Source of the DNA: a virus
Virus record (IMG/VR): IMGVR_UViG_3300028801_000008
Span: 37,167 to 101,166 of that record
Length of the DNA stretch: 64,000 nt
Direction: 5' to 3' (one strand)
In this document: one piece after another, positions 1-64,000 of the stretch
Layout: each line of letters begins with the position of its first letter
Position numbering within the stretch: position 1 is the first letter of the stretch
The notes under the pieces: generated by a model
What the model was told of the DNA's origin: nothing
The model's input: the letters and a program-made list of their open reading frames with translations, nothing else
Database searches by the model: none
Position numbers and translations under genes: made by a program

Positions 1-30
1 TGCATTTACGCGTTGGCAGCGTAGACAAGT

Positions 31-84
31 AAGACCCGGCTGGCTGGTACTCAGAACATCGAGTGCCAGCCAGCCGGGTCTTTT
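31..84. terminator. long hairpin, probable (bidirectional) terminator
   Basis: A 17-bp perfect stem (31-47 with 66-82), one T:G pair and a further 4-bp stem enclose the 8-base loop AGAACATC (53-60). It lies just after the last leftward gene. T residues follow the stem on the plus strand (81-84) and a weaker T-rich run follows on the minus strand, so it could end transcription from either side. Confidence 0.75.
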
Positions 85-89
85 GTCGT

Positions 90-374
90 TTAAGACTTCT
101 CATCCGGATAGTACACTTCGATCAGCTTCTGTAGGAAGTGCTGTGCTTTCTTCAGGTCTTCCAGGCCGTTCTTACCGAGGAAGCGTAATGTGTACTTGGC
201 CACCTGTCCAACCAAGTATGGCATCTTGGCATACAGATCCCAGTGCTGAATAATTTTATGACAGTGAGGACACACCGCCGACGCCTCTTGATAGTGACTA
301 CCTCCTACCTGCGTATCGTTAGCCTTGCTACTCGAAGACGTTGAATTCCGGACCTGCTTCACTACGGGTTTCAC
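90..374 (-). CDS. DUF3310 (SaV-like) small phage protein
   Basis: 94 residues. The C-terminal two thirds matches the DUF3310 pattern seen in many phages: QVGGSHYQ, a CPHCH pair, QHWDLYAK, then VGQVAKYTLRFLGKNG and a helix with DLKKAQHFL. The family is sometimes labelled a nucleotide kinase, but no P-loop is visible and the function is unproven. It is the last gene of the leftward cassette and overlaps the upstream HD gene by 47 bases. The hairpin at 31-84 follows it directly. Confidence 0.8.
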   Translation of the reverse strand: MKPVVKQVRNSTSSSSKANDTQVGGSHYQEASAVCPHCHKIIQHWDLYAKMPYLVGQVAKYTLRFLGKNGLEDLKKAQHFLQKLIEVYYPDEKS

Positions 375-906
375 GATAGATCTCCTTTATAGCTTCGTAC
401 ATGTTAGAGGCGCGCAGCGCGATGTCCAAGGGTACTTCCGTATTTACCGTGAGTGTTTCGATGTATGAACAGAATCGCTTCCAGATCAGCATGACGTTCT
501 TGTTACCTAAGGCAAGCTCACGGCAGCAATACAGCAGACCATCAAAGCAGTCAGCCAGCTTAAGGATGAGCAACTCCTCCGGATCCAACCATTGCTCATA
601 ATCCAGGTCGTACTTACGCAGCGTCTTCTGCTCCCAGTCATGGACTAGGTCAGACAGGCCCATCATGCGCTTGGCTGGAGCGCTGATGTCTGACGCTGCT
701 TGCTCGGCCAGATCATGCGTTAGCGCTGCCATAAGCAACATGGCGCTGGCTTGCGTACGACCCTCGGCATCTTTGCCGGCCAGTAAACTGCACCAAAGAG
801 CAACGCCGAACGAGTGTGACGCATCGGTGTCTGTGCGTAAGCCTGGACGTGCGTGGTAGCGAATTACACTACCGCCCTCGTAAATGAATTGCAGGAGTTC
901 TTTCAC
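328..906 (-). CDS. HD-domain phosphohydrolase (YfbR-like)
   Basis: 192 residues from a GTG at 906. That start overlaps the stop of the thymidylate-synthase-like gene as GTGA and has GGAGG five bases upstream; the frame stays open to 936. HD motifs are visible: H in ASHSFGVA, HD in ALTHDLAE, and a later D in LKLADCFD. The RYHARPG N-terminus and overall size resemble YfbR-type 5'-deoxynucleotidases, which dephosphorylate dNMPs. Next to a pyrimidine-modifying enzyme it may clear host-type or unmodified nucleotides; that role is inferred. Confidence 0.75.
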   Translation of the reverse strand: MKELLQFIYEGGSVIRYHARPGLRTDTDASHSFGVALWCSLLAGKDAEGRTQASAMLLMAALTHDLAEQAASDISAPAKRMMGLSDLVHDWEQKTLRKYDLDYEQWLDPEELLILKLADCFDGLLYCCRELALGNKNVMLIWKRFCSYIETLTVNTEVPLDIALRASNMYEAIKEIYRETRSEAGPEFNVFE

Positions 907-1994
907 TTCCGCCTCCGTTCTTTCCACTCGTAGCACGCGCGCTTCCAGTCCGGCGCGTCAATGCCATCGAGGCAAGTGTTGCTGCTGTATTCATCCTTCC
1001 ACTTTCGGAACACCCAGAACAGGAACATCGGAATGGCTACCGCATGGAAGAATGGCGTCTTGCAGGCGGGGACGTTCGCTGCAAGCTGCGTAGCTTCTGG
1101 TAATACGTCTGACGGGAACGTTGCCGGCGGTGGGGTGGCACGTATCACCTTCAGCGCCCACGGCATGAACAGCTTCAGGTCGTCGTCGAATCCTTCTGTG
1201 ATAGAGGGTCCAAGAGGTTCCAACTGATCGAGCGTAACGCACTCGTATTCAATGGCGTTCAGCTTGTCAATACTGAACTTGTCGGTATACGTATGCAGAT
1301 TGTTCGTGAACTGATAGTAACTGCCCATCGGCACACCGATACGCATCGCCATGTACTCCAACAGGAAGCTGAAGTGGACCGCGTTCGCGCCGAATGCGCC
1401 CCACATACTGTCGTTGCTGCGGTTCATGACGGTCATGTTCAGCTTGCCGGCTCGTATGGCGAAGTAAGCGTGCGTGTTGCACGGAACGGCTTTACCACCG
1501 TTGCACGCAACGCCAAGATCATCGCTGTACTGTACGCCACTTTTCGCCTCCCATTGCGGGGCGCTTGGCGCAATATCAGCGTTCCACATCGCCAATACGC
1601 AGCGCCTGCTTCCCGGATTCGACTTGAGCTCCTCCACTATGGCATCGAGCTGGTCATAGCCGAAGAATTCTCGCCAGCGCCATCCGTAAGAGTCCCACAT
1701 AGTCTTGCCATCATCTGAAAACTGCGAGTATGAGGCATTAAAGAAAACCGGAAACTCCAGTTCGTTGCTCCCCGAGAAAAACCACAACGCCTCCATCACA
1801 TGGAATACGTGGTTCGCATCGCGCGTTGGTGAATACAGCACTCGCTGCCTTGGGTCGGTATACTCGATACACACCGGCCCTGGCGCTACTAGCACTGGAC
1901 CTACTCTGGAGTCCTCTTTGATTCCACTGTGTAACAAATGCTGTAGTCCAAGTGAAAGCGCCTCATTTACGTCTCTAGCTTTGTAACTGTACAT
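903..1994 (-). CDS. thymidylate synthase-family pyrimidine (hydroxy)methylase
   Basis: 363 residues. Thymidylate synthase fold signatures: nucleophile PCNTHAY (Cys about 172), NRSND (about 191-195) and GAFGANAVHF (Asn about 204), then TNNLHTY. The GAYGANAVH-type variant is common in phages, and members make either thymidylate or 5-hydroxymethyl pyrimidine nucleotides. An Asn close to the E. coli Asn177 position favours dUMP over dCMP, but a one-residue insertion makes that alignment uncertain. ATG at 1994 has AGGAAG at good spacing; a GTG at 2000 is a weaker choice. It follows the HMUDK/alphaGPT-type gene by 25 bases, so a 5-hydroxymethyl-dUMP synthase role is inferred. Confidence 0.8.
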   Translation of the reverse strand: MYSYKARDVNEALSLGLQHLLHSGIKEDSRVGPVLVAPGPVCIEYTDPRQRVLYSPTRDANHVFHVMEALWFFSGSNELEFPVFFNASYSQFSDDGKTMWDSYGWRWREFFGYDQLDAIVEELKSNPGSRRCVLAMWNADIAPSAPQWEAKSGVQYSDDLGVACNGGKAVPCNTHAYFAIRAGKLNMTVMNRSNDSMWGAFGANAVHFSFLLEYMAMRIGVPMGSYYQFTNNLHTYTDKFSIDKLNAIEYECVTLDQLEPLGPSITEGFDDDLKLFMPWALKVIRATPPPATFPSDVLPEATQLAANVPACKTPFFHAVAIPMFLFWVFRKWKDEYSSNTCLDGIDAPDWKRACYEWKERRRK

Positions 1995-2019
1995 CTTCAC
2001 TTCCTTTCGCTGCTATGGG

Positions 2020-2892
2020 TTAATTATAAGCTTCGCCGCTGGCGCGGAACTTCTGCTTCGCTCTGCCGCCGTTGTACTTCACCTTGCAGTATTTGCTGAA
2101 TTCACACAGACAGTTCTGTAGATTCTGCGCATCCAACACTGGGCATTTCAACTTTGGCTGAGCTACCTTCATCAAATCCAGCAGCGTAGCATGCCATTCC
2201 TCTTCGTTCCAGCGCGCAGTTGGTTCTCTTCCCACGAGCCAGTTTAACCCTCTACGACTTCCTGGCCCTGACATTGCGAACGTCATCCAGTCTTCAGCCT
2301 TCTTCATAGAAGGCAGGTGCTTAATATCCGCCACGACCTGCGCACTCATGAACCCACCTCCGAAGCCGTGATGTAACATGAGCGCTTCTTGCAACGTACT
2401 AAGCTCACACCCGGTACGCACCAAGTTACCTAGCAGCTTACGGCTGTTCCACAACGGCCCAAGCACCTGGTCGGCCAAGTACGACGCCTTGGACTGTCCT
2501 TTGGTAGCACCGACGGCGTTTATCATGTATGCCCCTGTGAACGTCGCCATGCCGTCCTTCTTGCGCGCCTCCATCAGCTTCACAAACCGCTTCGGATTCC
2601 ATTTTGATGGATAACCGAGCGCTTCCAGGCTCGCCGGCAAGTTCACCAACCGTGCCAGCGCCATTGCGAAGACTACCGTGTCGTAGTCCTCCGCGTGCGG
2701 CTGTAACCAGTTTTCGTGTATACACTTAGTGACCCTGTCGTCTTCGCGACGTACGTTGGTAAAGCGGTATTCCAACAGGATAGGATCCTTCGTCCACGGA
2801 GCAGGCTTCCCAGCCAATCGCTTCTGATGTATGGACCAACGCTCGTTCACGAAGTACACGAACTCTTCAAGCCTTGGGAACTGCTTGCTCAT
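2020..2892 (-). CDS. 5-hmdU DNA kinase helical-domain / alphaGPT-PPlase-like DNA base hypermodification protein
   Basis: 290 residues, recognised as the all-helical family annotated as 5-hmdU DNA kinase helical domain or putative DNA base hypermodification protein. Landmarks in order: FVYFVNERWSI (about 11-21), KPAPWTKDPIL, YRFTNVRREDDRVT, FTGAYMINAVG, GPGSRRGLNWL and the C-terminal LCEFSKYCKV. The family acts on 5-hydroxymethyl-dU or its phosphorylated form in DNA of thymidine-hypermodifying phages. No P-loop is present, so this is the helical partner without a fused kinase. It overlaps the nucleotidyltransferase gene by 26 bases. ATG 2892 has GGAGG close upstream. Confidence 0.75.
   Translation of the reverse strand: MSKQFPRLEEFVYFVNERWSIHQKRLAGKPAPWTKDPILLEYRFTNVRREDDRVTKCIHENWLQPHAEDYDTVVFAMALARLVNLPASLEALGYPSKWNPKRFVKLMEARKKDGMATFTGAYMINAVGATKGQSKASYLADQVLGPLWNSRKLLGNLVRTGCELSTLQEALMLHHGFGGGFMSAQVVADIKHLPSMKKAEDWMTFAMSGPGSRRGLNWLVGREPTARWNEEEWHATLLDLMKVAQPKLKCPVLDAQNLQNCLCEFSKYCKVKYNGGRAKQKFRASGEAYN
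2023..2028 (-). promoter_or_regulatory. TATAAT -10-like element
   Basis: Minus-strand CTTATAATTAA at the end of the 290-residue gene, about 28 bases before the thymidylate-synthase-like start. It would allow separate expression of the last three cassette genes. No clear -35. Confidence 0.35.
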
Positions 2893-3586
2893 ACGCCTCC
2901 AGTTCAGCCGGTGTGCCTACGTGGTTGAATTCATCGGCTGCGATCACCATGGCCGTGGTCAACTGCAAATTGTTGTGGCACGGTGCCAGATAGTACTCAC
3001 CGTTAGTCATCGTACTGAGAATCACCATCTCGTAGATGGCGCGCTTGGCAAGCTCCCACGACTGGAATGCATGAACGCCGCAAGAAGCAATACCGCTTAT
3101 GCGCTGCTTCTCCACCACCTGCGTCACTAAGTGATCCTTCATGATAACGAAACTGTAGCGCTCGCTGTCATCCTTAGGACGGAAGCACAGCATAGAAGAC
3201 TGCACGCCAGACTTGAAGCAAGCCTCACTAAACTCAGAGAACTTAGCAAGCACACCACTCTTGAAGATGGTGTCACAGTCCATGACCAGCACCGGATCGG
3301 TATCGCGAATCACACCTGACGCCGCCAACAAAGACATGGCCGCACCCTTCTGCACGAACCGAATGGGCACGCGGATCGGATGCATGTTCTTCGGCGTTTG
3401 CTTGTGAAGCTCACTGTACAAATCCACCAAGCACACAACGACAGGCGTCTTGATGATTTCAGACGCCTGGACCAGCGCATGCTGTATCATCGTGCGACCG
3501 CGCGCTGGGAGCAGCGGTTTAGGCGTCATTACCCCGTTACTGACAAATCGTTCACCGCGTCCTGCCGCCAGAATAACTACTTGCAT
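2867..3586 (-). CDS. sugar-phosphate nucleotidyltransferase (GlmU/RmlA-like)
   Basis: 239 residues with the nucleotidyltransferase signature LAAGRGERF...TPKPLLP at the N-terminus (about 6-28) and VLVMDCDTIF (about 98-107) as metal/nucleotide-binding Asp motif. Such enzymes join an NTP to a phosphorylated sugar, choline or glycerol-like group to give the activated NDP donor. It overlaps the APH-fold kinase gene by 10 bases, and the pair resembles the kinase plus cytidylyl/uridylyl transferase pairs of surface-polysaccharide loci. Here they sit with a glycosyltransferase and DNA-base enzymes. The actual substrate is unknown. Confidence 0.75.
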   Translation of the reverse strand: MQVVILAAGRGERFVSNGVMTPKPLLPARGRTMIQHALVQASEIIKTPVVVCLVDLYSELHKQTPKNMHPIRVPIRFVQKGAAMSLLAASGVIRDTDPVLVMDCDTIFKSGVLAKFSEFSEACFKSGVQSSMLCFRPKDDSERYSFVIMKDHLVTQVVEKQRISGIASCGVHAFQSWELAKRAIYEMVILSTMTNGEYYLAPCHNNLQLTTAMVIAADEFNHVGTPAELEAYEQAVPKA

Positions 3587-4314
3587 GCATCCACTCTCAT
3601 TTCCGTGCGAAGTTCTTCCGCCAAATTACGCAGGCCCGATACGACGTCAATGGCCCATACACGCGCCTGCGGCTGCACACCATACAGCCGAATGATGTGC
3701 GTCAGCATGTAGTAGATACAGAGGTCCAGGTTCAATTTTTGCTCGACCAAGAACTTACGTATCATGTAACGTTCCGACTCCAGGCAAGGGCGACCGTAGT
3801 GGAAGTACGACTGCAGCAGCTTGCCGCCGTCAAGCTCGGCCTCTTGTGGCAATGGACGCGTACTAGGGTCTAGCCAATAACCGTCGCGTACGTAGTTCTC
3901 CAGGGTGGGATCACCATGTACGACCTGTGCTCCTTTGCTTTGCGTACTACCAATTCGTTCGTACCACGTCGTCAGCGCCGACCGGATAATAGGCGGAAAG
4001 CCTTCTGTGCGAGTGAACGGCTCTACTTGGACTACGTGGTGGCGACGGCGGCCCTCATAATCGTAGACATGCGCCACCGGCAGGTCCCATAAAGCAGCCA
4101 ACCGGGCCAGCGCCAACGGCAGGTCCAGTACCGGCGATGGTTCGCCCATTACCGGCATGACGTAGCCGCCAGTCGTTATACCTAGCACCGGCACAAATAC
4201 GTCCGGATAGGCGCGCATCTTAGCGCCTTGCGTCGGCACACCATGGCCACTCTTATAGATACACGGCTCTAGGGCTGCTCCGCTGTTGCGCTGAATCTTG
4301 TGGTGAATGATCAC
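3577..4314 (-). CDS. APH/choline-kinase-fold phosphotransferase
   Basis: 245 residues, GTG start at 4314 with GGGAGG six bases upstream; the start overlaps the stop of the Cys-rich mini-gene (GTGA). It carries the Brenner motif VVHGDPTLENYV (about residue 135) followed by YWLDPSTRP and LDGGKLLQS, as in aminoglycoside/choline/sugar kinases associated with polysaccharide synthesis. It would phosphorylate a small alcohol or sugar, feeding the next gene, the nucleotidyltransferase. The N-lobe is short and poorly conserved, so the substrate cannot be read from sequence. Confidence 0.65.
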   Translation of the reverse strand: MIIHHKIQRNSGAALEPCIYKSGHGVPTQGAKMRAYPDVFVPVLGITTGGYVMPVMGEPSPVLDLPLALARLAALWDLPVAHVYDYEGRRRHHVVQVEPFTRTEGFPPIIRSALTTWYERIGSTQSKGAQVVHGDPTLENYVRDGYWLDPSTRPLPQEAELDGGKLLQSYFHYGRPCLESERYMIRKFLVEQKLNLDLCIYYMLTHIIRLYGVQPQARVWAIDVVSGLRNLAEELRTEMRVDACK

Positions 4315-4478
4315 GCCGTGCCTCCCATCATCTTCCGTACGACGACGCGGTAATCCTCCGTGCCGCTCTTGTGCGCGTCCTCCACCAGTTTGCGATTACC
4401 ACGCCGCACCCACCGGTTGAAGCAGCCAAGGTTACAGAACCGATTCGCACACTTCTTCTTGCAATTTTCGCACTTCAT
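4311..4478 (-). CDS. Cys-rich mini-protein, possible zinc binder
   Basis: 55 residues. Five cysteines lie in the first 20 or so residues in a CxxC-x4-C-x4-C-x3-C arrangement, and the tail is basic. ATG overlaps the stop of the glycosyltransferase gene (ATGA), and the stop overlaps the GTG of the kinase (GTGA), which ties it into the cassette. No family is recognised. It may be an accessory metal-binding subunit. Confidence 0.6.
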   Translation of the reverse strand: MKCENCKKKCANRFCNLGCFNRWVRRGNRKLVEDAHKSGTEDYRVVVRKMMGGTA

Positions 4479-5398
4479 GCCGTCACCGCTTTCTTTGCTG
4501 CCTTCCGTACGCTTGGAACCTTGGGCTGAGCCAGAGAGGAGAGGTAAGCCTTCTTCCAGGCTACCACGACCTCCTTACGCACAGCCGTCGTGGTGTACGC
4601 GCGGTCCACCACCTTCACGAAGCCGGGGTGTAGCTTGGCCAACTCGAAGCACTGGGCGTCGCTGTACTCCATACTGCGCTCGCCGCTGCACCCTCCCGCC
4701 GCGCCGAATGTGCCGTACTCGTTGTTGAGTAGCTCGACGTAGTTGTGGCACTCATGGCCTTTACGCAACATGGACAACACCACGTGGAAGTCCTCGCGCA
4801 GACCTATGGCGTCGAAGCGAATCTTCTCTTTGAGATAGAGCTCTCGGTTGACACCGAAAGCATACATCATCCTTGCGTTCTTCTCCCACGCCGCTTTCTT
4901 CTTGTCAGAGTGACGCCGATGCGCGATGCCGATCATACCGAGGTCGTGCTCTTTACCAGCGTAGGAATCCATCTCCTGGAATAGCTTCAAGAGGACCTTG
5001 TCCTTAGGATAGCGACGCATCATCAGCGAGGTTCCAGCCGGTGCGTCCGGAGCTACGGCGTACGCCTTGCGATGCTCCTCCCACACGCGCCACTTAGCCG
5101 GGCAGCGCTCGAAGAACGCCAGGTCGTCGTCCATCATAAATAGAAACTTGCCGGCTACGTTCTTCATAATCCAGTGACGCTTCGTAGCGATGGATGTAGT
5201 GCCCTTGGCTGTAAGCACTTGGTTAGCCGGGTACAGCTTCTTCAGCGCCTTGGCTTCGTCAGGCAACGAAGCCACGAGGATGACCTCGGCCTGGAGCGCA
5301 GTCGGCAGCGCCTGGAGCGTTATCTGCTTGTTAACACGACCGTGCGTGGGGATGATGAGTGTTAGGTTTTTCAGGATCGTTCTCCTCTTACGTGGCAA
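4475..5398 (-). CDS. TET-associated-type (TAGT-like) glycosyltransferase, GT-A fold
   Basis: About 300 residues. N-terminal LTLIIPTHGRVNKQITLQAL opens a GT-A fold; KFLFMMDDDLAFF (about 86-98) supplies the DDD nucleotide-sugar/metal motif; GLREDFHVVL and a later NEYGTFGAAGG complete the pattern. The layout matches the TET/JBP-associated glycosyltransferases proposed to glycosylate hydroxymethyl-pyrimidines in phage DNA. It is the first gene of the cassette. The start is uncertain: a TTG at 5398 lacks a good Shine-Dalgarno, while AGGAGA lies just before a CTG at 5374. A terminator-like hairpin lies upstream at 5429-5450. Confidence 0.72.
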   Translation of the reverse strand: MPRKRRTILKNLTLIIPTHGRVNKQITLQALPTALQAEVILVASLPDEAKALKKLYPANQVLTAKGTTSIATKRHWIMKNVAGKFLFMMDDDLAFFERCPAKWRVWEEHRKAYAVAPDAPAGTSLMMRRYPKDKVLLKLFQEMDSYAGKEHDLGMIGIAHRRHSDKKKAAWEKNARMMYAFGVNRELYLKEKIRFDAIGLREDFHVVLSMLRKGHECHNYVELLNNEYGTFGAAGGCSGERSMEYSDAQCFELAKLHPGFVKVVDRAYTTTAVRKEVVVAWKKAYLSSLAQPKVPSVRKAAKKAVTA

Positions 5399-5419
5399 AG
5401 GCGTCTAAGACACCCGGGG

Positions 5420-5450
5420 AAATACAAAGACGCCCGATGTTCTGGGCGTC
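5420..5450 (-). terminator. rho-independent terminator-like hairpin
   Basis: A 7-bp GC-rich stem (5429-5435 with 5444-5450) is followed on the minus strand by TTTGTATTT. Its loop on the minus strand is AGAACATC, complementary to the minus-strand loop of the hairpin at 31-84. It separates the 64-residue gene at 5485 from the glycosyltransferase cassette. Confidence 0.7.
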
Positions 5451-5484
5451 TCATACTCTTCGTGTTCAGGCTATCTGTAGTGGT

Positions 5485-5679
5485 TTACTTGCTTCTAGCC
5501 GACTTGCGCGCCGCCAGAAACTTCGCATGACGCGGCGCTCGTTCGGCTCGTATGGCGTCTTCCATCTTAGAACGAGCAGACGAGCTCATTTCCTCGAAGC
5601 GACGCTTCGTAACGCCGTCAACGGTTATGGAAGGCAGGATGCCAATGCGGCGGATACGACGAGCTAGAGAGGTAGGCAT
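5485..5679 (-). CDS. hypothetical basic protein
   Basis: 64 residues, strongly basic (many Arg/Lys), predicted mostly helical, no recognised domain. ATG 5679 has AAGGA about eight bases upstream. It is followed by the terminator-like hairpin at 5429-5450. Confidence 0.6.
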   Translation of the reverse strand: MPTSLARRIRRIGILPSITVDGVTKRRFEEMSSSARSKMEDAIRAERAPRHAKFLAARKSARSK

Positions 5680-5745
5680 GATGTCAATCCTTTTCAGGCT
5701 GAGATGTGTCCGGATAACGCGCCGGACTCGCGCTACTACGCTGAA

Positions 5746-6102
5746 CTACTCGATGACGGACAGGTAGCCCTGCTTCACCAGCCACGCCACTTCCAGCTTG
5801 CGACCGCTGGGATTCAGCTTGGACTTGTCCAGCTTGGCCTGAGCCTCGCTCACGGTCTTGGAGCCGATGATGGCCTCAACTTGACCGTAGCAGAAGCTGC
5901 CTTCGCGGGGCAACGACTCCGACTTCAACGTTACTAACGCCTTGATCTTGCGATCGGCGGCTGCGGCGCGCGGTGCCTTGTCGGCCTTCTTGGTTACGGT
6001 TGCCTTGACCTTGGTCGTGACAGCGTTCTTCGCGGTCTTCTTGGCTGTTCCAGCGGGAGGTGCGAATTTCTGCTTCTTGGTTTCAACGGTTGCAGTGGTC
6101 AT
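5746..6102 (-). CDS. predicted internal-start product (C-terminal 118 residues of the gene above)
   Basis: An ATG at 6102, in frame inside the 519-codon gene, is preceded by GCAAGGAGAACATC, one of the better Shine-Dalgarno contexts in the region. The product would begin MTTATVETKK, with a basic Lys/Ala linker and the C-terminal globular part. Either two proteins are made from one frame, or this is the only real start and the upstream frame is fortuitous; the first seems more likely. Confidence 0.45.
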   Translation of the reverse strand: MTTATVETKKQKFAPPAGTAKKTAKNAVTTKVKATVTKKADKAPRAAAADRKIKALVTLKSESLPREGSFCYGQVEAIIGSKTVSEAQAKLDKSKLNPSGRKLEVAWLVKQGYLSVIE

Positions 6103-7305
6103 GATGTTCTCCTTGCAGTGATCTAACACCGCTGTAAGGTGGCGTTCAGCCACGGACGAAACTACAACTCCAGCCGTAATGGGGTGTAGTAACTGATTTA
6201 CGTCTCTCACTAGATCGCTACTTGTGATCTGACGCAGTGTTCTCAGAACTTCTGTCGGTACTACTCCGGCAGCAACGCGACTCCCGTTATTATACACGCA
6301 AATCGCGCCCTGCGAATTGGGTTTTTCCAACTGTAGCAAAACGATACCATTATTGGGATCTTCCAGCAGGAATATCTCGTCCAGGTTGACGTAGATATCA
6401 GCATCCGACTTCGGCTGCGCCATTGGCATGTTCGCCGTTTCGCGCTCCGCACGCTTGACTCGTGCCGCCAGTTCCAGCTTGAAATCGGCGCTGTCCTTGG
6501 CTTCTTGCTTCTTGTTCATCTTCTTGGGCGCGTCCAGGATCGGCTTGCCATCGAATACGACGCGGGTGTGTACCGTCTTCCGAAGCTCGTCAGCGATTAC
6601 AGCCTTCTCTACCTTCGCTACCGCGCGCTCCGTCTTGCTGGCACTCTTCGCGAGCTCCATGCACTTCGCGCTGAATGCCGACTCCATACCGGCCACGGAC
6701 GACTTCGCGATGCCGAGCGCGACGTAGAACTCGGTCAGCACTTTGTTGACGCCGCTCTCCTTGACCAGTACCTTGTCAGTCTTACGTAGCAGCTTCAGAA
6801 GCTGCACGCGCGCCTTGTAGTTGGCGTCGCCAGCCAGATCGCTGATGCGATACTTGCCAGCCGTCAGCTTACGTAGCGCGTCCAGCGCGGCCACGACGTT
6901 GCTAGGTAACGGAGCCGGTCCCTTAGCGTCGTACATGGTCTTTACGAATTGCTGAGCGTTCTTGCCTTCAGCCGTGGAGCCGTCCGCAAACTTCACCTGC
7001 CACGCGGTGTTGATGCTGGACGAACTGCCAGCGTGCGTGAATAGAAGCGCCGCACCGTCTTCGCGTGTATAGCCATGAGCGGTATTGTTATCTACCTCCT
7101 CAGTGCGGCTGTATACGAATCCGGCCTTGACGAACGCCTGAGTCAGCGGCGTTACGGGCGCGGTGGGAGCGAGCGACTTATTGTGGATGTCGTGCGTGGC
7201 TACGACTGTTTCGCCCTTAGCCGTCTTGATCAACTTCTTGCCAACAGCCTTGACAGCTTTCGCGCTCGGTGCTGCCTTGATGTTCTTCAGGATTGACTTT
7301 GCCAT
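5746..7305 (-). CDS. large hypothetical protein with internal in-frame start
   Basis: 519 residues from ATG 7305 (a GTG at 7317 is also open). It is Ala/Lys-rich with no recognised domain. The basic N-terminus and a Lys/Ala-rich linker (about 400-440) flank a C-terminal segment ending WLVKQGYLSVIE, which resembles a small winged-helix-like fold. An in-frame ATG at 6102 has AAGGAG six bases upstream and would give a separate 118-residue C-terminal product. Its upstream neighbour at 7307 ends two bases before the start. Confidence 0.7.
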   Translation of the reverse strand: MAKSILKNIKAAPSAKAVKAVGKKLIKTAKGETVVATHDIHNKSLAPTAPVTPLTQAFVKAGFVYSRTEEVDNNTAHGYTREDGAALLFTHAGSSSSINTAWQVKFADGSTAEGKNAQQFVKTMYDAKGPAPLPSNVVAALDALRKLTAGKYRISDLAGDANYKARVQLLKLLRKTDKVLVKESGVNKVLTEFYVALGIAKSSVAGMESAFSAKCMELAKSASKTERAVAKVEKAVIADELRKTVHTRVVFDGKPILDAPKKMNKKQEAKDSADFKLELAARVKRAERETANMPMAQPKSDADIYVNLDEIFLLEDPNNGIVLLQLEKPNSQGAICVYNNGSRVAAGVVPTEVLRTLRQITSSDLVRDVNQLLHPITAGVVVSSVAERHLTAVLDHCKENIMTTATVETKKQKFAPPAGTAKKTAKNAVTTKVKATVTKKADKAPRAAAADRKIKALVTLKSESLPREGSFCYGQVEAIIGSKTVSEAQAKLDKSKLNPSGRKLEVAWLVKQGYLSVIE

Positions 7306-7306
7306 G

Positions 7307-7462
7307 TTAGCGTCCACCCTTCGCGATGGCGGCTTCGGTGAACTGGATCATGCGGGCGAGGTTCTCAGCCTTCTTGAACTCTTCCTGCGCGATGCGGCTG
7401 ATGAGTGCTGACTTGAGAAGTTCGAGGGAGTTCTTGCGCTTCTGTTGCATGGACTGTGGCAT
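7307..7462 (-). CDS. small hypothetical helical protein
   Basis: 51 residues beginning MPQSMQQKRKNSLELLKSAL, amphipathic helical, no known family. ATG 7462 has AAGGAG seven bases upstream. Its stop lies immediately before the ATG of the 519-residue gene, implying coupled translation. Confidence 0.65.
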   Translation of the reverse strand: MPQSMQQKRKNSLELLKSALISRIAQEEFKKAENLARMIQFTEAAIAKGGR

Positions 7463-7528
7463 TTTGTTTCTCCTTAGCGGCCTGTACCGCTATATCTACG
7501 AAGGTTAGAGAGGCGTGAAGACGAGCTA

Positions 7529-7912
7529 CTAGCGGCTGGAAGCAATGAACGACTGCGCGGCGTCCAGGGTGGTGAATGCAACCAGCGTGGCACCAGCGTG
7601 AAGGTGAGCGTACCACGTACCGTTAGGAGAGCAATCGACCGTCGCGATCAGCTTGCCGGCCGAACGGAACTCGTACGTAGTGGGCGACGCCTTGTACCAA
7701 CCGTTACCTACCACTACGAGCTTCGCACCCGGCTTGATCGGACCGTCGTTCGCGAAGAGCGACGCGGTAACGGGCTGAGCGGTAGGCACTACGAATGACG
7801 TAGACGGCGCGGTGGTGGCGAGCGACACCGGCTTGACGGTCGGGGTCTGTGACAGACCGATGGAGGCGATTCCAACTAGGGCGGCGATTGTGAGTTTATC
7901 GGTGAGGTTCAT
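7529..7912 (-). CDS. exported hypothetical protein
   Basis: 127 residues. The N-terminus has a short charged start and a hydrophobic stretch (about 6-22) typical of a Sec signal, then a Pro/Thr/Ala-rich linker and a beta-rich C-terminal part. ATG 7912 has AAAGGAG six bases upstream. It is probably periplasmic or surface-exposed; the function is unknown. Confidence 0.65.
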   Translation of the reverse strand: MNLTDKLTIAALVGIASIGLSQTPTVKPVSLATTAPSTSFVVPTAQPVTASLFANDGPIKPGAKLVVVGNGWYKASPTTYEFRSAGKLIATVDCSPNGTWYAHLHAGATLVAFTTLDAAQSFIASSR

Positions 7913-7950
7913 TTGAGGCTCCTTTTGAGTGGCTTCTTGCCACTGAAATG

Positions 7951-7956
7951 ATTATA
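7951..7956 (-). promoter_or_regulatory. TATAAT -10-like element
   Basis: Minus-strand TATAATC in the gap between the DUF2786 gene and the exported-protein gene, about 40 bases before the latter's start. No clear -35 box is visible. Confidence 0.4.
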
Positions 7957-8019
7957 CTCCAGAAAACAGAGAATCTGAAAACTATTTTTCTGGAGTGCAA
8001 CTGGCCCAATTTCAACGAC

Positions 8020-9051
8020 TTAGCTTAGATTTCCAGCAGTCTTACCAGACTTCAGCTGGTCGTCAAGGCCGATTTTCTCCGCCGTTGCCGACCCGGCCCG
8101 ATACGCTCCGTGGTCACGTCGCGAAGCTTCACGATACGCCTTGCGATCCTGAGCCTCCCAATACCGTTCGCTGTACTTAGCGCGCCGTTCCGCTTCACGC
8201 GCTTCCGCTTTCAGACGCTTGGCTTTCTGCGCAGGCGTTTCCAGTGCCAATTTCGCTTCCAGTTCCGCGAGCTCCTTGGCTTCGCGTTCAGCGTTCAACT
8301 TGTCCTGCGCGGCCCAACGCTCTTCGTTCGCCTTCATACGTGCGGCGCGCGCCGCCCACGCACCCGCGCCGTTCTGGAAGTCGTAGTTCCCGATCTCCTC
8401 AGCGGTAGCGACGTTCCGTAACGCGATGGCCGTGGTGTAAGCAGCTTCTCCCTGAGTGGCGTAATCCGCTTTCTTCATGGCTTCGGCCTTCGCCTGGATG
8501 CGCTGAATCAGACGATCAGAGCAGCCCTCGCGCCAGCTGCTAGCCGACCGGCTGAGTCGCTCTTTCTGTTCGTACGGTAGTAGACGTTCAATCGTGTCCA
8601 TCAAGTAGTCCACCATCATCAAGACCGACATCGTGTTGGCGGTGCGTCCAAGCACCTTATGACGCTTCACCCAACGCTTCTGCATGGCCTCGTCATCATC
8701 GTACTTCCGTTTGCTCTTCGGAATGTAGAGCTCTTCCTGTACCTCGGCCGTCCAGTAGATGCAGTAGTTCGCCTCGGCCAAAGCGCGCACAAGATTCCGC
8801 TGCCACTGGTACATGGCTGAACGCTTCGTTACGGCGTAATCACGCTTCGCCATGGCGTCGTCCGGCGTGTTCGTACCGCCCTTGACGACTTTGTCTTGTA
8901 CGGTGGCGAGGTCCAGGTTGTACTGTGCTAGAAGCTCTTGAGCCTTCGCCATGGCGGCGGCGGCTTCCACTTCGTTACCAGCGGCGCGCTCTGCGAGTTG
9001 GAGGAGGAGTTGAATCTTGCGGACGATGTTTTCTGAGATCACTTCAGGCAT
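8020..9051 (-). CDS. DUF2786 protein
   Basis: 343 residues. The N-terminus (VRKIQLLLQLAERAAG ... MAKAQELLAQYNLD, about 10-50) is a clear DUF2786 domain. The middle part, with HKVLGRTANTMSV and EGCSDRLIQRI, matches the companion domain. The C-terminal third is a long charged coiled coil rich in Ala/Glu/Arg. DUF2786 proteins are common in phages and their biochemistry is unknown. ATG 9051 has AAGGAG upstream. Confidence 0.8.
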   Translation of the reverse strand: MPEVISENIVRKIQLLLQLAERAAGNEVEAAAAMAKAQELLAQYNLDLATVQDKVVKGGTNTPDDAMAKRDYAVTKRSAMYQWQRNLVRALAEANYCIYWTAEVQEELYIPKSKRKYDDDEAMQKRWVKRHKVLGRTANTMSVLMMVDYLMDTIERLLPYEQKERLSRSASSWREGCSDRLIQRIQAKAEAMKKADYATQGEAAYTTAIALRNVATAEEIGNYDFQNGAGAWAARAARMKANEERWAAQDKLNAEREAKELAELEAKLALETPAQKAKRLKAEAREAERRAKYSERYWEAQDRKAYREASRRDHGAYRAGSATAEKIGLDDQLKSGKTAGNLS

Positions 9052-9080
9052 TGGGTAGCGCTCCTTGTGCGCTGATTAGG

Positions 9081-9086
9081 ATTATA
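9081..9086 (-). promoter_or_regulatory. TATAAT -10-like element overlapping a stop codon
   Basis: Minus-strand TATAAT whose TAA is the stop codon of the 62-residue gene at 9082. It lies about 30 bases before the DUF2786 start. No convincing -35 is seen. Confidence 0.4.
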
Positions 9087-9270
9087 GCTCGTTTTCTGGA
9101 ACTACGACTTTCTCCAGAAAATCTGGATTCGCGAACACCAACCGGCCATCCGCTTTGTGCCGAATCGCCAAAAGCCCGTCATCCTCCAGACGACCATTCA
9201 CTACGACCGCCTGGAACGACGTTCCATTGGGCGCTGTATACACGACCTCAGTCCCACGATCCGGTGTCAT
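9082..9270 (-). CDS. small hypothetical beta-barrel-like protein
   Basis: 62 residues, Val/Gly-rich with an alternating pattern suggesting an SH3/KOW-like barrel; no family assigned. ATG 9270 overlaps the stop of the upstream gene (ATGA). Confidence 0.6.
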   Translation of the reverse strand: MTPDRGTEVVYTAPNGTSFQAVVVNGRLEDDGLLAIRHKADGRLVFANPDFLEKVVVPENEL

Positions 9271-9551
9271 CCCGCCCTCCTCAGCGCCGCGCGGAACAGG
9301 TCGTCGAACGTCGTCCAGCCGTTGCCGACCACCTCAGTTACCGCACGCTGCGCTACCTTCTTCTTGTAACCGAGATTCATCAACGCGCTGATCACATCGT
9401 CGGTCAACGTGGAATGCTCTACGCGCTGCGTGCGTTCCACTTTGAGCTCAGCCGTAATCAGTGGGCGCTTCTTCGCTTGATGCAGGCGGTAGATCGCCAG
9501 CCACAGCAGCCACATCGTGAGTATGTTCGTTACGAATAGTAGGAAGATCAT
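9267..9551 (-). CDS. membrane-anchored protein with RuvA C-terminal-like (UBA-type) domain
   Basis: 94 residues from ATG 9551 (GGAG six bases upstream, ATGA overlap with the previous gene). Residues 1-20 are a hydrophobic membrane segment (MIFLLFVTNILTMWLLW). The C-terminal half has DVISALMNLGYKKKVAQRAV then TFDDLFRAAL, the three-helix pattern of RuvA domain III. In RuvA this domain contacts RuvB. A membrane-tethered version might recruit or inhibit host RuvB; this is inference. Confidence 0.6.
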   Translation of the reverse strand: MIFLLFVTNILTMWLLWLAIYRLHQAKKRPLITAELKVERTQRVEHSTLTDDVISALMNLGYKKKVAQRAVTEVVGNGWTTFDDLFRAALRRAG

Positions 9552-9739
9552 CGCCGTCTCCACTCATTCAGTGCCAACCGCACAAAGTACGCCGTCTTCA
9601 CGCCGTACTGCGTTTGAAGTTCGTGGAGGGTCGTGGTCATAGTCGCAGCGTGCTTATCGCTGGAAAGCGTGATTTCTTGTCCATGCGGTATGATCAGGTT
9701 GTACTCCGTGCCGTTGACGACCACGCGTTGTTTAGCCAT
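9548..9739 (-). CDS. small hypothetical protein
   Basis: 63 residues: a short beta-rich N-terminus and a C-terminal helix ending RLALNEWRRR. No known family. Its start overlaps the end of the 59-residue gene by eight bases. Confidence 0.6.
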   Translation of the reverse strand: MAKQRVVVNGTEYNLIIPHGQEITLSSDKHAATMTTTLHELQTQYGVKTAYFVRLALNEWRRR

Positions 9740-9911
9740 GGAGGAACTCCCTCTTCGTTGGCTGTACCAGCCGCGCGTTCTTTCCGCCGATGCGGATGTA
9801 CGCGTCCTCTACAGTGGACCGCCACTTGTCAACTTCGAATGGCGAATCCAGTACGCGCGCTAGGACGACTTCAAGCTCTTCCAAGGTGATTGGATCGCTC
9901 AAGAGTTTCAT
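9732..9911 (-). CDS. small hypothetical acidic helical protein
   Basis: 59 residues beginning MKLLSDPITLEELEVVLARV, no known family. ATG 9911 overlaps the upstream stop (ATGA), and its end overlaps the next start. Coding character is good despite the short length. Confidence 0.6.
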   Translation of the reverse strand: MKLLSDPITLEELEVVLARVLDSPFEVDKWRSTVEDAYIRIGGKNARLVQPTKREFLHG

Positions 9912-10138
9912 GCAAACCCCTTGTACTCCGAGAGATCCAAACGCTCCGGTTCGCGGTAGAACTTCTTACAATCGCTGCAGAATCCGCTGGATGGTAGCTT
10001 CCGATGATGCGTTGGGCACGTTGGATATTGCTCCCAATGCGGCGCGCACGACGAACAGAAGTCGCGCATAGAGTGGCCGGCAAGACCGTCGTTGGTAACG
10101 CCGGGGCAAGGAACCATGACGGAGAATGGCTTACTCAT
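9908..10138 (-). CDS. small Cys-rich zinc-ribbon-like protein
   Basis: 76 residues from ATG 10138 (ATGA overlap with the previous stop). It holds CSSC, TCPTHH and CSDC clusters, suggesting one or two zinc sites. Function unknown; probably a nucleic-acid or protein-binding adaptor. Confidence 0.6.
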   Translation of the reverse strand: MSKPFSVMVPCPGVTNDGLAGHSMRDFCSSCAPHWEQYPTCPTHHRKLPSSGFCSDCKKFYREPERLDLSEYKGFA

Positions 10139-10335
10139 CTCGCTCCAATCCGCGCTTTTGCCAGCGCCAGTAAGCATTGTTCCATGTTGATAAGCAACTT
10201 TTCTTCGCTGATGTCTAGAGTTTCAAACTGACTGTCACGAAGCGAGTTAATGTGATCGGCCATTGTCTTGAAACGCTTAGAGAGAATAGTGGAGCGTCTT
10301 TGCTCTGCAGCTATGCGTCTAGATTGTTCACTCAT
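10135..10335 (-). CDS. small hypothetical coiled-coil protein
   Basis: 66 residues, almost entirely helical with heptad-like spacing and a basic N-terminus. The start overlaps the upstream stop (ATGA). No known family. Confidence 0.6.
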   Translation of the reverse strand: MSEQSRRIAAEQRRSTILSKRFKTMADHINSLRDSQFETLDISEEKLLINMEQCLLALAKARIGAR

Positions 10336-10556
10336 AGCCGCGCCTCCGCATCCACTTCAAACTCGTGCTGGTGGTAGTGCCATTTGACGTAGGAGCCGAT
10401 GGTACCGTCGAACGACTCCTTGAACTTCAAGCCCTGTTCCCGCCAGCGCGGCTCGCGGCCCTTCCAGTCCACGACGGCGGCGAACTCGGCGAACTGCTCG
10501 GATGAGTAGACGCCTATCGGATAGTCGTTCAGGCAAAGGACGGTGAGCTTAGGCAT
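10332..10556 (-). CDS. hypothetical protein
   Basis: 74 residues from ATG 10556 (MPKLTVLCLNDYPIGV). The frame is open further upstream, but that part lies over the neighbouring gene. The pattern of beta strands then aromatic-rich helices matches small phage proteins of unknown role. Confidence 0.6.
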   Translation of the reverse strand: MPKLTVLCLNDYPIGVYSSEQFAEFAAVVDWKGREPRWREQGLKFKESFDGTIGSYVKWHYHQHEFEVDAEARL

Positions 10557-10734
10557 CGCTGGCCGCCTTCTTTGCGCACGTGCAAGGCTGCGCGGTCCAG
10601 CCACTAGTCTTCGTCGACTTCTGAGCTTCTGGACACCAATAAGCCCACACACCGTATTCAGAACGTTCACCACGCATGCGCCCTTTACAGTTCGCAACGC
10701 GTGTCTTGTGATGCCGTGCCATTATCTTTGTCAT
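10549..10734 (-). CDS. small hypothetical protein with Cys pairs
   Basis: 61 residues, basic N-terminus, WCPEA and CTCAKK in the second half; may bind a metal. ATG 10734 is preceded by a weak AAGGGG. It overlaps the next start by eight bases. Confidence 0.5.
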   Translation of the reverse strand: MTKIMARHHKTRVANCKGRMRGERSEYGVWAYWCPEAQKSTKTSGWTAQPCTCAKKAASDA

Positions 10735-10765
10735 GTCTTGGCGGCCCCTTCAGTCCGCTGAAAAC

Positions 10766-10771
10766 ATTATA
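10766..10771 (-). promoter_or_regulatory. TATAAT -10-like element
   Basis: Minus-strand GGTATAATG between the 63-residue gene and the 61-residue gene, about 35 bases before the latter's start. No clear -35. Confidence 0.35.
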
Positions 10772-10958
10772 CCTCTGAACGCAGCTTCTCGCGGAGTTTA
10801 CGTAAAACTCCAAGAAAATACGCATTGTGCTTGACGAACGGCTTGTTGCCGTCACGCACGGCAACGTACTGCGCTTGACGCATCTCAGTTGCCAACAGGT
10901 CTAATCCGCGCAGTAACATCGTGACCTCTTCTTCGGTGTACTCTTGCTCAAAGGTCAT
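10767..10958 (-). CDS. small hypothetical helical protein
   Basis: 63 residues from ATG 10958 (GGGAGG five bases upstream, ATGA overlap with the DUF6011-like gene). Acidic N-terminus MTFEQEYTEEEV, then helices; no known family. Confidence 0.6.
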   Translation of the reverse strand: MTFEQEYTEEEVTMLLRGLDLLATEMRQAQYVAVRDGNKPFVKHNAYFLGVLRKLREKLRSEV

Positions 10959-11449
10959 ACCATCCTCCCTGCACACTCGGGGCCAAGACCCGCCGCGATG
11001 GAGCCTGGAACCGTAAGCTTCCGACCGCACCGACCGCACGCTCCCTCATGCCAGACCGCCAGCGTATCGCCAAGCACCTCGCGCCCACACTTCATGGCGT
11101 CCACGAACCAGACCAGCGCCTTGTACGCCGCCGCTTGCCGGCCGACCTTGCCGCTGGTAGCCGTCCAGAAGAAGCGCGCCGGGTCTTTACGAAGAACACC
11201 CATGTACGCAAAGTCCGACGTGTTGTCGGGGCCACGCAGTAGGTTTGCGAAGTACACAGTGTCGTCGGCCGGATTCTCTTTGCGCTTGGTGACCTTGTAC
11301 GTGAAGCGTACGCCCGTCTTCAGCGACACCAGGGTGAACGTCGCCTTGCCGGCAAAGATGAATGCCTGGACCTCGGCCCACGTAGCCAAGAGTCCAGGCT
11401 GCGGCACTACTTCTACCGCGTTTACGGGGAGTTCCAGCTGCTCAACCAT
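10955..11449 (-). CDS. DUF6011-like zinc-binding protein
   Basis: 164 residues from ATG 11449, which has GGGAGG six bases upstream. The C-terminus CGRCGRKLTVPGSIAAG followed by GPECA is the DUF6011 zinc-binding pattern found in many phage proteins. The N-terminal 110 residues are beta-rich (VYFANLLRGPDN, FAYMGVL). Function unknown. Confidence 0.7.
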   Translation of the reverse strand: MVEQLELPVNAVEVVPQPGLLATWAEVQAFIFAGKATFTLVSLKTGVRFTYKVTKRKENPADDTVYFANLLRGPDNTSDFAYMGVLRKDPARFFWTATSGKVGRQAAAYKALVWFVDAMKCGREVLGDTLAVWHEGACGRCGRKLTVPGSIAAGLGPECAGRMV

Positions 11450-11732
11450 TGGAGACCTCCCGCAGGAACTTCTCAACGTCCTTGTTCAACTTGCTGTCAA
11501 CGCGAAGCTGGGCTTGCGCACGTTTCAGTAGCGCAATAGCGCACGGTAGACAGCTAAACTTCTTTACGCGCTCCTTCTGCGCGGCATCCCACTTGGCGCT
11601 TCGCTCTTCAGCTTTCCTAGCCACATTTTCTGGATTGTGCTGCGTACAGTAACCGCCCACGCATGCGGCGCGTAAGCACGAGCGCATACTAACGCTGCGC
11701 CCACCCATGGGAACTCTCGCGATGCAGTTCAT
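11442..11732 (-). CDS. small Cys-containing hypothetical protein
   Basis: 96 residues. Five cysteines in the first 30 and last 50 residues (CLRAACVGGYCTQH, CLPC) around a basic helical core suggest metal binding. ATG 11732 has AAGGAGG ten bases upstream. Confidence 0.6.
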   Translation of the reverse strand: MNCIARVPMGGRSVSMRSCLRAACVGGYCTQHNPENVARKAEERSAKWDAAQKERVKKFSCLPCAIALLKRAQAQLRVDSKLNKDVEKFLREVSNG

Positions 11733-11763
11733 TTTCAGAGCGCCTCCTTCTGACGCTCTTTGA

Positions 11764-11769
11764 ATTATA
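11764..11769 (-). promoter_or_regulatory. TATAAT -10-like element overlapping a stop codon
   Basis: Minus-strand GCTATAATT; its TAA ends the HNH endonuclease gene. It lies about 35 bases before the next start. Confidence 0.35.
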
Positions 11770-12220
11770 GCGCCTTCGCTCTTGCTGCTTTATTTATCGC
11801 TCTGGTGATGTGGCCAAGCTTCACAGCGGCAGACTTCGCTGCGAGCTCTTCTTTAGTCCACACTTTCTTCGCGTAAGCATCCTTTATACGCTTCTTCTGT
11901 GCTTTGTGAAACTTCGGATCGGCCCACATACTTCTAGATGATTCAGCTTTCTTAGCACGCATTTCAGACGTCCACTCTACCTGTCGTTTTCTACCCTTGC
12001 GAATCATGTCACGAACATTGTCAAGCTGCGTACCAAGAAAATGATGCGTATCCACGATACATTGCGGTTGATCACATTTATGGCAAACGTATATGTGACT
12101 GGGTACGTAGCCATGACGTAGAATGTAAACGCGTCTGGCTACATTTCGCGAAGGATGAAGACGACACTTGCCTACTTTCGTAGCTTCGCGTAAGTATTGT
12201 GCTTCAGTTTTACTGCTCAC
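11765..12220 (-). CDS. HNH homing endonuclease with NUMOD-like tail
   Basis: 151 residues, GTG start overlapping the helicase stop (GTGA). The HNH core VCHKCDQPQCIVDTHHFLGT followed by DNVRDMIRKGR (about 55-90) is the typical phage HNH_3 pattern. The Lys/Ala-rich tail with MWADPKFHKAQKKRI resembles NUMOD DNA-binding repeats, as also seen in the two GIY-YIG genes here. It is likely a free-standing homing endonuclease between unrelated genes. Confidence 0.8.
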   Translation of the reverse strand: MSSKTEAQYLREATKVGKCRLHPSRNVARRVYILRHGYVPSHIYVCHKCDQPQCIVDTHHFLGTQLDNVRDMIRKGRKRQVEWTSEMRAKKAESSRSMWADPKFHKAQKKRIKDAYAKKVWTKEELAAKSAAVKLGHITRAINKAARAKAL

Positions 12221-13713
12221 TTCTTCCCTTTCTTACCACCAGCTCTTTCTTCCGAGTACTCCTTCATGGACGCTAGAAACGCCTTCTGCCCAGTTTCCTT
12301 AGACCTTAAATTTCGAATCTTTGGTATGTCCACCGTATTGTTGACGACGAAGTGGTGCTTCATGACCCACGCCGATTTGTTGCCTTGGCGCAATACACGC
12401 AGGAAGAATTGGTGATAAAGATCGTAGTTGTCTGGTATGTCGAAGTAACCGACGTGTCTAGAGCTGAACTTCTGCATATTCAAACTATGCGCCATGCTGG
12501 CCGGGTGACCTAGCAGCAACGGCAATTGGCCCTTATTCCACCGCTCGATGTAGTCCGCCGCTTGCGACCGTGTGGTTTGCCCGTTGATGCATGGAACGTC
12601 CTTACCCAGCGCCAACCGCAGCGCCGTTACGTCATGCTGGAAACCGATACCAAGTAGTAACGGCTCACCCTGTAGCTCACGTACAAGGTCCACTACCGCT
12701 TCCACCTTGGCCGTGTGCACTACCTTAACTGGTCGTTGCTTGTTACCCCAATTCTCTTCCGGGTCGTAGTCCAGGTATACCGATCCGTTGGCAATCTGGC
12801 AGCACTTCGACCGCGCGCTGGCTGAATTCACCAACGGCTGCGTGAAGAGTGTACTGAGTAGCGAGTTCTCAATCTTGTCATATTCAACGCGCGCCGCCGT
12901 GGGTAGATCAACCCGGTGGGTGCGCTCCATCTCCTTAGGCAGCTTCAGATAGTCCTTGGCGTCCAGACGCATCATCATGGGCGCTACCAGCGCGTCGATC
13001 TTCTTCTCAGCACCTGGCAGTATCTGCCACTCGCGCATCTGGTAGCCGGTAGGGAAGAAGTACGTATTGCGATAGCTGGATATGTACTCTCCCAGCGCTG
13101 CACCCTGATCCAGTAGATACACCTGCCCATGCAAGTCCAGATAGTTACGAGGACGAGGGCTACCTGTGAGTATATGTCGCCGCTTAAACGTACGCAGGTG
13201 CTTCCGCAAAGCGCGGAAACGCACCGTTGCACTACTCTTCCATAGAGACGATTCATCAATATCCAGCACATCAGCTTCCAGCAATTTAGCGCGCTTCATG
13301 GTCTCGAATAACCATGGAATGCCCTCAGGATTAATAATGCAGATCTGATGCTCTGGTTGCAAATTGCGTAGATTCTTCTCCTTGTCGGCACCATGCAACA
13401 GAGCGATACGCATGTCTTTGAAGTCTGTCCAATCACACACCTCCGCTGGCCAAGTATAGTAGCACGCCCGTAACGGTGCGATGACCAACATGCGCTTGGC
13501 TAACTTCTTCTTCAGTAATATCTTGAACATAGCCAATGAAACGCTTGTCTTGCCCATTCCAGGATCGAGCAGCAAGCCAGACCGAGGATTCTCTAGCATG
13601 AACTTCAGTGTGCGTTCCTGATACGGCCATGGCGTCCACGGTTTAGCCGCTTTCCGCCACTGCTCCATCTTCAGAGCCAGTGATTTTGGTACGAGGTCAG
13701 TCGGCAAGGTCAA
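12217..13713 (-). CDS. SNF2/DEAD-like superfamily 2 helicase
   Basis: 498 residues. Walker A LLLDPGMGKTSVSL (about 42-56), motif II DVLDIDESS (about 148-156) and motif III LTGSPRPRN are visible. The C-terminal RecA lobe has ILGIGFQHDV-like and YFDIPDNYDLYHQ segments. This is the phage SNF2-like arrangement used in replication or recombination. The TTG start at 13713 has AGGAAGG upstream. It overlaps the neighbouring small gene by 17 bases. Confidence 0.85.
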   Translation of the reverse strand: MTLPTDLVPKSLALKMEQWRKAAKPWTPWPYQERTLKFMLENPRSGLLLDPGMGKTSVSLAMFKILLKKKLAKRMLVIAPLRACYYTWPAEVCDWTDFKDMRIALLHGADKEKNLRNLQPEHQICIINPEGIPWLFETMKRAKLLEADVLDIDESSLWKSSATVRFRALRKHLRTFKRRHILTGSPRPRNYLDLHGQVYLLDQGAALGEYISSYRNTYFFPTGYQMREWQILPGAEKKIDALVAPMMMRLDAKDYLKLPKEMERTHRVDLPTAARVEYDKIENSLLSTLFTQPLVNSASARSKCCQIANGSVYLDYDPEENWGNKQRPVKVVHTAKVEAVVDLVRELQGEPLLLGIGFQHDVTALRLALGKDVPCINGQTTRSQAADYIERWNKGQLPLLLGHPASMAHSLNMQKFSSRHVGYFDIPDNYDLYHQFFLRVLRQGNKSAWVMKHHFVVNNTVDIPKIRNLRSKETGQKAFLASMKEYSEERAGGKKGKK

Positions 13714-13939
13714 GTCCCTTCCTACTGGTTATGCTTACGCTGTTTTCTTTAACAATTGCGTAATCCTTCGCCGTCTCAGCCGTTACCGTCTGCACCCACT
13801 GCGCGCCCTTCTCATAACCCACAGCGCCTCGCTCCAGGTACACGTGACCATTCTTCTCGTTCAACGCTGCCACACGCCACTTGATACCGTGCGCCTTCAC
13901 CTCGTCGCCAATCTTTACGCCTTCAATTACTGGAGTCAT
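13697..13939 (-). CDS. small hypothetical beta-rich protein
   Basis: 80 residues with alternating strand pattern (IGDEVKAHGIKWRVAAL), perhaps SH3-like. ATG 13939. It overlaps the 48-residue gene upstream and the helicase downstream by 17 bases each. Confidence 0.6.
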   Translation of the reverse strand: MTPVIEGVKIGDEVKAHGIKWRVAALNEKNGHVYLERGAVGYEKGAQWVQTVTAETAKDYAIVKENSVSITSRKGLDLAD

Positions 13940-14069
13940 TTCTAACCTTCCGTCTCAGTTTCAAAAGTTCATGCAACAGTTCTACGATGATAAAGCCGTC
14001 TTGCGTTTGCTCGACGCGATCGATGATTTCTTCGACTTCTTCGTCCTGGATGGTGCGGTTTGCGGACAT
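13923..14069 (-). CDS. small acidic helical protein overlapping the VRR-NUC tail
   Basis: 48 residues beginning MSANRTIQDEEVEEIIDRVE, natural-looking amphipathic helices. It shares 88 bases, in another frame, with the end of the VRR-NUC reading frame, whose own tail there is a low-complexity Ser/Lys string. The Shine-Dalgarno is weak (AGG five bases upstream). I favour this as the true protein in that stretch. Confidence 0.5.
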   Translation of the reverse strand: MSANRTIQDEEVEEIIDRVEQTQDGFIIVELLHELLKLRRKVRNDSSN

Positions 14070-14365
14070 TCCAGCCTACCTTTCATGACCTCTAGAAACG
14101 CTTCCTTGGTGTCCCAGCAGTACGCCTCGTAGCCGTATTCAATCAGCTTAGTCAGGTAGTACGGTTGAGTCTCAGCCTGGAGCCCCTTACCCTTCTTACC
14201 TTTGGCTTTGAACTCGCCGATGATTGGCGCTCCACTGGGTAAGAAGAAGATACGATCCGGAATGCCATTACAGCCGGTCATCTTGGCCACTACGACACCA
14301 CGGAATCGTGCCCATGCCACGCACCACGCCTCCGTGGGGGATTCACGCCTATACCGCGAGGCCAA
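13982..14365 (-). CDS. VRR-NUC domain nuclease
   Basis: 127 residues. GIPDRIFFLPSGAPIIGEFK (about 34-53) is the PD-(D/E)XK core of the VRR-NUC family, with upstream E and downstream YGYEAYCWDT. Such small nucleases occur beside SNF2-like helicases in phages and may cut branched DNA, as FAN1 does. The last 28 or so residues are low complexity and lie over another gene. The start region is MASRYRRESP. Confidence 0.8.
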   Translation of the reverse strand: MASRYRRESPTEAWCVAWARFRGVVVAKMTGCNGIPDRIFFLPSGAPIIGEFKAKGKKGKGLQAETQPYYLTKLIEYGYEAYCWDTKEAFLEVMKGRLECPQTAPSRTKKSKKSSIASSKRKTALSS

Positions 14366-14603
14366 AGTGAACCTTCCCAGCAGATGTTAGACGTCCCTCA
14401 AGGTAACTAGATTGTTCGTCTACTTCAATTAACTCTAAGCGCAACCAACCTTGCTCTTCTCCATAGCCTGCACTTCGCACTAGAAATTCACGTCTACGAT
14501 CGTCCAGACGTATAAAATCAGCTTTGCCGTCAACGAATACTCGGCGCAAACTCGCTTCGAACTCTTCTTCTATCGTTTCGTACCCAGCACTAACTTTTAG
14601 CAC
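14349..14603 (-). CDS. hypothetical protein
   Basis: 84 residues, GTG start, acidic helical first half then strands (GKADFIRLDDRRREFLV). No family recognised. It overlaps both neighbours by 14-17 bases. Confidence 0.6.
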   Translation of the reverse strand: MLKVSAGYETIEEEFEASLRRVFVDGKADFIRLDDRRREFLVRSAGYGEEQGWLRLELIEVDEQSSYLEGRLTSAGKVHFGLAV

Positions 14604-14766
14604 GCCGCTTCTCCCTTCGTAGCGCCTTCTGATACTGCGCGTACATGCTCTGTAGATCCGCTATCCATTCTCCTAGTTGCTCTACCTTCGGCGGTACAGC
14701 CTTGGTCAAGAAGAACAGATCAACTAGGAGTGCGTCCGACGAGCGATACTTCGCAGTTCTACCCAC
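14590..14766 (-). CDS. small hypothetical helical protein
   Basis: 58 residues from a GTG at 14766 that shares its G with the TAG stop of the nuclease gene upstream. Helical and basic at the C-terminus (KALRREKRRAKS). A longer start at 14790 is possible. Confidence 0.5.
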   Translation of the reverse strand: MGRTAKYRSSDALLVDLFFLTKAVPPKVEQLGEWIADLQSMYAQYQKALRREKRRAKS

Positions 14767-15557
14767 TAGGACTTCTGCTCCGCCTCGCAAGGCCCACCGT
14801 TAGAAGCCCTAAACCTGCACCACCGACAATGGTAACCCGGCTTCGGCTCGTACTTTGTATCGGCCATCATTTGCTTGGTACGCGTCAACCACTCACTCTT
14901 CAGCGGCTTCAGATCCTTGAGTGAATACTCCTCCGTCGCCGACTGGGTGGTGTCGGTGTATAGATGCTCGGCTACTACCTTGGTATCCTTGTTTCCACCG
15001 GCTAGTAAGCCGAGCTCGACTAGCTGCAGTCCTCCCAGCGCGTACAGGCTACGCTGTTGCTTATGCTCCTCATACACCTTACCGCTCTTCCAATCCGTTA
15101 TATGTACCAGCGGTGGCGCCTTCTTGGTGGCTTCCGTAACCGCGCAGACGTCAACCTTGATACGCAACCAGCAATGAGTCCAATCATTCCACTTGGTGGG
15201 AACCCATTCTTTCGTGAACGCCCAGTCTTGCTCCACCATGGCTTTGACCTTGCGATACGTAGTCACACGATCTTGCACTTGCTTTAAGCCTGGATGGATT
15301 GGCTCCTTGGCCGGAAGTCTTCCGGCGATGTAATCCTCGGCAAATTTGTGGACAGCGTTGCCCTTGACGAATGCTGGGTTCTCCGGCTCGAATATCTTTA
15401 TACGTTTAATCTTGTCGTAGCACACCGCTGCTGGGCAGCGCAGCCACGAAGTGTACACCGAATATGACCACGAGGAAAGGGTCGCTAACTTCTGCGGCAC
15501 TGTGAATGTAGTTGTTGTCTTCTTGACCTCGGGTGCGGGTACTTTCTTAGGTGCCAT
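14766..15557 (-). CDS. Cas4/RecB-like PD-(D/E)XK nuclease with Cys cluster
   Basis: 263 residues from ATG 15557 (AAAGG upstream); the frame is open to 15632. Landmarks: RCPAAVCYDKI near the N-terminus, KGNAVHKFAEDY, the nuclease core LRIKVDVC...VHITDWKSGKV, then QQRSLYALG. The C-terminal CRWCRFRAS...C, with the early Cys, could hold a 4Fe-4S cluster as in Cas4 and AddB. The gene lies next to the polymerase and probably has a replication or recombination role. Confidence 0.8.
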   Translation of the reverse strand: MAPKKVPAPEVKKTTTTFTVPQKLATLSSWSYSVYTSWLRCPAAVCYDKIKRIKIFEPENPAFVKGNAVHKFAEDYIAGRLPAKEPIHPGLKQVQDRVTTYRKVKAMVEQDWAFTKEWVPTKWNDWTHCWLRIKVDVCAVTEATKKAPPLVHITDWKSGKVYEEHKQQRSLYALGGLQLVELGLLAGGNKDTKVVAEHLYTDTTQSATEEYSLKDLKPLKSEWLTRTKQMMADTKYEPKPGYHCRWCRFRASNGGPCEAEQKS

Positions 15558-15567
15558 TGTGCCTTTC

Positions 15568-15702
15568 TTACTCAGTGGTTGGTTCGCCGTCGTCTTGCGT
15601 ACTTGGCAAGTGATAGACATGCTCAGGATCAAGCAGTGAATCTACTTCATGCAGTAACCCGGTCAGCACAGTGGTCCAGGCTGCCTCTTTACTACTGCTA
15701 AT
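15568..15702 (-). CDS. possible small acidic protein with non-standard start
   Basis: An open frame of 44 codons directly after the polymerase stop reads as a plausible acidic protein (GLLHEVDSLLDPEHVYHLP, ending EPTTE). It has no ATG; ATT at 15702 has AGGA about nine bases upstream, and a GTG lies further in. It fills an otherwise empty gap. Confidence 0.35.
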   Translation of the reverse strand: MSSSKEAAWTTVLTGLLHEVDSLLDPEHVYHLPSTQDDGEPTTE

Positions 15703-15705
15703 GTT

Positions 15706-17685
15706 TTAATCCTGCCATTTTGTCAAAGTCCCCCAATTAACACCAGATTCGCCTTCCGACAACATGGGAACGTCGGTGGCGATACTACGCATACAATCTT
15801 GCATTATTTTCTGTTCTTCTTTCATTGCTTTAGCAGGTGCACTGAAATTAACTTCGTCATACACAGTGACGACGAATCTGCTATTCTTCTTGGCTTCGTT
15901 ATAACGTATCAATGTTTCTTTCGTTACATCAGCTCCGCTACCTTGCATGAGGTAGTTGAGAAGTTTATATGAAAATGTCATGTCTCTGCCATACAGAGGA
16001 CTGTACTTCGGCTCTTCACAATAGTACAGACGTGACCCAAACGTGCGAATCGGCAAGCCTTCATCCGAGAGCGCCTTCAAACGATTGTCCAGTTCCTTGA
16101 TCGATGGCACAGCCGCGTTGATAGAAGCCTGGATGATCTGCGCAATAGGCTTCTCTTCATCTAGTAGCTGTAGAAGCTGCATCAGGCCGGTTATACCCTG
16201 GCCATACAGACGACCGAACACGCAACTCTTGGCAGTGTCACGGTCGAATCCTTCGCGTAAACACGCTTCAATCAAACGCCGTTCTACTTCTGCACGCACC
16301 AGTTCATGGATGTCGTATTTGCGTTCTGCGTGAAATTTGCCACCAACGCATTGTTTACCTACAGGTGCGCCGCACTTAGAGCATGGCAAATCTATTTGGG
16401 CAGATAAGAAACCTGCCATAACGGGTCCTTCTTCAAAGTGGCCGAACAATCTCAATTCTTGTTGATCGAAATCCCTTTTGCCCCACCGCTGACCCTTATC
16501 CGGTAAGCAGTAACTACGTACGTACGGCAATTCTGGAACCTTCAAGAATGCTGGATGGACGTAACCGGCAGAAGCTGCGCGCTTCCATTTCTTCGGAATA
16601 TTTAAGAAGTTAGGCTTTGAGCAAATGATGCGACCGCTGCGCGCTCCTCCTGTATCGTTGTTACCCTTCGGACTGCGCACCTGCGACCAGTTAGGGTGAA
16701 TGGTACCCTTGCCGGCTGTACCAAGTTCCAACCAAGGCTTGATAAACATCGAGATGGACGTACTCATCTGACCGCGATACTGCAGGGCTTGATACACCTT
16801 CGGGTCTTTGAACTTATTCAACGTAAGTGTCTTCTTACTCACCGACAGATGGCCCTTGGCTGTCTTCTTAAAGTCGCTTACGATTCCTTTATTGTAAAGC
16901 GCCTCGCCAAGCTGCCGATCACTGTCGATGTTCTCAATACCCAGCTTCTTGCGCAGCCAGACATCGGTCTTCTCTACGCCAGCTATCATCGCCGGCAAGT
17001 CACGCTCTAGGCCATTCATGTCCACGCGCATCCCCACCCGCTCGTTCTCCAGCAGTATTGGCATGAGCTTCAATTCACGTTGATACGCTTCCAGCATTCC
17101 GGACTCGACGATATACGGGTAGATCTTATTGAACAACCGACCCATGCGCGTGAGATCGCCTTTGTGGTAGGGCTTGACAATTCGATAAGGCGCTTCGCAG
17201 ATATACGCACCCCATGTGCTGGGCTTCTTACGCGCCGCCTCGATGTTGGCTAGGATCCACTCCTTCAGCTTGTCCTGCTCCTCAGGCGCAATCCCTAGTA
17301 TGCGCTGGGCCGATTCCTTCAACGCTAGAGACGGAGCATGAGGGTTCTCGAGGAAGAGAAGATACATAGTATCGTGACGCTTCCGCCAATCCGGGATTGG
17401 TAGTTCCCAATGTATTTCGGCGACGTCCAGATCGAATTTCTCGTTCTGCCAAAGCACTGGATACTTGCTTTCCTGTGCCTTCTTGAGCTCGCCGCGCGCT
17501 TCCTTCTCTGTGCAATTGTTGTCGAACGCACGCGTTCCATCCCCATGACCCCATGCCATGAGTTTGTAATCTGACTGATCGGGCCACTTAAGAGCGAGCG
17601 AACCCGGCTTCGGTGGGTACTTTGGCCGCGACTGAATACCCTTCGTTTCAAAATCTGCGAGAATCACCTGCGGCGCACGTGGCAT
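15706..17685 (-). CDS. family A DNA polymerase with 3'-5' exonuclease domain and zinc-ribbon insertion
   Basis: 659 residues. The exonuclease begins VILADFETKG (D-x-E) with WQNEKFDLDV. The polymerase has motif A KRDFDQQELRLFGHF, motif B RDTAKSCVFGRLYGQG and motif C VVTVYDEVNFS, with Tyr where His is usual in HDE. Between A and B, CSKCGAPVGKQC...H looks like an inserted zinc ribbon in the fingers region. It would be the replicative enzyme. The start MPRAPQV directly follows the dCTP-deaminase-like gene's stop. Confidence 0.9.
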   Translation of the reverse strand: MPRAPQVILADFETKGIQSRPKYPPKPGSLALKWPDQSDYKLMAWGHGDGTRAFDNNCTEKEARGELKKAQESKYPVLWQNEKFDLDVAEIHWELPIPDWRKRHDTMYLLFLENPHAPSLALKESAQRILGIAPEEQDKLKEWILANIEAARKKPSTWGAYICEAPYRIVKPYHKGDLTRMGRLFNKIYPYIVESGMLEAYQRELKLMPILLENERVGMRVDMNGLERDLPAMIAGVEKTDVWLRKKLGIENIDSDRQLGEALYNKGIVSDFKKTAKGHLSVSKKTLTLNKFKDPKVYQALQYRGQMSTSISMFIKPWLELGTAGKGTIHPNWSQVRSPKGNNDTGGARSGRIICSKPNFLNIPKKWKRAASAGYVHPAFLKVPELPYVRSYCLPDKGQRWGKRDFDQQELRLFGHFEEGPVMAGFLSAQIDLPCSKCGAPVGKQCVGGKFHAERKYDIHELVRAEVERRLIEACLREGFDRDTAKSCVFGRLYGQGITGLMQLLQLLDEEKPIAQIIQASINAAVPSIKELDNRLKALSDEGLPIRTFGSRLYYCEEPKYSPLYGRDMTFSYKLLNYLMQGSGADVTKETLIRYNEAKKNSRFVVTVYDEVNFSAPAKAMKEEQKIMQDCMRSIATDVPMLSEGESGVNWGTLTKWQD

Positions 17686-18117
17686 CTACAGCGCCCCCGT
17701 AATGGCCACTTGGCCCTGGTACTTGCCGCGATAAGGCTCGGTGGCGCTGGTAAGCTTCGCGAAGATGACGTGGGCGAATCGCTGTCCAACAGGCACGTAA
17801 CCCGGCGCGCCGAACTTGGCTATCTCCAGGGTGATACTGCCCTGGAAGCCAGCGTCTATCACAGTCGGTGGCATGATGAAGCCCATACGCGCCCAAGTGG
17901 ACCGTATTTGCACGAACGCCATAAGGTCGTCAGGCATGGTTATAATCTCGCGCGTACGACCTAACGTGAATCCACCTGCGGCCAACAAGTCGCTCTCCAC
18001 CTGACTCACAATCATGTCAATGCCGTTTTGCTGAAACTGATCGTCAGCCAATGCTGGCTCGAACCGTAGCGCACCCCGCTCTACGTACTTCATAAGATCT
18101 TGCCGCGATAGAATCAA
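17686..18117 (-). CDS. dCTP deaminase/dUTPase-family protein
   Basis: 143 residues from a TTG at 18117 giving the family's typical N-terminus MILSRQDLMKYVERG; GGAG lies six bases upstream and TTGA overlaps the preceding gene's stop. Core motifs: QIRSTWARMGF, IDAGFQGSITLEI and VPVGQRFAHVIF. The trimeric family makes dUMP or dUTP from dCTP, or dUMP from dUTP. Supplying dUMP would feed the thymidylate-synthase-like enzyme at 903-1994. The open frame upstream of 18117 is a shadow of neighbouring genes. Confidence 0.8.
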   Translation of the reverse strand: MILSRQDLMKYVERGALRFEPALADDQFQQNGIDMIVSQVESDLLAAGGFTLGRTREIITMPDDLMAFVQIRSTWARMGFIMPPTVIDAGFQGSITLEIAKFGAPGYVPVGQRFAHVIFAKLTSATEPYRGKYQGQVAITGAL

Positions 18118-18218
18118 AACAATCTCCGCTTCGTAAATAGTGCAGGGCCAAAAACCAACGCAAAAGGAATCAAACAAATGATGAGGAAGATGCGCGGGAT
18201 CAGTAAGATCAGTTTCAT
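18114..18218 (-). CDS. 34-residue membrane peptide
   Basis: MKLILLIPRIFLIICLIPFA starts a single hydrophobic segment followed by a basic end (TKRRLF). ATG 18218 has AAAGGAG four bases upstream; its stop overlaps the TTG of the dCTP-deaminase-like gene. One of several such coupled membrane peptides in this genome. Confidence 0.6.
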   Translation of the reverse strand: MKLILLIPRIFLIICLIPFALVFGPALFTKRRLF

Positions 18219-18283
18219 AGTACTCCTTTCTTCGCCGTACTTGGCCAGCAGTGAGGGCTACCGACCAAGTACGACTTAGAATT

Positions 18284-19102
18284 CTACCGCCGTGTAGTCT
18301 TCTTGCCGGCGAACTTGGAATTGGACTTCGACGCAGCCGGAGCCTTCTTCGCGGTCTTATCGGCCACGGAGAACGGCTTCTGAAGTTGCTCCTGCACCTT
18401 GAGCACACGCTTCTCAAGAGCCTGGAGAACGTCGTCGTCGTCAATCAGAGACACCATCTTGAACTCCAGACGAATCTGTGTCTTCGGATCATCGTAACTG
18501 GCAATCTCCGTCACCACGGCCCACGGCGGACGACCATACTCCTCTTCCAACAGGTCGGTGTACTTCTTGTAATGGTTCAGGTTGGTAGGGCTGACACCGG
18601 CATTGGCCATCTCCGCAGCGGCGACGCTGTCAGCGTCCTCGGTGGCGTCATTGCCGGTCAGCAGGCCGAGACGAATAGTATTGCCGCATGCCTTGCCCTT
18701 GCCAACGCGCGCCGTACCGAACTGGTTCTTTTCACAATCGGCGCACTTCACAGCTTGCTTGTCAGGTGCCGACGGGTGAGGAGCCATCTCTGGGTCGTCC
18801 GAGATGACAGAGAACGCGTAGCAATCCGGCGGCAGCGGATTGGACGCATCAAACGGCTGCTCGTTCCAGCGATTGAGCGCGCAGCTGCCGACAATGACGC
18901 ACTCCAGCTTGCCGCCCTTGACTTCGACGTCGCCGATAGAGATGCGTCCACGGCCGAACTTAATACTGACGCCGCCGACTCCGATGTTCTTGGTCTGTTC
19001 CTTTGTTTCTTTGGCGTACTTCGCAAATTTTTCCGTCCAAGGAATTATCGCCGTGGACGTTGTCTTCTTACCTTTGGCTGCTGTCTTCTTTACTACTGGC
19101 AT
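18284..19102 (-). CDS. conserved phage protein near the polymerase, possibly ssDNA-binding
   Basis: 272 residues. Basic N-terminus, a central segment with CADCEKNQFGTARVGKGKAC (zinc-like Cys set), and a C-terminal basic tail AASKSNSKFAGKKTTRR. This pattern (Cys pair, N-x-FG, GKGKAC-N) recurs in phage proteins encoded beside DNA polymerase. A single-strand DNA-binding role is a guess from context and the charged tail. Confidence 0.6.
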   Translation of the reverse strand: MPVVKKTAAKGKKTTSTAIIPWTEKFAKYAKETKEQTKNIGVGGVSIKFGRGRISIGDVEVKGGKLECVIVGSCALNRWNEQPFDASNPLPPDCYAFSVISDDPEMAPHPSAPDKQAVKCADCEKNQFGTARVGKGKACGNTIRLGLLTGNDATEDADSVAAAEMANAGVSPTNLNHYKKYTDLLEEEYGRPPWAVVTEIASYDDPKTQIRLEFKMVSLIDDDDVLQALEKRVLKVQEQLQKPFSVADKTAKKAPAASKSNSKFAGKKTTRR

Positions 19103-19164
19103 TCAGTTCTCCTTGTGCTGCGTTCGTATTGGTGCTTGGTTTCTGCGACGCTGAGCAACCCGAC

Positions 19165-19425
19165 CTAATCGAGCTCGATCATAGCAGCAATGCTGATACT
19201 GTGAATGTGCATAATCTGCGCCTTCTCAAAGTCAGGACGATTGGGCATACCGACGACACGTATCGAGCCGCCGTATATAAAGTCTCGATTCTTGTCTTTC
19301 ACTTCGGCAATCACCACTTCCGTAAACACCGGACTACCAGCAATCATGACGGCAACCGGACGGCCGAACGTGATCAACATTTTCTTTTGGTACAATTCCA
19401 CTTCATCGCTTGCTTCGTTGTTCAT
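19165..19425 (-). CDS. hypothetical protein
   Basis: 86 residues, beta-rich (LITFGRPVAVMIAGSPVF), no recognised family. The start MNNEASDEVE is preceded by AAGGAGAAAG. It lies 12 bases downstream of the SPFH gene's stop. Confidence 0.6.
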   Translation of the reverse strand: MNNEASDEVELYQKKMLITFGRPVAVMIAGSPVFTEVVIAEVKDKNRDFIYGGSIRVVGMPNRPDFEKAQIMHIHSISIAAMIELD

Positions 19426-19437
19426 ACTTTCTCCTTA

Positions 19438-20349
19438 TCACTTCGCCGCCAGCATATGCAACTGCGCGTTGGCCATCGTCGCCTGGAAGTTCTGCAAGCC
19501 CTCCGGTCCAGAGGGCATAAAGACCATGGTGGTGTTGTCAGAGCCGCCGACCTTCTGCATCATGTCGGTCCAGTTGGTGAACAGCAGCAGGAACGTAGCG
19601 TCGTTATCCGACAGGTCGGTACTGCCCTTTATCTTGTCGATCGAGTCAGCCCACCCGTCAGCGATGGCCTTACGCTCGTTAGCCACGCCCAAACCTTCTT
19701 GGCGCTTGACCTCGGCATCAGCCTCAGCCTGCCGCACCTTGAGTATATACTCCGCGTCACCTTGTGCCTTATTAGCCACGGCCAGCCGGGTCTGCTCGTT
19801 GATACTGTTCATGGCCTTGACCACTCCGGCGTCCGGTTGGATGTCAGTGATCATTACTTTGGTGATTTCGACACCGAACTTGGACATCTGTAGTTCAAGT
19901 TCTGCCGACGCCTTGTCCGATACCTGCTGCTGCGACGTGAAGAGTGTGTCCAGGTCCATGTCCGGAATGTGTCCCAACAGGATGTTGGACAGGTAGGAGC
20001 TGATCTGCTCGTTGTTGGTTAGCTTGTAATGATAGTCCTGGATGGCTTGATCCGAACTACCCACCTGCCACTGGCAGGACACCGGCAGCGTGACGAACAC
20101 GTTGTCCTTGGTCTTCGTCTCAATGGTGTCGTCTAGCTGGTACGTGGCCAGCCTAACTAACTCGACAGAGTCCACGAATGGCCGCTTGAAGTTGAGCCCT
20201 GGCCGTGCGATGTGACTGAACTTGCCGAAGCGCGCTACTACAGCCGCTTCCTGCGTAGGCACCGTGTAGAACGACCCGAAGAATATGCTCAGGACTATGA
20301 TGGCTAGAACGCCCAGTCCCACGTACATTGCGATTGTTGCGAAATCCAT
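19438..20349 (-). CDS. SPFH/stomatin-prohibitin family membrane protein
   Basis: 303 residues from ATG 20349 (GGAG upstream). An N-terminal membrane helix (LGVLAIIVLSIFFG, about 10-25) leads into the SPFH core: PTQEAAVVARFGKF, ARPGLNFKRPFVD, LDDTIETKTKDNVFVTLPV and LGHIPDMDLDTLF. An Ala/Glu-rich coiled coil follows (EYILKVRQAEADAEVKRQEG). SPFH proteins form membrane-bound rings such as HflKC. A phage copy may organise membrane sites or interfere with host HflKC/FtsH; this is inferred. Confidence 0.85.
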   Translation of the reverse strand: MDFATIAMYVGLGVLAIIVLSIFFGSFYTVPTQEAAVVARFGKFSHIARPGLNFKRPFVDSVELVRLATYQLDDTIETKTKDNVFVTLPVSCQWQVGSSDQAIQDYHYKLTNNEQISSYLSNILLGHIPDMDLDTLFTSQQQVSDKASAELELQMSKFGVEITKVMITDIQPDAGVVKAMNSINEQTRLAVANKAQGDAEYILKVRQAEADAEVKRQEGLGVANERKAIADGWADSIDKIKGSTDLSDNDATFLLLFTNWTDMMQKVGGSDNTTMVFMPSGPEGLQNFQATMANAQLHMLAAK

Positions 20350-20362
20350 AATGCTCCTTGCA

Positions 20363-20581
20363 CTACATTTTCTTGGTGTGTTTTGGTATCGTGAACGTTG
20401 CATCGGTAGTAGTAAGATCGCTACCTGACGACGTAATGCTAAGTACGGTACCATCTTCAAATTCAAACGTGTAGGTACCGGGTCCATCGCAGTTGACCTG
20501 CGCCTTTGTGATTCGCTGACCGACCAGATGATTCAACTGAATTCGTTCGTCTCGACAGTCTTCGCAGAAATGTTCTCTCAT
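20363..20581 (-). CDS. small hypothetical protein with N-terminal Cys pair
   Basis: 72 residues from ATG 20581 (AAGGA eight bases upstream). FCEDC near the start and a beta-rich body (TYTFEFEDGTVLSI). No family assigned. Confidence 0.55.
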   Translation of the reverse strand: MREHFCEDCRDERIQLNHLVGQRITKAQVNCDGPGTYTFEFEDGTVLSITSSGSDLTTTDATFTIPKHTKKM

Positions 20582-20632
20582 TAGCAATTCCTTAGTAGAT
20601 GGAGGGAAGAATATCTTCTGGATCGACCGGAG

Positions 20633-21151
20633 TTACTTCCCGCTCAACTTCGTCACACTCACTTTCTTTGCATGGAACTTGTCTACGCCCGGAACTTGCT
20701 TCTTCGCGTCCCAGCGCTCCTGTACCGCCGCTCGGTTCACTGCTCGATTGAGTAATTCGAATTCCCCCTTCTTCTTGATGTGGGCGTAGAACTTCTCCCA
20801 ATCCTTCACAACCGGAATAATGGACTCCGTCACCTGCACGCGGCTCTTCAGCCCTTGCACGCCGCTGGACTCGCCCACGGCCAGCTTCTGCACAAAATGC
20901 TCTTCCGTAGCTTTCACCGACGGAAGTAGTAGGTCGTCGAATGGTACTGTAATACTGTTGAGAATCTTGCTGAGTTGTTTCAGATCATAGAGCGAATCGG
21001 CAAGTGCGCCGTACGGAATGCTGTCGGCGTCGAATCCAGCCAGTATCTTCGTCAGTCGCTTCACAGCCGGAGACAGTGCCTTGCTGGCCGCTGTAACCTC
21101 CGGAGTGATGTCCAGCTTGAGTGCGGTCTTAGTGGCCACGCGCTTCACCAA
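20633..21151 (-). CDS. conserved hypothetical protein
   Basis: About 172 residues, mostly helical, Lys/Val-rich, ending FHAKKVSVTKLSGK. The N-terminus is uncertain: TTG 21151 or GTG 21148, with GAGG just upstream. No recognised domain. It overlaps the preceding gene by 23 bases. Confidence 0.6.
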   Translation of the reverse strand: MVKRVATKTALKLDITPEVTAASKALSPAVKRLTKILAGFDADSIPYGALADSLYDLKQLSKILNSITVPFDDLLLPSVKATEEHFVQKLAVGESSGVQGLKSRVQVTESIIPVVKDWEKFYAHIKKKGEFELLNRAVNRAAVQERWDAKKQVPGVDKFHAKKVSVTKLSGK

Positions 21152-21413
21152 CCTCGCTCGTACGAGCCGACGTAGTGTGCAGTTCCAGACTCAGACGAGG
21201 TGCCTGCGCCCTCGACGCCTTCAGCACCAACGCTTGCTGCTTGCCGTCAATCTGCTCCATCGCCAAACGAGCCTTGGACCAAGTCTGCCGAACTTGCTTT
21301 CCGTCGGCGAACAAGTTCCAACGCTTCGTTGTAGGATGCTCAAATAGCACGAAATGAATCCCCTGCCAGCTTGCTGTGTAATCATTGCCTTGCTGTTTCC
21401 ACTGCATGATCAT
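21129..21413 (-). CDS. hypothetical protein
   Basis: 94 residues from ATG 21413, which has GAGGA seven bases upstream; a GTG at 21455 lacks a Shine-Dalgarno. Aromatic strand-rich first half (YTASWQGIHFVLFEH) and a helical tail. No family recognised. Confidence 0.55.
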   Translation of the reverse strand: MIMQWKQQGNDYTASWQGIHFVLFEHPTTKRWNLFADGKQVRQTWSKARLAMEQIDGKQQALVLKASRAQAPRLSLELHTTSARTSEVGEARGH

Positions 21414-21500
21414 TCTGTAGTCCTCGGCTTCTGAGTTACGGTGTAGTTTGGTCACGTACGTCTTGGTATCTAGTTACTGTAAAGTTTGGTTGCTGGCTTA

Positions 21501-21506
21501 ATTATA
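21501..21506 (-). promoter_or_regulatory. TATAAT -10-like element
   Basis: Minus-strand GTTATAATT between the ligase stop and the gene starting at 21413. No clear -35. Confidence 0.35.
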
Positions 21507-21517
21507 ACCCGGATGGG

Positions 21518-22516
21518 CTACAGGTCGCGCGGGTCCCGCCAGCCCAGAAATATCGGCTGTCTAGGTGCGTCCTTGGTGCCTATAAGCTGGTAGCGGAACT
21601 TGATGATCTTACCCGGTAGCGTATTACGCTTCTTCCAGAGCTCCAGGCGCACCGCGTCCGTAAGACCCTGACCGGTGCCGATGCTGAACTGTCGCAGACA
21701 CGCCTCGGACCTGTCACGAAGACATGCTTCACAAGCACACGCCAACGGTCTTACCGTGAACCCTCCCAGTGTCCCCTTCCCGACCTTACCGGCCTTGTGG
21801 CTGGAGCGCTTCATCTTGCCGAGTTCGTTAACCACCCGCTGATTCGTGTTCTCCATTTGCTCGTACGTGCCGATCACCACGGCCTCGGCGTCCACGAACC
21901 GCTTGACGGCGATCAGCCCGCCCTCCTTGACCGTGGAGCGGCCGTGCTTGTACGCGCCGATTGGGTCGCGCAACATGATTCCTTCGTGGCCTAAGCCTGT
22001 CTGCTTTCCTTCGTAAGAGGCCAGCTGCTCCAGAGTCTTGATAACCGTGTGCGGCACGCGACGTATGAAGCGCTCAGTAGTAGAGTGGTTACCAGCAAGA
22101 TTCATGAATGGTCGTTGATCGGCCGTCGATGTCGCATTACTCAGTCGAATCTCGAAGGGCTCCATCTCGTCGTAGCAATCAAATATGTTGAACGTAGCAT
22201 CGTCGGCTGGTTTATCCCGGCTCATGACCACGCTGGTGGAGCGATTGAAGCAGTCCTCAGCCGTGGGCGATCCAACGATAACTTCTCCATCAAGACCGTC
22301 GAGCTCCTCACGCCCCCATAGCTGCTGCATGGCCTTATTGGGGATGAGCTTCAACGATCGGCTGTACAGCCTGCCGTTCTGCACCGTTACGCGTATGCCG
22401 TCCAGCTTCGGCGACGCCAGCCACGTGCGACCGAGCGTGAAGAGCTTCTCCAGGGTGGCGTCTAGTTCCTTGGGATCGGGTTTGGCGGCGAGCATAGGTT
22501 TCCAGAGGTTAGCCAC
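21518..22516 (-). CDS. ATP-dependent DNA ligase
   Basis: 332 residues. Motif I SPKLDGIR with the adenylated Lys (about 37), then LDGEVIVG, NIFDCYDE, HEGIMLRDP and GGLIAVKRF follow the covalent nucleotidyltransferase order. A Cys-rich insertion (CACEACLRDRSEAC, about 260-275) sits in the OB-fold part and may bind zinc. It seals nicks in replication or repair. The gene overlaps the DUF7352-like gene by eight bases. Confidence 0.9.
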   Translation of the reverse strand: MANLWKPMLAAKPDPKELDATLEKLFTLGRTWLASPKLDGIRVTVQNGRLYSRSLKLIPNKAMQQLWGREELDGLDGEVIVGSPTAEDCFNRSTSVVMSRDKPADDATFNIFDCYDEMEPFEIRLSNATSTADQRPFMNLAGNHSTTERFIRRVPHTVIKTLEQLASYEGKQTGLGHEGIMLRDPIGAYKHGRSTVKEGGLIAVKRFVDAEAVVIGTYEQMENTNQRVVNELGKMKRSSHKAGKVGKGTLGGFTVRPLACACEACLRDRSEACLRQFSIGTGQGLTDAVRLELWKKRNTLPGKIIKFRYQLIGTKDAPRQPIFLGWRDPRDL

Positions 22517-22778
22517 GCGGCACCTCGAGAAATACGTGCCAAACGAAGGGTTCCATCACGACTGAACCTAGATACTTCTTTTGTAGCATGCCGTTAATTT
22601 CACGCCCAGTACCATGAATAAACAGCTTGTGCGGCTTCTTAGCCGCGTTTGGGTTCAGGACCTGTACCCAGATACAAAGCTCGCCATTATTCGCGCCAGT
22701 GAATAGTATGGTAGAGCATAATGGCAGCTCCACCGTTTGCTCATCCTCTATCTGTAGTGCATACTTGAAAATCTTCAC
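22509..22778 (-). CDS. DUF7352-like small protein
   Basis: 89 residues from GTG 22778 (GGAGG upstream). KIFKYALQIEDEQTVELP, LCIWVQVLNP, FIHGTGREI and FVWHVFLEV follow the DUF7352 beta-barrel pattern common in phages; no function is known. Confidence 0.7.
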   Translation of the reverse strand: MKIFKYALQIEDEQTVELPLCSTILFTGANNGELCIWVQVLNPNAAKKPHKLFIHGTGREINGMLQKKYLGSVVMEPFVWHVFLEVPRG

Positions 22779-22793
22779 CACAGCCTCCAGAGT

Positions 22794-22952
22794 TTACTCA
22801 TCGGATTCTTCCTCCCCACAGGTTACACACCGGCCCTTGCCATCCTCATTGCCGACATCCTTGTACTTATGACTGCCGATAAGACAGCGCAATGCCTCTA
22901 TCTCATAGTCAGTTAACGGCGCACCGTAGTCCGTGCCATGCTCCCTTGTCAT
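22794..22952 (-). CDS. small hypothetical protein with CxxC
   Basis: 52 residues beginning MTREHGTDYGAPLTDYEIE, with C23 and a C-terminal RCVTCGEE. ATG 22952 has GGAGG six bases upstream. Possibly a single metal site; family unknown. Confidence 0.6.
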   Translation of the reverse strand: MTREHGTDYGAPLTDYEIEALRCLIGSHKYKDVGNEDGKGRCVTCGEEESDE

Positions 22953-22953
22953 C

Positions 22954-23142
22954 TCAAACCTCCTTCTTCACCCTCGTCCTGAACTTCTTCGGCTTTTCCT
23001 GCGTGGCAGTCCACTTGAACCGCACGCCCTTGCGGTCGCGTCGCTTGTAGCCGCGCAGCACGGTCTGCCTGTTCTCGTCCGTAGCCTGCGTGATCAGCTC
23101 CCATTCGTCCTTCGGCACCGACCATCTCCACAAGTGCGCCAT
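22954..23142 (-). CDS. small basic hypothetical protein
   Basis: 62 residues from ATG 23142 (TGATG overlap with the previous stop). Basic C-terminus KPKKFRTRVKKEV, two aromatic clusters. No family recognised. Confidence 0.55.
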   Translation of the reverse strand: MAHLWRWSVPKDEWELITQATDENRQTVLRGYKRRDRKGVRFKWTATQEKPKKFRTRVKKEV

Positions 23143-23489
23143 CAGCGTTTCACCAAGCTTTTCCAGTCGACGACACACCGCGCGGCCTGCGCATCGGTGA
23201 ATGCCGTAACTACGTTGTCGCCAACTTCGCCGTTAAGCGGTCTCCATTGCACCTTTGGCTTGAATCCTGCCGGGCACCGCACACAGACCTGCCATGTATC
23301 GTGTTTTCCGCAATAAAGGTGAACGTCCAGACTTGGACGCAAAGAGCAACCGGTCAAGCCAACTACTACTAACAGAAGTGGTATCAGCTTCATGCTTGTA
23401 TTCCGCTTCTTGACTGGATGGCTGCGCAACCACACGTTCAGGCCGAACAACAATACGAACAGCGCGCTTAGAATCTTGATCTCCGTCAT
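23142..23489 (-). CDS. membrane/lipoprotein-type protein with two possible starts
   Basis: 115 residues from ATG 23489 (GAGG upstream; ATGA overlap with the DHH gene). A membrane segment lies at about 7-22. A second in-frame ATG at 23393 begins a classic lipoprotein signal, MKLIPLLLVVVGLTGC, ending in a lipobox Cys. The mature part has CGKH and CVRCP. An 82-residue outer-membrane or inner-membrane lipoprotein is likely; the longer form may also be made. Confidence 0.6.
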   Translation of the reverse strand: MTEIKILSALFVLLFGLNVWLRSHPVKKRNTSMKLIPLLLVVVGLTGCSLRPSLDVHLYCGKHDTWQVCVRCPAGFKPKVQWRPLNGEVGDNVVTAFTDAQAARCVVDWKSLVKR

Positions 23490-24413
23490 TTTGTCCTCTC
23501 ATAGTCGTACAACCCGAGCATGTGATTCACCAACTCGATGCGGAACCCAGCGGCATGCTTGTGGCCTCCTCCGCCGTACTTCTTGGCTATCTCGCTGACG
23601 TCAGCGCCATCCTCCCTGGAGCGCAGGCTGAACACCGCAAAGCCGTCCTTGTCGCTGTAGTACGTGGCGGCGAATGGCTTACCCTCCGCCATCAAGTTCG
23701 CTGCATCCGAGGCCAGCGTATACGGCATGTTGGCACACGGCACCATGATTCCGCCGATGCTACGACGCATCTTCGTCATGCCGATAAGCTCGCGAACGTC
23801 CTTGTCCTGCTTGCGAAGGATGGCTCGACCGGCCTCCAGCATGCTGGCAAGACCAGGAATAGACTCCATTTGTCGCGATAAGGAACCCCATATTTTGAAG
23901 TCGTAGTCGTAGCTGAACAATACGGCGTTTAGTTCTTTGGTGTACGCGAGAGAAAAGCGCCACAGGTCGCGGTCCTCCACTGCCCTGACCAGCATGGGAA
24001 CCTCGGTGTGCGGATGGAACCACTCCCATGCCAACCGCGCGCCGGACTTGGTCATGTCGAAGATGCACGTCACGTTCGTGACCCCCTTTGCAGTCGTTCA
24101 GCGACCAGAGATTGGACAGGTCCTTCTCGGCCGTCTTGTGGTGGTCCAAGATGGTGATGCTCTTGGCGACACGCTGCATGGCGTCGATGACTTCCAGCTT
24201 GTAGCTGAAGTCCAACAGGTACACGTCACGATCGGTGCAATCCGGAGGAGCCTGTCCGTACACGCCCGGCACGAACTCGGCGTCAGGGTACTGCAGCCAC
24301 ATGGCCCACGCAGCGGTGAAGCCGTCAAGACATGGACTGTGGTGTATTACTAGAGGCGGCTTAGACGTCAGGTTCAAACCTACTCCTTGGTCGTACATTG
24401 CGTCAAATGGCAT
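23486..24413 (-). pseudogene. DHH-family phosphoesterase split by a +1 frameshift
   Basis: Two adjoining frames encode one protein. The first (ATG 24413, AAGGAG upstream) has PPLVIHHSPCLDGF, VYLLDFSY and ILDHHKTAEK, the DHH metal motifs. The second carries a helical part and GGGGHKHAAGF, the DHHA1 substrate motif. Joining needs a +1 shift near AAAGGGGG (24082-24089). The intact family includes NrnA/NrnB-type nano-RNases and cyclic-nucleotide phosphodiesterases. The break may be programmed recoding, a real mutation or a homopolymer sequencing error. Confidence 0.7.
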
Positions 24414-24435
24414 GCTACTTCTCCTTCTGCACCGG

Positions 24436-24882
24436 TCAGACGTACTCCAGGTCTGCCGGCTCCTTCCAGTTGAACTTCCCATACCACGCTGCATCCTTCC
24501 GCAGTAGATTGCTGCGATGCGACGCATGGAACTTCCTACTACCTAGCCACGTTGGACTCGTCGATGTCTTTATCAAGCGCACAGCGACTACGTTGAACAG
24601 CCGCAGAAGATTAGCCTCCATGGCCTCGTTCTTGAATCCGCGTCGCTTCCACTCGTCGCATACAATGCAAGCGTATTGGTACAAAACGCCTTCATGGCCT
24701 TTCCACATCAACGCTGCCGGATGGTTGGTCCATCCTTTGCGCACGGCGGATCCTGGCTTGTGCGTCAAGCCTAGCAGCGCGTTCAGCAGCTGGTAGGCTT
24801 CCACGCGCTGCTTGCCCAACCGCTTATTATCCAGGCACGCGGCCGATTTGACGAACGACTTGTAGGGAAGGAAGGTCTGCAT
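24436..24882 (-). CDS. pyrimidine dimer DNA glycosylase (Pyr_excise family)
   Basis: 148 residues from ATG 24882. MQTFLPYKSF, CLDNKRLGKQRVEAYQLL, GWTNHPAALMW and YACIVCDEWKRRG match the T4 endonuclease V-like Pyr_excise family, in which the N-terminal residue and a Glu form the active site. It would repair UV damage in phage DNA. It lies one base after the preceding gene. Its relation to a possible thymidine modification system is worth noting, since hypermodified T would alter the substrate. Confidence 0.75.
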   Translation of the reverse strand: MQTFLPYKSFVKSAACLDNKRLGKQRVEAYQLLNALLGLTHKPGSAVRKGWTNHPAALMWKGHEGVLYQYACIVCDEWKRRGFKNEAMEANLLRLFNVVAVRLIKTSTSPTWLGSRKFHASHRSNLLRKDAAWYGKFNWKEPADLEYV

Positions 24883-24883
24883 G

Positions 24884-25351
24884 TCAGCCCCAGTAGCTTG
24901 TAAGCCACCACTTGAATTCAGTGGGTAGGTTGTACTTCTTGCAAAATTCACGCAGCACTATCTGCCTCAGTGGGCGGATGCGCGTGTCCAGCGTCAACTC
25001 CTTCGGATATCCACGATTGGCCGTCTGCACCGTTCCAGGCACGGCCAGTATGTACATGGGGCAATCACCGCTGCGGTAATTAACCAATTCGAACGGCAAT
25101 GGGTTCAGCTTCATCCACGCGGTTTTGTGCGCGTAGTACTCACGCACCTTCGCACGCGGCGGCTCTACACCGCCGATGTAGTCGCCATCTTCTGTGAAGA
25201 GCTCAAACGGCGGCTTGTAGCCGTTCACCTTCAGCCACCACTCCTCTTCGTCACAGTCAACGTCTGCCGCCATCCAAGGCAGCTCAAATTCCTCCGCCTC
25301 GTCATTTAGCAGTACTCCAAAGCAAACTTCTCCATTCGTTGTTGTGCTCAT
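24884..25351 (-). CDS. hypothetical acidic protein
   Basis: 155 residues from ATG 25351 (AAGGAG six bases upstream). Acidic, aromatic-rich (EEEWWLKVNGYKPPFELF), no recognised domain. The frame opens further upstream into the structured element at 25369-25502. Confidence 0.65.
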   Translation of the reverse strand: MSTTTNGEVCFGVLLNDEAEEFELPWMAADVDCDEEEWWLKVNGYKPPFELFTEDGDYIGGVEPPRAKVREYYAHKTAWMKLNPLPFELVNYRSGDCPMYILAVPGTVQTANRGYPKELTLDTRIRPLRQIVLREFCKKYNLPTEFKWWLTSYWG

Positions 25352-25367
25352 CTCTTTCTCCTTGATC

Positions 25368-25580
25368 TTACGCTTCTCTGGACCTACCACTCACCACTCG
25401 CAGCGCACCCGGATGGAAAGGGCACCCGCGTCCCGCGCTGCTCTGTCCGAGAGAACCCTCCGGACACTCGGTAGGTTGTTGCGGTAGGTCCAGAGAAGCG
25501 TACGTCCAGTTTCCTGGTCCGTAGCTCCTTAGTCGGCAGACACTTCGCACCCGGTCTGCCAGCGAGCTGAGGTCACGCAT
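25368..25580 (-). CDS. uncertain 70-codon frame over a structured element
   Basis: The first 30 codons (MRDLSSLADRVRSVCRLRSY) look protein-like; the rest overlies a perfect 20-bp inverted repeat and reads as low-quality sequence. No good Shine-Dalgarno. It may be a small gene with an inserted structured element, or chance. Confidence 0.25.
   Translation of the reverse strand: MRDLSSLADRVRSVCRLRSYGPGNWTYASLDLPQQPTECPEGSLGQSSAGRGCPFHPGALRVVSGRSREA
25369..25502. other. 134-bp structured element (candidate ncRNA or inverted-repeat insert)
   Basis: The ends form a perfect 20-bp inverted repeat (25369-25388 with 25483-25502). Inside are two further hairpins: a 7-bp stem GCAGCGC/GCGCTGC (25400-25406 with 25435-25441) and a 5-bp stem GTCCG/CGGAC (25445-25449 with 25461-25465), giving a three-way junction. 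No T-tract follows, so it is not a simple terminator. No RNA family is recognised. Confidence 0.55.
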
Positions 25581-25587
25581 TGCGAAC

Positions 25588-25842
25588 TTAGTGCACCGCC
25601 ACCACGCGCATATCGCGTACGTCGACCCACGCGCTCCACCTGTTCAGACCGCGATAGCGTACCACCGGTTGTTGCGTGGTGGCGTCTGCTGCGACCGCGC
25701 CAATCGGCCACGGCCCTTCAATCTTAGTTCGACCAGTTACAGCCGCCATACCGAGCGTGGGTGAGTATGCCACTACGGTCTGACCTTGCTTGATTGCTGC
25801 GCGGAGTTCTGTCTTATTGGCGAAATCGATCGATGCGTACAT
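25588..25842 (-). CDS. small hypothetical protein
   Basis: 84 residues from ATG 25842 (AAGGAG eight bases upstream), beginning MYASIDFANKTELRAAIKQG; beta-rich, no known family. Confidence 0.6.
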   Translation of the reverse strand: MYASIDFANKTELRAAIKQGQTVVAYSPTLGMAAVTGRTKIEGPWPIGAVAADATTQQPVVRYRGLNRWSAWVDVRDMRVVAVH

Positions 25843-25886
25843 TCGTAAAGCTCCTTCTTTCAACCAAACGAATTGTTGTTGCTGCG

Positions 25887-25997
25887 TTAGAGGCCCAGGC
25901 GCTTGTAGCGCCAATTTCTAAACACTATCTTTAAAGCAAGTTTCCTGCTGGCCCCGTAGTAGCGCGCTATCCGCCATTCCTTACGCAGCGTCTTCAT
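25887..25997 (-). CDS. 36-residue basic peptide
   Basis: Begins MKTLRKEWRIARYYGASRKL; strongly basic and helical, ends RYKRLGL. Its ATG overlaps the upstream TGA; the nearest Shine-Dalgarno is rather far. Confidence 0.45.
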   Translation of the reverse strand: MKTLRKEWRIARYYGASRKLALKIVFRNWRYKRLGL

Positions 25998-26452
25998 CAC
26001 TTAGTGATTTCCTCCTTGAAGTACGATGGTGCTTCGGCGTTCAAATACCACTGCACTAACCCTGGCAAATATCTGTCCTCGTAGCTGACGAGCTCAGTAG
26101 AACCGCGTACCACGTAGTCCGCCGTGTGCAAGTGGTATTGGTCGAAAATTTTGCACGTCCACATCGGCTCGCGCCAAATAGTGTCAGTCTTGCGAAGAAG
26201 AGCCACGTAATCGTCAATTATCTCAGCTTGATAATACTCACGCGTAACCATGGACAGCATTACGACGTCCAGCAGCGCGGCTGGTGGAAGCCGTTCAACT
26301 TCCAACGGTTTACCTGCCATGAGTGCAGTAATCAGCTGGCTCCGTAGAACAGGACTACGCTGACACTTGAAGAATACTTCCCAGTAAGGGGCACGGTCGT
26401 GGTTGGTTGGCTGAACTACTGTTTCTTGCTGTTTCTGTTTTCTCTTGGCCAT
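25997..26452 (-). CDS. hypothetical protein
   Basis: 151 residues, helical, with a Lys/Gln-rich N-terminus. AGGAGG lies upstream of ATG 26452. No recognised domain. Confidence 0.6.
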   Translation of the reverse strand: MAKRKQKQQETVVQPTNHDRAPYWEVFFKCQRSPVLRSQLITALMAGKPLEVERLPPAALLDVVMLSMVTREYYQAEIIDDYVALLRKTDTIWREPMWTCKIFDQYHLHTADYVVRGSTELVSYEDRYLPGLVQWYLNAEAPSYFKEEITK

Positions 26453-26470
26453 AACGACCTCCTTGCTTCA

Positions 26471-26476
26471 ATTATA
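26471..26476 (-). promoter_or_regulatory. TATAAT -10-like element
   Basis: Minus-strand GCTATAATT in the gap between the J-domain gene and the 151-residue gene. No clear -35. Confidence 0.35.
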
Positions 26477-26489
26477 GCGTGACCGGTTT

Positions 26490-26828
26490 TCAGCCATCAC
26501 GCGTGCGTCCCTCTCCCTTGCAATCCTTGCACTCCGTTATCTTGCCCTTGAACATACGTGTACCGACCACGCCCGAGCCTGCGCACTTGCCACACTGCCC
26601 TGACAGCAGAAACTGCGACGCCGCCCACTGTGCACGCAGCGCGTCAGTCTTGATGGCTGAGTACGCTTCGGTGATGCGGTGCCACTGGAAGTTCAACTTC
26701 TCCTGCGACGCCTCTGGCATTCCACGCCGCGCATCCGGATGGCAGTACCGCGCCAGCCCATGGTATAATTTACGAATGATCTCGTCAGAGTCGTTTGGCT
26801 TCGCCAACAGTATGCAGTAGGGCGTCAC
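26490..26828 (-). CDS. J-domain protein with CxxCxGxG zinc motif
   Basis: 112 residues from GTG 26828 (GAGG five bases upstream). YCILLAKPNDSDEIIRKLYH with YCHPDARR supplies the J-domain helix and HPD tripeptide. The C-terminus has CGKCAGSGVVG and CKDCKGEGR, two halves of a DnaJ-type zinc finger. It may recruit host DnaK for a phage substrate. Confidence 0.8.
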   Translation of the reverse strand: MTPYCILLAKPNDSDEIIRKLYHGLARYCHPDARRGMPEASQEKLNFQWHRITEAYSAIKTDALRAQWAASQFLLSGQCGKCAGSGVVGTRMFKGKITECKDCKGEGRTRDG

Positions 26829-26998
26829 AACCACCTCGGTTCCAGCGGTCTGTCCAGCTCTTTCTCTCGCACCAAACTAAGTTGCGTTGGAATGGAAGCC
26901 TGCGCCGCTTCGGTTAGTTCCTTTGAAGAGAAGTAACCAACGTCCTCAATGGTGCCGTATTGGTCACTAACCAGTACGTTCAGAATCCATATCTTCAT
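26825..26998 (-). CDS. small hypothetical protein
   Basis: 57 residues starting MKIWILNVLVSDQYGTIEDV, helical with an acidic middle. ATG 26998 overlaps the stop of the 29-residue membrane peptide (ATGA). It ends at the J-domain gene's start. Confidence 0.55.
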   Translation of the reverse strand: MKIWILNVLVSDQYGTIEDVGYFSSKELTEAAQASIPTQLSLVREKELDRPLEPRWL

Positions 26999-27084
26999 TG
27001 ATCACCAAGTCCTGTGAATAGAAATAAAATAGCGCTCCAGATCATACCAAGCACGCCGATGAACTCGTGCCATAAATGTTTCAC
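26995..27084 (-). CDS. 29-residue membrane peptide
   Basis: MKHLWHEFIGVLGMIWSAIL then a hydrophobic end, one membrane segment. GTG overlaps the nucleotidase stop (GTGA) and its stop overlaps the next ATG (ATGA), so it is fixed between two genes. Confidence 0.5.
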   Translation of the reverse strand: MKHLWHEFIGVLGMIWSAILFLFTGLGDQ

Positions 27085-27551
27085 AGCAAACCCAGCCTCT
27101 CTAGTGTAACAATCGTCGCTTCCGCCGACTTGTGATGAACGAACACTCCGCCAGCGTCAGTCCAAAATGGTGCGTACTTCACCCGATCATCCACGAGTAT
27201 GTCTCCAGGCGCGGTCATGTGATGGCACTTGTCACGCGATAGACAGACGATGGTCGGTACGCCTGGAAAATGCTTGGCCGTCCAACGAATCTTTTGATCC
27301 ACGGCCCATAGTCCGCTTGCTGGTCTTCCAGTCAGAATGATCGGATTCAGATGCTTGACGCTATCGTACAGCTCCATGGCGTCCGGCATGAGCGGCAGCT
27401 TGAAGTAGTAATCTTCATGGTCCTGCAGATCTTGCCACAGTCGTTTACTGCCGTGCTCTTCCTCCACCAGTGTCGGATGTCGTCCGTAGTGGTCGATGAA
27501 GTATTGATCGAAGTCCGCTAACACACCGTCACAATCAATAAACAGCTGCAT
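27081..27551 (-). CDS. 5'(3')-deoxyribonucleotidase-like HAD phosphatase
   Basis: 156 residues. HAD motif I FIDCDGVLADFD (about 4-15), motif II ILTGRPAS, and a late GDILVDDRVKYA follow the NT5C/phage nucleotidase layout. It would dephosphorylate deoxynucleoside monophosphates. ATG 27551 has AAGGAAG upstream. It overlaps the upstream gene by 17 bases. Confidence 0.8.
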   Translation of the reverse strand: MQLFIDCDGVLADFDQYFIDHYGRHPTLVEEEHGSKRLWQDLQDHEDYYFKLPLMPDAMELYDSVKHLNPIILTGRPASGLWAVDQKIRWTAKHFPGVPTIVCLSRDKCHHMTAPGDILVDDRVKYAPFWTDAGGVFVHHKSAEATIVTLERLGLL

Positions 27552-27891
27552 ACGCTTCCTTTTCTACCTCTGACGGTGTAAGCAACCGAGCGTACTCTTC
27601 CTCTGTCTCGTCGAGTTCGGGTTCTATCGCCTTGGCAACGGCCACCGCCTTGATCGGGCGCGGCTTCTTCTTGACGACGGAGCCAGTGTCCAGCCAGCGG
27701 TTGAACACCGTGCCGACGCAGGTGTAGCTGCAGTAATCCAGCCGGAACGCGTCCTTGTGCAGCAGCTTGTCGGCGCTCTTGGAGGTCATGAACAGAGGCG
27801 CTTCCGCCGTGTTGGAGACGGCCCACCAATGGTTGGCGATGGTCTTGGCCGCTCCGCATTCGTCGCAGTACCGCACGCTTTTCAAGCTCAT
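27535..27891 (-). CDS. zinc-ribbon-like hypothetical protein
   Basis: 118 residues from ATG 27891 (GGAGG upstream). YCDECGAAKTI and LDYCSYTCVG give a four-Cys zinc-ribbon; the C-terminal half is acidic. Function unknown. Confidence 0.6.
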   Translation of the reverse strand: MSLKSVRYCDECGAAKTIANHWWAVSNTAEAPLFMTSKSADKLLHKDAFRLDYCSYTCVGTVFNRWLDTGSVVKKKPRPIKAVAVAKAIEPELDETEEEYARLLTPSEVEKEAYAAVY

Positions 27892-28094
27892 CCCGCCTCC
27901 CTTGCGAACGCCGCCAACGAATGCGCCGGCGTCCACGACTCAGTCTTCATATCCGTCTCCGCTTCCCTGGTAGCGGCTCCGATCAGCATCACCGGCCTCA
28001 TCTTGCCAGCCAGCATGACACAGTATCGTCCGTTGCGGACTTCCTTGTACACGCTTGGCAGCTTACTCCACTTCCCTACCGACATGGTTCTCAT
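27888..28094 (-). CDS. small hypothetical protein
   Basis: 68 residues from ATG 28094 (GAGG seven bases upstream, ATGA overlap). Beta-rich with a C-terminal helix; no family. Confidence 0.55.
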   Translation of the reverse strand: MRTMSVGKWSKLPSVYKEVRNGRYCVMLAGKMRPVMLIGAATREAETDMKTESWTPAHSLAAFAREAG

Positions 28095-28312
28095 TTGTCT
28101 ACCTCTTTCCAAAATTCCGGCGACAACGTCGCATCGATGTTCGCTTGCAGACGGCACAGCTCGCTAGTAGCACGCGCCGCCATGCTTCCAAACATGCCGG
28201 CAGAGCCCAAGATGGCGCAGATAGTTTCAGAGTCGTCGACGCCCTTGTATGAATCAGGACACTTCGCTCTGAACTTCTCCAGCGCCATCTCTATTGCAAT
28301 CATGTCTAACAT
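28091..28312 (-). CDS. small helical hypothetical protein
   Basis: 73 residues, helical, two Cys (FRAKCPDS, TSELCRLQ). ATG 28312 has AAAGGAG upstream. No recognised family. Confidence 0.6.
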   Translation of the reverse strand: MLDMIAIEMALEKFRAKCPDSYKGVDDSETICAILGSAGMFGSMAARATSELCRLQANIDATLSPEFWKEVDK

Positions 28313-28410
28313 AGGCGCTCCTTTGCTCTGTTGGTATACGGAAGCCGCTCAATGCTTTCCGCATCTTTCCAGCCACAAGCCCGATCTTCCACTTCGACGT
28401 CAAGCGGCAC
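28306..28410 (-). CDS. 34-residue acidic peptide
   Basis: Begins MPLDVEVEDRACGWKDAESI. A GTG at 28410 has AGGA upstream; the stop overlaps the next start. It reads as plausible protein in a gap that would otherwise be empty. Confidence 0.45.
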   Translation of the reverse strand: MPLDVEVEDRACGWKDAESIERLPYTNRAKERLC

Positions 28411-28438
28411 GTGGGCGGTTTCCTGTGGCAGGAATCAA

Positions 28439-28837
28439 TTACAGCGCCTCGACCATAGCCTGGAGCTCCTCGACGGACTTCTCCTTCAAGGCTCCTTCCT
28501 GCTTCTCCGCGATGAGACCGAGCAGTTTCTGCTTCTCGGCCTTCTTCGCCGCTGCGGTCGCCGCCACTTCGCGCTCCGCCAGTTTGATATCGATGATATG
28601 CTTCACGATGTCGAAGCCCAACTGGAGTTTCTCGTCGGCCTCCGTGGCCTTCAGCACGAAGCTCTCGTTCATGGCACTCTTGAGTTCGCTATTCAGCGAC
28701 CGGGCGATGTCGTCCAGGCTTACCGAGCGGCCGGAAGTGAGCGGAAGGTCCCAGAGATCTTCGGGTGAGATGGTGCCGAGGGTGGTCGCGAAACGGATCT
28801 TCAGCCGTGACGCACGTTCGAAGTTTGCTTCTGACAT
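28439..28837 (-). CDS. conserved phage hypothetical protein
   Basis: 132 residues. NFERASRLKIRF, SPEDLWDLPLTS and LDDIARSL resemble a conserved phage family of unknown role; the C-terminal half is a long charged helix. ATG 28837 has AGGAG upstream. Confidence 0.65.
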   Translation of the reverse strand: MSEANFERASRLKIRFATTLGTISPEDLWDLPLTSGRSVSLDDIARSLNSELKSAMNESFVLKATEADEKLQLGFDIVKHIIDIKLAEREVAATAAAKKAEKQKLLGLIAEKQEGALKEKSVEELQAMVEAL

Positions 28838-28882
28838 TGTGGTTCTCCTTTTCTGTGGTGCGAGTATGGTGCCATTGGTTTG

Positions 28883-28888
28883 ATTATA
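28883..28888 (-). promoter_or_regulatory. TATAAT -10-like element overlapping gene end
   Basis: Minus-strand GCTATAATC, just after the stop of the 78-residue gene and about 45 bases before the 132-residue gene. No clear -35. Confidence 0.35.
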
Positions 28889-28890
28889 GC

Positions 28891-29127
28891 CTAGAAGCTG
28901 TCGTAGTCGCTGAGATCAATCTCGTTCTCTGTTACAGCGTGCTTTACTTTCACAATTATCGCCAGTGAAGTTGGCGTGAATGAATATGTAAGTTCGCCGC
29001 CTATAGCGCCGTAGTAAGGCTCGCCATTTAGATCGACATTCTTGCCTTCGCTTTTAACCAGTTCTTCCTGTTCCTGCTGCCAAGTGCGTAGCTTACTCTT
29101 CTGTGCTGCATCTAATGTGAACATCAT
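28891..29127 (-). CDS. small hypothetical protein
   Basis: 78 residues with an N-terminal helix (AQKSKLRTWQQEQEELVK) and a strand-rich C-terminal half. ATGA overlap with the gene upstream. No family. Confidence 0.6.
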   Translation of the reverse strand: MMFTLDAAQKSKLRTWQQEQEELVKSEGKNVDLNGEPYYGAIGGELTYSFTPTSLAIIVKVKHAVTENEIDLSDYDSF

Positions 29128-29324
29128 TGCTTCCTTTCCGTTAACACAACTTGCGACACCACGCTCTCAATCGTCACTACGACGGGAATACATTGCTCTA
29201 GTGTAAACTCTGCAAAGTAGAAGTCTTTAGCAGCGCTGCTAGTTGTGAACAGCTTTACTTCAGCGTCCACAACTACCAACTCTCCCGTCTTCAGCACCAA
29301 CAGTCCATGGAACTCAGTTCTCAT
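29124..29324 (-). CDS. small hypothetical beta-rich protein
   Basis: 66 residues, alternating hydrophobic strands (GLLVLKTGELVVVDAEVKLF). It overlaps the gene upstream by 11 bases. No family recognised. Confidence 0.55.
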   Translation of the reverse strand: MRTEFHGLLVLKTGELVVVDAEVKLFTTSSAAKDFYFAEFTLEQCIPVVVTIESVVSQVVLTERKQ

Positions 29325-29574
29325 CTTCGGCCGTCTTCTCTTCTTTTACCAGCTCACGACGTCTTCGGAGTTCTTGCACCTTGAACAGCCGACCGGCGGC
29401 GTCATGGTATGCAAATGCCTCTGTCGGTCCACTGCCGAGTGGTGGGTCATCATCGCGCATGTCGCCGCTAGCTACTTTCCAAATGCTGTTGTTATAGTCT
29501 TGGTAACGACAGCCTGGAAATGCTTCGCGCACATCGGCCATGCAGTTTTCGCCACATACGGTGCAATCGCCCAC
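29314..29574 (-). CDS. small hypothetical protein with Cys pairs
   Basis: 86 residues from GTG 29574, which shares its G with the TAG of the large upstream gene. CTVCGENC at the N-terminus, basic helix at the end. Confidence 0.6.
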   Translation of the reverse strand: MGDCTVCGENCMADVREAFPGCRYQDYNNSIWKVASGDMRDDDPPLGSGPTEAFAYHDAAGRLFKVQELRRRRELVKEEKTAEDEN

Positions 29575-31862
29575 TAGAACACCACCTTTACGACACGGCT
29601 GAACGTTCCGCCGACCCGCACGGTTAGCTCAGCCCTCTGTGTAGACGAGAAGCCTAAGCCAGACAACTGGTGCGCGGCCTCGTCCGTGCGCATCTTGGCC
29701 CCCACCATCTCCATGACCTTGCGGTGCGGTTCCAGGTCCGCGCGCAAGAATTCATTGTAGTAGCCGCGAGCCTTGCCCTCGTTGGCGCAGCCCTCCAGCA
29801 TGAAGAAGTAGTGCTTGTTGCCGATACCGAACGCCTTCGCCACCCGCTCGTCAGCTTCCACGTCTCCGAGTGATTCGAACGTCGCGGTGCCAGGCGCGTA
29901 GCCATCCCACCAATTCGGCGACAGCATGACCACGTTCGCCTTGCGAAAGGTCTGCGTCTGCATACCCCAAACCTCCTTGGAGGTTTGCGTCGACGGCAAC
30001 GACTCGATAATCTCGAACCCAGCCGCATGGCTGTACTTCACCTTGGCTACGCTTACCGTCTCTCCGGTGCGCAGCGCCTTCTCGTAGACGAAGTTGTGCG
30101 TGACGCCGCCAAACTCCACCTGCGCCTCGAATCCACTTCCGGTCGAGCGTCGCGAGTAGTTGTTTACCGTCAGCTCGTACACGCCCTCCGCCATGTTGGC
30201 CTTGTCGGCGTAGAAGATGTTCTCCGCTGGTTCAGCCTTCAGGCCGTCGCAACCGTTGGCGTCCAGGTCCAGAATGCCTCCGCTGGCAGACGGCCTGCGT
30301 ACGTTGCCGTAGAAGATATGCGTGCTACCGGTGCCGAAACCGCCTCTTCCACGCCCCGCGCCAGCTGGCTCAATCATGTGGAAATCCAGGTCGTCCGTGT
30401 AGTCCCAGGCCAGCCGGCAGCAAAGGTCGCCGACTACGCTTCCTCCGGCGCGCTTGACGCGCTCCTTGATGGAGTCCGCCACGTCCCCCGCGTACGACCA
30501 GGAGAACTTGTTGGGCCACTTGAACAGGTTCTTAGCCGTGGGGTCGACTGGCGCGATAAGGCTGACGAGGTTCCCGGCGTGCTTGTTCTCAAACAGAACC
30601 TCCAGCGAGGTCGCCTTCGGAAGCACGTCCTTGAGGAACTTCTCGATGCCGATCTCCTCCACGCGGTCCAGCTTCTTGACGTCCTCGGGGATCTTCTCCG
30701 CCAGTTCCGCGAACGCGCTCTCGGCCGTCTTACCACCGCCGCGCTGGCCCCTCAGCACCTTGGCCGATCGGTCGGCGAACAGGATATTGTTCACCGTGAT
30801 GTCGTCTATGACGGCGTAGCGACGCTCCAAAGCCGACGCCAGCCCCAGCTCGTCGATTTTCACGCGCGCCTTCTCGATCATGGCCTTGGAAACCAGCGCC
30901 GTGGGCCGCTTGTAATTGGATGGGGCCATGACGGACGTCTCGAACTTCTTGACGGCGTCCTCGAGCTCGATCCCGGCCGACAGGTCGATCAGCAGCGTGC
31001 CAATGGCCGTGTTGCGAATCCGACTCGCTGTCGGGTGCGCGGCCTGGGCGTGGAGCCACGCGAACTGGTCGCGTCGTTCGTTCAGCACTTCATCCGCTGC
31101 CGCTCGGTTATTCAGAGAAAGCTGCATGGCAGGACTCACGGCGTCGAACTTCACCTTCAACGCCCGGAACGTCTGCAACGAATGCTTATACTCCTCCCCA
31201 CGGTAGAGCGAGTTCTGCGCAATCAACTCGAGCACCGTGTCGACCGAGTCCAGCGTGAGCTCCTGCAGTCCGCGCAGCAGAACGTCGTGCGTGGCGCGGG
31301 CGTCGGCCAGTTTCGGCCCGATGTCCTTCTTCGAGACGACGAAGCGGTCCGGGATGGCGACGCTGAAGTGGTTCCACTCGATCACGCGTTCGCTCTTTAG
31401 CGGTGTAGCCGAAGCCTTCGCGAATGAGTCTTGGAACTCTAGGGCAGTTATGACCTGCTGAAAATTCTTCGCCACCCCCGCCGTGCGCTCCGACGTGAGG
31501 AACACGTTGTCGATGGCGCAAGATTCCACGTAGCGCGACATGGCCGCAGCCACCGTGGCGTACGGCTCGGGCATCTCCGCGTCCCAAATACTGACAAGCT
31601 CGCCGTCGATCACGGCCACGACGCCGCCGACCGCTCGGATGAAGTGCTTGCACTTCTGGCAATCATGCTCCCGCCGCTCGCGGAAGATCTCGTTGGTGCC
31701 CTCCGGCCAAGCGGCCTGGTATATGGCCCACATATCGTCCTTGCTGGTTGATGCGCGGAACAGCGGATGCGCGCTCATGCGCTGGAACTGGGCGGCCACC
31801 GCGCGACTGAACACGGTGAAGTCCAGGTCGGTCTGCGTCACTTTCTTAGTCTTTACAGTCAT
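29574..31862 (-). CDS. large conserved hypothetical protein with YfaP/DUF2135-like domain
   Basis: 762 residues, the largest unknown gene in the left arm. The C-terminal third has LAWDYTDDLDFHMIEP, GGILDLDANGCDG, PAENIFY and GVYELTVNNYS, the beta-sandwich pattern of YfaP/DUF2135-type domains, typical of binding or export-related proteins. The N-terminal two thirds is helical, with an early CQKC pair. No enzyme motif is visible. It is translated well before the small genes that follow and could be a virion, replication or metabolic factor. Confidence 0.6.
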   Translation of the reverse strand: MTVKTKKVTQTDLDFTVFSRAVAAQFQRMSAHPLFRASTSKDDMWAIYQAAWPEGTNEIFRERREHDCQKCKHFIRAVGGVVAVIDGELVSIWDAEMPEPYATVAAAMSRYVESCAIDNVFLTSERTAGVAKNFQQVITALEFQDSFAKASATPLKSERVIEWNHFSVAIPDRFVVSKKDIGPKLADARATHDVLLRGLQELTLDSVDTVLELIAQNSLYRGEEYKHSLQTFRALKVKFDAVSPAMQLSLNNRAAADEVLNERRDQFAWLHAQAAHPTASRIRNTAIGTLLIDLSAGIELEDAVKKFETSVMAPSNYKRPTALVSKAMIEKARVKIDELGLASALERRYAVIDDITVNNILFADRSAKVLRGQRGGGKTAESAFAELAEKIPEDVKKLDRVEEIGIEKFLKDVLPKATSLEVLFENKHAGNLVSLIAPVDPTAKNLFKWPNKFSWSYAGDVADSIKERVKRAGGSVVGDLCCRLAWDYTDDLDFHMIEPAGAGRGRGGFGTGSTHIFYGNVRRPSASGGILDLDANGCDGLKAEPAENIFYADKANMAEGVYELTVNNYSRRSTGSGFEAQVEFGGVTHNFVYEKALRTGETVSVAKVKYSHAAGFEIIESLPSTQTSKEVWGMQTQTFRKANVVMLSPNWWDGYAPGTATFESLGDVEADERVAKAFGIGNKHYFFMLEGCANEGKARGYYNEFLRADLEPHRKVMEMVGAKMRTDEAAHQLSGLGFSSTQRAELTVRVGGTFSRVVKVVF

Positions 31863-31900
31863 TTCATTTCTCCTGAGGGTTCTTCTTACTGCGTTGCCTA

Positions 31901-31906
31901 ATTATA
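31901..31906 (-). promoter_or_regulatory. TATAAT -10-like element
   Basis: Minus-strand GTTATAATT, about 40 bases before the 762-residue gene's start. GGTTAC at 17-base spacing is a poor -35. Confidence 0.4.
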
Positions 31907-31949
31907 ACGCCAGTCAAGCTGCCGTAACCTGCCAGCCCAGCTACGACCA

Positions 31950-32270
31950 TCACAGCCACCTATCAAACACCCCGCGGTCGCGGAGGCGCTTCCTTTCCTT
32001 CAAGAAACTCGGCCCGTGTGTCTCATGGTCCGTCCAGCCCATCTGGTGGCAGCGCACGTGTACCACCTCGTGCACCAGCGTGATGCAGGCGGCGAACTCC
32101 GGCAGGTCGTCCGACACCCATATGGCGTGGGTATCATCCATGTGCAGCACCCAGCGCCCGGCCAGCCTCATCTTGTAGATCCTTATCTCCAGGTCCTCCG
32201 GCAGCCTGCCCCCGTAGTGGCCGCGGTTGACCTCATCGTACACCTGCTCCAGGCGCCTCTGCAGCCTCAT
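31950..32270 (-). CDS. SprT-like metalloprotein
   Basis: 106 residues. TLVHEVVHVRCHQMGW (about 67-82) is the HExxH zinc motif, with a later HGPSF. N-terminal VYDEVNRGHYGG is typical of the SprT family. It could be a protease acting on DNA-protein complexes or a structural zinc protein. ATG overlaps the stop of the 22-residue peptide. Confidence 0.8.
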   Translation of the reverse strand: MRLQRRLEQVYDEVNRGHYGGRLPEDLEIRIYKMRLAGRWVLHMDDTHAIWVSDDLPEFAACITLVHEVVHVRCHQMGWTDHETHGPSFLKERKRLRDRGVFDRWL

Positions 32271-32335
32271 CTGCGCCGCGCTCCCAGATAGCAGGCCGCC
32301 AGCATCAGCAGGACAAATACCACGACATAGCTCAC
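32267..32335 (-). CDS. 22-residue membrane peptide
   Basis: MSYVVVFVLLMLAACYLGAR then two Arg: one membrane segment with a basic end. GTG overlaps the upstream stop (GTGA) and the stop overlaps the SprT ATG (ATGA). Confidence 0.45.
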   Translation of the reverse strand: MSYVVVFVLLMLAACYLGARRR

Positions 32336-32532
32336 AGCAGTTCCTCCTCCTTCAGCACCAGTGGAGCGCCGGACGCCGCGCTGACGGCGTTGGCGTAGTG
32401 GTCCCTGCAGTAGCCCTTCTTAGCCACCTTGCGCAGCGCCGGCCTCGCTCCGCAAATACAGCATGTCTTCGGTTCGGTGTCCCGCACTCGTTCGTACAGT
32501 TCGGGCGTGTCGCGCCAAACGTCTTCTATCAT
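32332..32532 (-). CDS. small zinc-finger-like protein
   Basis: 66 residues from ATG 32532 (ATGA overlap). TCCICGARP and YCRDHY form a CxxC...CxxH set. Function unknown. Confidence 0.6.
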   Translation of the reverse strand: MIEDVWRDTPELYERVRDTEPKTCCICGARPALRKVAKKGYCRDHYANAVSAASGAPLVLKEEELL

Positions 32533-32735
32533 GGCAGCAGGGCCCATTCCTTCACATTGTAGGTGTAGCCTTCGTCACTTTCCCAGCCTTCGCCTTTGAT
32601 GTACATGCCGACAGCCCAACCGCCGCCTTCCAGCTTCAACAGGCAGTCAGGACTGTACGCGGAGCCGTATATCTTGCGCGTAAGCGGCGGCTCCTCGGCC
32701 GCCGGGTGGAAGTCGCATATAATGGCACCCCTCAT
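32529..32735 (-). CDS. small hypothetical protein
   Basis: 68 residues from ATG 32735 (MRGAIICDFHPAAEE), ATGA overlap with the Lar-like gene; strand-rich, aromatic C-terminus. No family. Confidence 0.55.
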   Translation of the reverse strand: MRGAIICDFHPAAEEPPLTRKIYGSAYSPDCLLKLEGGGWAVGMYIKGEGWESDEGYTYNVKEWALLP

Positions 32736-33664
32736 TTGCCGCACCTCCGGTTCCACTTCGCCGCGCACTCGGCGAACGTCTTGCCGGTGATCGACAGGCT
32801 GCAAGTTACGCAGTAGATGCTGGTTGGAAAATCTCGGCTGCACACGTAATTGCTGGTACCGCAACAAGGGCACGGCAGCGGTGTTGGCTCCTCGACCTCC
32901 GTCACGGTGACGCGGAACTTCTTCGCCGGATCGGCGAGTGCGCCCACCTTATCCAGCGTCAGCTTCAGCTCAGAGCTGAAGCAATTTCCCGGCAGTTTAA
33001 CTACACCTTTCAGCGTCACATCGTACAGTTCTTGTCCGATGCAGCGCGCATCCGAGCTTTGATAGCTAGTGGTGATGAACGTTTGATCCAGCAGCGGCTT
33101 CTTCGCCTTGTCGCAACCAAGATACATGAACGAGTAGTCCGGATCCAACAACGGTTCCAGGAACTGCACCATGGAACGGGCGCAGTAGAGCAAAGTTCCT
33201 TCGCCTAGCCGGACCGCAAATATCCCGTTGAACTCCGGCTGGTGTACCGTTCCGACGTAGCCAATGTACTCAGAAGCGACACTGCCGTGCGGCACACTAG
33301 TAATACGCACCCTCTGCCCGACCTTGATCTCCTGCCAGGGTTCCATGAACTCAGAAGCGCACCAATAATATTCGCCGTACGCTGCTCGCACGCGGTACTG
33401 CGGCGAACCCTCATTTACCACGTGACCGATGATTCCGCTCCTGGTCTTCACTCGATCGCCGATCTTGAACTTCGCCATCTGTTTCTCCCTTTCCATTCGT
33501 TGATGCCAGTCGATAAGCTCCCGCAGTTGCTGCGTCGCGCTTGGTCGCGTAACGGTTACCGGCGGTTTGAAGTACGGTCTTGCTACGTTCCATGGCGGCC
33601 TCTTCTGCCGCTCAACCCAATCGTCTTTCCTAGTAAGTCGTTGATGAAACCACGGCCATCTCAC
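32732..33664 (-). CDS. SH3-like plus Lar-type zinc-ribbon protein
   Basis: 310 residues if the first start is used; an internal ATG at 33478 (GGGAG six bases upstream) gives MAKFKIGDRVKTRSG and a 248-residue product that is at least as likely. KOW/SH3-like repeats (IGDRVKTR, VGQRVRIT) are followed by a C-terminal CPCCGTSNYVC...CVTC and WNRRC. That is the Lar restriction-alleviation zinc-ribbon pattern. Lar proteins ease host type I restriction; the role here is not shown. Confidence 0.6.
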   Translation of the reverse strand: MRWPWFHQRLTRKDDWVERQKRPPWNVARPYFKPPVTVTRPSATQQLRELIDWHQRMEREKQMAKFKIGDRVKTRSGIIGHVVNEGSPQYRVRAAYGEYYWCASEFMEPWQEIKVGQRVRITSVPHGSVASEYIGYVGTVHQPEFNGIFAVRLGEGTLLYCARSMVQFLEPLLDPDYSFMYLGCDKAKKPLLDQTFITTSYQSSDARCIGQELYDVTLKGVVKLPGNCFSSELKLTLDKVGALADPAKKFRVTVTEVEEPTPLPCPCCGTSNYVCSRDFPTSIYCVTCSLSITGKTFAECAAKWNRRCGK

Positions 33665-33839
33665 GATGCCACCTCCCGTGCGACTCCTTGTCGACCACCA
33701 CGGAGCCGCACTTCTGGCAGGCCCAGCGCTCCATTGCGGCGGTGACCGGCGCGAAACCGCCCTCGTACCTAGGACCGTAGGCCGCCGACAACGCGGCTAC
33801 GACGATGTCGACGTACTGCTCCTGCGGTCGTCTAGGCAT
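33630..33839 (-). CDS. small zinc-finger protein
   Basis: 69 residues. ACQKCGSVVVDKESHGRWH is a CxxC...HxxxH-type finger near the C-terminus. ATG 33839. It overlaps the Lar-like gene by 35 bases. Confidence 0.6.
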   Translation of the reverse strand: MPRRPQEQYVDIVVAALSAAYGPRYEGGFAPVTAAMERWACQKCGSVVVDKESHGRWHREMAVVSSTTY

Positions 33840-34530
33840 GAATGCGTCCCTTCCGCTGCTTCACACTGCCGAGTTCGTCTTCCTCATCGTCCTCATCGTC
33901 TTCCTCATCGTCCTCATCGTCTTCCTCATCGTCCTCATCGTCTTCCTCATCGTCATCCAGATCCAGCGGCGCGCCCAATGACGCCATGCGCTCCAGCATT
34001 GCCACTTCGTCCTCAACGGCGAGTAGTTCCGTCTTGCCGCACTTGCACTCGTACTCGCAGCACTCGCCGCAGGACGGCTCGACCGACGCCACCCAATCCA
34101 CGAGCTGCTCCAGGGTCATCTTTCCTTCGCAGATGAAGAAGTCGAATGCCGTTACGATGATCGTACTGACCTTCACCGTAGTAACTGGAGAGATAACCAT
34201 ATTCATATTGACCGACCATTGCTGGAACCAGTCGGGAGCCTCCGACGCCTTCATCCACTGCGCGAGCCACGGCCAAAGTTCGACCACCTTGAGACGGCGG
34301 TTCACGGTCTCCTCGCGTTCCTTGCAGCCCTTAAACGTGATTTCTGGCTTCCCATCCACCATCTTCATGTCGGCGAGAGTGAACCCTGATTCCATCATCG
34401 TCTCGTACAAACTTTTGTGCTTCGCCACTCCCATGGCATTGCACGCCGCGCCCAGCACGCAGCTGTTCCAGTCTCCCGCCACCATCTTCACCGTCGTGCT
34501 GCCCAACATCATCGCTTCGCTTAGCTTCAT
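33832..34530 (-). CDS. hypothetical protein with acidic tandem-repeat tail
   Basis: 232 residues. N-terminal globular region (ALGSTTVKMVAGDW-like; GFTLADMKMVDGKP), central CGECCEYECKCG Cys cluster, then a 30-residue tail of almost only Asp/Glu encoded by a 21-bp tandem repeat. Acidic tails of this kind often mimic DNA or bind basic proteins, which is only inferred here. Confidence 0.6.
   Translation of the reverse strand: MKLSEAMMLGSTTVKMVAGDWNSCVLGAACNAMGVAKHKSLYETMMESGFTLADMKMVDGKPEITFKGCKEREETVNRRLKVVELWPWLAQWMKASEAPDWFQQWSVNMNMVISPVTTVKVSTIIVTAFDFFICEGKMTLEQLVDWVASVEPSCGECCEYECKCGKTELLAVEDEVAMLERMASLGAPLDLDDDEEDDEDDEEDDEDDEEDDEDDEEDELGSVKQRKGRIHA
33877..33955 (+). repeat. 21-bp tandem repeat encoding the acidic tail
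   Basis: Three full copies and one partial copy of GTCTTCCTCATCGTCCTCAT plus one base (plus-strand sense). On the minus strand they encode DDEEDDE units. Copy number may vary between isolates by slippage. Confidence 0.85.
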
Positions 34531-34559
34531 TGTGATTTCTCCTTTGTACTGTCGCTGCT

Positions 34560-35042
34560 TTAGTGGGTTGAAGGCGTAGTACTACCTATCGAAGTTGGAG
34601 CGCTGCTGCTACCGCAGTTCATAGGGCCTCCATTCAGGCTGATACAGTTGGTTGGCTTAACACTGTCAAGCACAATGGCAGGAGTCGACGTCACCCAACT
34701 GCCGCAAGGCAGTGTAGCGCCGCATGATGAGCCGTAGCACGGCGCTGACTTCGACACAATGAACTTGAAGTCGCTGCTGTACTCAAATCCGTACGTCCAT
34801 GCATATAATTGAATTCTGCGTCCTGGGTGCGTGGACTGCGCGGCTTCGTGCATACTGCTGTACTTATCCAGAATGGCGGCGTCGAATTCGCCCTGCCGCT
34901 TCTCCAGGTCGAGCTTGGCTTCATGCAGCGCCTTGGCTTGTGCGGCCTCTGCTGGTGTTAGCTGCGCCACGGTGGCGGTCTGCGCTGAGGCTCCCAGCGA
35001 AGCGGCAAGCAGTAATGCGATTACGAGCAGTGCGTTTCTCAT
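34560..35042 (-). CDS. exported Cys-rich hypothetical protein
   Basis: 160 residues. MRNALLVIALLLAASLGASA is a clear Sec signal with an AxA cleavage site. The mature part has a helical Ala/Gln-rich segment, then a Ser/Thr/Cys-rich C-terminal region with CYGSSCG and NCGSS. Probably periplasmic and disulfide-bonded. Confidence 0.65.
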   Translation of the reverse strand: MRNALLVIALLLAASLGASAQTATVAQLTPAEAAQAKALHEAKLDLEKRQGEFDAAILDKYSSMHEAAQSTHPGRRIQLYAWTYGFEYSSDFKFIVSKSAPCYGSSCGATLPCGSWVTSTPAIVLDSVKPTNCISLNGGPMNCGSSSAPTSIGSTTPSTH

Positions 35043-35230
35043 ATCTTGTTCCTTTCCCCTCGCAGGGCTTTATGGCACGGATGTGCGCACTTCAGCGAAT
35101 GGCACCTTCCGCAAGTGCCCTTCGCGCATGCCGCGCTGACCCCAATCGGTATCCGCTATAACCGGATGGTGCACGTTCCGATTGGGCTTGCGCGCCAGGT
35201 TGATGCTGTGATTAGCCGTTCTCGGTTGCA
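35043..35230. other. 188-bp structured intergenic region
   Basis: No gene seen. Nested hairpins: CCCAATCGG (35141-35149) pairs with CCGATTGGG (35178-35186) around a small ATCCG/CGGAT hairpin (35151-35155 with 35163-35167); GGCAC/GTGCC lies at 35101-35119. Candidate leader, regulatory RNA or terminator between two exported-protein genes. Confidence 0.4.
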
Positions 35231-35551
35231 TTACTTCTTGACCGGTGCCGGTGGTGCGGCTGGCTTCTTGTACTGCAGAGTCTGGTAGTTGAATGTGTAG
35301 TCATCGGGTAAGCCGAGTTCCTTTTTCACCTTGGCCACGGTAGCCTCCACGTTTTGTCCCGCTGACTGCAGTGCCTTGGCGCTGTACGCCTCAGCTTGTT
35401 TCAGCATCTGCTGGTCTTTCTGCGCCAGCTGATAGTCCTTGATGGCGAGCTGAATCTTGCTGCTCTGCAGTTCGTTAGGCTGCTTTACCGCTTGGGCGAA
35501 TGCTACCGGCGCTACGAGCATTGCTGCGAGTACTGCGTGCTTCAAATTCAT
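35231..35551 (-). CDS. exported hypothetical protein
   Basis: 106 residues from ATG 35551 (AAGGAG upstream). A Sec signal, MNLKHAVLAAMLVAPVAFAQ, is followed by a helical Gln/Lys-rich body and a Pro/Ala-rich end. Probably periplasmic. Confidence 0.65.
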   Translation of the reverse strand: MNLKHAVLAAMLVAPVAFAQAVKQPNELQSSKIQLAIKDYQLAQKDQQMLKQAEAYSAKALQSAGQNVEATVAKVKKELGLPDDYTFNYQTLQYKKPAAPPAPVKK

Positions 35552-35608
35552 TGTGTCTCCTTGACTTGGTTTGACCTGCGTGATGGACAAGCACCTTGGT
35601 TCCTGGTG

Positions 35609-36070
35609 CTACGGATTCAAGATCGTCGTCCCCCAGAAGTCGCCCGGAGGGAATATGGGATCGTTAAGCAAAGTGCCGTTCTTCCAGTTCAGCAGCACCT
35701 TGCCCACGCGCCCGTTGCCGTCCTCGAACGGGTGGATGAGCTCGAACTGGCGGTAGAAGTCGAGCGGGGCGAGCTCCGCTTGCCGCGCCAGCAGGTCCGC
35801 GAGCAGGTTCGGAACGTCCACGGCGCGCGGCGGAATGGAGTTTCCCACCCGCACCTCGCACGTCCTCAGCCCGCGACGGTTCTTGTAGCGCTCGACGCGT
35901 GTGCCCAGCGCGACGACGTCCTCCGTCAGCAGCGTCCTAGCGTGCCGCCCGGTGTATATCATGTAGCTCCAGGCGTCCAGCATCCAGCCGACGCGCTCCA
36001 CGCCGTCCAGTTCGCCGAGGTTGTGCCCCTGTCGCCACACCTCCTCGGCGCAATACTCTGGGATAGTCAC
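35609..36070 (-). CDS. Fic-domain protein
   Basis: 153 residues from a GTG at 36070 (GGAGG seven bases upstream); the longer open frame is a shadow. FELIHPFEDGNGRVGKVLLN (about 118-137) is the Fic motif HPFxxGNGRxxR with Lys replacing the last Arg. Fic enzymes transfer AMP, UMP or phosphocholine to target proteins. The last-Arg change may reduce or alter activity. The short N-terminus gives no toxin-antitoxin context; no antitoxin inhibitory helix is evident. Confidence 0.7.
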   Translation of the reverse strand: MTIPEYCAEEVWRQGHNLGELDGVERVGWMLDAWSYMIYTGRHARTLLTEDVVALGTRVERYKNRRGLRTCEVRVGNSIPPRAVDVPNLLADLLARQAELAPLDFYRQFELIHPFEDGNGRVGKVLLNWKNGTLLNDPIFPPGDFWGTTILNP

Positions 36071-36210
36071 GCCATCTCCTCCGCTTCCTGCCTGCTCGCT
36101 GCCGCTTCTACGCAACGCTGCTCCGACACGAACGGTCCGCGCCTTCCGGCCCTGCAGTCGAAGTACCAATCCGCGCCGATCTTGTACGGCTCATACAGCT
36201 CGTTTCTCAT
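36067..36210 (-). CDS. small hypothetical protein
   Basis: 47 residues beginning MRNELYEPYKIGADWYFDCR. ATG 36210 has AAGGAG seven bases upstream; the stop overlaps the Fic start (GTGA). No family; might be a Fic partner by position alone. Confidence 0.6.
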   Translation of the reverse strand: MRNELYEPYKIGADWYFDCRAGRRGPFVSEQRCVEAAASRQEAEEMA

Positions 36211-36232
36211 ACCGCTGCTCCTTGCTTGGTGG

Positions 36233-36409
36233 CTAGACCGCTACGGGTCCAGTGACAGCGTGTGCCAGACAAAGTGGCGTACGAGCGGAAGGGTTAGGCT
36301 TCTTACTGGCTTTACTTTGCGTGTAACCGAAGCGAATGGCTGACGAGGTACAGACTGCACAAGTGCGATTGGTGCTTTCTGCGCGCTCGATGTACTGAAT
36401 GTTCTTCAT
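36233..36409 (-). CDS. small zinc-ribbon-like protein
   Basis: 58 residues beginning MKNIQYIERAESTNRTCAVC; a later LCLAH completes a CxxC...CxxxH set. ATG 36409 has AGGAG upstream and a consensus-like promoter lies 30 bases further upstream. Confidence 0.6.
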   Translation of the reverse strand: MKNIQYIERAESTNRTCAVCTSSAIRFGYTQSKASKKPNPSARTPLCLAHAVTGPVAV

Positions 36410-36440
36410 GGTTCTCCTTGTCTGGTTGCTTAGTGAATTA

Positions 36441-36468
36441 ATTATAAGCTAGGCGCTTCCAGGGTCAA
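36441..36468 (-). promoter_or_regulatory. sigma70-like promoter
   Basis: On the minus strand TTGACC (36468-36463), 16-base spacer, TATAAT (36446-36441). It would drive the 58-residue zinc-ribbon gene and the Fic operon. This is the only one of the recurring TATAAT sites with a good -35. Confidence 0.6.
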
Positions 36469-36584
36469 TCATCCCACCCAGCCCACTTCGACGCGATCAA
36501 GACCGCGAACAGCAACATTACGAACGCCACGACGGCAAATACGCCAACCGCCGCCAGCGCGACAACGACTACGACCAGAGGCAT
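36465..36584 (-). CDS. 39-residue membrane peptide
   Basis: MPLVVVVVALAAVGVFAVVA continues into a second hydrophobic run and ends KWAGWDD. ATG 36584 has GAGG upstream; it starts two bases after the preceding gene ends. Confidence 0.55.
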   Translation of the reverse strand: MPLVVVVVALAAVGVFAVVAFVMLLFAVLIASKWAGWDD

Positions 36585-36586
36585 AA

Positions 36587-36772
36587 TCACAGTTTCCTCA
36601 TTTCCGCCAGCGCTCGCGTAAGGTCCATGGACGCGCGCCGCAGCGCTCCGGTGAGCTTCGGCGATGAATCCACCCAGTTTGCGTCGCCGCCTGTTCTGTA
36701 AGTTAACATGTCTGCGAGTGTGAGAAACCTTCTCGCGGCGACCTTCGCCTCTTCGACGGCCTCGATCCTCAT
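36587..36772 (-). CDS. small helical hypothetical protein
   Basis: 61 residues, two amphipathic helices, no known family. It starts at 36772, overlapping the previous gene's end by four bases. Confidence 0.6.
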   Translation of the reverse strand: MRIEAVEEAKVAARRFLTLADMLTYRTGGDANWVDSSPKLTGALRRASMDLTRALAEMRKL

Positions 36773-36939
36773 TTTACGGCCTCCTTACGTCGCTCTAGCA
36801 GTTCGTGTAGAAGCATGGCCACGTCATTGTAAGCGGCGCTGGCGTCTATCACTTTGGTATAACCGGGGTACGCTTCCGAAGCCTCAATCAGCTCCAACAC
36901 GCGCTCCTCCGGCACAAGCTCCTTTAACACGTCACTCAT
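36769..36939 (-). CDS. small acidic helical protein
   Basis: 56 residues from ATG 36939 (MSDVLKELVPEERVLELIEA), ATGA overlap with the zinc-finger gene. No family. Confidence 0.6.
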   Translation of the reverse strand: MSDVLKELVPEERVLELIEASEAYPGYTKVIDASAAYNDVAMLLHELLERRKEAVK

Positions 36940-37097
36940 AACCTCGTACCCTTCCCGCCGCAGAACAGGCAGTGCTTCTTGACGATCTGCTCGAACTGGG
37001 CGCAGGTGACCACGCCGGTGCCCGAGCACGCGGTGCAGACGCTCGGAAGCTTAGGCAGTACCGGCTTGGTCGTCGTCTTTCTTGTCGAGCTTGGCAT
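36936..37097 (-). CDS. DnaJ-type zinc-finger mini-protein
   Basis: 53 residues beginning MPSSTRKTTTKPVLPKLPSV, then CTACSGTGVVTC and CLFCGGKGT: two CxxCxGxG halves, one zinc site as in DnaJ. ATG 37097 has AAGGAG six bases upstream. No J-domain is present. It is a sibling of the finger in the 26490-26828 protein. Confidence 0.65.
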   Translation of the reverse strand: MPSSTRKTTTKPVLPKLPSVCTACSGTGVVTCAQFEQIVKKHCLFCGGKGTRL

Positions 37098-37224
37098 TGG
37101 CGGCTCCTTCCCAGCGCAGCTTCACCATCAAGTCGCAGAAATTGCTCCAGATGTTGGCCACCGTCAGCAGGCTGAAGATGAACGCCGTCAACACGACGAT
37201 CGGATGGTCGAACAAGAAGTCCAT
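37051..37224 (-). CDS. small membrane protein
   Basis: 57 residues from ATG 37224. MDFLFDHPIVVLTAFIFSLL gives one membrane segment and a charged C-terminal tail. It overlaps the zinc-finger gene by 47 bases in another frame. Confidence 0.55.
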   Translation of the reverse strand: MDFLFDHPIVVLTAFIFSLLTVANIWSNFCDLMVKLRWEGAANAKLDKKDDDQAGTA

Positions 37225-37754
37225 CAATCGGTATCTCCTTCTTCGTCCGTGGTTCCCAGCAGCTTGCGCGTCATGGGACTGAATCCCACGAACGAATTGA
37301 ATTCGACCGGTGCGTAGTTCTCGCGCTCCAATGACAACAGCTTGCAATGCTTCGGTAGTTCGAGTTCCAGCGTGTGCAGGTGGCCGTGCACGTTCAGCAC
37401 CGCCCCGTCGGGCAGCGTGACCTGCGGCGCGTGCGTCAGCCAGACTCCGCCATGCAGGATGCCCTGCGCGACGAACTGGAAGCCGTTCCGCATGTACCAG
37501 CCATTCGACTCGTGGTCATGGTTGCCTCGCACAAGCACCTTCTTGCCAGGCAGATGCACCAAAATGTTGAACAACGTTCCGTTCTTGCCCAGTATGACGT
37601 CTCCAAGGTGGAATACAAGGTCTTCAAGGCTTACCAGTTTGCGCCAATTGGCAATCACCCGCTCCTGGAAGTCGGCCGGTCTATGACCCTCGCGCACCAG
37701 CATGTCGTGGTTGAAGTGCGTGTCCGTGATCAGCCACGTCCTTGCCGGCCTCAT
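37224..37754 (-). CDS. calcineurin-like metallophosphoesterase
   Basis: 176 residues from ATG 37754 (ATGA overlap). Motifs in order: TDTHFNH, VFHLGDVILG, VLVRGNHDHES, GVWLTHAPQ and NVHGHLHTLE, the full metallophosphoesterase set. Typical phage members act on cyclic or 2',3' nucleotides or phosphodiesters. The longer open frame upstream is a shadow of the 138-residue gene. Confidence 0.85.
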   Translation of the reverse strand: MRPARTWLITDTHFNHDMLVREGHRPADFQERVIANWRKLVSLEDLVFHLGDVILGKNGTLFNILVHLPGKKVLVRGNHDHESNGWYMRNGFQFVAQGILHGGVWLTHAPQVTLPDGAVLNVHGHLHTLELELPKHCKLLSLERENYAPVEFNSFVGFSPMTRKLLGTTDEEGDTD

Positions 37755-38167
37755 CGCGTCCTCGCAGTGATGAGCTCGTGCAGCGTCTTGGCAGCGTCCT
37801 CCGACAGCACCTGCCCTGCCAGCCGCTCCGCGATCTGCCGCACCACTGGGTTTGGCTTCTTGGGCAGCAGCTTGTTGTTGCGGTCGGTTATGAATCCGTT
37901 CAGCAGCCTGCCAAGATCCTCCCAATCTACATCGTACACCGCCTTTCTACGCAGGTAGCTCAGCCAGTTAGACCGCTCTACTTCCGTGATGTCCTCCCAC
38001 GGCAGCTGCAGGAACGGCACCGTGGCCCGAACCCGCACGTACCACCGTTCTTTAAACTCAGCATTGTTTTCACTCCAAGGGCACTTAGACAGGTATGCCA
38101 TGCCATGCCAAACCTCGTACGCCGCCTTCGCTGCCGCCTCAATCTGCTCTTCCGTCAATTGCTTCAT
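37751..38167 (-). CDS. hypothetical protein
   Basis: 138 residues from ATG 38167 (AAGGAGG upstream). Mostly helical with several Trp (WLSYLRRKAVYDVDWEDL). No known family. Confidence 0.6.
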   Translation of the reverse strand: MKQLTEEQIEAAAKAAYEVWHGMAYLSKCPWSENNAEFKERWYVRVRATVPFLQLPWEDITEVERSNWLSYLRRKAVYDVDWEDLGRLLNGFITDRNNKLLPKKPNPVVRQIAERLAGQVLSEDAAKTLHELITARTR

Positions 38168-38399
38168 GGTGCCTCCTTCTAAGCTCTGTATCTGATTCTC
38201 CAAGCATTCTCGTAAGACTGTTCAGCGTGTATACGTAACCCAACGGCATGCACAAACGCTCGCTCAGCACTTCTAGCTTTGTTTCCAGGAAGACGAGCCC
38301 AGACGGCGCGGTCGTCCAGCCACGCAGCGGCGGTAGGAAGTACGCCGTGGTGGAGGCCGCGAACAGGCCGATGAAGCCTCTCCTACTTAGGTCGGCCAT
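38139..38399 (-). CDS. Tat-signal small protein
   Basis: 86 residues from ATG 38399 (AAAGGAGG upstream). MADLSRRGFIGLFAAS carries the twin-Arg pattern SRRGFIG and a hydrophobic run, so it may be exported folded by Tat. The rest is helical with no cofactor motif. A Tat signal on an 86-residue phage protein is unusual. Confidence 0.55.
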   Translation of the reverse strand: MADLSRRGFIGLFAASTTAYFLPPLRGWTTAPSGLVFLETKLEVLSERLCMPLGYVYTLNSLTRMLGESDTELRRRHHEAIDGRAD

Positions 38400-38617
38400 T
38401 CCAACTCCTCCTTTACCTGCTTCTTCGCCTCGGGCGTCAGCCCTTGCAGCGCGGTGTAGTCGCGCCCAATAGATACGCGAGACCGCGCCCTGCAAAGAGC
38501 GCAAGTGTGGTCGTACCAGCCGTGCGCCTTCTGGTGAGTGTCCAACACGGACAGCACCGCTTCTCCTTCTTCGCGTTGCAACTCCACGATCCAAAGGTCA
38601 CGCTTTGACTCCGGCAT
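38387..38617 (-). CDS. hypothetical protein
   Basis: 76 residues, acidic N-terminus, one CALCRA Cys pair, ends EELEWPT. It overlaps the Tat-signal gene by 13 bases. Confidence 0.55.
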   Translation of the reverse strand: MPESKRDLWIVELQREEGEAVLSVLDTHQKAHGWYDHTCALCRARSRVSIGRDYTALQGLTPEAKKQVKEELEWPT

Positions 38618-38879
38618 TCTCTAGCTCCTTCCTGGCCTCGACAAGCAGCAGTTCGCGGCCGACAGTGTACGGATGCATGTGCGCCCACACACCGCCGATG
38701 TAAGGCGGTTCGCTGCGCAGTACCATGGCCCAGAACAGCACCTTGGCGTTGACAGGAAACTCCACGGCCACCGTGAAGACCGCCGGAACGGTTTTCACCC
38801 ATACCTGCCTGCAGCAGCCTATCTCGTCCAGCAACCGGAGCTCGGTGTTCTCGCCCCAGCAAAGCATCTCAAATGTCAT
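38598..38879 (-). CDS. hypothetical protein
   Basis: 93 residues, alternating strands (VKTVPAVFTVAVEFPVNAKVLFW) and a CC pair. ATGA overlap upstream. No family recognised. Confidence 0.6.
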   Translation of the reverse strand: MTFEMLCWGENTELRLLDEIGCCRQVWVKTVPAVFTVAVEFPVNAKVLFWAMVLRSEPPYIGGVWAHMHPYTVGRELLLVEARKELENAGVKA

Positions 38880-39121
38880 CCCTTATCCTCCCTCGGCGCG
38901 CAGCCTTTCCAGACCTCGCCATCCTTCAACTCTCGCATCTCGATCATGGCCGACATCTCATACGTTCTGCCGCAGTGGCAACAGCGAACAGCATATGCGA
39001 AATCAGCGTCTATGTGGAATTGCTCGCCGCAAATGCAGTACACGTCCATGCAGACATTGGTACCCTTCCACTGGATGAACGCATTCGGTCGCGGCAAGTT
39101 CCTTGTTGCCCATTTGCTCAT
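38876..39121 (-). CDS. small zinc-ribbon protein
   Basis: 81 residues. YCICGEQF and CCHCGRTYE form a CxC...CxxC zinc ribbon. Start overlaps the upstream stop. Function unknown. Confidence 0.6.
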   Translation of the reverse strand: MSKWATRNLPRPNAFIQWKGTNVCMDVYCICGEQFHIDADFAYAVRCCHCGRTYEMSAMIEMRELKDGEVWKGCAPREDKG

Positions 39122-39399
39122 TTCCTCGCCTCCAAAGTGCCGTTCATCACCGCCCGAGCGGCTTTGGCGCGCTGCAAGAAGCCGCTGACGCCGGCCTCTC
39201 CTCCGCGCACGGACTCGAACAGTGACTTCAGACCGGCCTCGTACGGCTCCATGTACGCCGCGCCCAGCTTCTCGTAGAACACCTTCTTGAACGGCTCGAA
39301 GCCGTATCCGACCAGTGCGTCCAGCGCGCCGGCCTCAGCTTCCGTAATTTCCATCGTTACCTTCGCTTCCACAATGCCGCGCATTCCTAGTTTCGCCAT
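39118..39399 (-). CDS. hypothetical helical protein
   Basis: 93 residues from ATG 39399 (GAGGAG upstream, TGATG overlap). Helical, with a mixed acidic/basic core (EAEAGALDALVGYGFEPFKK). No family. Confidence 0.6.
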   Translation of the reverse strand: MAKLGMRGIVEAKVTMEITEAEAGALDALVGYGFEPFKKVFYEKLGAAYMEPYEAGLKSLFESVRGGEAGVSGFLQRAKAARAVMNGTLEARK

Positions 39400-39580
39400 C
39401 ACTTCTCCTCGATCCACGGCACGTAGCCATTCCTTGCGTCCTCTTGTAGCGCAGCATCCAGAAACAACTCACCGACAAGCGTCTTTGGCACGGCGCGTCG
39501 CGTCCATCTACAAATATCAGGCCTCTGGCGTTCACACATCGTTGCTTTGGTTTGTCCACTCTCACGACAACTTCGCTCAT
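39399..39580 (-). pseudogene. small gene broken by a 2-base indel
   Basis: ATG 39580 (AGGAGG upstream) starts MSEVVVRVDKPKQRC. Only after a shift at a TG run (39533-39538) does the frame give a natural continuation, RPDICRWTRRAVPKTLVGEL, ending at the next gene's TGATG. The two parts together would be a 59-residue protein. It is either truly broken or a sequencing indel. Confidence 0.5.
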
Positions 39581-39867
39581 CAGTCCCTCCTCGCGTCGCA
39601 CTGGTACTCCACGAACTCCTCCGCCTTGTCCACGACGTTGAACTCCCTCGAAACCGAGTCCTTCGCGCCTCCGCTATATAGCGCGTCGGCCATAAACATG
39701 CCGTGGTACGCCGACACGAAGCCGCACGTATGGTATGCCTCGCCAGCCGGGGCGATCCAATACTCCAGTTCGTTGGCCGACGGGTCGTAGCTCCAGAACG
39801 GGTCGTGATGATTGTTGGGTTGCGTGGATAGCCCGAGTAGGAGCGCGCCGTGCAGTAGCAGTGTCAT
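39580..39867 (-). CDS. exported/membrane hypothetical protein
   Basis: 95 residues; MTLLLHGALLLGLS is a short hydrophobic N-terminus, possibly a signal. The body is acidic and aromatic (GFVSAYHGMFMADALYSG). It overlaps the next start (TGATG). The gap 39868-39984 beyond it shows no gene I can support. Confidence 0.55.
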   Translation of the reverse strand: MTLLLHGALLLGLSTQPNNHHDPFWSYDPSANELEYWIAPAGEAYHTCGFVSAYHGMFMADALYSGGAKDSVSREFNVVDKAEEFVEYQCDARRD

Positions 39868-39984
39868 GGTATCCTCTTTACATGCGTCGTTTTAATTTCT
39901 TTCATTGTCTTCCTCCACGCGCGTCGTGCCACACACCGTAGATGTGCTCGTTGGCGGTGCCAAGAATCTGCAACAGCTAGGGTC

Positions 39985-40167
39985 TTATTCATTCGGTTTT
40001 CTCCGTCTCTTACTCCATTCTTCCCGGCAAGCTAATGCGAACCGCCCCATTTCAAACAGAAGGCAGAAAGGAAAACCAGTTATTACCGCAAGCAGTAGGT
40101 CACTATCGTCCATGCCAGCAATGACTTCCGCTTCTGTTTTCGGTGTCGGGGTGAGGGGCTTATTCAT
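39985..40167 (-). CDS. small membrane-associated protein
   Basis: 60 residues from ATG 40167. A hydrophobic segment (LLLAVITGFPFCLLFEMG) is followed by a basic tail (EEWSKRRRKPNE). It overlaps the preceding gene by eight bases. Confidence 0.55.
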   Translation of the reverse strand: MNKPLTPTPKTEAEVIAGMDDSDLLLAVITGFPFCLLFEMGRFALACREEWSKRRRKPNE

Positions 40168-40798
40168 GGTTGGCCTCGTACTCCCTAAGAACATCGTCGG
40201 CTATCTTTAGACCTTTATGCTCCTCGTCTGCGTACATCTTCATCGCGTTGAGGGCGACATAAAGACGCTTCGCTAGACCTTCTTGATAATCCATGTAGGC
40301 GTCGGCTTCGTGTGCCCAATACTTCTTTCCCAATCCAGCATCTTTGATAGCCTCAGGCCGCTTCGGGGCTGGGGCTTGGGATGCCACAGGAGCCGCCCTA
40401 TATCCAGCGTCATGTAATGCTTTCACCGCTCCAGACGCGGCAATCATCTCTCCTGGATTCTCAAGGTTGAACTTGAGCGGCTTCGGCTCCTCGCTCCCTG
40501 CTGCTGTTGGGGCTGCCTCTTTCTCCATCATCTTGTCCATGAACACCCCTTCGTGCTTCGTACATGCTTCAAGCCATCCGCTTTCAGGGTTGAGCCAGCA
40601 CTTGCCGCCTTCGCACGCATCCTGCGGCTCTGAGGGGCTAGCATCTGCTGGGAGCTTGGCCTTGAATTTAGTGCAGCCGCACCTTGATCCTGAGAGGCAG
40701 CCTGACTTTGATGGCAACCATTCCTGCGACGACAAACTATGCCAACCCTTCTGGCAGCCGCACTCGCACAATTCCTTCATCTCTTCTACGTCTGCCAT
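40160..40798 (-). CDS. Cys-rich hypothetical protein
   Basis: 212 residues. The N-terminal 60 residues hold about ten Cys (LCECGCQKGWH, GCLSGSRCGCTKFK), then an Ala/Pro-rich linker and a helical C-terminus. Probably metal-binding. ATG 40798. Confidence 0.6.
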   Translation of the reverse strand: MADVEEMKELCECGCQKGWHSLSSQEWLPSKSGCLSGSRCGCTKFKAKLPADASPSEPQDACEGGKCWLNPESGWLEACTKHEGVFMDKMMEKEAAPTAAGSEEPKPLKFNLENPGEMIAASGAVKALHDAGYRAAPVASQAPAPKRPEAIKDAGLGKKYWAHEADAYMDYQEGLAKRLYVALNAMKMYADEEHKGLKIADDVLREYEANHE

Positions 40799-40823
40799 CT
40801 CTGCTCCTTATGGTGTGGTGGGA

Positions 40824-41045
40824 CTACTTTGCTTCAGGTGCAAACCGAGGGGGATGCATTCGATCGTTGTAGCGTTTTAGCCAGTCGCGTCCTTGAACTA
40901 GGGCTCTTTGTTTATCGGCTTTCGGCAATACCGTAGTGACAATCAAAGCTCCGATAGCTTTCTTCGCCTCAGCAAGTTCTCGGTTGCGTTGCGCCAAGCA
41001 ATTCGTGAGATCAACACTCAATCCATGAAACTCTTCATTTGCCAT
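40824..41045 (-). CDS. small helical hypothetical protein
   Basis: 73 residues from ATG 41045 (GGAGGAG upstream), beginning MANEEFHGLSVDLTNCLAQR. No known family; the longer open frame upstream is a shadow. Confidence 0.6.
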   Translation of the reverse strand: MANEEFHGLSVDLTNCLAQRNRELAEAKKAIGALIVTTVLPKADKQRALVQGRDWLKRYNDRMHPPRFAPEAK

Positions 41046-41070
41046 CTCTCTCCTCCAAGGGCTAACGCCC

Positions 41071-41295
41071 CTAATGCTTAGGTGTTGGTTCAGGTGGTGT
41101 GCGAAACATAAATTGGTGGATATTATCCGCGCACCGTTTGTACCCACGAGTGATGGATTTCCCGGTCTCATCGTCTCCCAGTCCTTCCTGAAGGGAGATG
41201 AGGAACGATCCAAGCGCAACCCGCATCGTCATAGCTTCAGCCGTGCTAAGCGTAACGCCATTCACCGTAATCACCGGCTCGGTCCCGAGACTCAT
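41071..41295 (-). CDS. small hypothetical protein
   Basis: 74 residues with a strand-helix layout (VITVNGVTLSTAEAMTMRVA). No family. ATG 41295. Confidence 0.6.
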   Translation of the reverse strand: MSLGTEPVITVNGVTLSTAEAMTMRVALGSFLISLQEGLGDDETGKSITRGYKRCADNIHQFMFRTPPEPTPKH

Positions 41296-41346
41296 TTCAT
41301 TTCCTCATTTCACGCAGTAGCGCATCAGTTCTTTGCTACGGGGGGT

Positions 41347-41538
41347 TCAAGGAAGGCGCGTGGATGATCCGCCCATTAGTGCACTCGCAACTCGACGCCT
41401 GTGCTGCTCCTCATTCCATTCGTCCCGCGTCATCAATTCTCGACCGTGGATCAGGTCGCACAGCCAGTTGGTAAACCAACGTCCCTCGATGTGTTCAACG
41501 GGAAATCCGTCCTTCGCTATCCAAATCTTCTCGCTCAT
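41347..41538 (-). CDS. small hypothetical protein
   Basis: 63 residues, aromatic-rich (EGRWFTNWLCDLIHGREL), no family. Confidence 0.55.
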   Translation of the reverse strand: MSEKIWIAKDGFPVEHIEGRWFTNWLCDLIHGRELMTRDEWNEEQHRRRVASALMGGSSTRLP

Positions 41539-41568
41539 GGTCTCTCCATTCCTTTGTCGTAGCTGGGG

Positions 41569-41850
41569 TTAGTGCTTTGGGGCTGCTGGCTTGGGTGGGT
41601 ATGGCGTGTCGTGCACGTAGATTTGGTTTCCGATGCCTTTGCATTCCCAGACCCAAAATCCCGTATCGGGCACGACCTTGCCGTCCAAGCTCATCGTATC
41701 AGAGGCAGGAATATACTCGATCTTTTTGCAATCGTGGGTGCGAACATACTCAGCTTTACGAGCGTTCACTACAGACAACGTGTCATCCTCTACGGTTTGG
41801 CATCCCGCCGTGAGTGCCACGCTAAACATCAAGAGTGCTATTGCCTTCAT
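41569..41850 (-). CDS. lipoprotein
   Basis: 93 residues. MKAIALLMFSVALTAGC ends in a lipobox Cys (LTAGC), so the mature protein should be lipid-anchored. The rest is mixed charged with a Pro-rich C-terminus. It overlaps the upstream gene by four bases. Confidence 0.75.
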   Translation of the reverse strand: MKAIALLMFSVALTAGCQTVEDDTLSVVNARKAEYVRTHDCKKIEYIPASDTMSLDGKVVPDTGFWVWECKGIGNQIYVHDTPYPPKPAAPKH

Positions 41851-42050
41851 GGGGTCTCCTTAGATGGCTCTGCGTGCTGCATTATTTCCTCAACCGGCAA
41901 AGTAAAGAAATCACTATCCTCAATGTCGAGGAGAACGTAGAGGGCTACGCCATTGCTCACGTCTCCCAGCATCACCTTCTGCATACCATGACCCTTCACT
42001 GGGATCAACAGCGTATTCCCGTGCCTTACTTCATCTCGGGTAACACTCAC
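41847..42050 (-). CDS. small hypothetical protein
   Basis: 67 residues, strand-rich (TLLIPVKGHGMQKVMLGDV), acidic end. No family. Confidence 0.55.
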   Translation of the reverse strand: MSVTRDEVRHGNTLLIPVKGHGMQKVMLGDVSNGVALYVLLDIEDSDFFTLPVEEIMQHAEPSKETP

Positions 42051-42121
42051 GAAAGTTCCTCCTCTTGCTCCAACAGAAATTGCAGGTACGACTCCTGCCA
42101 GCTACTTTGGTCGGTGGGGGC

Positions 42122-42283
42122 CTATCTTGGACTATCAAAGGCGTTTCCGATCCTATAACCGCGTCGCTTTCTAGCTTCTAATTTTGGCTCTAGCCAATAC
42201 CACGCCCAGAACATAAGTAGCTCTAGAGGGATTGCTGTCGAGCTCCAAAAGAGCACCATCCACATTCGATATGTAATCAACAT
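42122..42283 (-). CDS. small membrane protein
   Basis: 53 residues. A hydrophobic, Trp-rich stretch (MWMVLFWSSTAIPLELLMFW) is followed by a basic tail. ATG 42283 has GGAGG seven bases upstream. Confidence 0.55.
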   Translation of the reverse strand: MLITYRMWMVLFWSSTAIPLELLMFWAWYWLEPKLEARKRRGYRIGNAFDSPR

Positions 42284-42331
42284 TCCTCATCCTCCAGTTC
42301 TTCTGCAAACCTTCTCGCTGACTCCCGCCAG

Positions 42332-42625
42332 CTACTCAGGCGGCTGTTCCAATAGCGCCATTCCGGCGTCGCCGACCTTGAAGCCGGTGGAGCACGTGCA
42401 CCCGACGCAGCCGTCCGTGATAAATCCCTTTCGGTGCAGAGCCGTGAGCTTGGCCTGAATCAGCTTCCACGGTATGGGCGCAAATGCATCTACAACCTCC
42501 CAGCGGCTGCAAACTGCGAAGTACGGGTTGTCTGGCGACCGTCGCTGATTCTTTTCACAAAGGATCACCATCACCTTGATGACTGCCTTGTCATCGATGT
42601 GCTTGGCCTGGAATGCCTTCTTCAC
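42332..42625 (-). CDS. hypothetical protein
   Basis: 97 residues from GTG 42625 (GTGA overlap). A compact mixed alpha/beta protein with RGFITDGCVGC-like Cys near the end; layout hints at a winged helix, but no motif is decisive. Confidence 0.6.
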   Translation of the reverse strand: MKKAFQAKHIDDKAVIKVMVILCEKNQRRSPDNPYFAVCSRWEVVDAFAPIPWKLIQAKLTALHRKGFITDGCVGCTCSTGFKVGDAGMALLEQPPE

Positions 42626-42768
42626 GGCCTCCCCTTCCCAAAGCAGCGAAGTCCAGCCGCCGTCAAATACTGATTCAGTGTTGCCTGGCCTATATAACCA
42701 TTATACATGTGCCACCACCGCTTGCCGTCGTAGTACAGTGGTTGACCGCACGTGGCGCAGCGCTTCAC
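42622..42768 (-). CDS. small zinc-binding protein
   Basis: 48 residues from GTG 42768 (GGAGG upstream): MKRCATCGQPLYYDGKRWWH gives a CxxC...H site. Stop overlaps the next start (GTGA). Confidence 0.55.
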   Translation of the reverse strand: MKRCATCGQPLYYDGKRWWHMYNGYIGQATLNQYLTAAGLRCFGKGRP

Positions 42769-43001
42769 GTTCCCTCCTCTATGTCAATGGTGAAGATGAA
42801 TGATCCGCGAGGCTCGCCGACGATCCTGTAGGCTATGCCGACCTTCTCCACGCCACAGTACTTGCAGATGCCTCGCACCTCGAGTGGCGGTCCCTCCAGC
42901 TCCATCACCTGGCACTCGTACTGCTTGCCTTCCGCGCGCATGGCGTCGCAGCACAGCCATACCGGGTCGATATCTTCCAGGCGCTTGCCTCGGGCTCTCA
43001 C
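42765..43001 (-). CDS. small zinc-ribbon protein
   Basis: 78 residues from GTG 43001 (GGAGG repeated upstream). WLCCDAM and ICKYCGVEK give a two-pair Cys ribbon. Stop and start overlap neighbours. Confidence 0.55.
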   Translation of the reverse strand: MRARGKRLEDIDPVWLCCDAMRAEGKQYECQVMELEGPPLEVRGICKYCGVEKVGIAYRIVGEPRGSFIFTIDIEEGT

Positions 43002-43213
43002 TTCTCCTCCTCCTTCCTTGGTACCGTGATGGCCACCTGATGGCTGACCTGGGTGCCACACGACGCATTGTGGATAAGCTGCGCGATGCCGAACAGTGCG
43101 AACAGAATCGCCACGAGCAAGTCGTCCAGCCAAACGCGGCCCATCGATTCCTCGACAATGCCGCCGACCATCAAGAACACCGACGTAAAGAACAAGATGT
43201 CCGCTCTTCTCAT
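42998..43213 (-). CDS. small membrane protein
   Basis: 71 residues from ATG 43213 (AAGGAGG upstream). Two hydrophobic segments (ILFFTSVFLMVGGIV, LLVAILFALFGIAQL), basic C-terminus. Confidence 0.6.
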   Translation of the reverse strand: MRRADILFFTSVFLMVGGIVEESMGRVWLDDLLVAILFALFGIAQLIHNASCGTQVSHQVAITVPRKEEEK

Positions 43214-43656
43214 ACCGCCTCCTTCTCGTGGAGCGCCACGTGCGCCTCGGCCACGGCTTCCAGCAGGTTCATCCAATCCAGGTTGGAGAATCCCATCTTG
43301 CCGTTGGCCGACATCACCACGCTGTCCTTTCGCACAACCAGCAGCACCTGCGCGTACAACCCAGCAGCGCCGCTAAGCGTCTTGCGAATCTCGACGCGCG
43401 GATCGTCCCCGCTCTTCACGCGCTTGGCCTTCCACTTCAGCTTGTCGGCCTCGGACATATTCGGCACGTAGGTTCCGGCTATATTGGTGTCGGACTGATA
43501 CTCCTCGGCGTGCTCGGTCGTGGGCCGCAGCTTCTTGGGCTTCTCGAACGAGAGTATGGCGCCATGCTCCCGGGCCTTCTGAATCAACTTTGCTTCTACC
43601 TTTTGCACTTGCTGTGCACTCCACTCTGCCATGTGGTGCCTCGCGCCCTGCTCCAT
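43210..43656 (-). CDS. hypothetical protein
   Basis: 148 residues from ATG 43656 (TGATG overlap, AGG upstream); ATG 43632 is an alternative with GAGG. Helical N-terminus (SAQQVQKVEAKLIQKARE), mixed core. No family. Confidence 0.6.
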   Translation of the reverse strand: MEQGARHHMAEWSAQQVQKVEAKLIQKAREHGAILSFEKPKKLRPTTEHAEEYQSDTNIAGTYVPNMSEADKLKWKAKRVKSGDDPRVEIRKTLSGAAGLYAQVLLVVRKDSVVMSANGKMGFSNLDWMNLLEAVAEAHVALHEKEAV

Positions 43657-43795
43657 CACAACCTCAACCTCGCCGGAGTTGCCGGCACGCTCTCCGCCCT
43701 TATCTCGCTGTCGGGCTTGCACTCGCCGCTGTCCTCGACGTCCTGCATGTACTGCCAGATCTGCGCGCCAGCCGGGCAAGGTCCTCGACGTTCAT
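43656..43795 (-). pseudogene. small gene with a -1 frameshift
   Basis: ATG 43795 has GGAGG upstream and starts MNVEDLARLAR. A -1 shift around CGCGCAG (43761-43770) is needed to continue as QIWQYMQDVEDSGECKPDSE and on to the stop at 43656, giving a natural 46-residue acidic protein. Without it the frame reads as low-quality Ser/Arg. Real break or sequencing indel. Confidence 0.45.
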
Positions 43796-43977
43796 ACCGC
43801 CTCCAGAATACAGACAAAGAACCGGTCGGCCCAGCTGCCGCCGAGCTTCGTAGCCGCAATCTTCATCGCCTTGGCCGCTCGTAGCGCGACGGCGCGTGTG
43901 GGGTAGCCGTCCTGCACAATACGATACTCTTCGCCCTCGGCGTGGCAGCGAAGTATTGCGTAGGTCTGCTTCATCAC
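43792..43977 (-). CDS. small hypothetical protein
   Basis: 61 residues (MKQTYAILRCHAEGEEYRIV), strand-helix layout; ATGA overlaps. No family. Confidence 0.6.
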   Translation of the reverse strand: MMKQTYAILRCHAEGEEYRIVQDGYPTRAVALRAAKAMKIAATKLGGSWADRFFVCILEAV

Positions 43978-44558
43978 TCTATGTCCTCCGTGGGCCGTAC
44001 GAGGCTGGCCGGTGGCGCATCAATCAGATCCTCCAGGGTCAGGAACTCCGGCTGCTCCGTCATGGCCTGCTCCAACGACTTCGGCGCTGTAGAGTCCTCG
44101 ACCAGCATGACTTCGTCCTGAATCCCGGCGACTGGTGGGTCGACGAACAAGCCCTCGGGCCTGGTCTCAATGATGTCCGCGATCTTGGAGAAGGGCACTT
44201 CCGGCGACTGATCGTTCGTGTACGTCAGCAGCACGCGCGAACGGTCCAGACCCACTACGCACCCCATATCCGCGACCGGGTTCGTCAGTGGCACCGTGAA
44301 GGCACCGTTGTCGTCGCGCAGCCCCAACCAATCCATTACCTCGGGCTGATCCTCCAGCGCGCCGCCCTTCAGAAAGTCGGCACCGTCGATACTGACGCGG
44401 TGGACAGTCACGCCGTGCTTCTCGGCCACGACGCACGCCACGCCAAGGCAGCAATACCTGTCGCCCTCCATCTGCAACGTGGACTTCGCCCACCCATACT
44501 CGCCGCTACGCAACGCGGCCACCCACAGCTTCTGCGGTTCTGTCAACTCAGTTGCCAT
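43974..44558 (-). CDS. conserved phage protein (CCLGVAC family)
   Basis: 194 residues. LWVAALRSGEYGWAKSTLQM, RYCCLGVACVVAEKHG and a later strand-rich half match a phage family of unknown function seen again, shorter, at 45131-45526. It probably arose by duplication. An acidic C-terminal tail is unique to this copy. Confidence 0.65.
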   Translation of the reverse strand: MATELTEPQKLWVAALRSGEYGWAKSTLQMEGDRYCCLGVACVVAEKHGVTVHRVSIDGADFLKGGALEDQPEVMDWLGLRDDNGAFTVPLTNPVADMGCVVGLDRSRVLLTYTNDQSPEVPFSKIADIIETRPEGLFVDPPVAGIQDEVMLVEDSTAPKSLEQAMTEQPEFLTLEDLIDAPPASLVRPTEDIE

Positions 44559-44727
44559 GGTGCTCTCCTCTCGCCTCCTTCAGTTTCTTCAGTTCCTTCA
44601 GTTTCTTCAGTTTCTTCAGCAAAGCCTCGTAGTCCTCCCACCGCACGTACTCGCCGTGTTTGGAAGGGCGCATTTCTCCGGGCAGAAACGACAATCTATT
44701 GGGGTTCCAGCGCGTCGGCGTCTTCAC
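44548..44727 (-). CDS. small basic coiled-coil protein
   Basis: 59 residues from GTG 44727. The second half is a 3-residue periodic run, LLKKLKKLKELKKLKEA, encoded by a 9-bp-periodic repeat (about 44579-44620). It overlaps the next gene by 11 bases. Confidence 0.55.
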   Translation of the reverse strand: MKTPTRWNPNRLSFLPGEMRPSKHGEYVRWEDYEALLKKLKKLKELKKLKEARGEHHGN

Positions 44728-45134
44728 TTGGCAACCTCCAGCACCAGCTTCCAGGCGCGCTTCTTGTGTCCCGAAGCGACCATGGAATGAAGCGTGTATG
44801 ACAGACCATTCACCAGACAGTAATGCATGATGAATGGCAGGATCGCCGCATCTCCGCTCTTCGGCCCGGTCTCACCGGCACGCACGAATGCCAATATCGC
44901 AGCCGTAATGGCGCGCTCGCTGGGCGTCAACCTGCCCTTGCCGAACACGGCCTGCACGTCGAGCGCGCGCACGCCGCGTCCGAGGCCATACGGCACAGAA
45001 AACAGCTGCTGACTGGTGCTGTCCGGGCTCTTGCCGTATTTTGCAACGATGGTGTCCACGACCTGGTCGTGCTTCTTCTTAGAGACCTTCTTGCCATTCA
45101 GGCGATACTCGTGCAACGGCGTCATTTCTGTCAT
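44724..45134 (-). CDS. hypothetical protein
   Basis: 136 residues, mostly helical, with basic N- and C-termini. No recognised family. It overlaps the paralogue gene upstream by four bases. Confidence 0.6.
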   Translation of the reverse strand: MTEMTPLHEYRLNGKKVSKKKHDQVVDTIVAKYGKSPDSTSQQLFSVPYGLGRGVRALDVQAVFGKGRLTPSERAITAAILAFVRAGETGPKSGDAAILPFIMHYCLVNGLSYTLHSMVASGHKKRAWKLVLEVAK

Positions 45135-45526
45135 CTCTTCACCGCCCTCTTCCGCTGCGCCACGAACAACACGTCCGATCTCTCCACGATCAGCGCCGCG
45201 ATCTTCTTGAACGGGTTGCGCTTCGACTCGTCGTTATACTCCGTCAAACTGTCGTAGTCGGAAAAGTCGCCTGTGTCGGTGCGCAGCCCCAGCCACTTCC
45301 GCACAGCGTGTTGGTCCTCCAGCGATGTGCCGTCGATGCGACCGTCAGTGCGCTTGACGTGAACGCCCTGCTGCTCGGCCACCACACACGCCACGCCAAG
45401 ACAGCAATACTGCCTCTTGCCGTCGTCGGACTGTAGACTGTCCGTGGCCCATCTGTATTTCCCGCTAGTCAGCGCGTCCACCCACATCTGCTGTGGCGCG
45501 GTCAGTTCTCTTTTCTTAGCAGCCAT
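45131..45526 (-). CDS. conserved phage protein (CCLGVAC family), second copy
   Basis: 131 residues. Same pattern as the 43974-44558 gene: MWVDALTSGKYRWATDSLQS, QYCCLGVACVVAEQQG and WLGLRTDTGDF. ATG 45526 has AAGAG upstream; a TATAAT site lies just beyond. Confidence 0.65.
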   Translation of the reverse strand: MAAKKRELTAPQQMWVDALTSGKYRWATDSLQSDDGKRQYCCLGVACVVAEQQGVHVKRTDGRIDGTSLEDQHAVRKWLGLRTDTGDFSDYDSLTEYNDESKRNPFKKIAALIVERSDVLFVAQRKRAVKR

Positions 45527-45546
45527 TCTCTTGTACCTCTGTATTG

Positions 45547-45552
45547 ATTATA
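45547..45552 (-). promoter_or_regulatory. TATAAT -10-like element
   Basis: Minus-strand GTTATAATC between the primase-helicase stop and the 131-residue gene, about 20 bases before the latter's start. No good -35. Confidence 0.35.
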
Positions 45553-45613
45553 ACCCCTACCGATTTCCTGAGGAATTTCGTAAAATTACAGCGCGGGCCG
45601 AGCAACCCAGCCT

Positions 45614-47905
45614 CTAATTCAAGCGCGCCTTGGCCGTCGAGGACACGAACTTCTCACTCTTGCCGACTCGCTCAGATGGTGGAACGAACTCGTTACGACG
45701 TTCAAACGCGTAAGCCTTCGATATCTCTGCTGGTCCTGACCGTTTGTACTTGTCGACGTTGCGCACCGCGTAAACGACGTCACGGCTACCAGCTATCTGC
45801 ACATGATTTGATCCGTTGGCACACTTGAACACACCAGCCGCATTCAACGCGCGCGCCATGCCGTTAGACTTAACCTTACCATCGCCTTTATCGTAAAAGG
45901 CCAACAATTCTTTTGTCGTGTACAGGTCGTACACCCGCTTAGGCCCGGCACCTAATTGCTTATCGGGATCAGCCTTCAAGCCGAACGCCCAATCCTCCAC
46001 GTCGGACCGCCCACTAGCCATCATCTCGAGCTTGGCAGTGGTAACAGGAGCTTCGCCCTTGGGATTGAAAGCCGCTACTTCCTTCACCCAACTGTTACCT
46101 CTGCGCACGGCTCCAGGCGTGTCGGCCGAAACAACCAGTTCGTGTGCGTCAACGTTCACTTCGTACTTCAGATAATGGAACAGCCGCGCGGCCCCCCCTT
46201 CGTGGTCCAGCCATTGCATGTAATCGGTGTAGAACGACCCTGGAAGCCGCTCAATGTCGGCGTGTACGATGAAGTACCGCCGATCGTGATTCTCCAGGTA
46301 CATGGCGTCTTCATGGTTACTGCTAAAGTAGTAATTGATGCAATCTGTTATGTCGTAGCTCTTGCGATTCTTGATGTTCAACCGAATGGTCGTACCGGTA
46401 ATCATGCCCTTCAAGGTATTGGCTACACCACGCTTATCGCCCAACGAAATCTCATCGCCCACGATGAATTGCTTATTCTCTGCCCACTCGTTGAAATTGG
46501 CTGTCAAATGGGCGTTGTTGATCATGGTGTAATTCTTGCCGTAGATGGTCTTCATCGTCTCACCGATGCGCGACTTGCCGGTGCCGGTGGTACGGCCCCA
46601 AACCAATATGGCTGTGAATAACTTGGTGCCCGGGAACTGAATGGGGTACGCTAACCAACACTTCATCCATTGGCGTTGCTCATCTGTAAGGGTTTGGAAT
46701 ACGTGGTTGAATAGTGTCTCCCACGGTGCTATCGATACCAACTTCTTAGCCCCAGTGACTGAGTCACGTAGATGCTTGGATGGCTCAATAGCCCAGCGTT
46801 GCGGATACCACGTATTGTACGCGCCGCTATCAGTGACGATGCGATTACAGCTTGGGTCGTACGCAAACTCGCTGAACTCCGTGCGTTCTTCAATGGCCAG
46901 CCATTCCTTAGCCGCGAACTTACGCTGCATGCGTGCGTTCTCTGTCTCTGTATTATCAGTGTACGTGCGATTCTTGTACAATGATTCCGTGAACGCGGCT
47001 GGGGTGTATACATTACCAGTGAGAATTTCCACGATCTCGTTGGTTTTACGTACCAACCCTACCTCGCTGTTGAGCCGGTGCAGCTCTTTTCCCGGGCCGA
47101 TGCTCTTACTGTTCACGACAAGCTCGCCGACTACTTCAACACCTGCCGTGAAGTCAGCAGCATCAACCGCCAATATCTGCGCGTCTGGTGTTAGCGTGCT
47201 CAGATTCTTAGCACTTCGCCCTCCGGTGGTCGCCTTCGAGAAGATTAGGTCGTCCAGACCCTGCTTCTTGGCTTCTTCGCCCTCCGGTAATTCCATCATA
47301 TTAACCAGACCGCTACGCACTCCTAGTGTCCAGGCCAAGCGTGAAGCCGCCATACGCACCATTGGATTGGTCTTCGTGTCACTGTCAAACGCGATGTAGA
47401 TATTGCGGTCGTGCCAATCAAACTTCTCCAGAATGGGTAGTAAATCAAATCCTTGCTTTGACGAGCGCCAGTTGTAGACGCCACCCAATCCTATAGTTGG
47501 GAAGCCCAGCTTACAGGCGCAAGCAGCTTTGAGCTCACCTTCGGTTATGACGATGGGTATCTTTGTATTCCTGGCCACTTCCTTCCAGGTCAGTGGCGCG
47601 CCATCCATATTCTTTAATATGGGCGAGAGATACACTCCGCACTGGGTGCCTTGTGGTTGGGTGTAGCGTCTTGGCTTCTCCGCTTCTTCGGTAACAGACT
47701 TCCAGCCTTTACTGGGCTTGCTCTGTAGCAAACGGAAACGATACACGCTCGTATCTACCTTGCCGTCCAGCGTGAAGTACGGTATCTTGAATCCGGCCAA
47801 CCCGGCTGGATAGATGTCTAGTTCGTGGCCCTCTGGGTACGGATCAAACTGCAACGCCTTTACGTCGGCTGGAGACAGACAACTTGTTGCGGCCTTCTTT
47901 AGCAT
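45614..47905 (-). CDS. primase-helicase (Toprim-like plus SF3/DUF5906 helicase)
   Basis: 763 residues from ATG 47905; GTG 47932 is also possible and the frame opens to 47989. The N-terminal half has IPIVITEGELKAACACKLGF and NIYIAFDSDTKTNP, the Toprim-like catalytic residues of phage primases (DUF3854). The C-terminal half has the P-loop WGRTTGTGKSRIGETM, KQFIVGDEISLGDKR and YYFSSNHEDAMYLENHDRRY of DUF5906/SF3 helicases. It is first to be transcribed after the 172-residue gene and lies next to the origin-like region, so it probably starts replication. Confidence 0.85.
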   Translation of the reverse strand: MLKKAATSCLSPADVKALQFDPYPEGHELDIYPAGLAGFKIPYFTLDGKVDTSVYRFRLLQSKPSKGWKSVTEEAEKPRRYTQPQGTQCGVYLSPILKNMDGAPLTWKEVARNTKIPIVITEGELKAACACKLGFPTIGLGGVYNWRSSKQGFDLLPILEKFDWHDRNIYIAFDSDTKTNPMVRMAASRLAWTLGVRSGLVNMMELPEGEEAKKQGLDDLIFSKATTGGRSAKNLSTLTPDAQILAVDAADFTAGVEVVGELVVNSKSIGPGKELHRLNSEVGLVRKTNEIVEILTGNVYTPAAFTESLYKNRTYTDNTETENARMQRKFAAKEWLAIEERTEFSEFAYDPSCNRIVTDSGAYNTWYPQRWAIEPSKHLRDSVTGAKKLVSIAPWETLFNHVFQTLTDEQRQWMKCWLAYPIQFPGTKLFTAILVWGRTTGTGKSRIGETMKTIYGKNYTMINNAHLTANFNEWAENKQFIVGDEISLGDKRGVANTLKGMITGTTIRLNIKNRKSYDITDCINYYFSSNHEDAMYLENHDRRYFIVHADIERLPGSFYTDYMQWLDHEGGAARLFHYLKYEVNVDAHELVVSADTPGAVRRGNSWVKEVAAFNPKGEAPVTTAKLEMMASGRSDVEDWAFGLKADPDKQLGAGPKRVYDLYTTKELLAFYDKGDGKVKSNGMARALNAAGVFKCANGSNHVQIAGSRDVVYAVRNVDKYKRSGPAEISKAYAFERRNEFVPPSERVGKSEKFVSSTAKARLN

Positions 47906-48362
47906 CAGTTCTCTTGCTTGGAGCAGCTTCACTCTGGCGAGCCCTTTCGTACAACTTGTTGATAGCTGGTAATAGCAGCGCATCCACAATACGACTTACG
48001 TTGATTGAAGGAGTCTTAACGCTACGCTTGTTGATGCGTATACGCTGGTTCATTTGCAGTAAGACGCGCTTCGTCAGAAAGCGGTCGAATTCACTGCACC
48101 GCGATAGATGTGTGTCGAACCCATTAAGAGTCGGCCAGCGTTTAATGCTCTTCATGTCAGCGCCTGGAGTTACTGGCGGCAGTAGTGTGTAAAGGTACTC
48201 GTAGTCTTGCGTAGACAGGAAATGCTTGTCTAGATCTACGGTACTTGGTGCTTGCAACAGACGGCTGAGTACTTCGCGCTCAGGCGGATCGGACAGTAGT
48301 CTGTCCAAAGCGGCTGACGTCTCAGGCGATAAAGTGAAGGCACGCATAACGCGTCGCGCCAT
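47844..48362 (-). CDS. hypothetical protein at the origin end of the left arm
   Basis: 172 residues from ATG 48362; GGAGG is 11 bases upstream, and TTG 48386 is an alternative. The middle is helical (LDRLLSDPPEREVLSRLL), the end is basic (NKLSVSSRRKG). Overlap with the primase start is large. No family; it could be a replication accessory by position. Confidence 0.6.
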   Translation of the reverse strand: MARRVMRAFTLSPETSAALDRLLSDPPEREVLSRLLQAPSTVDLDKHFLSTQDYEYLYTLLPPVTPGADMKSIKRWPTLNGFDTHLSRCSEFDRFLTKRVLLQMNQRIRINKRSVKTPSINVSRIVDALLLPAINKLYERARQSEAAPSKRTDAKEGRNKLSVSSRRKGVAV

Positions 48363-48625
48363 ATATTGGTCGTCCTCCGATTCCAATTAGTGTTAACGCA
48401 AGTATATATTTTATGTAGAAGCGTGACTAGGTTTTAAGGTCAAAGCGGCCGCAAGAGTAAACCGCTACAATTGGAAGTTAGCGGCTTTTTCGCTATGTAG
48501 TTGTTAAAGCTGGTGGTTAGGTCCCGCTAACAATTCCGCTACAATTCGCTCTCACTCCCTGCTATAGTACTTAGTTGGCATATATATATACTCACCCTAT
48601 TCTACTTGGTTTAAATATAAGTAAT

Positions 48626-48662
48626 AAATAGTTAGCAAGCCAGCGAGTGGCACATTCTGCGT
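48626..48662 (+). repeat. direct repeat copy 1
   Basis: AAATAGTTAGC, nine bases, then AGTGGCACATTCTGCGT. Pairs with the copy at 48709-48737. Confidence 0.8.
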
Positions 48663-48708
48663 GGGTTATCTACCACCATCAAAGTTAGCGGTCTACAGCG
48701 GAATGGAG

Positions 48709-48737
48709 AAATAGTTAGCCAGTGGCACATTCTGCGT
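48709..48737 (+). repeat. direct repeat copy 2
   Basis: AAATAGTTAGC, one base, then AGTGGCACATTCTGCGT. Identical 11- and 17-base blocks to copy 1, with a different spacer. Confidence 0.8.
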
Positions 48738-48966
48738 TAGATATGATTCGTCGCAATTGTAGCGGTAGCAGACGGTCACTTTAGCTCCCCGCTACGTCGC
48801 TGGTTAGTTTAGAATTAGATCAACAACAAGGATAGAAGAGTGGGTAGGGTGGTTTGCTTAGAGAGTGGTCTAGATGGAGCCAGGGCGGCTCGATCTTAGA
48901 TACCGTGACCGGGCGGTATACCCCGAGTCCTAACAGCCCGAGTTCATCCTGAGGCGTAGCTATCCC

Positions 48967-49248
48967 TTGAATTACTGCGTGCTATCGTTAGAAGAAGCTG
49001 GACGTATGGAACATTACGGTATCTGGCCAACGTGTAAGCATCATCGGCACATATCGAAACGTGACGCTGAGACGTTGATCAAAGCAGAGACGCATCGGCA
49101 AGTGGGCGGTATGAATACGGCGGTTGAATGCAGTACGTACATCGTATCGGTGAACGTCGGTTCGGTTTGGCAACCTGTGCCATGCTCTGATTGGAATGGC
49201 AAGCCTGTAAATGGTTTAAGAATTTGGGGACTTCCAAGAACTGTATAG
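48967..49248 (+). CDS. hypothetical protein, first rightward gene
   Basis: 93 residues if the TTG at 48967 is used; ATG 49006 would give 80. Neither has a good Shine-Dalgarno. GNAETLI-like helix, then VECSTYIVSVNVGSVWQPVP. The body looks like real protein. It is followed 13 bases later by a GIY-YIG gene. Confidence 0.5.
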   Translation: MNYCVLSLEEAGRMEHYGIWPTCKHHRHISKRDAETLIKAETHRQVGGMNTAVECSTYIVSVNVGSVWQPVPCSDWNGKPVNGLRIWGLPRTV

Positions 49249-49261
49249 TGCAGGAGTACGT

Positions 49262-49990
49262 ATGAAGAATGAACAGCAAGGTCTCATATACTACTTTCAT
49301 TGTACTGTAAATGGTAAGGGTTACGTAGGGCAGCATGAACGAGTAAATGAACTCGTTCGTTGGCGTGGGCACAAATGTGCTGCGTTTGTGAAGAAGATAA
49401 AGCATCCGCTGTATAATGCGATGCGTTTGTATGGGTGGGAAGCGTTTGAGAAATCAGTTGTTTGGCGTGGGCCTGTTTCGCTGTTGAATGAGAAAGAAGA
49501 ATTTTACATCGCGAAGCTTGACACGTTCATCGACAATGGTCACGGCTACAATCTCACCACTGGTGGTTGTGGTGGAATGCAGTTTTCAAAGAGATCATTA
49601 AAACTTCTTTCTAAGAAACAGAAAGCTGTGTGGGCAGATCCAGACTACCGAGCAAAGAAAACCGTACTCTTCGCTAGTAAAGAGTTTCGTGACTCAGTAA
49701 GCGCAGCATGTAAAGAGCGGTTTAAGGATCCCGTAAAGAAAGCTGCGCATCTGGAAGAGGTGCGATCACCACGTAGACGTAGCTTAGTCAGTAAACAGTC
49801 TAAGTCTATGTGGGCCACAAAACGTGAACTCTTGATGTCCAAGTTTGAAAGCCCAGAGTTTGTTGCTAAGTGTTCCGAAGCTTCTAAACGTGGTTGGGCA
49901 GCACGTTCGGCAGAAGACAGAGCAGCTTTATCCGCAAAGATTTGGGAAACGCGTCGCGCAAATGCAGCTAAGAAATTGGCTGCGAAGTGA
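49262..49990 (+). CDS. GIY-YIG homing endonuclease
   Basis: 242 residues, AGGAG upstream of ATG. The nuclease core reads GLIYYFHCTVNGKGYVGQ (GIY...YVG, about 7-24), RWRGHK and YNLTTGGCGG. The C-terminal half is a run of NUMOD3-like DNA-binding repeats (KAVWADPDYRAKKT, ERFKDPVKKAA). It is a paralogue of the 54970-55830 gene and probably a free-standing mobile gene. Confidence 0.85.
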   Translation: MKNEQQGLIYYFHCTVNGKGYVGQHERVNELVRWRGHKCAAFVKKIKHPLYNAMRLYGWEAFEKSVVWRGPVSLLNEKEEFYIAKLDTFIDNGHGYNLTTGGCGGMQFSKRSLKLLSKKQKAVWADPDYRAKKTVLFASKEFRDSVSAACKERFKDPVKKAAHLEEVRSPRRRSLVSKQSKSMWATKRELLMSKFESPEFVAKCSEASKRGWAARSAEDRAALSAKIWETRRANAAKKLAAK

Positions 49991-50097
49991 TACGGTCCAT
50001 TGTAGTGTGGGGTTCGGCGCTGGTGGTTGGGTGCACCGCGTGGTGGATGGCGGCATGGGCGGTTTGGTTAGCGATCGAGGTATGGCGATGGATTTGA
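49987..50097 (+). CDS. 36-residue membrane peptide
   Basis: MIRSIVVWGSALVVGCTAWW and on, one Trp-rich membrane segment. GTG overlaps the GIY-YIG stop (GTGA); its end overlaps the next start. Confidence 0.5.
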   Translation: MIRSIVVWGSALVVGCTAWWMAAWAVWLAIEVWRWI

Positions 50098-50243
50098 TAG
50101 AGAGCTTGAAGAAGCTTGAAGAGTACGTCCATGCTTGTTGGGCCGGCAAGGTAGGCACCGTGCTGTTCGATGAGAAGCTCACGGCCGAGGAGTTGATGGT
50201 GGTGTACTCCTACCGCAGCATGATGTCGGAACAAGCTAGTTAG
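50088..50243 (+). CDS. small hypothetical protein
   Basis: 51 residues from ATG 50088 (GAGG seven bases upstream): MDLIESLKKLEEYVHACWAG. No family. The longer upstream frame is not supported. Confidence 0.6.
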   Translation: MDLIESLKKLEEYVHACWAGKVGTVLFDEKLTAEELMVVYSYRSMMSEQAS

Positions 50244-50245
50244 CC

Positions 50246-50251
50246 TATAAT
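50246..50251 (+). promoter_or_regulatory. TATAAT -10-like element
   Basis: Plus-strand TATAATATATG, about 90 bases before the tRNA-like gene. No clear -35. Confidence 0.3.
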
Positions 50252-50338
50252 ATATGTAGGGTGCGTTTAGCGGCAGGGAACGGCGGAACATGAAAACCGC
50301 GCAAATTACCAGTTAGCCCGCGAGTGCCCTAAAGATTA

Positions 50339-50402
50339 CGGTGAATGGCGCGCTAGCTTTGGGAGCTAGATGCCGGAGGTTCAAATCCTTCTTCACCGAC
50401 CA
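50339..50402 (+). tRNA. tRNA-Pro(UGG)-like gene lacking a D-arm
   Basis: Acceptor CGGTGAA (50339-50345) pairs perfectly with TTCACCG (50392-50398), followed by A and encoded CCA (50400-50402). The anticodon arm CTAGC/GCTAG encloses TTTGGGA, anticodon UGG at 34-36. T-arm GGAGG/CCTTC encloses TTCAAAT. Only seven bases (TGGCGCG) lie between acceptor and anticodon arm, where a D-arm of about 16 should be; they look like a tRNA-Pro D-stem collapsed between its two GCGC halves. Either a tRNA remnant or a minimal tRNA-like RNA. Confidence 0.6.
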
Positions 50403-50881
50403 TATTGCTCAGAAGCTATGGGCAATCGAGCCATCTAGGCTGGACCACCACGTTACCCAGATAGATGTACTCACGTTCTTTGACCAAACTGTTGAGAGAC
50501 ACTCTTTGAGTGTGCATGTCCTGGACTCGGGGTTATCGAGCACCCTTCCTCCGCGCTCTCCGGATAGGGCAGCCGCAGTGAGTGCGGCAAAGTTCTCGTG
50601 AGTAACGACGACCGTTCAGCTTACTTTAGAGTGAGCATGCCATTGGCACCCATAACGGAAACAGTTACATCGGCGGCACTCTACGGAGGCCGCACGACAT
50701 TGAGCGTGGTTAGCAGCGACCAGGGTGTCACTCGATAAGTAGTACGAGTTGACCAGTAAGAACACCTAATAGCTGCCTGCTCTGAAGAAGAGTGCAAGTA
50801 GACGGACGTCCAGAGGGGCTGCTGACCGCACAACGTGGTTCGCGGCCCTTCCTTGCTTTAAGTCCCAGGAGATATAACCGC

Positions 50882-51574
50882 ATGGCATCTAAGAAGCAGT
50901 CTAAGGCCACCGCGCCTGCTGCTAAGGTGCCGGCAAAAACGCACGACGGTCGTCCCACACGAGCAGAGAAGTCCGCAGCCAATAAGACTGTGTTTCGTGC
51001 TGTGCAAGCAGAATCACAACGTAAAGCCAAAGAATCTGTTGCCGAAGTAAAGCTCGCCATTCAGGACCAAGTAGTTTCAGAGCGGAAGGTTGGTCGACCA
51101 CCGAATCCAGAATTTCCATGGACAGACGAGCTCGGCGAGCAACTCTTTGCGCTGATCGCTACTGGCAGCACGTTACGTGAATTAGCAGCCATCGAAGGAA
51201 ACCCGAGTCTGTATCAACTCGTGAAGTGGCTTGCAGATAAAGAACACTCCTTCTCGAAAATCCATGCGCGCGCGAAAGAGTTTCTTGTACCACTTTTCGA
51301 AGACGACGCAAGGGCAATAACTCAACGTCCTACAAGCTACTCCATCGTCACCCATAAGCAAGTCGTTACTCGGGACGGCGACGTTGAGGATCTAGTAGAG
51401 AGTCGCATCGTCGACAACGTCGAGAGAGCCAAGCTCGCATTCGCCGGGTTACAGTGGACATTGGGCCATCTACAGCCCAAGAAGCATGGACGCCAGCCTG
51501 ACCTCGGCGGCGGTGGAAAGAACGAGCAGCTGGAAGGTTTGTTTGCAGCACTAAAGGCTGGGCCGAGTGAGTGA
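50882..51574 (+). CDS. terS: terminase small subunit
   Basis: 230 residues from ATG 50882 (AGGAG upstream). Basic N-terminus, a predicted HTH region with GSTLRELAAIEGNPSLYQLV (about 100-119), a central oligomerisation-like part and a Gly-rich end. It directly precedes and overlaps the large terminase, the usual TerS place. It would recognise the packaging site. Confidence 0.75.
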   Translation: MASKKQSKATAPAAKVPAKTHDGRPTRAEKSAANKTVFRAVQAESQRKAKESVAEVKLAIQDQVVSERKVGRPPNPEFPWTDELGEQLFALIATGSTLRELAAIEGNPSLYQLVKWLADKEHSFSKIHARAKEFLVPLFEDDARAITQRPTSYSIVTHKQVVTRDGDVEDLVESRIVDNVERAKLAFAGLQWTLGHLQPKKHGRQPDLGGGGKNEQLEGLFAALKAGPSE

Positions 51575-52856
51575 CACCGAGCTGATCATCAAGCCCTTCG
51601 GCAAGAAGTCGCATTCCTTCATCATGCGACCGCCGGAGCAGGACAAGCGGTACACCATCCTTATTGGCACAGTGCGAAGTTCTAAGACCTTCACGCTGAA
51701 CGCCAAGACGATCGTGCAATTGTGCCGTTATAAGATACCGCCCAACGCCAAGCGGCTGATGACGGGCGCGTCAAAGCAAACGATCTACCGCAACGTACTC
51801 ATCGATCTGTTCAACGTTGTAGGCAAGGACAACTACAGTTACAACTCGTCCACTGGCGAGCTCTGGCTGTTCGGCACGCAGTGGTTCGTTATGGGTGCCA
51901 AGGACGAAGCGTCTTATCGCCAAATCCTTGGTATGACAATCGGCATCGCCATTGGCGACGAAGTTGTCGAGTATCCAAAGTCATTCCTCGCGCAGCTGTT
52001 CCTTCGTATGTCCCCGGCTGGAGCGCGCTTCTACGCCTCCACCAACACGTCGAATCCCTATTGCTATTTAAAGGCTGAGGTCATCGACTCTCCGGCGTTC
52101 AAGGACGACCTGGAGATCATCAACTTCGGACTGGCCGATAACCCCAACATCGATGAGAAGTCAAAGCTGGCCATCATCGCTTCGCAGACCGGCGTCTACT
52201 ACCAACGCTACATACTTGCGCAGTGGGTAGTTGCTGAAGGCAGCATCTATCGGGACAGCTACGACGAGACGGCTAACCTATTCGACGGCGTGTTGACTAA
52301 GGACGGAGTGGTTACGGTGCTTCCACCGGAGCCCATCGCTCTGCGCAACGCGGGTGGGTTTGTCGACCATTGGTTCGCTGTCGATCCTGGCGTGGATCAC
52401 GTCCAGTCGCACTTAGAGTTCTACGACGACGGCGACGTTATATGGTGTGTGCGCGAGCAGCGTTGGGACAGCCGCAAAGAAATGCGCATGAAGACCGACG
52501 GCCAATACGCCGACGATCTAGTCGCAATCGGAGCCGATAAGTTCCAGGTGATTGTACCGCCCGAAGCGGCGTCGTTCAAGCAGGAGCTCATACAACGTGG
52601 CTTCTGGGTCACGGACGCCGACAACTCCGTCAAGGAAGGCATCCATACAGTGTCTACGCTGCTGCAGCGCCGGAAGCTGATGATTAGTAAGAATGGTTGC
52701 CCGGAGCTCGTGAAGCGAATTCCCAATTACGCATGGGATTCTAACGCTGCTAAACGTGGCATCGAGCAGCCACTGAAGATTGAGGATGACGATCTGGACG
52801 CGTTGCGTTACGGTGTGCACGGTAAGATCCCCAACTGGCGAATCTCGTTAGGATGA
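51567..52856 (+). CDS. terL: terminase large subunit
   Basis: 429 residues from a GTG overlapping the TerS stop. Walker A GTVRSSKT (about 34-41), Walker B IGIAIGDEVVEY (about 125-136), and the C-terminal nuclease with WFAVDPGVDH and a late DDDLDALRYGVHG, the RNase H-like metal residues. It powers packaging and cuts DNA. It is followed by an HNH gene, as in many tailed phages. Confidence 0.9.
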   Translation: MSDTELIIKPFGKKSHSFIMRPPEQDKRYTILIGTVRSSKTFTLNAKTIVQLCRYKIPPNAKRLMTGASKQTIYRNVLIDLFNVVGKDNYSYNSSTGELWLFGTQWFVMGAKDEASYRQILGMTIGIAIGDEVVEYPKSFLAQLFLRMSPAGARFYASTNTSNPYCYLKAEVIDSPAFKDDLEIINFGLADNPNIDEKSKLAIIASQTGVYYQRYILAQWVVAEGSIYRDSYDETANLFDGVLTKDGVVTVLPPEPIALRNAGGFVDHWFAVDPGVDHVQSHLEFYDDGDVIWCVREQRWDSRKEMRMKTDGQYADDLVAIGADKFQVIVPPEAASFKQELIQRGFWVTDADNSVKEGIHTVSTLLQRRKLMISKNGCPELVKRIPNYAWDSNAAKRGIEQPLKIEDDDLDALRYGVHGKIPNWRISLG

Positions 52857-53173
52857 TCGTATCTAGGAAGAAGATAGCTGCCAAATTTGGTAATAGGTGC
52901 GCGTACTGTGGCCAACCGCTAAAGCGTAATTGGTGCCGCGAACACGTCAAGCCGATTGTGCGCTTCCGTAACGTGCGCTGGTCGTTTTCCGGACGTCATG
53001 GGTGCAAGTACCCTGAGAATCACACGCTGGACAACATCGTTCCTGCCTGCAAAGAGTGCAACGATTCGAAAAGTTCTTTGGACATTGAAACATGGCGAGC
53101 ATCGCTGAAGTGGCTCCCACTGGGACAGCCAGTGATCTTTTGGTTCGAGAGGTACAAAGATGCCAGCACTTGA
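52853..53173 (+). CDS. HNH endonuclease (packaging-associated)
   Basis: 106 residues, ATGA overlap with terL. CAYCGQPL, EHVKPIVRF and DNIVPACKECNDSKSS form an HNH site with a structural zinc (two CxxC). HNH genes directly beside terminase take part in packaging in several phages. A homing role is the alternative. Confidence 0.85.
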   Translation: MIVSRKKIAAKFGNRCAYCGQPLKRNWCREHVKPIVRFRNVRWSFSGRHGCKYPENHTLDNIVPACKECNDSKSSLDIETWRASLKWLPLGQPVIFWFERYKDAST

Positions 53174-53339
53174 CGAGTACGTAGTGAAGATGGAATGTGA
53201 TACGTCTAGACTACTGTCTGATTTGCAGCGGTTCGCTGAGGATGTTTGCGGCGCGATGCCTTTCGTGTCGTCGATCGACGTAAGCGTGAACGGCGTGTCG
53301 CAGACCTTCGCGGTTTACGTCGGAGAAGCGGAACTATGA
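53160..53339 (+). CDS. small hypothetical protein
   Basis: 59 residues beginning MPALDEYVVKMECDTSRLLS; ATG 53160 has GAGG upstream. Overlaps the HNH gene end. No family. Confidence 0.6.
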   Translation: MPALDEYVVKMECDTSRLLSDLQRFAEDVCGAMPFVSSIDVSVNGVSQTFAVYVGEAEL

Positions 53340-53512
53340 GCAAGGACGAAGTCCGCAGAGAACACGCTAACGCGCTGCGTGAACTCATTGTCTACGGCAT
53401 GGCAGGTATCAAGCTGACCAAGGAGATGCGTCGCCGCGAAGTACTGGCGCGCGCCGCCTGCGGCGGGGATTGTAACTGTGCATTGTCGATAAGGAAGGTC
53501 GTGAAGAAGTGA
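53336..53512 (+). CDS. small hypothetical protein
   Basis: 58 residues from ATG 53336 (ATGA overlap): helical, ends with CGGDCNCALS, perhaps metal-binding. No family. Confidence 0.55.
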   Translation: MSKDEVRREHANALRELIVYGMAGIKLTKEMRRREVLARAACGGDCNCALSIRKVVKK

Positions 53513-53730
53513 AGTTTCTAGGGATGTTACTGTTCGAAGTGTGTGTGGATGGCTCAATTCCGACCATGCCGAAGTTACATTGGCCAAGCTGGAAGGAAGC
53601 GTACAATGGTTACTGGATCGCGAGGCGCAACTACAAGACGCAACGGTTTTACGACGAAGCGCGACGCGCTGAATTCGCGCCATACAACGATGCCGTGAAG
53701 TTCTACGACAAGCTGAGGAATGCGCGGTGA
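53509..53730 (+). CDS. small hypothetical protein
   Basis: 73 residues from GTG 53509 (GTGA overlap), aromatic and basic (NGYWIARRNYKTQRFYDEAR). No family. Confidence 0.55.
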   Translation: MKFLGMLLFEVCVDGSIPTMPKLHWPSWKEAYNGYWIARRNYKTQRFYDEARRAEFAPYNDAVKFYDKLRNAR

Positions 53731-54023
53731 CCCTCGAGCAAGAGATCCTCAAAGCGCCGAAGCCCATTTCGTTCAGCATATCCACCGACGACATCCAGGC
53801 ATTGTACGCATGTAAGACCAACCCAGACCAGTACAATCAACTGCTCCTAGCTCGTCTACGCGATTGCGGTGGCCCGGTCGAGGGCCAGCTTACACTGAAG
53901 CTGGCGCACGGACGCCTCGCTAAGATGAAGGACAGTCCGCTGGAAGCGCAGACAGAATTCACATATATCTGGCTGCCGGCCGAATACGTAGCTGCCATCG
54001 CAGCAGGAACGGGAAGAGCTTAG
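53727..54023 (+). CDS. hypothetical protein
   Basis: 98 residues from GTG 53727 (GTGA overlap). Mixed alpha/beta, ends WLPAEYVAAIAAGTGRA. No family. Confidence 0.55.
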   Translation: MTLEQEILKAPKPISFSISTDDIQALYACKTNPDQYNQLLLARLRDCGGPVEGQLTLKLAHGRLAKMKDSPLEAQTEFTYIWLPAEYVAAIAAGTGRA

Positions 54024-54208
54024 TGGCGAGGTGCGTGACAGTGAAGGGCAAAGCAGTCGTGAAGTCAGACGCAGTAGAACGCAAGTTCGTAACCTGTGAA
54101 GAAGCTCGTGAGTTATCCAAGCAAGTAGGTCTGCGCATCTTTTGGCGACCGAATAGTCTTGTCGATCCGGAGCGCCGCAACACCAACATGGCCGAAGTAC
54201 TAGCGTAG
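54023..54208 (+). CDS. small hypothetical protein
   Basis: 61 residues from GTG 54023 (TAGTG overlap). Basic, strand-helix layout (VVKSDAVERKFVTCEEAREL). No family. Confidence 0.5.
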   Translation: MARCVTVKGKAVVKSDAVERKFVTCEEARELSKQVGLRIFWRPNSLVDPERRNTNMAEVLA

Positions 54209-54291
54209 AATTGGTTGTCCAGCCAGTGAGCTATTTGTAACACCCGTTGTACGCATGTCGCAGTAACTAGCCAGACCACCCACCAGGCCAC

Positions 54292-54297
54292 TATAAT
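54292..54297 (+). promoter_or_regulatory. TATAAT -10-like element
   Basis: Plus-strand TATAATTAAA in the gap 54209-54336, about 40 bases before the next gene. No consensus -35. Confidence 0.4.
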
Positions 54298-54336
54298 TAA
54301 ACCAGCAGCAACCGCTGCGTGAAGGGAGCCAAGTCT

Positions 54337-54522
54337 ATGGCTGATGATTTCCGTAGACACCCCGGCTACCCGCCTGATGTAGAGGGTGATCTAGCACGTG
54401 AACTACGAGAGACGAACAAACTGTTGCGCGAAGTCTGTTGCGATTTGCGCCAGTTAATCAAGCTCTTGTCCGACAAGGCGAAAGACAACGTCGATGGCGG
54501 GTCCATCGCACAAATCAAATAA
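54337..54522 (+). CDS. small helical hypothetical protein
   Basis: 61 residues from ATG 54337 (AAGGGAG upstream). A coiled-coil run (RELRETNKLLREVCCDLRQL). May be a small virion or scaffold-like protein; not assigned. Confidence 0.55.
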   Translation: MADDFRRHPGYPPDVEGDLARELRETNKLLREVCCDLRQLIKLLSDKAKDNVDGGSIAQIK

Positions 54523-54536
54523 GGAGTAACACAGAC

Positions 54537-54872
54537 ATGGCTCTTCTTCCGATTCAGCCCGGCAACACCCCCGTATTTCAAGTAACCCCTGCGTTCACCG
54601 GCGCGGCTTTCACGCTCGACGGCACCAAGGCCGCAGTCACTTCGTCCGACATGACCAACTTCCCGGTCGCGTTGGTTCCCTCCGACCCCACCGGCACCAC
54701 GTTCTCGGCTGCCATTCCTGCTGGCGCAGTAATTGCTGCTGGTGGTGAGGCCATTCAAGTAACCTGGACTTACACAAATCTTGATGGCACCGTGGCGACT
54801 GTCACCGGCACCGTCACCGAGGAAGGCATCGTCGATGATGTCAGCGGAGGGGTTTTTGCCCAAGTGGCTTAA
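54537..54872 (+). CDS. Ig-like virion-type protein
   Basis: 111 residues from ATG 54537 (AAGGAG upstream). Thr/Val-rich beta pattern (FQVTPAFTGAAFTLDGTKAA, IQVTWTYTNLDGTVATVTG) like a single Ig/fn3-type domain, as found in head-decoration and tail proteins. Good coding character; a terminator follows. Confidence 0.5.
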   Translation: MALLPIQPGNTPVFQVTPAFTGAAFTLDGTKAAVTSSDMTNFPVALVPSDPTGTTFSAAIPAGAVIAAGGEAIQVTWTYTNLDGTVATVTGTVTEEGIVDDVSGGVFAQVA

Positions 54873-54907
54873 GAAATAAATCTTCAAAGATAGGTCCTGC
54901 AGACCGA

Positions 54908-54942
54908 CAAGGCCGCTCATCTCCGGGCGGCCTTCTTTGATT
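54908..54942 (+). terminator. rho-independent terminator
   Basis: AAGGCCGC (54908-54915) pairs with GCGGCCTT (54926-54933), followed by CTTTGATTT on the plus strand. It ends the transcript before the second GIY-YIG gene. Confidence 0.75.
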
Positions 54943-54969
54943 TAACTACCGGAGCCGCTGGAGATAGCG

Positions 54970-55830
54970 ATGAAGAAATCGAAGCAAGAACAGATTGGGT
55001 GTATATACCATTCTGTAAATCTAAAGAATGACATGGGATACGTTGGTCAGCATAAGAACGTGCTGACTGTGCTGAAACGATGGAAAGGTCACGTAGGACA
55101 AGCACGTAAAGGATGCAAGTCCTACTTCCACAGTGCACTGCGTAAGAACAAGTACGAAGAGGGTTTCAGTTGGGAAGTGATCTGGACTGGCCCAATAAGT
55201 CGTCTGAATGAAATGGAAACGTATTACATCGCGAAGCTGCACACGTTCGTTGACGACCCGTTAGGTGGTGGCTACAACCTGACACGCGGCGGTGGACAGC
55301 ACATAGAATTCGGTGCCGTAGCTAGAAACAACATGCGCAAAGCGCAGTTAAAACGATTCTCTGACCCGGCTGTACGTGCTAGTGTCGCAGCAGCATGTAG
55401 GAAGACATTCGCTGACCCAGAAGTTAGGGCTTACGTTAGCTCGCAACTGAAGGCAAAGCACGCAGCCGATCCTGATCTGCGCAAACGGTGTGCGCGCCCT
55501 AGGACGGCTAAATTCAAAGCCAATACTAGCAAGATGTTCAAACGCTTGTGGGAAGACCCTGTTTGGCGAGCTAACCACGGCGCTAACGTTGGTAAGAAGA
55601 AAACACCTGCGCAGAAACAAGCATGTTCCGAGCGCGCCAAAGCGCAATGGGCCAATAAAGAAAGCCGCGCTAAACTAGAACGTGGGCTGCAGAACATGAA
55701 TCGTGCACCACAGTCTACGGAAGTACTATCACAACGTGCTAAGTCACAGTGGGCCGACAGAGACTACAGATCACGGCAGTCGAAGAGCAGACTAGCTTCT
55801 TGGGCACGCCGCAAAGCTCTAGCAAAATAA
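54970..55830 (+). CDS. GIY-YIG homing endonuclease, second copy
   Basis: 286 residues. IGCIYHSVNLKNDMGYVGQ (about 8-26) is the GIY-YIG core; GYNLTRGGG is the C-terminal part of the nuclease fold. The tail is a long series of NUMOD3-like repeats (KRFSDPAVRASVAAACRKTF). Clearly a paralogue of the 49262-49990 gene; it sits between a terminator and the next gene, so it may be an insertion. Confidence 0.85.
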   Translation: MKKSKQEQIGCIYHSVNLKNDMGYVGQHKNVLTVLKRWKGHVGQARKGCKSYFHSALRKNKYEEGFSWEVIWTGPISRLNEMETYYIAKLHTFVDDPLGGGYNLTRGGGQHIEFGAVARNNMRKAQLKRFSDPAVRASVAAACRKTFADPEVRAYVSSQLKAKHAADPDLRKRCARPRTAKFKANTSKMFKRLWEDPVWRANHGANVGKKKTPAQKQACSERAKAQWANKESRAKLERGLQNMNRAPQSTEVLSQRAKSQWADRDYRSRQSKSRLASWARRKALAK

Positions 55831-55840
55831 GTTTGGAAGA

Positions 55841-55880
55841 GCCCTCGTATTCATACCTGGATGCGAGGGCATTTTACGTT
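55841..55880 (+). terminator. terminator-like hairpin
   Basis: GCCCTCG (55841-55847) pairs with CGAGGGC (55864-55870), followed by ATTTTACGTTT. It isolates the homing gene from the next one. Confidence 0.65.
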
Positions 55881-55898
55881 TGGACGAAGGAGACTGAA

Positions 55899-56783
55899 AT
55901 GGGCAAGCCGACGGTACTACGTGATGGGCCGGGAACAATCAACGACCGCAAGGCCCGGCTGCACCGCGCGCTGGACGCCGCTCTGGACGCGAGGGCGGCG
56001 CGGGACGAAGCACGCATGCCGTATAAATCTTGTGAGATTCGCACCATGCCCAGCGGACGTGCGTACGTCAAGCTGCCAGACGGCAAAGAACAAACCGGGT
56101 TCCCCAGTGAAGCGGCGGCGATCAAGTGGGTCAACCAGTACGAAAAAGGTAGCGCCAAAGACGAGTACAAGTACGCCGAGAAGCCCAAGCAGGCGAAGCC
56201 CATCGTCACCTTCCTGGATCGCTACGTGGCCAAGAAGGCCGAAGAAGCGAAGTCCTCCGCCGCTCAGGGGAAGGACGCCGTCAATCCAGTAGGCTCCACG
56301 CGCCACGACGTACAGAAGGCACCGGCCAATGTAGCGCCCATGGCGAAGGTGATTCCACGCTCCAAGCGTCCGGCGGAAGATGCCGCGTCCTTCGAGGCGC
56401 AGATCAAGGCCGTAAGTGAAGGCGCTCTGGGAAAAGTTAAGACAGCCGCTACTATGAAAGACACGCTGGCTAAGTACGAAGTAATTGCGCGCAAAGCACT
56501 GTCTGAAGGCGTTCCTCTCGCTAAGGTTACGGCCGTTCTAAAGGCCGAGAAGTCTCGGCTCACCACGGCGAAAGCCTCCGACTCCGAGAAGGACGCCTGG
56601 AAACGCGACACCGACGCTGGATCGGCCAAGCTGGTCAAACGTGAGCTCGAGCAGGGAATGACCCCGGCAAATATCGTGAAGAAATACGGGTTCAGCGCGT
56701 CGTTTGTTGACGACTTAGTCAGCAAGAAGTTGAAGAAGACGCATAAAGATTCTGGGTATGCGAAGGACGTCGCACCAGTGTGA
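55899..56783 (+). CDS. hypothetical protein with C-terminal HTH-like region
   Basis: 294 residues from ATG 55899 (GAAGGAG upstream). Basic, Ala/Lys-rich; the C-terminal NIVKKYGFSASFVDDLVSKK looks like a helix-turn-helix. It lies just before the head genes, where scaffold or head-associated proteins usually lie, but the fold is not established. Confidence 0.6.
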   Translation: MGKPTVLRDGPGTINDRKARLHRALDAALDARAARDEARMPYKSCEIRTMPSGRAYVKLPDGKEQTGFPSEAAAIKWVNQYEKGSAKDEYKYAEKPKQAKPIVTFLDRYVAKKAEEAKSSAAQGKDAVNPVGSTRHDVQKAPANVAPMAKVIPRSKRPAEDAASFEAQIKAVSEGALGKVKTAATMKDTLAKYEVIARKALSEGVPLAKVTAVLKAEKSRLTTAKASDSEKDAWKRDTDAGSAKLVKRELEQGMTPANIVKKYGFSASFVDDLVSKKLKKTHKDSGYAKDVAPV

Positions 56784-56854
56784 ACCTCCTGTGCGCAGCG
56801 ACCACGACGCGTTGGTACCCATTCCTAGTTTGGTTCCTGTCCACGAGGTACTGA
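56780..56854 (+). CDS. 24-residue possible peptide
   Basis: MNLLCAATTTRWYPFLVWFL then four residues, hydrophobic end. GTG overlaps the upstream stop (GTGA) and it ends just before the next start. Only modest support. Confidence 0.35.
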   Translation: MNLLCAATTTRWYPFLVWFLSTRY

Positions 56855-56856
56855 CC

Positions 56857-57117
56857 ATGCTTCCAATCGCTGTATTGCTGTTCGCAAGCTGGTTCCATCA
56901 CACTAAACCCGCGCCGCCTGTCGCTCCTGCCGACCAAGTAGACCCGCTCGACAGTGGTGACCCGGACCATCCGTGCGTGGTCTACAAGGAGTGGCCGGGT
57001 GTGTTCACGTTCGAGGGCGACGACGATACCACTGGATTTGGAGTCACTTGTACGTCGGCGAAAGAGAACTGGAAAGAACAGATGACGCCGAAGTGGAGCG
57101 CCAGGAACCTTGTATGA
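56857..57117 (+). CDS. membrane-anchored hypothetical protein
   Basis: 86 residues from ATG 56857 (GAGG upstream): MLPIAVLLFASWFHH is an N-terminal anchor or signal, followed by a Pro/Asp-rich acidic body. No family. Confidence 0.55.
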   Translation: MLPIAVLLFASWFHHTKPAPPVAPADQVDPLDSGDPDHPCVVYKEWPGVFTFEGDDDTTGFGVTCTSAKENWKEQMTPKWSARNLV

Positions 57118-57281
57118 TGCAGAAATTCTGGTTGTTTCTCTACAAGTACGCCGCCAAGAAACTGGTTGGCGGCAAGTCGCGGCGCTATACGGCCCATGAG
57201 CTGAACTCCGTGCTCGGCGGCGCTCGCAACCGCGAGGTGCTGGTCATGCCGGACGGATCCATCATCGCCGTCTCGGACTGA
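57114..57281 (+). CDS. small hypothetical protein
   Basis: 55 residues, ATGA overlap: MMQKFWLFLYKYAAKKLVGG, aromatic then basic. No family. Confidence 0.55.
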   Translation: MMQKFWLFLYKYAAKKLVGGKSRRYTAHELNSVLGGARNREVLVMPDGSIIAVSD

Positions 57282-57287
57282 ACCGCC

Positions 57288-58178
57288 ATGCCCCCGATGA
57301 AAAAGACGAGCAAGAATCCCGCCAAGAAGGCGCCGGTAGAGTTCCATGCCACGCAGCGCCTAGAACACGGTTACGCGAAAGGCATCAAGGCGATCATCGG
57401 CCGCGTACTGGTAAAGCAGAAGCCGGAGCAGACGTTCAGTCAATGGCTGAACGAGCTCGCTCTGCGTTCCCGCATGCCAGACATACTGGCCGCTAGTGAG
57501 CTGCTGGCCACGCGCATGGTCCACGGCGCGCAGAAATCCAACTGGCGCTCCTGGCGCGAGGCGGCCAGCAGGTCGAGCCAAGCCGGCAAACTTTATCAAC
57601 TGCTCGAGGCCGAGATGCGGGGCCCGACGGGCGCACGCGTCCAGCAACTGATCAGGGAGAATGCTTCGCTGATTAGTTCCCTACCACTCGAAGCTGCCAC
57701 TACACTGACCAACGAAGTCACTAAGGCGCAGCAGGCCGGAGCTCGGCCGGCAACGATTGCCAAGATGTACCAGAAGCGGTTCCCCGAGCTGCTGCGCTCC
57801 AGGACGCGGCTCATATCCAGGACCGAGGCGCAGAAGGCCAGTTCGGCGCTCACCCGGGCGCGGTCCGAGGCGCTGAACCTCGAGTGGTTCGAGTGGGCGA
57901 CGTCGCACGACCAGCGCACCCGCGCCAGCCACGAGAACCTGAACGGCGTGCTTTGCTCGTGGGGCGACCTACCGGATCCAGAGGCGCTAGTCGACGAGAA
58001 GCCGCTTGGAAAGTACGCGCCGGGCAACATATTCAACTGCAGGTGCCTCATCATACCGTTGCTCGCGTTCTCGGACGTCAGCTGGCCGCACCGGGTCTAC
58101 CGCAACGGCTCCATCAAGACAATGACGCTCACGCAGTTCAAGCAAGTGGCCAGCGGCGACATCGCGGAGGCGGCATGA
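57288..58178 (+). CDS. Mu gpF-like head morphogenesis protein
   Basis: 296 residues. The C-terminal half has RTEAQKASSALTRARSEALN, then ATSHDQRTRASHENLNG and GKYAPGNIFNCRCLIIPLL, the Phage_Mu_F pattern ending in the PGNxxNCRC box. The N-terminal half is helical. MuF proteins sit at the portal and are needed for head assembly. Confidence 0.85.
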   Translation: MPPMKKTSKNPAKKAPVEFHATQRLEHGYAKGIKAIIGRVLVKQKPEQTFSQWLNELALRSRMPDILAASELLATRMVHGAQKSNWRSWREAASRSSQAGKLYQLLEAEMRGPTGARVQQLIRENASLISSLPLEAATTLTNEVTKAQQAGARPATIAKMYQKRFPELLRSRTRLISRTEAQKASSALTRARSEALNLEWFEWATSHDQRTRASHENLNGVLCSWGDLPDPEALVDEKPLGKYAPGNIFNCRCLIIPLLAFSDVSWPHRVYRNGSIKTMTLTQFKQVASGDIAEAA

Positions 58179-58495
58179 ACTACCGCCTGCCGTACGTGAC
58201 TCGGGTCTGCAAGACCCGCAAGAGGGGTGTTATGGCGCTGCGCATTCGTCGCCGTAGTAAGACGTTGCCTGACGAACGCAGACAGGTGGAGATACAAGCC
58301 GGAGACGTCATCCATTGGCGCGGCATGCTGATAGACGACGAGGTGCTGGAGGCCATTCTCAGCTCCAACAAGCGCCTGCTGTGGGCGTTCGTGAAGAGCG
58401 ACGAGGGCGACGTCATGGCGGTGCCTTACAGCGAGACGAACGTAATCTGGATGGAGGAGACGGACATCCTGCCGGAGTCGGAAGTGGAGATTTGA
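58175..58495 (+). CDS. hypothetical protein
   Basis: 106 residues from ATG 58175 (ATGA overlap with the MuF gene). Beta-rich (VEIQAGDVIHWRGMLIDDEV), basic N-terminus. Possibly a small head-tail connector, unconfirmed. Confidence 0.6.
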   Translation: MNYRLPYVTRVCKTRKRGVMALRIRRRSKTLPDERRQVEIQAGDVIHWRGMLIDDEVLEAILSSNKRLLWAFVKSDEGDVMAVPYSETNVIWMEETDILPESEVEI

Positions 58496-58496
58496 C

Positions 58497-58676
58497 ATGA
58501 AGAAGTTCAGGATATACGCGGGCGGCAAGGAGCTAACCGTGGAGGCCGACTGCTACAAGCAGGTCGGCTGCGAAATCGTCTTTTACAAGGACAACGCGGC
58601 CGTGGGCCAGGTCGTCATGGACAAGGGCGACGTCGTGATGGAGGCCTCCGCCGTCAAGGACTTCGCGACGTTTTGA
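58497..58676 (+). CDS. small hypothetical protein
   Basis: 59 residues beginning MKKFRIYAGGKELTVEADCY; strands with a ...YKDNAAV... turn. GGAG upstream. No family. Confidence 0.6.
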   Translation: MKKFRIYAGGKELTVEADCYKQVGCEIVFYKDNAAVGQVVMDKGDVVMEASAVKDFATF

Positions 58677-59104
58677 TGCTGTACAACCCACCGGTGGAGT
58701 CCGGATGCAATGGAGCATGTATGAACCTATCTGAATTGCTGCATGGAAATAACAACGATCTCAGCGACCACGATCTGGCGCATCTAGCTGATTGGGCCAC
58801 CGCATGGAAGGACAATACGCCGAATCCTTCTTGGAAGCGCGCATACGCGCTCATACGAGAGGGTGCGGATTTGCTGCTTCGGCGGCGTGCGATGTGCGCG
58901 GAAGTGTTTGAAAACCATGTTGGTCAGCTGCCGAGCGTCGAAGAAGAGCCTGTGTTGGAACCCGGCAGGGCGGTTCGTGTGCGGGGACAGCACACCGACG
59001 AGGTCTACACCATCAAGAACAATGAAATATCCAATAATTTGACGTTCTACAGACTAAACAATCTTTCTGGTCTATTCCTGCGCAGTTCGCTGGACGTACT
59101 TTAG
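58676..59104 (+). CDS. hypothetical protein
   Basis: 142 residues from ATG 58676; ATG 58721 (GGAG five bases upstream) is the better start, giving 127 residues: MNLSELLHGNNNDLSDHDL. Helical N-terminus, beta-rich end. No family. Confidence 0.55.
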   Translation: MLYNPPVESGCNGACMNLSELLHGNNNDLSDHDLAHLADWATAWKDNTPNPSWKRAYALIREGADLLLRRRAMCAEVFENHVGQLPSVEEEPVLEPGRAVRVRGQHTDEVYTIKNNEISNNLTFYRLNNLSGLFLRSSLDVL

Positions 59105-59112
59105 GCAAAGAT

Positions 59113-59141
59113 CGGGCGCAGTGACTTGTATCCTGCGCCCG
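59113..59141. other. GC-rich hairpin before the portal gene
   Basis: CGGGCGCA (59113-59120) pairs with TGCGCCCG (59134-59141). No T-tract follows, so it is more likely a regulatory or leader structure than a terminator. Confidence 0.4.
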
Positions 59142-59203
59142 GTGGTTCTAGGCACCACAACCGAAGCGGCGCAAGGGCGTTGTCTTGGAAAGGAATCCGA
59201 TAG

Positions 59204-61660
59204 ATGCCCAAGCCCCGCAAGCGCAAAATAGCGAACAACGTCGAGAAGCTGCTGGGCATCGGCGGAGCCACCACGGCGCAGGCCGCCGACTTGTTCTCCA
59301 ACTCCGGGGCCCGCATGGGCTTCGGCACGCCGTCGCTCGGCCAGGGCGCCGAGTACAACCTCGTGCGCCTGTCGTACGACTATTGGAACCTGATCACGTT
59401 GTTCCGCAACCACTGGATCAGCCGCCGCATCGTCGAGGTGCCGGCGCAGGACATGGTCAAGGCCTGGCCGACGATGACCAGCGACATCGAGCCGAAGGAT
59501 ATCACGCGCATCAACCGCGCACTGCGCAAGACCAACACCAAGAACAACATCCTCACCGGCCTGACGTGGGGGCGCCTGTTCGGCGGCGCCGGCGGCCTGA
59601 TGGTCATCGACGGCCAGGAGAACGAGCTCGACCAGCCGCTCGACCTCGAGTCCGTCAAGATCGGTGCGTACAAGGGCGTAATACCTTTCGACCGCTGGGC
59701 GGGAATTCACCCGAGCGGCGACGTGTGCACCGACATCAACCGGCCGTTGGACTTCGGCAAGCCGGAGACGTACGACGTCACGCCGGCCGGCGGCACGTCA
59801 TTCCAGGTCCACTCCAGCCGCGTGCTGCGCTTCCTCGGGCCCACCGTTCCGACGCCTGAGGTTGAGGCGCAGTCGTGGTGGGGCATCTCGGTGTTGGAGC
59901 CGTCGTACGAGTCCATCACCATGCTGGACAACACGATGTGGAACATCCTGTCGCTAACGTTCCGAGCCAACCTGCTGGGCATGAAGTTCCCGGAGCTGGC
60001 GCAGATGCTGTCCGGCCTCGGCTCGTCGCAGATGGCGACGCAAAAGTTCGAGCAGCGCATGACGGCGCTCAACCACCTGATGAGCAACAACTCGCTTATC
60101 CCGCTGCCGGCTGACGGCTCTATAGAGTCGACGCAGTTCAGCTTCGGCGGTCTCGGCGAGATCTTCCAGTTGTTCCAGTTGAATTTGGCTGGTGCGGCGC
60201 AGATGCCGGTTACACGCCTGTTCGGACGCACATACAACGGCCTGGGTCAAGCTGGTGATGGCGACGAGAAGATCTACGAAGAGAAGATCTCCACTGATCA
60301 GGCCACATACCTGCTCCCACAGCTAGAGAAACTGTATCCAGTCGTCTGCATGTCCGAGCTGGGCGAGGTGCCCGATGATCTCGACCTGCTCTGCCCCTCC
60401 ATCCGCGTGCTGGACGAGAAGGACAAGGCCGAGCTGGCCAAGGCTGTCGCAGACACCACCACGGTGTACCTCAATGGCGGCATCATGTCGCCGCGCAAGG
60501 TCGCGCAGGAAGTCAAGCGCACCAGCGACGTCACCGGTATCGGCTCCACGCTGGACGACGAGTTCATCCAGAAGCTCAGCGACGACGTGACTTCGGAAGG
60601 TGAGCTTGGCGAGGGCCTCTTCGGAGGCGAGGGCGCTGGTCTGGGCGAGGCCGACTCGCCAGCCAAGGCCATAAAGGCCGAGAACAAGACGGGCCAAGGC
60701 GAGGATCCTGACGAGCCGAAGGCGAAGCCAGAGGACAACGACGAGAAGAAGGGCCCAGAACTGGTCAAGAAGAAGGCTGGCAAGGCAACCGACATCGCTC
60801 CTGATCTTCCAGTACTGCCTACGGGGCTAAAGGTCGGCGAGGCATTGCTGTTCGGCGGTCAGACGCGCGTCGTCGCGTCCATCGGCGACGCCATTGAGGA
60901 CCTGGACGGAAAAACAGCCGTCCCGGTTCGCTTCACGGACGGCTCCATCGTGGCGTACGCCACGGACGCTCGCCATGGCACACGACCACTGCGCAAGAAG
61001 GCGGAAGACACCCTCTCGAACCGTACGTTCAAGAGTCTTCAGACGGCCCAAGAATACGCAGAAGGCGCGGCCGATATTGAAGGAAAACCAGTCTATGTGG
61101 CAGAACTTTGGGATGGCCACAAACTTCAGCGGCTTGGCTACAAACTTAGCTTTGCTGGTGAAGGTAGTGTGTACAAGGCCGAAGTTCCAAGGCACAGATC
61201 CTTTGACGAAGACGGCGCTTCCAGCGTCACCAACCGGGCGCAAGGCATGCTGGACTACCACGCGCTTCCCGTCCGCGTCGAGACGCCAGAAGGCGGAGTG
61301 CGCACCGGAGTCACACCGGATGGTGTAAGCTGGTCAACGACGATGCCCGCGGACTATGGCTTCATCGACATGGGGATCAACGGCTCAGATGGAGATTCCA
61401 TCGACTGCTACGTCGGTCCTTCACCGGAATCCAGCAACGTATTCGTGGTAGACCAGTACGATGTCAACGGCAAGAACTTCGATGAAACGAAGTGCATGAT
61501 CGGCTATCACACCGTGGAAAGCGCGAAAGAAGACTATATGCTTGGCCACCATCTGTCCAGCATGACGTTCGCAGCCATCACGTCATTCACGATGCCGATG
61601 TTCCGCCGCTGGTTGGCGACGCATGATCATTCGAAACCGTGCGATGCAGGAGTACTTTAG
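59204..61660 (+). CDS. portal protein (DUF1073-type) with C-terminal pyrophosphatase-like domain
   Basis: 818 residues. The first 500 or so follow the DUF1073 portal pattern: LVRLSYDYWNLITLFRNHWI near the start, SSRVLRFLGPTVPTPE and GDGDEKIYEEKISTDQATYL. A charged linker (about 480-540) leads to a C-terminal region with YGFIDMGINGSDGDSIDCYV, VFVVDQYDV and GYHTVESAKEDY. That fits the inorganic-pyrophosphatase-like (InPase) domain of phage proteins. The portal is the DNA channel of the head. Whether the second domain is processed off or functional is unknown. Confidence 0.8.
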   Translation: MPKPRKRKIANNVEKLLGIGGATTAQAADLFSNSGARMGFGTPSLGQGAEYNLVRLSYDYWNLITLFRNHWISRRIVEVPAQDMVKAWPTMTSDIEPKDITRINRALRKTNTKNNILTGLTWGRLFGGAGGLMVIDGQENELDQPLDLESVKIGAYKGVIPFDRWAGIHPSGDVCTDINRPLDFGKPETYDVTPAGGTSFQVHSSRVLRFLGPTVPTPEVEAQSWWGISVLEPSYESITMLDNTMWNILSLTFRANLLGMKFPELAQMLSGLGSSQMATQKFEQRMTALNHLMSNNSLIPLPADGSIESTQFSFGGLGEIFQLFQLNLAGAAQMPVTRLFGRTYNGLGQAGDGDEKIYEEKISTDQATYLLPQLEKLYPVVCMSELGEVPDDLDLLCPSIRVLDEKDKAELAKAVADTTTVYLNGGIMSPRKVAQEVKRTSDVTGIGSTLDDEFIQKLSDDVTSEGELGEGLFGGEGAGLGEADSPAKAIKAENKTGQGEDPDEPKAKPEDNDEKKGPELVKKKAGKATDIAPDLPVLPTGLKVGEALLFGGQTRVVASIGDAIEDLDGKTAVPVRFTDGSIVAYATDARHGTRPLRKKAEDTLSNRTFKSLQTAQEYAEGAADIEGKPVYVAELWDGHKLQRLGYKLSFAGEGSVYKAEVPRHRSFDEDGASSVTNRAQGMLDYHALPVRVETPEGGVRTGVTPDGVSWSTTMPADYGFIDMGINGSDGDSIDCYVGPSPESSNVFVVDQYDVNGKNFDETKCMIGYHTVESAKEDYMLGHHLSSMTFAAITSFTMPMFRRWLATHDHSKPCDAGVL

Positions 61661-61956
61661 TGGCCAGGGCCGGAGTAACGCACGACGGACATCTTATGTG
61701 GCACTGTCCAGGGTGCGACTCCACCCACGAAGTTCCGATCAAGGGCGACGACGCTTGGGAGTGGAACCAATCCACGTACGCGCCGACGGTGGACCCCTCC
61801 ATCCTCATATTCGACTACGACACCGGCATCACGCAGTGCCACTGTCGCATGAAGGATGGAATGATCTACTTCTTCGGTGACAGCTCGCACAAGCTGGCGG
61901 AGCGCACGGTTGACATGGACGATGACTTTGTTTGCGTAACCAAGGCGGTAGTGTGA
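61660..61956 (+). CDS. DUF6527-like protein
   Basis: 98 residues from GTG 61660 (TAGTG overlap with portal). MWHCPGCDSTHEV, TYAPTVDPSILIF and QCHCRMKDGMIYF match DUF6527. Zinc-binding probable. Confidence 0.65.
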   Translation: MARAGVTHDGHLMWHCPGCDSTHEVPIKGDDAWEWNQSTYAPTVDPSILIFDYDTGITQCHCRMKDGMIYFFGDSSHKLAERTVDMDDDFVCVTKAVV

Positions 61957-62180
61957 ACCCAGTATTCGTACAGACCCAACTGCTTGCCACTGGCAATCGC
62001 TTCCTACTAGTGGACACCCCATCAACCGGCAGCATGGCCCTGTATCTCAATGGCCTGTTCTTGACGCAGAACGTGGACTACACGCTCCTGGACAACGCCA
62101 TCACGCTTCTGCACAAGACTGTCGGTGACGGAGACGTGCTTACGGCGTGGTACATGAAACCGATCACAGCTACTCAGTGA
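61953..62180 (+). CDS. small virion-type protein
   Basis: 75 residues from GTG 61953 (GTGA overlap). TGSMALYLNGLFLTQNVDYT and a later ITLLHKTVGDGDV resemble short beta-structured phage head/tail proteins. Role uncertain. Confidence 0.5.
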   Translation: MNPVFVQTQLLATGNRFLLVDTPSTGSMALYLNGLFLTQNVDYTLLDNAITLLHKTVGDGDVLTAWYMKPITATQ

Positions 62181-62196
62181 AAGAACCGAGACTGTA

Positions 62197-62445
62197 ATGA
62201 CCGCATGGCTTATCGAGCGCGCCGATGTTGCGACGCCGCAATACTTCACCGTGCGCAACGGCGAGATGGCCTACACCCTGGACGTTGAGCAGGCCATGCG
62301 CTTCTCGCGCGGACAGGACGCCGCTGCGCTGCTTACGTACGTATTCTTCATAGACGCCACAGTGCGCCTGACCGAGCGCATATTTGCAGAACGCCGTACA
62401 CCATGGGACTCCCGCCAGTCGGGCCAAACTAGAAAGGCGGGATAA
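62197..62445 (+). CDS. small hypothetical protein
   Basis: 82 residues, mixed helix/strand (YTLDVEQAMRFSRGQDAAAL), basic end. No family. Confidence 0.55.
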   Translation: MTAWLIERADVATPQYFTVRNGEMAYTLDVEQAMRFSRGQDAAALLTYVFFIDATVRLTERIFAERRTPWDSRQSGQTRKAG

Positions 62446-62760
62446 GTGACACCAGAAATAGCGGTGGGAATTGGCGGCATACTGACTAGCATCATAGTAG
62501 CTGCTGTAATCTATGGGCGACTCACACAGCGAGTGGACGACGGAGATAAGAAAACAATTCAGCTAGAGCTAGGGCAAAAAGAGCACGGCAGTCGCCTCAG
62601 CGGGTTGGACCTGAAGGTGGATCGTCTCGAGCAATGGCGGAGCGGGTTCTCGGACGCGGCGCATGTCGCCGGAGTTTCAAGTTCATTGACGTCCGCTTTG
62701 GTGGCTGAGGCCGTCGACAGGCGCGCCGCCATAGCCACGGAGCGTAAGGACAATGCATAG
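62446..62760 (+). CDS. membrane-anchored coiled-coil protein
   Basis: 104 residues from GTG 62446. One membrane segment (IGGILTSIIVAAVIYGRL) and a charged coiled-coil tail. In phages this size and layout fits holin-like or spanin-like proteins, but nothing is specific. Confidence 0.5.
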   Translation: MTPEIAVGIGGILTSIIVAAVIYGRLTQRVDDGDKKTIQLELGQKEHGSRLSGLDLKVDRLEQWRSGFSDAAHVAGVSSSLTSALVAEAVDRRAAIATERKDNA

Positions 62761-63496
62761 AGTCGTACAAACCCGCACAGGCGAGGATGGGAACTGCTTC
62801 GCGGCGTGTTTAGCATCAATTTTGGATCTGCCACTTGAAGCCGTGCCGGAGATGTCCACGGACGATCAGGCTGAGCGCGCCAACGACTTCCTTGCCGGCT
62901 ACGGCCTGTCCTACCGCCGCGCGTTCATCGACGGCAAGAAGCCGGACGGCTACTCCACGATCGAGGGCATAAGCCCGCGCGGCGGGATGCATGCTTGCGT
63001 GGCGCACGACGGCGAGCTACTGTGGGACCCGCACCCCATCGAGGACGGCACGGGCCAGGGCCTCGTGGAGCCGCGATACTACGGGCTGCTGGAGTCCATT
63101 CTGGGCGTCACCGGCAAAGAACTGAAGAAGCACAAGTCGCTGGGACTTGACCAAGCCGGGTTCACGTGCCCGGACTGTGGTGCTGCCGTAGAGCGCAGGT
63201 ACAAGAACTCTACATGCCAAAAGTGCCTGGAAGCCAAGCACCAGGAGTACCTAAAGAAGTTCAAAGTTGCCAAGGCCAAGTTGACCGCGGTGCGTGGCAC
63301 ACCGGAGTACACAAAAGAGTTGGCGGCATTCAAAGCTGGCGGCTTTCATAAGAAGGGTTGGGGAGTCGACCAAGCCGGTACGATGATGCAGCTGCGTAGC
63401 AACACCAAGAAGCAAGGCGGTCCGTTCTTCATCCAGGAAACGACGGAGAGCGGCGCGGAGCGCACCATACCAGTGAAGAACCTGCGAAGGTATTAG
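62753..63496 (+). CDS. papain-like cysteine peptidase-type protein
   Basis: 247 residues. N-terminal RTGEDGNCFAACLASILDLP (Cys about 14) and a later GGMHACVAHDGELLWDPHP (His, Asp) form a cysteine-protease-like triad seen in phage C39-like proteins. A Cys-pair ribbon follows (FTCPDCGAAVERRY, CQKCLEA). Possibly a processing protease or a deubiquitinase-like fold; not proven. Confidence 0.65.
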   Translation: MHRVVQTRTGEDGNCFAACLASILDLPLEAVPEMSTDDQAERANDFLAGYGLSYRRAFIDGKKPDGYSTIEGISPRGGMHACVAHDGELLWDPHPIEDGTGQGLVEPRYYGLLESILGVTGKELKKHKSLGLDQAGFTCPDCGAAVERRYKNSTCQKCLEAKHQEYLKKFKVAKAKLTAVRGTPEYTKELAAFKAGGFHKKGWGVDQAGTMMQLRSNTKKQGGPFFIQETTESGAERTIPVKNLRRY

Positions 63497-63510
63497 ACAG
63501 AGGCGCGTCG

Positions 63511-63717
63511 ATGCCATACACCAAGATGTCCTACTGCCGCGCCCGCGTGCCGTTCCTTTGGAAGTGGACGCGCGAATGCGGCGTGCTGTACGCGCCGGGG
63601 GCGGACCATTGCGGCGTCTGCGGCGCGCCGCGAACCGAGCTCGTAGTGCCGAAGCCCATCAAGATCCCGCCTGGCGTGGTCTACATAATATACGAAAGCA
63701 AGAAGGAGAAGCAATGA
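63511..63717 (+). CDS. small zinc-ribbon protein
   Basis: 68 residues. HCGVCGAPRTEL and earlier YCRA, RECGV give a Cys ribbon. No family. Confidence 0.55.
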   Translation: MPYTKMSYCRARVPFLWKWTRECGVLYAPGADHCGVCGAPRTELVVPKPIKIPPGVVYIIYESKKEKQ

Positions 63718-63866
63718 TTGTAATTATTTTGGTAGTTCTCATCCTCATGAACGGCGTCGGATTCGGCACCGCCCCGGTGGGCGGCTACCGCTACGGCTAC
63801 GGCGGCCTTGGGTTCCTGCTGCTGATCCTGCTCATCCTCCAACTGCTCGGCTTCATCCATGCCTAG
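63714..63866 (+). CDS. small membrane protein (DUF3309-like)
   Basis: 50 residues from ATG 63714 (ATGA overlap): MIVIILVVLILMNGVGFGTA, then a Gly/Tyr-rich turn and LLLILLILQLLGFI. Resembles DUF3309 small membrane proteins. Confidence 0.6.
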   Translation: MIVIILVVLILMNGVGFGTAPVGGYRYGYGGLGFLLLILLILQLLGFIHA

Positions 63867-64000
63867 AGGCGTCAAACGAAGAGTGGAAGAAGTGCTGGTG
63901 TTCGGCCGTGGTCGTTTCACCGCCGCACCGGACTTCATGACCAAGCCATGCGCCGGCGGCGAGCACCGCAAATGCTACAGCCTGAAGTGCGCATGCGACT
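63859..64000 (+). CDS. partial CDS running off the window
   Basis: ATG 63859, at least 47 residues visible, incomplete at the window end. MPRGVKRRVEEVLVFGRGRF and a Cys-containing GEHRKCYSLKCACD; basic. No family. Confidence 0.5.
   Translation, partial: MPRGVKRRVEEVLVFGRGRFTAAPDFMTKPCAGGEHRKCYSLKCACD

Follow-up and report, generated by a model that had tools for sequence, protein, structure and literature searches.

A conserved phage gene cassette for the probable glycosylation of DNA at thymine positions

M6 is a thymidine-modified phage (PMC6449724). HTVC023P-type Pelagiphages carry a thymidylate synthase (TS) together with aGPT-PPlase1, a deoxynucleotidase and a beta-glucosyl-HMC-alpha-glucosyltransferase (PMC9599517). 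The DNA of RB69 is arabinosylated, with ORF053c/052c proposed to help produce the sugar donor (PMC6024577), and a 2026 paper describes a sugar kinase and an NTP-transferase in a related Mosigvirus-type module (PMC13390438). The locus compared here with these systems lies in the window, the final 64 kb (37167-101166) of a viral source contig of 101,166 bases, and on balance we consider it probable that its gene cassette glycosylates phage DNA at thymine positions. The parts belong to known families. Together they form a coherent variant of thymidine hypermodification, conserved between lineages, in which predicted glycosylation takes the place of the kinase/amino-acid branch.

The contig ends overlap each other at 93-95% identity, which points to an almost complete genome of some 99.8 kb; IMG/VR labels these ends linear despite the overlap. 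The same locus is present at 100% identity in three further IMG/VR contigs. As the sequence-only reading had described, eight ORFs occupy positions 90-5398 of the minus strand (Table 1), mostly overlapping in a tightly coupled operon transcribed in the order TAGT, 55-aa Cys ORF, APH-like kinase, nucleotidyltransferase, PF18723 protein, TS-family enzyme, HD protein and DUF3310 protein, with successive junctions of -4, -4, -10, -26, +19, -34 and -47 bp. Seven of the eight could be assigned to families by Pfam and PHROG searches (the kinase by motif and bridging homologues), PHROG assignments agreeing with Pfam for the operon proteins. The Pfam searches bore out the TS-family, HD, sugar nucleotidyltransferase and TAGT calls made earlier from the sequence.

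Table 1. Coordinates of the operon genes and of two further genes in the window.
Feature	Coordinates	Strand	Basis
TAGT (TET-associated) glycosyltransferase, GT-A-like	4475..5398	-	PF20691, MMDDDL motif
55-aa Cys-rich ORF, coupled on either side	4311..4478	-	ORF list only
APH-fold small-molecule kinase, predicted sugar kinase	3577..4314	-	motifs + bridging homologue
Sugar-1-phosphate nucleotidyltransferase-type enzyme	2867..3586	-	PF12804/PF00483; LAAGRGERF, PKPL, MDCD
PF18723 HMUDK_hel / aGPT-PPlase1 protein, 290 aa	2020..2892	-	PF18723
TS-family enzyme, predicted dUMP 5-hydroxymethylase	903..2000	-	PF00303, phrog_5131, residues
YfbR-like HD 5'-deoxynucleotidase (predicted)	328..936	-	PF12917
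DUF3310 protein, conserved operon end	90..374	-	PF11753, phrog_236
dCTP deaminase, outside 90-5398	17686..18444	-	phrog_1663 1.5e-30
DNA polymerase	15706..17685	-	phrog_17 1e-56

The TS homologue (PF00303, 5.6e-18; phrog_5131, 3e-94) is 42% identical to M6 gp58. It retains the catalytic Cys and, in E. coli numbering, the uracil-type residue Asn177, has Asn at 147 and RSND replacing RSCD, and has lost W80 (E. coli ThyA has His147 and Cys168). The Cys, Asn147, the Asn of RSND and Asn177 are invariant in 38/38 TAGT-type loci, and in the TS family Asn at position 177 specifies dUMP and Asp dCMP (PMC8670742). Among PDB sequences, the TS homologue is matched best by the CMP 5-hydroxymethylase 5b6d (1.2e-17). 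In its family, its catalytic Cys, its Asn177 and its hydroxymethylase-type substitutions the protein agrees with a phage dUMP hydroxymethylase, the activity predicted for it. The HD protein (PF12917, 5.8e-9), a homologue of M6 gp59, is a predicted 5'-deoxynucleotidase that would trim the pyrimidine deoxynucleotide pool, and the DUF3310 protein (PF11753, 2.1e-7; phrog_236, 5.1e-17) is conserved in five lineages. Further along the window, a dCTP deaminase gene that likely supplies dUMP adjoins the gene of a DNA polymerase that likely incorporates hmdUTP.

The 290-aa protein is a member of PF18723 (1.9e-41, 142.7 bits against a cut-off of 25), in agreement with the family part of its earlier description as 'HMUDK/alphaGPT-PPlase-type'. 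The kinase part did not hold: the protein has no Walker A or P-loop, and the 5-hmdU DNA P-loop kinase PF18748 (Pfam model search) and PF18724, the amino-acid:DNA transferase ADDT of the M6-type pathway, were both undetected in the 101-kb contig, so that it is the helical partner alone and was rejected as a 5-hmdU kinase. Its AF2 model (pLDDT 94.9) finds its best PDB folds in a Pseudomonas phage enzyme, the 5-PmdU glycinyltransferase (8z2n/8z2m; TM 0.41, prob 0.84-0.90, E 0.27-0.35, with 8z2n best at 0.90 and E 0.27), and its BFVD matches are amino acid:DNA transferases and the 5-hmdU kinase of SP10 (F8WQ30), where a PF18723-type domain is fused with the kinase inside a 637-aa protein. The likeness to ADDT is structural only (TM 0.41), the PF18723 and ADDT sequence profiles giving no alignment, and a sequence profile search of the PDB gave chance matches only. 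From these comparisons we infer that PF18723 is a base-recognition subunit serving a kinase or a glycosyltransferase.

The glycosyltransferase is a member of PF20691 (1.1e-14, 55.3 bits against a cut-off of 27.5) and matches phrog_842 (2.6e-43), so that both this protein and the 290-residue protein lie inside the hypermodification families in which the sequence-only reading had placed them; a PDB profile search gave chance matches only. Its DDD motif is unchanged across the five TAGTs compared. It is the best-conserved gene of the cassette, 69-74% identical to its counterparts in four other lineages, the cassette TAGTs form a single clade with a support of 100, and the enzyme is predicted to glycosylate 5-hmdU in DNA. 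That the modified base is instead cytosine (hmC), as with T-even TAGTs, would fit the name of phrog_842, which is taken from a T-even-type hmC glucosyltransferase; this is extremely unlikely given Asn177 in the TS-family protein and the core in common with thymidine-modified M6 (PMC6449724). Between the TAGT and the kinase, the 55-aa ORF matches PF24453 only at 0.083. It was rejected as a core member of the cassette, because in L010, L159 and L162/L163 the TAGT frame runs up to or into that of the kinase and leaves no space for it.

The remaining seven genes recur as TAGT-APH-NTF-PF18723-TS-HD-DUF3310 in the window, L010, L159, L160 and L162/L163, the further cassettes having been found by a nucleotidyltransferase-led scan. 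Chance arrangement is excluded, since the seven genes keep their order in four more viral lineages at protein identities to the window of 39-74%, depending on the gene. The cassette PF18723 proteins share a 99/96-supported group with three kinase-type loci, L025, L027 and L028. Within this group a swap of partner is likely but not proven, because a single clade for the cassette PF18723 proteins was not rejected by an AU test (p 0.164).

Partners of PF18723 were surveyed more widely at 83 loci, namely the best 80 of at least 577 IMG/VR matches to the PF18723 profile and reference phages, a non-random set of best matches with near-copies included. A TAGT lay nearby at 40 of these loci and a P-loop kinase at 33; no locus had both, and ten had neither. 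The pattern held up in two independent checks. Pfam models run on 50 whole contigs found a TAGT in 29 and the kinase in 17, with no overlap. Small P-loop ORFs were recovered by a Walker-A text search at 30/33 kinase loci; its four matches at the 40 TAGT loci resemble a helicase fragment or spurious frames. On the PF18723 tree the kinase/TAGT label switches at least nine times; counting well-supported branches only, a minimum of four switches is needed for TAGT. An exception to the alternation is L166, which was found via its nucleotidyltransferase and carries a PF18748 kinase and two TAGTs along with PF18723, an APH-like protein, a nucleotidyltransferase, a TS and a HAD-like protein; the alternation is therefore not absolute, and strict exclusivity was rejected. 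With 33 kinase loci, 40 TAGT loci and none with both in the survey, PF18723 looks like a base-recognition partner common to alternative transferases.

The nucleotidyltransferase is a member of both PF12804 (6.8e-14, 52.8 bits against 27) and PF00483 (2.7e-10, 40.7 bits against 21.2), and its identity across five lineages is 46-59%. Its NCBIfam matches, Arch_glmU (1.7e-18) and MurU (1.9e-9), are each under cut-off, the MurU score being 37.7 against a 250-bit cut-off. The 245-aa kinase carries the signature VVHGDPTLEN...WLDPSTR...EAELDGGKLLQS, in which the pattern VHGDPTLEN...W-DPS-R...EAE-D--K-LQS is unchanged in five lineages; the APH motifs, an HGDxxxxN catalytic loop followed by a DP(S/N) metal site, are thus present and invariant. 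It had no direct match in Pfam (including PF01636), PHROG or NCBIfam, a homologue search of phages, plasmids and GTDB genomes returned nothing, and a PDB profile search gave chance matches only, among them an ERAD ligase sharing little beyond the letters HGDPT. An AF2 model built from two sequences had a pLDDT of 38, and a neighbour gene of cyanophage DSL-LC03 was rejected as a homologue. The bridge is provided by L020 (MT837550). On this scaffold, which has polysaccharide-type genes, a related nucleotidyltransferase is paired with an APH-like protein. The C-terminal half of this protein has HGDxTxEN..DPxT..D.GKLLQS, as in the window kinase, to which it aligns with an hhalign prob of 90, and it matches PF01636 at 6.8e-4 (19.9 bits, below the 23.2 cut-off). 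The same pairing occurs without PF18723 in L113, a Deltaproteobacteria MAG. The assignment of an APH fold, already proposed from the sequence, thus rests on motifs and bridging homologues, with no direct family match.

APH-fold kinases usually phosphorylate small molecules. This speaks against the APH-like protein being itself a 5-hmdU DNA kinase whose phosphorylated base is then elaborated by the nucleotidyltransferase and TAGT, an explanation that would account for a contig without a detectable P-loop kinase when PF18723 normally has one of the two, kinase or TAGT, as its neighbour. However, neither kinase is present at other TAGT-type loci, so that no DNA kinase is needed with a TAGT, and the same pair stands beside polysaccharide-type genes in L020 and away from PF18723 in L113; we regard such a DNA kinase as quite improbable. 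An APH-fold kinase and an NTP_transferase also serve in choline activation, and the pair could activate a non-sugar alcohol in the manner of LicA/LicC (CDP-choline/CDP-ethanolamine) while the TAGT independently adds host UDP-glucose, as the many TAGT-type loci without dedicated donor genes would allow. However, no phospho-alcohol transferase is seen in the conserved cassette, the closest NCBIfam models are sugar-1-P nucleotidyltransferases and the RB69 precedent is a sugar, which makes this route unlikely. Bacterial relatives of the nucleotidyltransferase adjoin HAD phosphatases in surface-polysaccharide-type loci, which would suit a third possibility, that TAGT, kinase and nucleotidyltransferase modify a glycan on the surface of the virion or the host and simply lie next to the thymine core. 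With gene order and overlaps conserved in five lineages, and TAGT beside PF18723 and TS in 40 loci where it alternates with the DNA kinase, this is very doubtful.

The sugar donor is, in our preferred reading, probably made by phage enzymes. No SIS_2 sugar isomerase was found in the four cassette contigs searched, and the sugar may therefore be drawn from the host pool. Most TAGT-type loci lack the kinase/nucleotidyltransferase pair, so that TAGTs in general do not depend on it.

We infer the following reactions, together with the nature of the sugar and the presenting role of PF18723. The TS homologue, fed by the dCTP deaminase, would synthesize 5-hydroxymethyl-dUMP, the HD nucleotidase would trim competing nucleotides, and the phage polymerase would put hmdUTP into DNA. 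The APH-type kinase and the nucleotidyltransferase would produce an NDP-sugar, starting from a sugar phosphate or a free sugar, and the PF18723 protein would recognise 5-hmdU in DNA and present it to the TAGT for glycosylation. Glycosylated 5-hmdU resembling base J would result, and its sugar might be one other than glucose. The earlier suggestion that hmdU is made, and a group activated and attached, fits the residues, the gene order and the relatives, from which this chemistry is deduced. As a serious but tentative possibility, PF18723 would be an exchangeable base-presenting subunit for either of two enzymes of different chemistry, a glycosyltransferase or a P-loop DNA kinase; the glycosyltransferase, joined in this lineage to its own sugar-activating pair, would yield thymine with a non-glucose sugar.

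To our knowledge, which covers part of the literature, neither the combination nor the alternation rule has been described before, and an earlier account of the alternation may exist. A conserved, self-sufficient cassette makes the idea of DNA glycosylation directly testable, and the alternation recasts a family named for a kinase as a candidate shared subunit. It also offers a simple sequence rule for which phages phosphorylate or aminoacylate thymine and which glycosylate it, and the kinase/nucleotidyltransferase pair would be a second system for how phages make non-host sugar donors, as in RB69-type phages.

Compared with M6/Yuavirus (5-NedU), the window has in common the PF18723 protein, the TS hydroxymethylase (42%), the YfbR-like HD protein and a nearby DNA polymerase, and the M6 core PF18723-TS-HD-DUF3310 matches that of the window operon. 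M6 (gp51 ADDT, gp54 PF18748 kinase, gp55 PF18723 protein) alone has the PF18748 kinase, ADDT, radical SAM, PLP enzyme and Nmad5, and the window has the TAGT, APH kinase and nucleotidyltransferase in place of this branch. Brevibacterium phage LuckyBarnes (NC_047851) resembles the window in its TS, two TAGTs and adjacent PF18723-type protein (gp38-gp41) and in lacking PF18748, but is without the kinase/nucleotidyltransferase pair and strongly diverged. AmgK-MurU salvage combines an APH-fold anomeric kinase with an NTP_transferase; the window pair follows a like logic, although its nucleotidyltransferase falls far under the MurU cut-off. The view that these layers are not usually seen as one block was only partly right, since Pelagiphages have the window core with a glucosyltransferase (PMC9599517), with no kinase mentioned and, unlike the window, no reported sugar-activating pair, and RB69 has a nucleotidyltransferase/kinase pair (PMC6024577). 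The RB69/Mosigvirus module consists of ORF055c, ORF053c/052c and ORF003c. It differs from the window in acting on cytosine, in having the pair as one protein, in the presence of isomerases (among them a SIS_2 sugar isomerase, which the searched cassette contigs lack) and in a GT-B-type transferase. ORF053c is an NTP_transferase followed by the APH-like segment ORF052c (VIHGDPNFSN...FIDPRGYFG), which weakly matches APH-clan families and, with a weak direct profile likeness of the pair, the window kinase (hhalign prob 29). By their sequences, the kinase and nucleotidyltransferase of the window look like a split, diverged counterpart of RB69 ORF053c/052c.

L166, a contig found via the nucleotidyltransferase, has a closely packed gene set that possibly specifies a composite phospho/glyco modification of thymine. 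Elsewhere, 5-hmdU DNA kinase-type P-loop proteins are labelled 'terminase small subunit' in public records, as listed below.

Coordinates of features in the window and in related loci
Feature	Location	Remark
HNH-like ORF	window 11765-12220	
HNH-like ORF	L010 7806-8474	
dUTPase-like ORF	L066 8096-8587	
PF18723, TAGT x2, PF18748 kinase, APH-like, HAD-like, nucleotidyltransferase, methyltransferase-like ORF, TS	L166 2981-9933	IMGVR_UViG_3300028379_000016
P-loop protein, 5-hmdU DNA kinase-type (M6 gp54)	L011 8686-9249	annotated 'terminase small subunit'
P-loop protein, 5-hmdU DNA kinase-type (PAKlein3)	L017 6195-6764	annotated 'terminase small subunit'
RB69 ORF052c	L167 4095-5135	

In L010, a lineage sharing the cassette order, the HNH-like ORF is flanked by the genes for PF18723 and TS, which suggests that a homing endonuclease visits the operon. 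The dUTPase-like ORF adjoining PF18723/TAGT/TS in L066 and in five further TAGT-type loci is consistent with a role in dUMP supply. The first and last ~1.3 kb of the entire contig (G000) are 93-95% identical; the contig therefore probably represents a nearly complete genome that is wrapped and was put together from variants.

The scaffold MT837550 (L020; 'UNVERIFIED: Bacteriophage sp.') encodes GT2-like, epimerase-like, nucleotidyltransferase, LPG_synthase_TM-APH fusion and HAD-like genes, and looks like a surface-polysaccharide locus of bacterial type. In RB69, whose DNA is arabinosylated, ORF052c contains an APH-type catalytic loop (VIHGDPNFSN...FIDPRG), and ORF053c/052c thus appears to be a nucleotidyltransferase and sugar kinase pair.

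Follow-up and report, generated by a model that had tools for sequence, protein, structure and literature searches.

Probable loss of the D-arm from a phage tRNA-Pro(UGG) gene by one 13-bp deletion at the GCGC repeats of its D-stem

A 2014 review describes bacterial tRNA genes as structurally uniform and draws its armless tRNAs from metazoan mitochondria (PMC4033280). D-armless tRNAs of metazoan mitochondria, such as mt-tRNA-Ser(GCU) and those of nematodes, keep three arms and replace the D-arm by a short linker. The same layout, with the remaining arms whole, is found at positions 50339-50402 of the 64,000-nt stretch of viral DNA that we analysed (the window; positions 37,167 to 101,166 of IMG/VR record IMGVR_UViG_3300028801_000008). 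Unlike its mitochondrial counterparts, this gene is phage-borne, has a T loop of the bacterial type, and encodes its CCA. Non-canonical and partial tRNA genes of prokaryotes resemble it in being tRNA-like without an essential part (PMC9897764), but what the window gene appears to have undergone is an internal D-arm deletion with the rest left whole, and it is neither an integration fragment nor a CRISPR fragment. In the open-access literature (subscription papers being outside the scope), D-armless tRNAs and phages were found together solely in a mitochondrial review. We consider it probable that the window gene is a dispensable phage tRNA-Pro(UGG) that recently lost its D-arm by one 13-bp deletion at GCGC and is now at an early stage of decay.

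The gene lies on the plus strand and is 64 nt long including CCA; a reading of the sequence together with a count of base pairs shows that the D-arm is absent. The acceptor stem is formed by CGGTGAA (50339-50345) and TTCACCG (50392-50398), and the 3' segment (50392-50402) continues with A73 and the encoded CCA. The anticodon arm (CTAGC-TTTGGGA-GCTAG, 50353-50369), with the anticodon TGG at 50360-50362, is followed by the variable loop ATGCC (50370-50374) and by a T arm with a canonical T loop (GGAGG-TTCAAAT-CCTTC, 50375-50391); the T arm and the 3' segment were assigned by Rfam alignment as well as by pair count. All 17 stem pairs are standard (7/7 in the acceptor stem and 5/5 each in the anticodon and T stems), the one G-U pair being in the T arm. 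Between the acceptor and anticodon stems, where a canonical tRNA-Pro(UGG) has a D-arm with A14, G15, U17a, G18 and G19, there is the 7-nt linker TGGCGCG alone (50346-50352, from comparison with the intact gene of a related phage, L010); C48 in the variable loop is kept and its partner G15 is gone. In other respects the gene is canonical, with the UGG anticodon in a 7-nt loop with U33 and G37 (TTTGGGA), a 7-bp acceptor stem, a 5-bp T stem, C1-G72, A73 and CCA. A preliminary description of this DNA had already stated that the acceptor, anticodon and T arms pair well, that CCA is encoded, and that seven bases stand in place of the D-arm; each of these statements holds, and the coordinates are exact.

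The match to the Rfam tRNA family (RF00005) scores 49.4 bits against a gathering threshold of 29 in an alignment that passes over most of the D-arm, and has an E-value of 2.5e-8 in 11 kb and 5.5e-11 in the 101-kb record; given these values, it is not a chance match. Rfam finds two tRNAs in the full record; the second, an intact tRNA-Gln(UUG), is at position 3201 of the record and falls outside the window. The standard ARAGORN model calls zero tRNAs in the window. By contrast, the ARAGORN mitochondrial model (-mtd), of the type that had been suggested as a check, calls mtRNA-Pro(tgg) at exactly 50339-50402; it makes 11 further calls in the window, none of which coincides with an Rfam tRNA match in the full record. 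Five further IMG/VR contigs cover the site and are identical across 892 bases around it, and most of them share 100% identity with the window across 7-17 kb; one (L002) matches the window identically to about position 58530 and diverges beyond, joining different sequence. The window record and the five spanning contigs look like one phage population. These contigs bear on the possibility that the missing D-arm reflects a deletion introduced into an intact tRNA gene by sequencing or assembly, which we judge extremely improbable: assembly collapse could in principle leave a 13-nt gap between short repeats, but the repeat here is just 4 nt, and the same 64-nt form occurs in the window record and in five other separately named contigs, including the one with a differing continuation, which argues against such a deletion. 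A sequencing artefact, which the preliminary description had named as grounds for abandoning its reading, is thus an unlikely source of the 64-nt form.

A search with the large terminase subunit (51567-52856, plus strand; phrog_2, 1.3e-26) recovered 18 related contigs. In a sister clade (L008-L012; TerL 83% aa), an intact 77-nt tRNA-Pro(UGG) (65.9 bits) lies between the orthologue of the ORF at 48967-49248 and the terminase small subunit gene terS, which in the window is the syntenic anchor downstream of the tRNA (50882-51574, plus strand; phrog_1482, 5.3e-12). Relatives with an intact tRNA-Pro at the site, which it had been proposed to look for, therefore exist. The intact gene shares with the window gene its anticodon, C1-G72, A73, T loop, CCA and position upstream of terS; the window gene differs in being without the 13 nt of one D-stem half plus D loop, and in flanks that do not align with those of L010. 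Since the flanks are unalignable, the orthology of the two tRNAs rests on position, and a tRNA-Pro acquired separately could have served as the intact precursor. Between the window and L010 tRNAs, 45 of the 64 shared positions agree, and both sides have changed in 7 of the 17 stem pairs, with none broken and none changed one-sidedly; this pattern suggests either that the stems were constrained for most of the divergence or that the two tRNAs were acquired separately.

Other relatives indicate that this tRNA is not always retained. There is no tRNA at the site in L013 (TerL 69% aa), where flanks near-identical to those of L010 enclose CGGT and CA from the ends of the tRNA; we read this as a clean tRNA loss that left a scar. 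That the flanks are near-identical and the gene between them is absent argues that the tRNA is dispensable in this phage group. Judged from the aligned loci, the state of the tRNA varies among relatives, which have it intact, D-armless or lost; a single haplotype of the D-armless site was found, and the sister clade keeps the D-arm. More distant relatives have no tRNA near the terminase by Rfam, and one of them (L015) has tRNAs close to the end of its contig. Between L013:955-1200 and L010:6960-7260, the intergenic sequence preceding terS is near-identical and the terS gene downstream is clearly diverged, suggesting that the upstream region was recently exchanged.

The intact gene suggests how the D-arm could have been lost. 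Its D-stem reads GCGC...GCGC. GCGC is palindromic, equalling its reverse complement, and both D-stem strands are therefore direct repeats in the DNA, such that replication slippage or short-repeat recombination can excise the D-arm. An in-register GCGC/GCGC slip in L010 removes AGTCTGGTAGCGC; these 13 nt comprise one D-stem half and the 9-nt loop, and are exactly the difference between 77 and 64 nt. The earlier proposal of a deletion between GCGC halves of the D-stem is borne out to this extent. We propose that a single 13-bp deletion between the GCGC halves took the D-arm from a phage tRNA-Pro(UGG): replication slippage or short-repeat recombination would have cut out one D-stem half and the D loop and fused the remainder, retaining the acceptor, anticodon and T arms and the CCA, and the GCGC at 50348-50351 within the linker would be the fused D-stem half. 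Slippage is the presumed mechanism, and the direction of change, from intact to D-armless, is presumed from the rarity of the D-armless form. Among the matches listed, those to tRNA-Pro of annotated phages begin at or just past the junction (query base at least 13), as a fusion of the 5' and 3' parts at that point would predict.

The deletion product would lack the U8-A14, G15:C48 and G18/G19 contacts and U17a, and bacterial ProRS and the ribosome would be expected to accept it poorly; most likely, the phage no longer needs tRNA-Pro(UGG) and the gene is early in decay. Bacterial proline identity depends on A73, G72, G35, G36, G37 and G49, together with the G15:C48 Levitt pair and U17a (PMC9976931). 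The window gene keeps A73, G72, G35, G36, G37, G49 and C48, and loses G15, U17a, A14, G18 and G19; given the loss of the ProRS determinants G15 and U17a and of A14, G18 and G19, we expect poor charging and a poor L-shape of the 64-nt RNA. As in a tRNA pseudogene, an essential part is gone and relatives have an intact homologue at the same place, but the further disabling stem mutations of a pseudogene are absent. Indeed, the wholeness of all 17 remaining pairs, the lack of any visible decay mutation besides the D-arm deletion, and the retention of A73, G72, G35, G36, G37 and G49 count against decay. In a simulation of neutral decay, all pairs and key T-loop bases survived four random substitutions 6.6% of the time and five substitutions 3.5% of the time, and this low survival implies a young deletion in the case of a neutral gene; the alternative to youth is selection acting on the three-arm RNA. 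Mitochondrial tRNAs without a D-arm usually have an altered partner loop, so the canonical T loop argues for youth. Recency of the deletion and loss of function are both presumed in this reading. Decay was among several alternatives offered in the preliminary description and is the best supported of them, with an intact gene in relatives and an exact 13-nt difference.

Similar genes occur elsewhere. A scan of the species-genome collection with a D-armless tRNA-Pro pattern gave one match, in the Arsenophonus endosymbiont of Aleurodicus floccissimus (L037:2465-2528, minus strand), which is a 64-nt tRNA-Pro(UGG) with all three arms present. Like the window gene, it has a UGG anticodon, is 64 nt long, keeps GCGC, and is 13 nt shorter than an intact gene, in this case the tRNA-Pro(UGG) on a separate contig of the same genome; unlike the window gene, it belongs to a bacterial chromosome and is an extra copy, redundant given the intact gene. 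It lies between haemagglutinin-like ORF fragments and other genes. In IMG/VR, all matches to the D-armless tRNA-Pro pattern besides the window phage lacked a T arm. Scans of viral contigs for any anticodon (GCGC-type with T8-G9, and a TGGCGC variant) gave, besides the window phage, one true case, a 64-nt D-armless tRNA-Lys(UUU) with CCA (L207:3240-3303, minus strand; 53.7 bits). It sits in a cluster with nine ARAGORN-called tRNAs and is itself missed by standard ARAGORN; the contig encodes a T4-like RNase H relative. Among the matches listed, a generic TAGCGC pattern in viral contigs mostly picked up intact tRNAs through their 3' D-stem half, and a version excluding a preceding G was likewise uninformative among the matches listed. 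Four other candidates (L206 and L208-L210) were rejected as their structure does not form; L208, a viral contig, has a match to the suhB/mmgR small RNA (L208:2344-2418, minus strand; 67.9 bits). A loose structural finder applied to the 2.4 Mb of loci examined gave no further full three-arm case, its remaining rows fitting worse. Since the scan patterns required GCGC and this length, they cannot show that GCGC-type deletions are the sole kind.

At the window locus, a phage population thus carries a clean three-arm tRNA gene for which there is an intact sister counterpart and a plausible one-step origin. We suggest as a rule that one 13-bp slip can strip the D-arm from tRNAs with a GCGC-palindrome D-stem, producing 64-nt genes that escape standard ARAGORN; we found two more examples. 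Should one of these genes prove functional, a bacterial translation system would be shown to tolerate D-armless tRNAs. The interest is modest, since the architecture recurs and its function is directly testable.

It is unlikely, in our estimation, that the 64-nt tRNA-Pro is made, charged and used, with the linker substituting for the D-arm as in metazoan mitochondria. The three perfect remaining arms, the encoded CCA, the 7-nt linker and the retention of most ProRS determinants beyond the D-arm would fit such a role, as would the occurrence in a second phage of a D-armless tRNA-Lys amid intact tRNAs. The predicted fold of the RNA is stabler than all 200 shuffles (z -3.3), and the minimum-energy fold pairs GGCG in the linker (50347-50350) with UGCC in the variable loop, lengthening the anticodon stem in a way that would stiffen the RNA. 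This predicted pairing is probably a coincidence, however, and need not be compensatory, since in L031 an ordinary tRNA half likewise has a GCC variable loop beside this anticodon 3' strand. Moreover, the G15:C48 and U17a determinants are gone, the T loop shows no co-adaptation, diverged D-armless relatives were not found, and we know of no adapted EF-Tu or synthetase for a phage D-armless tRNA. It is similarly doubtful that there is a working D-armless tRNA outside metazoan mitochondria, in the form of this phage tRNA-Pro and of tRNA-Lys elsewhere, that serves translation or baits a defence. Quite improbable, too, is a decoy or fragment source that has no need of a D-arm, the anticodon arm baiting a host anticodon nuclease or giving regulatory fragments. 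The anticodon arm is perfect, and the tRNA-Lys(UUU) of the second phage bears an anticodon targeted by known anticodon nucleases, but 7/7 acceptor pairs and a CCA would be superfluous for a decoy, and viral contigs gave no other D-armless tRNA-Pro for the patterns used. Phage-encoded tRNAs are discussed as countering tRNA-cleaving defences (PMC11455837), as a decoy would.

In prokaryotic genomes, tRNA fragments are a common residue of integration (PMC9897764), and the 3' half of a tRNA-Pro with CCA, which looks like an attachment-site half, lies near a contig end in L031 (L031:114-162, at the contig start; AGCTTTGGGAGCTAGAAGCC...). The window gene is nevertheless very improbable as an attachment site or integration scar with part of a host tRNA gene: tyrosine integrase (PF00589) and large serine recombinase (PF07508) domains were not found in the 101-kb record, which may be incomplete, both acceptor strands (5' and 3') are present and fully paired, and the gene adjoins terS, where sister phages hold a whole tRNA. 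The earlier suggestion of an attachment-like sequence is accordingly disfavoured, and decay after a D-arm deletion remains our preferred reading.

Upstream of the tRNA is a GIY-YIG homing endonuclease gene (49262-49990, plus strand; phrog_314, 1.7e-19; phrog_5123, GIY-YIG), which is matched by no ORF of at least 80 aa in the corresponding interval of L010. A TATAAT lies about 90 nt upstream of the tRNA (50246-50251), with no scored promoter. About 460 bp between the tRNA and terS (50403-50860) are without a clear gene, cannot be aligned with the sister clade, and, as non-coding flank, match no known RNA family in Rfam. In four ORFs, counts of proline codons were unremarkable. Further downstream, a sub-threshold match to the int-alpA RNA (54883-54955, plus strand; 30.8 bits against a gathering threshold of 35.8) lies immediately upstream of a second homing endonuclease gene (54970-55830). 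Two neighbouring genes on the minus strand (43974-44558 and 45131-45526) both belong to phrog_18067, a PHROG of unknown function, and are probably a duplication.
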